10,591 nucleotides of DNA from positions 1 through 10,591 of the forward strand of contig JBHIEG010000041.1 of assembly GCA_046760505.1 (NCBI GenBank), in the 5' to 3' direction. The notes beneath the pieces were generated by a model. It saw only the letters and a list, made by a program, of their open reading frames with translations, was not told the origin of the DNA and searched no databases. The DNA comes from CAYFZR01 sp046760505 [NCBI: Candidatus Hydrothermarchaeota archaeon] (GTDB taxonomy: Archaea > CAYFZR01). This document shows positions 1 through 10,591 of the stretch, one piece after another; position 1 is the first letter of the stretch, and each line of letters starts with the position of its first letter. Made by a program: the position numbers and the translations under genes.

Positions 1-31
1 AAGTAGTGCATTTTTAGTTCTACGTGAGCGT

Positions 32-169
32 ATGCCTGTGGTAACTCGAAAATACCAAGTTATAATTCCTAAGAAGATTCGAAAACTGCTGAACTTATCT
101 ATTGCTGATGAGATAGAATTCATTCCAACCAGCAAGGGAGTACGAGTGGATCAATTGCAAAAACAATAA
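32..169 (+). CDS. VapB-like AbrB/SpoVT-type antitoxin, orphan
   Basis: A 45-residue protein beginning MPVVTRKYQVIIPKKIRKLL. This is the classic swapped-hairpin AbrB DNA-binding signature (T-R-K-Y-Q-V-x-I-P-K-x-I-R), followed by an LSIADEIEFIP strand where VapB proteins usually have L-G-I-K-x-G-D-E-V. In known families it binds its own promoter as a dimer and neutralises a PIN toxin. The reading frame stays open upstream to the window edge, so a longer protein starting outside is possible. I chose the ATG at 32 because MPVVTRKYQ is the usual VapB start. No VapC follows: the next 91 bases hold no convincing gene and the next gene is on the other strand. It is therefore an orphan antitoxin, a small AbrB regulator, or the remains of a lost pair. 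The ordinary G-D pair of the fold is missing (A-D here). Confidence 0.7.
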   Translation: MPVVTRKYQVIIPKKIRKLLNLSIADEIEFIPTSKGVRVDQLQKQ

Positions 170-260
170 TTGTGAATTGGTAATCTACAAGGAAGGACTT
201 CTCCTGGATGAAAGAAGATGTTTTGGAGCCAGAAGAACTTCTAAAATCGCTTGGTTCATA
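170..260. other. Degenerate spacer between convergent TA genes
   Basis: This is the gap between the orphan VapB stop and the HEPN stop on the opposite strand. Short open stretches exist in two plus frames (CELVIYKEGLLLDE from about 171, MKEDVLEPEELLKSL from 208). Both have protein-like composition, but they lie in different frames and neither forms a recognisable domain. It may be the eroded 3' end of the VapB gene or of its lost partner. Confidence 0.3.
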
Positions 261-716
261 TTATTTCATTCTTAAATCCGAAATTCCCGACTCTATCAAA
301 AATTTACTGCATAATTTTAGTACCCATTCCGCCTCTTCTATTGTAGAGGAGGCCGTACCCTCATCAATTATATCATAGGGATCTATCCAAACGCCTTCGA
401 CTTCTAATCCATATTCGGACTTTACTCTTTGATCTGCAAGTTTATTCACAATCCTCCCTAATTTTGGAATCTCTTCTTTGAACCATTCTGGCATCTCTTT
501 TTCCGTCATAGCCTTTCCCAGTACTCCACTCGTATCATGACTCTTTGGAATCAAGTACCCTAGAGTTAACAAAACAGATTTTGTAGCAAATTCAACACAT
601 CTCTGGCAAGAAAAGACACAATCGGGGTATCTTCCAGCCTTGAAATCATCTATTGCAGATGAAAATGCATCTTCTGCCTTCTTTATTAGTGATACTGCTC
701 TTCTCGTATTTATCAA
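261..716 (-). CDS. HEPN domain protein, partner of the upstream MNT
   Basis: A 151-residue all-helical HEPN protein. Residues 28-50 (GRYPDCVFSCQRCVEFATKS) match the helix that in HEPN proteins reads Y-x-x-A-x-F-x-x-Q-Q-A-x-E-K-A-L-K. The segment LTLGYLIPKSHDTSGVL is the usual short loop after it, and the WVLKLCSKFL helix closes the fold. HEPN proteins of MNT pairs are toxins, often RNases using an R-X4-6-H motif. I see no such motif here; the only histidine is H60 in the loop. This may be a non-nucleolytic or structural HEPN subtype. The start is TTG at 716, overlapping the stop of the MNT gene (TTGA), with GGAG about 10 bases upstream. The two genes form one operon in the order MNT-HEPN. Fold assignment is good; toxic activity is uncertain. 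Confidence 0.75.
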   Translation of the reverse strand: MINTRRAVSLIKKAEDAFSSAIDDFKAGRYPDCVFSCQRCVEFATKSVLLTLGYLIPKSHDTSGVLGKAMTEKEMPEWFKEEIPKLGRIVNKLADQRVKSEYGLEVEGVWIDPYDIIDEGTASSTIEEAEWVLKLCSKFLIESGISDLRMK

Positions 717-1165
717 AGTTCTATTTCTCCTGCTCTCTTCATTTTGGGTTTAAGATTCCAGTAAATCGTTCCGTCAGGAAGTTTTTCTTTTTTTGCTCCC
801 AATTCTTCCAATTTTCTCCTTACTTCTTCTAATTTTTTCTTCATGAATTCTCCTCGATCATATAGGATCTGACCTTCAGAAACCATGTCAAGGTAGAAGG
901 GTTGCGTAACCTTCGCCTCTTTTCTTGTTAGAAATATTGGAGAGATTGTTATTCCATGTTTTAGGTTAAACACACTCACGATTTCGGAGGTAAGTTCAGA
1001 TCTGATCATTTGATTCTCTGGAAGATTATCTAAAACGACCAAAAGGTCTATATCGCTATCCCATGTATGCTTATCCGTAGTGTACGAGCCAAACAATACA
1101 ACAGAAACCAGATCGCTCCCAAAATTCCTTCTCAAAAGCCCTATAAATTTGTTGATTAATTCCAT
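713..1165 (-). CDS. MNT-type minimal nucleotidyltransferase
   Basis: A 150-residue pol-beta superfamily nucleotidyltransferase. G26-S27 and the metal-binding D38-x-D40 (FGSYTTDKHTWDSDIDLLVV) are clear. The C-terminal part (LYDRGEFMKKKLEEVRRKLE, then LPDGTIYWNLKP) is the coiled-coil and W-x-L-K-P tail common in archaeal members of this type. In related pairs the MNT modifies or binds the HEPN protein and acts as antitoxin. The third acidic residue expected on the following strand is not obvious: this strand reads GITISPIFLT, with serine and proline where Asp is usual. Catalysis may therefore be weakened, or another residue used. It sits directly upstream of and overlaps the HEPN gene. A TATA-like box about 25 bases ahead of the ATG suggests a leaderless transcript. 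Confidence 0.85.
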   Translation of the reverse strand: MELINKFIGLLRRNFGSDLVSVVLFGSYTTDKHTWDSDIDLLVVLDNLPENQMIRSELTSEIVSVFNLKHGITISPIFLTRKEAKVTQPFYLDMVSEGQILYDRGEFMKKKLEEVRRKLEELGAKKEKLPDGTIYWNLKPKMKRAGEIEL

Positions 1166-1185
1166 GATTATAGGTTGATGGTTAC

Positions 1186-1193
1186 ATAATAAA
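1186..1193 (-). promoter_or_regulatory. TATA-like box of the MNT/HEPN operon
   Basis: On the minus strand this reads TTTATTAT within an A/T-rich run. Its centre lies about 25 bases before the ATG at 1165, the normal archaeal TATA-to-start distance for a leaderless mRNA. This is positional inference only. Confidence 0.4.
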
Positions 1194-1212
1194 TTTTTTC
1201 TTTTCTAAATCT

Positions 1213-1626
1213 TTACATCATATCCATCAGGATTTGTTTTTCTAGCGGTTTGAAGTCCAGATAGTCTCTCCATACCTCTTCAATAAAATTGAATCTTCTT
1301 TCTTCGTCTCTGCTAAGTATAACCTCTCCTTTCGTAATCTCGTATTTTAATCCTAGTGGAGCGTAGTTTAATACTTTTACATCTACTGGAAACCTGATAC
1401 TTTTTTCTAGAATAATTGAGAGATCTATTTCATAATCAAGGCAATTTTCTTTCTTAACTTTCTCTTCATCTACGAATACTGCTATGTCTATATCTCTGAA
1501 TCCATAATCTTCGAGAAAACTTCCATGGATGTAGGCGAATATTATTTCATCTCTTTTTTCAATAAGATCCCTTAGGCTATTCTTTATTTTCTTCATCTTG
1601 TTTTTTGAAACATGAATTCTTTTCAT
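1213..1626 (-). CDS. mntA: MntA-like nucleotidyltransferase antitoxin, partner broken
   Basis: A 137-residue MNT protein with all three catalytic elements visible: G35-S36 (YIHGSFLED), D45-x-D47 (FRDIDIAVFVD) and D82 (FPVDVKVLN). The last element is the strand that carries the third carboxylate. The LGLKYEITKGEVILSRDEER segment is typical of the MntA group that pairs with HepT (DUF86) toxins. MntA AMPylates HepT to silence it. Here the gene immediately upstream on the same strand is a HepT stub of 51 codons that cannot make a complete toxin, so this antitoxin looks orphaned. The start is the ATG at 1626, with GGAG about 10 bases upstream and a 30-base gap from the stub's stop. It shares only the general fold with the other MNT gene in this window. 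Confidence 0.85.
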   Translation of the reverse strand: MKRIHVSKNKMKKIKNSLRDLIEKRDEIIFAYIHGSFLEDYGFRDIDIAVFVDEEKVKKENCLDYEIDLSIILEKSIRFPVDVKVLNYAPLGLKYEITKGEVILSRDEERRFNFIEEVWRDYLDFKPLEKQILMDMM

Positions 1627-1656
1627 TATTTTTTCTCCAAAAAAACCTTTATTGGA

Positions 1657-1812
1657 TTAGCCTGTATTTTGCGGATCGCAGGTATTAGGATCAGATATAA
1701 ACTCATCTTTTCCTATGGATGCAAGTGATCTGAGTCCGTTTATGGCTCTTTTGATCTCTTCTACTCTTCTCTTTACAAGGCTAATGTTTAATTCCAATCT
1801 TATACCTCTCAT
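1657..1812 (-). pseudogene. hepT: Truncated, frameshifted HepT (DUF86) toxin remnant
   Basis: A 51-codon frame starting at the ATG at 1812. Residues 10-42 (ISLVKRRVEEIKRAINGLRS, then LASIGKDEFISDP) match the first two helices of HepT-family HEPN proteins, in which a helix is followed by a short loop and F-L-x-D-P. After DP the frame drifts (NTCDPQNTG, stop). The expected continuation is seen in another frame as LRSAKYRLIQ, recalling the conserved A-A-K-Y-R-L of the next HepT helix, and it ends at TAA at once. So there is an indel just after the DP, and the remaining two thirds of the gene, including any R-X4-6-H active site, is gone. HepT proteins are normally about 110-140 residues. It lies directly upstream of the MntA-like gene, where the toxin belongs. 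A leftover leader with some function cannot be excluded. Confidence 0.65.
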
Positions 1813-1850
1813 TAATTTGTTTTCGATCCTTAAAAATATTTTTACGGTAT

Positions 1851-2270
1851 TTATTCAACTAAAGGTGGTTCTAAGCGTGTTATAAAGTTTATACGATCGA
1901 AATGCCTATCGAATGAATATATCTCCCTTATCTTATACTTCTGCATAGTTAGACTATTTAGTGCATCTACATAATCGACGCCTGTTTTAGTAGCAAGTTT
2001 TACCGCATCTAGTGGAAAAAAATCTCCTGGAGTATCGAGTATCTTCAGACCTTTAAGTTCAAAAATTGCCTCTATTAGCTCTTTTATTCTACTCATTTTC
2101 CAGTTGACTGTCTCTAATACCCAAACGATTTCAGCTATAATGATACTTGAAGTTGCACATCGTTCTTTTCCTTCCTCAACCCTTTCAATGAGCGCGCTTG
2201 ATCTTCGATATTTATCCTTAGGCTTGCCTAGCATTTTGTATAAGAACAGGTTTGTGTCAATGAATCTCAT
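1851..2270 (-). CDS. vapC: VapC-type PIN-domain toxin ribonuclease
   Basis: A 139-residue PIN domain. The acidic site is complete: D5 in FIDTN, E47 in IIAEIVWVLE, D102 in VDYVDALN (D99 is nearby) and D121 in IYSFDRHFDRI, with D125 following. This matches the Mg-dependent RNases of VapBC modules, which cleave tRNA or rRNA when freed from VapB. Length is normal for the family. The ATG overlaps the vapB stop by one base (TAATG), so the two are translationally coupled, antitoxin first. The protein is cytoplasmic, with no signal or membrane segment. Nothing suggests inactivation, unlike the HepT module next door. The target RNA cannot be predicted from the sequence. Confidence 0.92.
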   Translation of the reverse strand: MRFIDTNLFLYKMLGKPKDKYRRSSALIERVEEGKERCATSSIIIAEIVWVLETVNWKMSRIKELIEAIFELKGLKILDTPGDFFPLDAVKLATKTGVDYVDALNSLTMQKYKIREIYSFDRHFDRINFITRLEPPLVE

Positions 2271-2536
2271 TATTCTAGATCCATCAATCGCTTTGAAGCG
2301 ATTAATTTAGTTATCATGTGTTGGAGCTCAACAGCATCGATTTCTAAGTCTTTTAGAGAGCAATCCAATGTTTCCGAAGGTTTGAGCTCTTTTCCTGCTT
2401 TTTTCATAAATATTTCTCCATTTCTTATGTCAAAAATTATTTTGTCTCCGATTCGAAGCTTCATTCTTTCTCTGATACTTTTTGGAATCGTTATTTGGTA
2501 CTTGGAAGTTACCTTACTAGTCTCCAAAAATATCAC
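2270..2536 (-). CDS. vapB: VapB antitoxin, AbrB-fold DNA-binding protein
   Basis: Up to 88 residues. The N-terminal AbrB domain is clear (SKVTSKYQITIPKSIRERM, then LRIGDKIIFDIRNGEIFMKK), with a C-terminal toxin-binding tail (roughly residues 50-88) rich in charged residues. It should neutralise the VapC encoded just downstream and, with it, repress the shared promoter. The GTG at 2536 is the longest start. However, a GGTGAT ribosome site lies 5 bases before a TTG at 2525-2527, and family members usually begin M-x-x-S-K-V-T-S-K. The real start is therefore quite possibly that TTG, giving 85 residues (2270-2527). It is transcribed divergently from the wecC-type gene across 113 bp. Confidence 0.9.
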   Translation of the reverse strand: MIFLETSKVTSKYQITIPKSIRERMKLRIGDKIIFDIRNGEIFMKKAGKELKPSETLDCSLKDLEIDAVELQHMITKLIASKRLMDLE

Positions 2537-2566
2537 CTTACCAATTCTACCTTACTTATTTTTTCT

Positions 2567-2574
2567 TACTTAAA
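2567..2574 (-). promoter_or_regulatory. TATA-like box for vapBC
   Basis: The minus strand reads GAAAAGA then TTTAAGTA: a purine-rich BRE-like stretch followed by a TATA-like box. Expected initiation is near 2545, just ahead of the GGTGAT ribosome site. It lies only about 12 bp from the candidate wecC box on the other strand. Confidence 0.5.
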
Positions 2575-2585
2575 TCTTTTCAAGC

Positions 2586-2593
2586 TTTAATAT
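2586..2593 (+). promoter_or_regulatory. TATA-like box for the wecC-type gene
   Basis: TTTAATAT on the plus strand would place initiation near 2615 and leave a leader of about 35 bases before the ATG at 2650. It is back to back with the vapBC box. No strong ribosome site is seen in the leader (AAGG at 2624-2627 is too far upstream). Confidence 0.35.
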
Positions 2594-2629
2594 CCCCGAT
2601 TCTATCAACAACGCAAGGTAAATAAGGCA

Positions 2630-2649
2630 GGAAAATTTTTAAATTTTCC
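2630..2649. repeat. Perfect palindrome abutting the wecC start codon
   Basis: GGAAAATTT, two bases (TT), then AAATTTTCC: two exact 9-bp inverted arms that end on the base before the ATG at 2650. The 2-base centre is too small for an RNA loop, so a dimeric DNA-binding site is more likely than a hairpin. Being A/T-rich, it could also arise by chance. Confidence 0.5.
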
Positions 2650-3939
2650 ATGAAAATGAAAAAGATCTGCGTCTTTGGATTAGGATACGTTGGATTACCC
2701 ACGGCAAGCATGCTTGCTACCCATGGATTCGAAGTTCTAGGAGTAGAGATCGATGAAAAAATAATAGAGTGTATAAACAGTGGAAACGCTCATATTGAAG
2801 AACCTGGTTTAAATACTTTGGTTAAGGCTGCTATCTTATCAAAAAAACTCAAGGCATCCAATAAACCGAGCGAAGCAGATGCATTCATGATATGCGTCCC
2901 TACGCCACTGGGTCCTGACAAAAAATCAGATTTAAGTTACGTTAAATCCGCTGCAAGATCAGCCATTCCTTATTTAAGAAAAGAGAACCTTGTCATCCTT
3001 GAGTCTACGGTTCCTCCTAAAACTACCGAAGAAGTTTTGGTTCCTATACTGAGAGAATCCGGACTTGAAATCGGCTCAGAATTGTACGTAGCTTATTGTC
3101 CTGAAAGGGTGATTCCGGGAAGAATAATTGTAGAAATGGTTGAAAATGACAGAATAATTGGAGGAATAAATGAAAAATCAGCATTGATGGCAAAAGAAAT
3201 ATATCAGACTTTTGTAGAAGGAGATATATTTATAACCGATGCTACAACGGCAGAATTTGTGAAATTAATGGAAAATACGTATAGAGATGTTAACATTGCT
3301 CTTGCAAACGAATTTGCTAAAATAGCTGAGAAAATCCATGTTAATGTATGGAATGCAATAGAATTGGCAAACAAACATCCGAGAGTAAATATTCATAAGC
3401 CAGGACCTGGCGTAGGAGGACATTGTATTCCTATCGACCCATGGTTTGTTGTAGAAAAATTTCCCCAAGCAGAGATGATCAAATTGTCTCGGAACATCAA
3501 CGATGAAATGATTTACTATGTATTTGATATGATAAAAGAAACTATTGGAAAAGAAAAAAGAAACATAACTATTTTTGGAGTTGCCTACAAAGGAAACATC
3601 GATGACACAAGAGGATCTCCTGCTAAGAGATTGATCGATATTTTGCTGAGAAAAAATTATAGTGTAAAGATATATGATCCTTTGGTGCGAAAATTTGAAT
3701 TTGAAATCAATGGCTTAGCCGATTCTGTGAAAAACTCGGATTGCATAGTTGTTTTAGCAGATCACGATGAATTTAAAAGAATAAAACTGGAGGAGATAAA
3801 GAAGATTGGCAAGTTAATGAGCGATAAAAATATTATAGATACCAGAAACTGCCTTGATCATGAAATTTGGAAATTAGCAGGGTTTAATGTTAGAATATTG
3901 GGCTCAGGGAAAAGCATAAACTCTGAGAAGTCTCCTTAA
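2650..3939 (+). CDS. wecC: UDP-N-acetyl-D-mannosamine dehydrogenase (WecC family)
   Basis: A 429-residue nucleotide-sugar dehydrogenase that oxidises UDP-ManNAc to UDP-ManNAcA with two NAD+, supplying an acidic sugar for surface glycans or archaeal N-glycosylation. Visible in order are the Rossmann motif G10-x-G12-Y-V-G15, the ICVPTPLGPD turn, ESTVPPKTTEE, YCPERVIPGR (typical of WecC/WbpA-type rather than UDP-glucose dehydrogenases), the LMENTYRDVNIALANE central helix, the active-site loop GPGVGGHCIPIDPWF with catalytic C259, and a C-terminal UDP-binding Rossmann half (GVAYKGNIDDTRGSPA). Length is full. The ATG at 2650 is chosen; ATG 2656 is the only later option before the Rossmann strand. 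It stands alone: no UDP-GlcNAc 2-epimerase or glycosyltransferase is adjacent. Family assignment is strong; the exact substrate is inferred. Confidence 0.88.
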   Translation: MKMKKICVFGLGYVGLPTASMLATHGFEVLGVEIDEKIIECINSGNAHIEEPGLNTLVKAAILSKKLKASNKPSEADAFMICVPTPLGPDKKSDLSYVKSAARSAIPYLRKENLVILESTVPPKTTEEVLVPILRESGLEIGSELYVAYCPERVIPGRIIVEMVENDRIIGGINEKSALMAKEIYQTFVEGDIFITDATTAEFVKLMENTYRDVNIALANEFAKIAEKIHVNVWNAIELANKHPRVNIHKPGPGVGGHCIPIDPWFVVEKFPQAEMIKLSRNINDEMIYYVFDMIKETIGKEKRNITIFGVAYKGNIDDTRGSPAKRLIDILLRKNYSVKIYDPLVRKFEFEINGLADSVKNSDCIVVLADHDEFKRIKLEEIKKIGKLMSDKNIIDTRNCLDHEIWKLAGFNVRILGSGKSINSEKSP

Positions 3940-3973
3940 ACATTTTCCGAAGCACTCCACATATCTTTTTACC

Positions 3974-4005
3974 TCCTCCAAGATACACAGATACATCTTG
4001 GAGGA
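3974..4005. repeat. 11-bp inverted repeat between wecC and the ligase gene
   Basis: TCCTCCAAGAT at 3974-3984 pairs exactly with ATCTTGGAGGA at 3995-4005 across a 10-base loop that contains part of an AGATAC direct repeat. A T5 run (3966-3970) lies just before it, 27 bases past the wecC stop. It may be a 3'-end hairpin or terminator region for wecC. It may equally be an operator, since it touches the candidate BRE/TATA of the next gene. Confidence 0.55.
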
Positions 4006-4009
4006 ACTA

Positions 4010-4017
4010 TTAATATA
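4010..4017 (+). promoter_or_regulatory. TATA-like box for the GCS2-family gene
   Basis: TTAATATA, centred about 34 bases before the ATG at 4048. Initiation is expected near 4039, giving a leader of about 9 bases. It begins 5 bp after the 11-bp inverted repeat. Confidence 0.4.
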
Positions 4018-4047
4018 GATGTTCAACACTCTTTACAGATTGATTTT

Positions 4048-5454
4048 ATGAGAGGAGATGTGGGCTTTACCCATGGGATAGAAAAAGAGATCCAAGTAGT
4101 AAAAAAAGATGGCACGCTAGAACAAGATAAAGAGGATAAAGCCATCAGAGATTTTGAAAACATAATGAAATACGTTCCTGATAAGTATAAAGAAATCATA
4201 AATCTTCCTGGAAGTAAGAAAAAAGAAGGATACAGGCAAATATGGCGAGATCAGGGATGGCCAACCCAGTTGGAGATATCCACAAGACCCTGTTTCGATT
4301 TTGTATCTCTTAGAAGTGACTTAGAGAATCTATCTACTATTGTCAGCAAGGCTTGTAAGAAAGCAGATCTATCATTGATCGCGAGTGGGGCAAATCCTAT
4401 ATCTGAGCCTGAAGTGGGAGAGTACTTCGGAGAACACCATCATATAGGTATAGCAAGTGATGAGGAGAAAATATATGTTTATAATATGCTGAGGTGTTTT
4501 ACAGGAGAACTTATTGCCCTTACTGTAAATTCTCCCGTAAGAAAAGGAAGAGCATATACACAAAAAAGTTATAGAATAGGTAACAATCCTGCTGTAGGAC
4601 CTCCCCAAGGGGTTCCATACTTAAGGGAACTGACGGAAGAAGACTTTGGGGCAGATCCAAGACAATTAGATATTACTCCATTTTCCAATTATCCTACGGT
4701 GGAGATAAGGTTCTTTGATGTTCAAACATCCGTGTGCAGAAGCATTGGACTAGCAATAATATTACAGGCTCTGGCTCTAAAGGCAAGAAGATACCTGTAT
4801 AAACGTAAGGAAATACCTGAGATCTCCCAAGATATTATAGAACACAACAGAACTTATGGAATTAGAGCAGGATTAGATGCTGTATTCAGATCGGATAAAG
4901 ATATAGAAAACAGGTTTGCATACCATGGGAAAGGCATAACCAGATTGAGGGCGAGAGAAGCCCTGCATCATATGCTTGAGTTTATTAGACCAGAGATAGG
5001 GGAGTTAACAAAGAATCTATCACAAGATATGATTAAAAAATCTTTAAACCCTATATTTGCGAGTATTTACCCTAAAAATACAACAAAAGACGTGAGAAAT
5101 CAGCAGGGAGGTACATTGGCAGACTGGCAACTCACCCTCCTAAACAATGGCATAGATCATTTGATCGAAGAATTGGCAAATTGGACGTTAAAATCCTCTA
5201 AATTTGGAGTAGATCCCCTTCTGGTAGATAAAGATCCATCTAGAATATTGATGGATTATTTGGGTGTTGCAAAGAAAGAGCTCAGATTCCAGCCCGTGAA
5301 GTTACTCACACCAAAAGAGGTCAAATCAACAAAAGTAAAAAGAGTATACGAAGGAATAGTGGTTGAGCCCCCCAAGGGAGGGCCCATCAAGATTTTTGAC
5401 GTCAGGCCATATCGCTGGACGCTGAGGGTAACTAGAATAAGGCAACTGAGCTGA
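4048..5454 (+). CDS. GCS2-family carboxylate-amine (glutamate-cysteine ligase-like) ligase
   Basis: A 468-residue member of the GCS2 family, whose known members join an amine to a carboxylate (for example glutamate plus cysteine) using ATP. Core motifs are present: THGIEKEIQVV with metal/substrate E12 and E14; EISTRPC (77-82); GEHHHIGIA (H130-H132); LTVNSPVRKGRAY (159-170); and YPTVEIRFFDVQTSVCRS (215-232). The protein is about 100 residues longer than YbdK-type members of about 370. There is a lysine-rich insertion at residues 23-68 between the first and second motifs, and a basic tail from about 415. The gene is single, with its own candidate promoter, and ends base to base against the opposite-strand vWA gene. 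The actual substrate pair is not predictable: gamma-glutamylcysteine synthesis is possible, but so is another amide or peptide product. Confidence 0.8.
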   Translation: MRGDVGFTHGIEKEIQVVKKDGTLEQDKEDKAIRDFENIMKYVPDKYKEIINLPGSKKKEGYRQIWRDQGWPTQLEISTRPCFDFVSLRSDLENLSTIVSKACKKADLSLIASGANPISEPEVGEYFGEHHHIGIASDEEKIYVYNMLRCFTGELIALTVNSPVRKGRAYTQKSYRIGNNPAVGPPQGVPYLRELTEEDFGADPRQLDITPFSNYPTVEIRFFDVQTSVCRSIGLAIILQALALKARRYLYKRKEIPEISQDIIEHNRTYGIRAGLDAVFRSDKDIENRFAYHGKGITRLRAREALHHMLEFIRPEIGELTKNLSQDMIKKSLNPIFASIYPKNTTKDVRNQQGGTLADWQLTLLNNGIDHLIEELANWTLKSSKFGVDPLLVDKDPSRILMDYLGVAKKELRFQPVKLLTPKEVKSTKVKRVYEGIVVEPPKGGPIKIFDVRPYRWTLRVTRIRQLS

Positions 5455-6780
5455 CTATTCCTCTTTTTCCTCCTCAACCTCTTCTTCTTCCTCGACCTCT
5501 TCTTCTATTTCATCCTCTAACTCAGCCTCTTCTACAACTTCGACTTCTTCGACCTCTTCCTCTATTTCTTCCTCTGCTGGGGCCTCTGCTTCTTCCTCTA
5601 CCGTGACCTCTTTTTCAACTACAGGTACCCTGGGTCCTACGGTTATCGTAATTCTTTCTCCCATATCTTTGAAAAGTCTTCTGAGTTCTTCAGCATCAGT
5701 TCCGACATACATGGCTGCATTTGTGAGTTCTGAAATCTTTTGTAGTAACGGAATATCAACCTTCCTTGTTGCCTTAACATCTATGCTGCCATCTTCTTTT
5801 CTTTTAATATCGCCTATTGCGACCGTATAGATGAATATCCCTTTTTCTTGTGCTTTTTTTACAGCATCTAGGGGATGAACCTCGCTACCGTATTCAACGC
5901 CGTCCGTGATGAGAACTATGGATTTGAAGGAATCTTCCTTCCCTTCTCTCTCAAATATGTCCACTCCTGCCAAGATAGCATCTCCCATGGCAGTTAATCC
6001 ACCCAGACCCTCTTCCTTTGCGTTCAATAGATAGTCCTTTAACATTGGAAGGGTATCTTCGGTAACTCTGAATAGCATCCTGTTTTCGGTATCTCTTATT
6101 GCTATGGGCTTGTCGGCATAGAGTATGAATCCAACGTGATCTATTTTTCCCTGAATAGCCTTTGATTCGACGAATTGCTCAGCTGCTGCGATAGCAGCGT
6201 CCAATCTATTTTCGATTCCTTTCTCGAGATCTTTATAATCGTCGGTTATCATACTCGTGGAGAAATCTATGCAGATAACCGTATCTGCTACCTCAGGCTG
6301 TGTTGTAACTAAGAACTCAGTGTCTGGAAGCGGTATAGCTACTGCATCGCCACAATCCGGCTCAGTACTATCTAGCTGCACCTTTATATCTTCAGGGAGA
6401 ACCACAAACTGATTCTTAAGGAAAGGTCTCTCCCTCAAAATTTCGTACAAAGATGGTAACATGTTCACTTTCTTTCCATCTAATGCTGTGGCAGTAGATA
6501 TGTATCCTCTTTCGATCTCAACCGTCTTTTCAGCCTTGTAGACTTGTACTTCGTCTCCTTCATCAAGTAACCCGAGAACGTCTAGTATATCTGCGCCCAG
6601 TCCGATTTCTTTCTCCGAGACGTCACCTGGCTTTGCCTTGTATACTGCTTTTCCTCCTGGAGACTCAGCTATTACATAATCTCCCTCGCTTATTCCCAGA
6701 TCTTCCATGGTTGCTTGGTTGAGATATGCCTCTGGTTTGTACAACAGTTCTCTGAATATCTTTACATTAAGAATCTTCAT
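5455..6780 (-). CDS. Cdc48-N-like / vWA protein with long acidic tail
   Basis: 441 residues; last gene of the four-gene operon. Residues 1-85 resemble the Cdc48 N-terminal double-psi barrel (QATMEDLGISEGDYVIAE ... LLDEGDEVQVYKAE). Residues about 105-165 resemble the second Cdc48-N beta domain (ILRERPFLKNQFVVL ... QLDSTEPDCGDAVAIPLPDT). A vWA domain follows (about 167-380) with a complete MIDAS: D172-F-S174-T-S176, T263 (GGLTAMGDA) and D293 (LITDGVEYG). Residues 390-441 are an acidic tail with 32 glutamates in 52 positions, possibly disordered or coiled. vWA-MIDAS domains bind ligands through a divalent metal, so a scaffold or adaptor role is likely. No signal peptide or membrane segment is seen, so it should be cytoplasmic. 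Translation should be strong: AAGGAGGTGA lies 4-5 bases before the ATG. The partner and substrate are unknown. Confidence 0.85.
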   Translation of the reverse strand: MKILNVKIFRELLYKPEAYLNQATMEDLGISEGDYVIAESPGGKAVYKAKPGDVSEKEIGLGADILDVLGLLDEGDEVQVYKAEKTVEIERGYISTATALDGKKVNMLPSLYEILRERPFLKNQFVVLPEDIKVQLDSTEPDCGDAVAIPLPDTEFLVTTQPEVADTVICIDFSTSMITDDYKDLEKGIENRLDAAIAAAEQFVESKAIQGKIDHVGFILYADKPIAIRDTENRMLFRVTEDTLPMLKDYLLNAKEEGLGGLTAMGDAILAGVDIFEREGKEDSFKSIVLITDGVEYGSEVHPLDAVKKAQEKGIFIYTVAIGDIKRKEDGSIDVKATRKVDIPLLQKISELTNAAMYVGTDAEELRRLFKDMGERITITVGPRVPVVEKEVTVEEEAEAPAEEEIEEEVEEVEVVEEAELEDEIEEEVEEEEEVEEEKEE

Positions 6781-6784
6781 GCTT

Positions 6785-6794
6785 TCACCTCCTT
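6785..6794 (-). promoter_or_regulatory. Near-perfect Shine-Dalgarno for the last operon gene
   Basis: The minus strand reads AAGGAGGTGA 4 bases before the ATG at 6780, a full-length match to the archaeal 16S 3' end. It touches the stop codon of the amidohydrolase gene. It fixes the start of the acidic-tailed vWA protein and suggests this is the most efficiently translated cistron of the operon. Confidence 0.8.
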
Positions 6795-8080
6795 CAATTT
6801 TCGTAAACTACCCGCTTTACCGTATAGTCTTTATTTAACGTGCTCGCTATTCGTTGAGCTATCTTTACGAATATTTCATCCAAGGATTCTGTTTTGTTTG
6901 TTGGTTTATAGGATAGAGCACAGTCTTTTACTAAAACTACATCATCTTCTTCAATAATCTTGCTTGATCTTATTGTATCTTCTTTTATACGAATAGACGG
7001 GACAAACACATACAGTTTTTTTTCCTTCTCCTTTGCTATAATGCTTACAGGTAAATCAAAGTTTTTATCAGTCGCATAAAGGTAAACATCTTTTGAAAAA
7101 TTGTGATTTTCCTTATCGATTGGATTTATCAGAGGTTCGACTTTACCTAAGACATTGTAAATCAGACTTGTCCATTTTCTCTTTATAAGATGAGCAGGAT
7201 CTTTGTCTACGGAGTTGATTACAGCAACTGCCCCGACGTAATTATTTTCTAAGCCCTTGATTTCTTTCCTTGTCTTTGCTATCATTTGTTTTGTGTATCC
7301 TTCTCTAGTGGTGAGATTGGCGATATTTTCGCCAAGGATCATCTTTTTATCCTCTTCAGATAGAAGATCGGTCTCCTGGATAAATTTTTTAGTTGTAAGG
7401 ATGTTTTTAGCCATCCCATAAGGCAAATCTGTTCCAAAAAGGATATTTGAGGGAGGCACGTGCTCAACAATGTTTTTTACGAATTCTATTCTATTTATGG
7501 AGAGTTCCAAATAGACAATGTCAGAAAACTTCAATGCAAGATCTATAGCCTTTTCAGTTCCCATTCCCTGAGAAAAAGAGTGTCCAAGAATAATTTTAGC
7601 ACCGGGGACGCTTTCCTCTACAGAATAAAGCAAAGATTCAAAATCCTCTGGCATATATCTTTGTTCTCCATTTACCCCGTAGTTAACTTCCGTATGGAAT
7701 ATCACTGGAACACTGAGGAGGCGGGCGTTTAATATTAGGTAGAGAACTTCATTACTGTCTACTCTGAATTTTTGCATTCTGGGGTGTAGTTTAACCCCCC
7801 TTAAGTTGAGGAATTTTACGCATCTTTGCAGTTCACTTATTGCATTCACGTGCTTAGGATCTATTCTACAGAAGCCAATAAACCTATCTTGAAACATGGA
7901 AATTTCTCGGCTAAGCTTGTCATTTGCCTCTCTGAAACACGATCCAGCATCTATTTCATCCATGGGAAATACTACAGCCCTATCGATGCCTAAACTCCTA
8001 AGGGCGAAGGATAGGGTTTTCGCACTCATTTGAGAGCCATCTTTGTCATTGCCTATGTGGGTATGAGCATCTATAATCAT
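6794..8080 (-). CDS. Amidohydrolase fused to an unrecognised C-terminal domain
   Basis: 428 residues. Residues 1-260 form a metal-dependent amidohydrolase-2/TIM-barrel hydrolase: D4-A-H6-T-H8 at the N terminus, GVKLHP (95-100), FHTE with H129, ILGHS with H167, and LFGTDLPYG with D218. This is the usual H-x-H / H / H / D metal site, apparently intact. After EENIANL-type helices, residues about 275-428 form a second mixed alpha/beta region (YVGAVAVINSV ... VYLYATDKNFDLPVSIIAKE ... KLYVFVPSIRIKED) that I do not recognise. The family is large (deacetylases, decarboxylases, lactonases), so the substrate is open. The ATG overlaps the preceding stop (ATGA), implying coupled translation and a role shared with the Cdc48-N-like/vWA proteins on both sides. 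It carries no signal peptide. Confidence 0.82.
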   Translation of the reverse strand: MIIDAHTHIGNDKDGSQMSAKTLSFALRSLGIDRAVVFPMDEIDAGSCFREANDKLSREISMFQDRFIGFCRIDPKHVNAISELQRCVKFLNLRGVKLHPRMQKFRVDSNEVLYLILNARLLSVPVIFHTEVNYGVNGEQRYMPEDFESLLYSVEESVPGAKIILGHSFSQGMGTEKAIDLALKFSDIVYLELSINRIEFVKNIVEHVPPSNILFGTDLPYGMAKNILTTKKFIQETDLLSEEDKKMILGENIANLTTREGYTKQMIAKTRKEIKGLENNYVGAVAVINSVDKDPAHLIKRKWTSLIYNVLGKVEPLINPIDKENHNFSKDVYLYATDKNFDLPVSIIAKEKEKKLYVFVPSIRIKEDTIRSSKIIEEDDVVLVKDCALSYKPTNKTESLDEIFVKIAQRIASTLNKDYTVKRVVYEN

Positions 8081-8778
8081 TTAACTAGCCTCTCCAACAA
8101 TAGATTTACAGGCTTTGATCCTTCCACAGGCAAGTATGGTAATTGTAATTCAATCAAGTCATTTCCATCGTAGAAAAACACAGTCATCTCTTCTATTATA
8201 CTTCTGAGAGGAGATGAGTTGAGTATTAAATCTATCAATTCTTTTGTCTCCTCTAATTTTTCTTCAGTTATATCACAAACCAAGTAGAGATTTATTTTCT
8301 TATACTCCCCGGATACTGTTCTGATAGATGTCTTTTCATCGATTTTTGCTACCTCAAGCGGTAAGTTTTCTCGCCAGAGTTCTTGAACAAATGCTTTGAC
8401 ATCAATGACTGAAATCTTCTCTCCTTCCTTGAGGACTTTATTGCATAACGTTTTCCCATACTCCTTCTCATTAAATTTAGCTAAATCCGAGTTTTTTTCT
8501 ATCCTTAAGATTACCTCACTCGCTGTTGGTATATCAGCCATTCGATATGCTTCCAAAAGATCTCCCTCTAGCACAGAGGCCGAATCAGCAATGTCCAGTC
8601 CTAGTATAATCTCATTAGCTTCTAGATCCTCATTAAGTTCTACGGTGGCGAGTGTCTCGGTAAATCCTTTGACTAATACATTATCTCCCTCAGAAGATCC
8701 TAGAGCCAAGATACTCTCCTTGTTTAGCATTACTTTACCATCAATATTTTCAAGAATTTTTTTTACCAGAAATTCCAT
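8077..8778 (-). CDS. Cdc48-N-like protein with a half vWA-like domain, no MIDAS
   Basis: 233 residues from the ATG at 8778, chosen because GAGGT lies 5-6 bases upstream; an in-frame GTG at 8799 would add 7 residues and overlap the previous gene. The N-terminal part (GKVMLNKESILALGSSEGDN ... SASVLEGDLLEAY) has the double-psi-barrel pattern of its neighbours. A second beta region follows (about 95-160). The C-terminal part (INLYLVCDITEEKLEETKEL, then MTVFFYDGNDLIEL) lines up with the first strands and helix of the neighbours' vWA domains (DVVLVIDKSNSMEGKRIEEA; IGVVAYSTDVEEIV). The D-x-S-x-S motif has become D-I-T-E-E, and the domain stops before the T and D metal loops. It probably arose by duplication and decay, or is a specialised non-metal partner. 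Function is unknown. Confidence 0.75.
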   Translation of the reverse strand: MEFLVKKILENIDGKVMLNKESILALGSSEGDNVLVKGFTETLATVELNEDLEANEIILGLDIADSASVLEGDLLEAYRMADIPTASEVILRIEKNSDLAKFNEKEYGKTLCNKVLKEGEKISVIDVKAFVQELWRENLPLEVAKIDEKTSIRTVSGEYKKINLYLVCDITEEKLEETKELIDLILNSSPLRSIIEEMTVFFYDGNDLIELQLPYLPVEGSKPVNLLLERLVK

Positions 8779-8788
8779 CTCTTTACCT

Positions 8789-9898
8789 CTATGCAGCACG
8801 AATCTTAAGTGTTTGGGCGAATTCTTTCCAGAGTTTTCTCAACTCATCAGGAGTTGCCTTGTAGACGCTACCTCCAGTTGGTTCAGCGAGGTATTTAAGA
8901 AAATCTATATCTGCGTCGCCAACTCCTACTCCAAAAAGGATTATACCCTGATCTTTTGCCATCGATGCTACCTTGTCTACGTCAGTCACATCGTAGTTTT
9001 TGCTGGCGTTTTCGTATCCGTCCGTAAGCAAGATTATTTCCTTTATGTTCTCTCCTTGGGATTTTTTTAGCATATCTATCGCATAGGCAGTAGCATCCAG
9101 TAGAGCGGTTATTCCTTCTGGCTTAATTCCCTTTATTTTTTCCTCGAAAAACTCCATCTTGTCTACATGCGCCGGGGTCATGGGAACGATTTCTTCTACG
9201 TCTGTGCTGTACGCAACAACACCTATATGCTGTACTAATCTTGCTGCACTTACTTTTGTCTTGAAAAACTCTATCGCTGCTTTTTTAGCTTCCTCAATCC
9301 TCTTTCCTTCCATACTGTTTGATTTGTCTATTACAAGTACAACATCCGATCCCACGTATCCACTTACGAGCGATATGTTTACCTCTATCCCTGTATCATC
9401 GGTTACCATACCCACCACGTTATTGTCTAAAGAAGGGGCGGACTTTTCAACCTGAATGTTGATGTCTTCCTGTACGATTAATATCTGATCTTTGATCAAG
9501 GGTCTACTCGAGAGAATTTTCTTAAGCAATCCCCTCCGGGTAAATGCATTTATCTTATCCACATCTATTCCGCTGCCACCGGGTCTAATAAGGAGGTCTT
9601 TCAACTCTACTACTGTCTCAGGAACCTCGACAACTACCTCATCTGCCTCCATTATTCCCAGAGAGTCCTGCAAATCTGTCCCTAATAACACTTCTCCTAC
9701 TTCCGCATAGATTTCGGTATAGGGGTCAGGATCTTTGGAAACAGCAATCGCGGCACTCGAATACTGGGGAGTCTTTAATATTATTGGGCTCATCTCTCCG
9801 ATATTAAGCCGCTCCATATCCTCTTTATTCATAACTACCGTCTGATCTCTTCTTATACCTCTATCACCAACAACAAAAGTCTCCACTTTCAACCCCAT
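8789..9898 (-). CDS. Cdc48-N-like / vWA domain protein, first gene of operon
   Basis: 369 residues. Residues 1-95 are a divergent double-psi-barrel unit (VVMNKEDMERLNIGEMSPII ... LQDSLGIMEADEVVVEVPE). Residues about 120-178 match the second beta domain of the acidic-tailed paralogue (LKKILSSRPLIKDQILIVQE vs LYEILRERPFLKNQFVVLPE). The vWA domain (185-366) has a full MIDAS: D191-K-S193-N-S195, T264 (EGITALLDA) and D293 (LLTDGYENA), plus the closing GGSVYKATPDELRKLWKEF helix. It lacks the acidic tail. It is therefore a metal-binding protein-interaction module, cytoplasmic by lack of signal or membrane segments. The ATG sits about 25 bases after a TATA-like box, so the operon mRNA is probably leaderless. 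The next gene starts 10 bases after the stop. A role with an AAA+ ATPase is inference only. Confidence 0.87.
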   Translation of the reverse strand: MGLKVETFVVGDRGIRRDQTVVMNKEDMERLNIGEMSPIILKTPQYSSAAIAVSKDPDPYTEIYAEVGEVLLGTDLQDSLGIMEADEVVVEVPETVVELKDLLIRPGGSGIDVDKINAFTRRGLLKKILSSRPLIKDQILIVQEDINIQVEKSAPSLDNNVVGMVTDDTGIEVNISLVSGYVGSDVVLVIDKSNSMEGKRIEEAKKAAIEFFKTKVSAARLVQHIGVVAYSTDVEEIVPMTPAHVDKMEFFEEKIKGIKPEGITALLDATAYAIDMLKKSQGENIKEIILLTDGYENASKNYDVTDVDKVASMAKDQGIILFGVGVGDADIDFLKYLAEPTGGSVYKATPDELRKLWKEFAQTLKIRAA

Positions 9899-9916
9899 TT
9901 TTTATGTGTTGCGATA

Positions 9917-9924
9917 CTTAAATA
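9917..9924 (-). promoter_or_regulatory. TATA-like box of the vWA/amidohydrolase operon
   Basis: The minus strand reads ACAAAGA then TATTTAAG: a BRE-like A-rich stretch plus a TATA-like box, centred 23-25 bases before the ATG at 9898. This is the distance expected for leaderless initiation at the start codon, and no ribosome site is present in the short gap. Confidence 0.55.
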
Positions 9925-10010
9925 TCTTTGTGGATGATAAATGAAAATAATAAAAGAAGCAGAAAAAATCTCGTATTACGTAAAAGTTGATAATTTCGTG
10001 ATGTATCATT

Positions 10011-10018
10011 ATATATAG
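10011..10018 (+). promoter_or_regulatory. Candidate TATA box for the PC4-like gene (distal)
   Basis: ATATATAG, predicting initiation near 10040 and a leader of about 50 bases. A second candidate (ATAATATAG at 10042-10050) would start transcription near 10071, just ahead of the ribosome site. The sequence does not decide between them. Confidence 0.35.
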
Positions 10019-10088
10019 ACAGAATTGTGCAAAAAAGTAAAATAATATAGATTCAATTACTTTTTGTTGTATTTTGGAAGTGATGAAT

Positions 10089-10322
10089 ATGAAATGGGAA
10101 GAAATCTTTTCAGAGGGTATTAAGACGAGTGAGGGAGTGGAAATAAGGGTTAGTGTTGCTGAAAATCCAAGAGCAGGTATCGTTCTTGGGGTAAGAAAGT
10201 GGGTCCGAAGAGGCGACACAATGATACCTACGAGAGATGGAGCTGCGTTTCCTGCTACCAAAGAAACGGTGGACACATTAATTGAAATATTGCAGAAGAC
10301 GAAGGAGTTCTTGCCTGATTAG
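10089..10322 (+). CDS. Small PC4/p15-like nucleic-acid-binding protein
   Basis: 77 residues from the ATG at 10089, chosen because GGAAGTGAT (10076-10084), close to the ideal GGAGGTGAT, ends 4 bases upstream. Upstream in-frame TTG, GTG and ATG codons overlap that site and are less likely. The layout is strand-rich with a closing helix: GVEIRVSVAEN (16-26), IVLGVRKWVRRGDTMIPTRD (31-50), then the TVDTLIEILQKTKEFL helix. The R-K-W-x-x-x-G-D-x-x-x-P-T-R-x-G run resembles the substrate-binding strands of PC4/YdbC-type single-stranded-DNA-binding coactivators (I-R-K-W ... P-T-x-K-G). Family assignment is by pattern only. It is divergent from the vWA operon across 190 bp, so it might regulate that operon, but nothing proves this. 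Confidence 0.7.
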   Translation: MKWEEIFSEGIKTSEGVEIRVSVAENPRAGIVLGVRKWVRRGDTMIPTRDGAAFPATKETVDTLIEILQKTKEFLPD

Positions 10323-10329
10323 GCAGTAA

Positions 10330-10353
10330 AATTACTCATCTAATTACTCATCT
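10330..10353. repeat. 12-bp perfect tandem duplication
   Basis: AATTACTCATCT occurs twice in a row (10330-10341, 10342-10353), followed by AAT of a third partial copy, 8 bases after the stop of the PC4-like gene. It may be simple slippage or a binding-site pair. Confidence 0.7.
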
Positions 10354-10374
10354 AATCAATCTTTATTAAATGTT

Positions 10375-10510
10375 GACCAAAGGAACCTCCACCACCTTTT
10401 ATAAAGGTGGGACAAAAGTACTACTTCCTTCGGAGGTAGAACATCTCCCATACATTTTGCTTTGCTTTTTTCGAGGAGTTCTATTTGAGATGTTGAATTG
10501 CTTGCAATTC
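10375..10510. repeat. Structured repeat unit A (palindrome plus hairpins)
   Basis: Core elements, in order: a palindrome CCACCTTT-TAT-AAAGGTGG (10392-10410); a 10-base gap; hairpin CTACTTCC-TTC-GGAGGTAG (10421-10439, one G-T pair); arms AACATCTC (10440-10447) and GAGATGTT (10487-10494) enclosing 39 bases; and hairpin GAATTG-CTTG-CAATTC (10495-10510). The stretch 10375-10386 (GACCAAAGGAAC) matches the flank after the palindrome of unit B at 11 of 12 bases and looks like the trace of an earlier unit. There is no credible open frame. The palindrome centre TTTATAAA could also be a two-way TATA box. Strand is undetermined; a structured RNA, a MITE-like repeat and a regulatory array are all possible. 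Confidence 0.6.
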
Positions 10511-10527
10511 GACCTAATGATCTCCCT

Positions 10528-10591
10528 CCACCTTTTATAAAGGTGGATCAAAGGAACTACCTCTTCGAGATAGAGCAGCTCTTTTGGAGAT
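10528..10591. repeat. Structured repeat unit B, cut by window end
   Basis: The same 19-bp palindrome recurs exactly (10528-10546). It is followed after the same 10-base gap by a diverged hairpin CTACCTC-TTC-GAGATAG (10557-10573, one mismatch), then AGCAGCTC where unit A has AACATCTC. The spacing from unit A is 136 bp. The window ends before the rest of the unit. Confidence 0.6.

What the first reader, a model, noticed from the sequence alone, without database searches (positions are those of the whole stretch)
5455..9898. Four-gene operon built on Cdc48-N-like modules, vWA domains and an amidohydrolase
Three neighbouring proteins each begin with what reads as the Cdc48/VCP N-terminal module: double-psi barrel, then a beta domain with the R-P-x-x-K-x-Q/D-x-x-x-L pattern. 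Two carry intact vWA-MIDAS domains and one a cut-down vWA. They share tight, overlapping junctions (10-base gap, ATGA overlap, stop touching the Shine-Dalgarno) with a metal amidohydrolase. MoxR-vWA systems pair vWA proteins with an AAA+ ATPase. Here the ATPase is absent and its N-domain is instead fused to vWA. This suggests an adaptor or substrate-selection complex that borrows an ATPase (Cdc48 or proteasomal) from elsewhere and delivers something to, or controls, the hydrolase. I do not know of a described system with this composition.
Basis: partly seen in the sequence, partly recalled or inferred. Interest (0 to 1): 0.8.

Follow-up and report, generated by a model that had tools for sequence, protein, structure and literature searches.

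The report
Cdc48-like head fused to vWA adaptors
Four tightly packed genes, probably from an archaeon, make two binding proteins that carry what looks like the recognition head of the protein-unfolding machine Cdc48 joined to a metal-dependent gripping domain, a third protein with a related head, and a metal-dependent hydrolase; no unfolding motor is encoded beside them in the stretch we have, and what the set does is not known.

Summary
On the minus strand, vWA1 (9898-8789), a 233-aa protein (8778-8077), an amidohydrolase (8080-6794) and vWA2 (6780-5455) are packed with a 10-base gap, a 4-base overlap and a 13-base gap. The three non-enzyme proteins share a homologous N-terminal module. In vWA2 its first ~84 residues fold with good confidence into a double-psi barrel whose best structural matches are Cdc48/p97/VAT N-domains (Z 14-15). 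Support for the second N-subdomain is weak and partly negative, and the 233-aa protein lacks the R-P motif. MIDAS motifs are intact in vWA1 and vWA2. The 'cut-down vWA' of the 233-aa protein found no support in three sequence comparisons. The amidohydrolase keeps its metal ligands and has a 163-aa C-terminal part without a match in Pfam or PDB sequences. No full-length relative was found in the searches I could make, and no host genome was held, so conservation of the operon is untested. Best mechanism (inference): an ATPase-free, Cdc48-N/vWA hetero-oligomeric adaptor that holds or conditions the hydrolase. No paper seen describes this combination.

The parts
8789..9898 (-). vWA1, 369 aa: Cdc48-N-like module + vWA with intact MIDAS; first gene of the operon
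   Evidence: ORF; VWA E=1.1e-22; MIDAS
9359..9898 (-). N-terminal module of vWA1 (residues 1-180)
   Evidence: homologous to vWA2 module, z 16.4, 0 of 500 shuffles; PF02359 E=0.055 best family, PF02933 E=0.87 in place, both under cut-off
8855..9346 (-). vWA domain of vWA1 (residues 185-348)
   Evidence: PF00092
8077..8778 (-). third paralogue, 233 aa from the likely start at 8778 (ORF opens at 8799): Cdc48-N-like barrel by homology; C-terminal ~88 aa of unknown fold, no MIDAS
   Evidence: z 7.3 and 6.4 to the other N modules; PF02359 E=0.014 best family, under cut-off; CDC48 model TIGR01243 E=0.011, far under cut-off; vWA remnant not supported
6794..8080 (-). amidohydrolase, 428 aa
   Evidence: PF04909 E=2e-13, 51.2 bits against cut-off 26.4; H6, H8, H129, H167, D218 present
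6797..7285 (-). C-terminal extension of the amidohydrolase (residues 266-428), no known family
   Evidence: 0 Pfam families at E<=10; 0 PDB sequences at E<=10; no structure predicted
5455..6780 (-). vWA2, 441 aa: Cdc48-N-like module + vWA with intact MIDAS + acidic tail; last gene
   Evidence: ORF; VWA E=1.5e-11; MIDAS
6286..6780 (-). N-terminal module of vWA2 (residues 1-165); residues 1-84 modelled as a double-psi barrel
   Evidence: PF02359 E=2.9e-5, 24.6 bits under cut-off 35.1; model; Foldseek/VIA
5641..6282 (-). vWA domain of vWA2 (residues 167-380; PF00092 matches 167-329)
   Evidence: PF00092; weak full-length model matched vWA folds
5458..5655 (-). acidic C-terminal tail of vWA2 (residues 376-441; 34 of 66 are D/E, 4 are K/R)
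9462..9505 (-). RPxxKDQ-x5-ED motif of vWA1
6386..6429 (-). RPxxKNQ-x5-ED motif of vWA2
9917..9925 (-). TATA-like box ATATTTAAG about 23 bases before the vWA1 ATG; suggests an archaeal promoter and a leaderless transcript
   Evidence: sequence; reading as an archaeal promoter is inference

Best explanation
The operon makes an ATPase-free adaptor complex around a metal-dependent hydrolase. Three co-transcribed paralogues carry a Cdc48-type N-domain barrel (by predicted structure for vWA2, by homology for the other two). I infer that they form a hetero-oligomer. vWA1 and vWA2 present two MIDAS metal sites (motifs shown) that would grip an acidic residue of a client, as the vWA protein CbbO is thought to do on Rubisco; the third subunit has no MIDAS and would be structural. 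The Cdc48-type barrel would be the recognition surface for a peptide, a tag or a cofactor, as in Cdc48 N and Ufd1. The likeliest client is the amidohydrolase encoded between them, held or conditioned (metal loading, activation or turnover) through its private C-terminal part. If energy is needed, it would come from a Cdc48- or MoxR-type ATPase encoded elsewhere. Shown: gene order, junctions, MIDAS motifs, metal ligands. Predicted: barrel fold. Inferred: co-transcription, complex formation, client, any ATPase.
For: Overlapping junctions. N-module homology across three genes. Barrel of Cdc48 type: mean pLDDT 72-92 per ten-residue block over residues 1-80; VIA Z 14.9 to the VAT barrel 7dbo (82 residues, 1.5 A) and 14.8 to p97-N 5x4l (91 residues, 1.9 A); 262 Foldseek matches at E<=0.001, p97-N on top. 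PF02359 is the best Pfam family for the N module of all three proteins, though under the cut-off. Profile of the three modules against VAT plus a CDC48A fragment: hhalign 30.0, best of 100 column shuffles 21.2, with RPFLK on VAT RRPMLE. Intact MIDAS and metal ligands, and no membrane-like segment: highest 19-residue mean hydropathy at most 1.6 in the four proteins. Precedent: CbbO MIDAS mutants keep ATPase activity but lose or strongly lose Rubisco activation; [quoted passage not shown] The UFD1 UT3 domain binds ubiquitin (PMC5559722, passages); that it has the Cdc48-N fold is recalled.
Against: No partner ATPase in the window. No relatives fetched, so co-conservation is untested. All Cdc48 family scores are below curated cut-offs, and another double-psi family, Molydop_binding, scores nearly as well for vWA2 (E=1e-4, 22.8 bits against cut-off 26.8). 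As single sequences only vWA2 (26.0) beat the shuffles in hhalign; vWA1 (13.4) and the third protein (16.5) did not, and the three-row profile against VAT alone scored only 16.2. Over the whole 165-residue module the Foldseek TM-scores to p97-N are about 0.5 with rmsd near 10 A, since the second half is not modelled. The Nc part alone fails its shuffle control. The third protein lacks the R-P motif. Being in one operon does not show a complex. PF04909 enzymes need no chaperone that I know of (recalled).
Confidence: 0.35

Rival explanations
1. A static vWA scaffold without any ATPase: the N-vWA proteins pair like other vWA scaffold pairs (TFIIH p34/p44, Ku70/80, Sec23/24, ArnAB) and simply assemble or localise the hydrolase or another client.
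For: Three paralogues with one lacking the MIDAS look like subunits of an obligate hetero-oligomer (inference). The weak full-length model matched TFIIH p34/p44 (5o85, 6nmi), Rpn10 (8jtl) and ArnAB (8s05) among vWA folds, and NHEJ (Ku-containing) complexes and Sec23/24 lower down in Foldseek. No AAA+ family was found in the window proteins scanned.
Against: Those matches are generic vWA matches from a model of mean pLDDT 39.7 and say nothing of assembly. The Cdc48-type barrel is otherwise typical of unfoldase systems.
Confidence: 0.3
2. An ordinary MoxR/vWA-type operon cut by the window edge: the AAA+ ATPase gene lies upstream of base 10591 or elsewhere in the genome, and the Cdc48-type barrel is only a new N-terminal dressing.
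For: The window has only 693 bases before vWA1. vWA proteins are often encoded beside MoxR ATPases (PMC5437159, passages), and other N-terminal fusions to such vWA co-chaperones are known, e.g. a metallopeptidase in jumbo phages (PMC7824862, passages).
Against: vWA1 has its own promoter-like box right before its start, and a divergent ORF at 10074-10322 lies upstream (no family found; an overlapping minus-strand ORF 9902-10276 was not examined).
Confidence: 0.15
3. Chance neighbours: a small-molecule amidohydrolase gene slipped between unrelated binding-protein genes, with no functional link.
For: No relatives were found to show that the arrangement is kept.
Against: The 4-base overlap and the Shine-Dalgarno running out of a stop codon suggest translational coupling; paralogues lie on both sides of the enzyme.
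Confidence: 0.15
4. A tag-and-untag system: the convergent GCS2-like carboxylate-amine ligase (4048-5454) makes an amide link that the N-vWA proteins read and the amidohydrolase cuts, by analogy with pupylation.
For: GCS2-type ligase with the GhExE signature (GIEKE at residue 10); its stop codon abuts the vWA2 stop. Pup ligase belongs to the same superfamily (PMC2588565, passages).
Against: The ligase is on the other strand, not in the operon. PF04909 enzymes known to me act on small molecules (recalled). No small tag-like gene was noticed; none was systematically sought.
Confidence: 0.04

Closest known systems
Cdc48 / p97 / VAT N-domain (PF02359 + PF02933)
   Same: First-half barrel of vWA2 superposes at Z 14-15 and 1.2-1.9 A in 49 of 50 rows shown; RPFLK on VAT RRPMLE in hhalign
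   Different: No AAA+ domains follow; a vWA domain takes their place in two of the three; family scores are below curated cut-offs
MoxR/vWA chaperone pairs (CbbQ-CbbO, NirQ-NorD, RavA-ViaA; jumbo-phage peptidase-vWA)
   Same: vWA-MIDAS protein encoded beside a possible client enzyme; N-terminal fusions to the vWA co-chaperone are known (PMC5437159 and PMC7824862, passages)
   Different: No ATPase gene in the window; Cdc48-type N-domain; three paralogues
Ufd1 (UT3 domain) and other N-domain-like cofactors
   Same: A Cdc48-N-type fold without AAA+ domains; viral Ufd1-like proteins are ranks 2 and 3 in BFVD
   Different: Ufd1 has no vWA domain (recalled); Cdc48-binding motifs were not looked for here
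Halo_adaptin Vps4-like ATPase with a VAT-type N-domain
   Same: Re-use of the VAT-type N-domain outside Cdc48 in archaea (PMC11188069, passages)
   Different: There the N-domain is still fused to an AAA+ ATPase; here it is not
Amidohydro_2 enzymes (ACMSD, resorcylate decarboxylase and the like)
   Same: Catalytic core over cut-off; 3cjp and 3nur best PDB sequences
   Different: 163-aa C-terminal part with no match; embedded in a vWA operon

Membership tests
Cdc48/p97 N-domain | Nn double-psi beta barrel | tested here: met
   predicted structure of vWA2, residues 1-93: Z 14.9 to VAT 7dbo, 14.8 to p97-N; the 50 Foldseek rows shown are p97/Cdc48-family entries. The other two proteins by sequence homology only
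Cdc48/p97 N-domain | Score above Pfam CDC48_N / CDC48_2 curated cut-offs | tested here: not met
   best 24.6 against 35.1 (PF02359) and 13.4 against 22.4 (PF02933)
Cdc48/p97 N-domain | Nc second subdomain | tested here: inconclusive
   RP motif in register with VAT in hhalign of the whole module and in one of three MAFFT modes; alone below shuffles; pLDDT <50; PF02933 E=0.063 in vWA1, none in vWA2
Cdc48-family ATPase | AAA+ domains after the N-domain | tested here: not met
   No AAA family listed for any of the four proteins at E<=10; vWA or unknown sequence follows
MoxR/vWA system | vWA protein with intact MIDAS | tested here: met
MoxR/vWA system | Adjacent MoxR AAA+ gene | tested here: inconclusive
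   none among the window proteins scanned, but only 693 bases lie upstream and no genome is held
Ufd1-like Cdc48 cofactor | Motif that binds the Cdc48 N-domain (SHP, UBX, VIM) | not tested
   no motif search was made
20S proteasome activator ATPase/adaptor | C-terminal HbYX motif (recalled) | tested here: not met
   the four C-termini LKIRAA, LERLVK, RVVYEN, EEEKEE lack a penultimate tyrosine
Amidohydro_2 (PF04909) | Family score and metal ligands (HxH, two later His, Asp) | tested here: met
   51.2 bits against 26.4; H6, H8, H129, H167, D218; role of each residue recalled

The most novel reading that the evidence does not exclude
Some archaea have their own Cdc48 cofactors built by taking Cdc48's N-domain, dropping the motor and adding a MIDAS vWA domain. 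Three such subunits form a recognition platform that intercepts Cdc48 clients or tags and couples them to a dedicated metal hydrolase, an archaeal counterpart in logic to Ufd1-Npl4 with a bound processing enzyme.
Probability: 0.15. Interest if true: 0.85.

Novelty: new variant of a known kind. Interest (0 to 1): 0.52.

Why it matters
Archaeal Cdc48 is usually treated as a single ATPase with few known cofactors (recalled). A three-paralogue set of Cdc48-N proteins, two of them fused to vWA and tied to one enzyme, would give a concrete, testable candidate for an archaeal adaptor layer, and would join two protein-remodelling worlds, Cdc48 recognition and MoxR-vWA enzyme conditioning, in one polypeptide.

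Tried and rejected
Relatives. Genome contigs: with vWA1, 27 pattern matches, 0 confirmed; with a strict RPxxK[DN]Q-x5-ED DNA pattern, 0 stretches. An iid base model expects about 0.3 to 5 chance matches there, so this speaks only against the strict motif. Viral contigs: searches (sugar dehydrogenase; vWA1+vWA2; GCS2-like; N modules; amidohydrolase) confirmed 0; one search gave one locus, L001, whose match lies in an unrelated-looking 1003-aa open frame. tblastn: vWA1 in plasmids 68 records, vWA2 in plasmids 80, vWA1 in phages 40, 0 of them covering 80% of the query; the rows listed (20, 12 and 20) match the vWA region, one vWA2 row reaching back to residue 119. Amidohydrolase in plasmids: 67 records, 0 covering 80%. 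CDC48A fragment in plasmids: no match.

Rejected: vWA remnant in the third protein. Link between the amidohydrolase C-terminus and the vWA domain: z 3.5, 3 of 500 shuffles, one of twelve comparisons, but hhalign 17.2 lies within its shuffles, up to 18.2. Membrane or secreted proteins. PADLOC (E<=0.1): 0 families for the four operon proteins. PHROGs (E<=0.01): four families of unknown function on the vWA domain of vWA1, 0 for the other three. PDB search of the vWA1 N module: 0 matches at E<=10; of the third protein: 3 at E 0.88-2. Rfam: 0 in the window. Full-length vWA2 model too poor to use alone.

Papers. Ten searches. Six paired Cdc48-N or double-psi or Cdc48 terms with vWA or von Willebrand terms (16, 18, 35, 36, 72, 88); two of them held no paper. 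Of the papers listed by 18, 36 and 88 I read passages found by terms in nine (PMC7824862; PMC10067837, PMC11090510, PMC5437159; PMC7226565, PMC11188069, PMC6393860, PMC3482391, PMC5682000) and none of those passages describes a Cdc48-N-vWA fusion; PMC10743472 was seen only in the listing, one of the six papers was not listed, and no paper listed held 'von Willebrand'. Other papers cited were read as passages only.
Full report
What is there. The window holds, on the minus strand, vWA1 (9898-8789, 369 aa), a third gene (8778-8077, 233 aa; the ORF opens at 8799), an amidohydrolase (8080-6794, 428 aa) and vWA2 (6780-5455, 441 aa). Junctions: 10-base gap, 4-base overlap, 13-base gap; the third gene is preceded by GAGGT and vWA2 by AGGAGGTGA running out of the amidohydrolase stop. 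Upstream of vWA1 lies ATATTTAAG about 23 bases before the ATG, which I read as an archaeal TATA box with a leaderless start (sequence; inference). The vWA2 stop codon abuts the stop codon of a convergent GCS2-like gene.

The shared N-terminal module. The two other non-enzyme proteins are 32% and 24-26% identical to the reference paralogue in the alignments. Local alignment scores of the N modules exceed all 500 shuffles in each of three comparisons (z 16.4, 7.3, 6.4). PF02359 (CDC48_N) is the top Pfam family for each module, with E 2.9e-5 (vWA2), 0.014 (third protein) and 0.055 (vWA1), all under the curated cut-off; Molydop_binding, another double-psi family, follows for vWA2 at E=1e-4 and vWA1 at 0.11. 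The third protein also matches the NCBIfam CDC48 model at E=0.011, residues 23-191 on 19-189. The N-module profile picks, out of 177,635 PDB sequences, 16 at E<=10: twelve are Cdc48/VCP N-domains or designed double-psi barrels (that these designs start from VCP-type barrels is recalled), two are FwdD (another double-psi barrel) and two look unrelated; none is significant alone, the best being E=0.015. A profile-profile comparison with VAT plus a CDC48A fragment scores 30.0, against at most 21.2 in 100 column shuffles, and runs through to the R-P motif, which lands on VAT RRPMLE. Against VAT alone the score is only 16.2, and of the single sequences only vWA2 stands out (26.0; vWA1 13.4, third protein 16.5).

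Structure. With only three sequences, AlphaFold2 gave a poor full-length vWA2 model (mean pLDDT 39.7); in Foldseek its 12 matches at E<=0.001 are ten vWA-type entries and two p97 N-D1 entries. The N module alone folded well over residues 1-80 (block means 72-92) and badly after 85. The 50 rows shown by Foldseek are p97/Cdc48-family entries (262 matches at E<=0.001), with TM-scores near 0.5 and rmsd near 10 A over the whole module. VIA-align gives Z 15.4 to 7di0, 14.9 to the VAT barrel 7dbo and 14.8 to p97-N; of the 50 titles shown, 46 name p97/VCP/CDC48 or a double-psi barrel, the other four being 5e7p (an AAA ATPase), 9ofv, 7y53 and 7y4w (large complexes). VIA re-examines only Foldseek's own best chains, so other double-psi families are not excluded. 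The second subdomain rests on the R-P motif register (hhalign of the whole module; one of three MAFFT modes) and a sub-threshold PF02933 match in vWA1; by itself it failed its shuffle control.

The rest of the proteins. vWA1 and vWA2 have intact MIDAS motifs. The last 66 residues of vWA2 hold 34 acidic and 4 basic residues. The amidohydrolase is over the PF04909 cut-off and has H6, H8, H129, H167 and D218. Its last 163 residues match nothing in Pfam or PDB sequences at E<=10.

How it may work. The closest precedents for a vWA protein next to an enzyme are CbbO, NorD and ViaA. In CbbO, MIDAS mutants keep ATPase activity but mostly lose Rubisco activation, and an acidic Rubisco residue is implicated (PMC5437159, passages). 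vWA co-chaperones with other N-terminal fusions exist, such as the metallopeptidase-vWA of jumbo phages, beside a MoxR ATPase (PMC7824862, passages). For the N module, Cdc48 N-domains bind cofactors (PMC5543420, passages), the UFD1 UT3 domain binds ubiquitin (PMC5559722, passages), and a VAT-type N-domain is called a substrate recognition domain in an archaeal Vps4-like ATPase (PMC11188069, passages). Put together, I favour a hetero-oligomeric, motor-free adaptor that recognises something through its barrels and grips a client, most simply the amidohydrolase, through its MIDAS sites. Whether a motor is borrowed is open. The C-termini do not carry the proteasome-docking HbYX ending (recalled motif). 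A static scaffold is nearly as likely.

Limits. No genome is held for the window, and neither scan of genome contigs gave a relative. Viral contigs gave none, and plasmids and phages gave only vWA-region or amidohydrolase-core matches in the rows listed. The scarcity of relatives may mean a rare lineage, or that the pattern-based scans are narrow.

Verdict. A real and unusual domain combination, not described in the papers I could find, with a plausible but unproven mechanism. New variant of a known kind (vWA adaptor systems). Interest 0.52.

Noticed in passing
window 4048-5454 (+): GCS2-like carboxylate-amine ligase, 468 aa, with GIEKE matching the GhExE signature; its stop abuts the vWA2 stop; weak to its family (PF04107 20.9 bits against cut-off 21); 18 plasmid records match, 0 over 80% of it.
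   Followed up: partly
window 261-1165 (-): HEPN protein (PF05168) overlapping a nucleotidyltransferase (PF01909): a HEPN-MNT type pair; the nucleotidyltransferase matches PADLOC PDC-S09.
   Followed up: no
window 1213-1626 (-): Second nucleotidyltransferase-like gene (Polbeta PF18765, E=1.1e-16).
   Followed up: no
window 1851-2536 (-): PIN-domain protein preceded by a MazE/AbrB-type protein: toxin-antitoxin-like pair.
   Followed up: no
window 2650-3939 (+): Nucleotide sugar dehydrogenase, UDP-ManNAc dehydrogenase type.
   Followed up: no
window 10074-10322 (+): 82-aa ORF divergent from vWA1 with no Pfam or NCBIfam match; a 124-aa minus-strand ORF (9902-10276) overlaps it and was not examined.
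   Followed up: no
window 10392-10546: Near-palindrome CCACCTTTTATAAAGGTGG at 10392-10410 and 10528-10546, within 53-base direct repeats 136 bases apart; a 12-base tandem repeat at 10330-10353.
   Followed up: no
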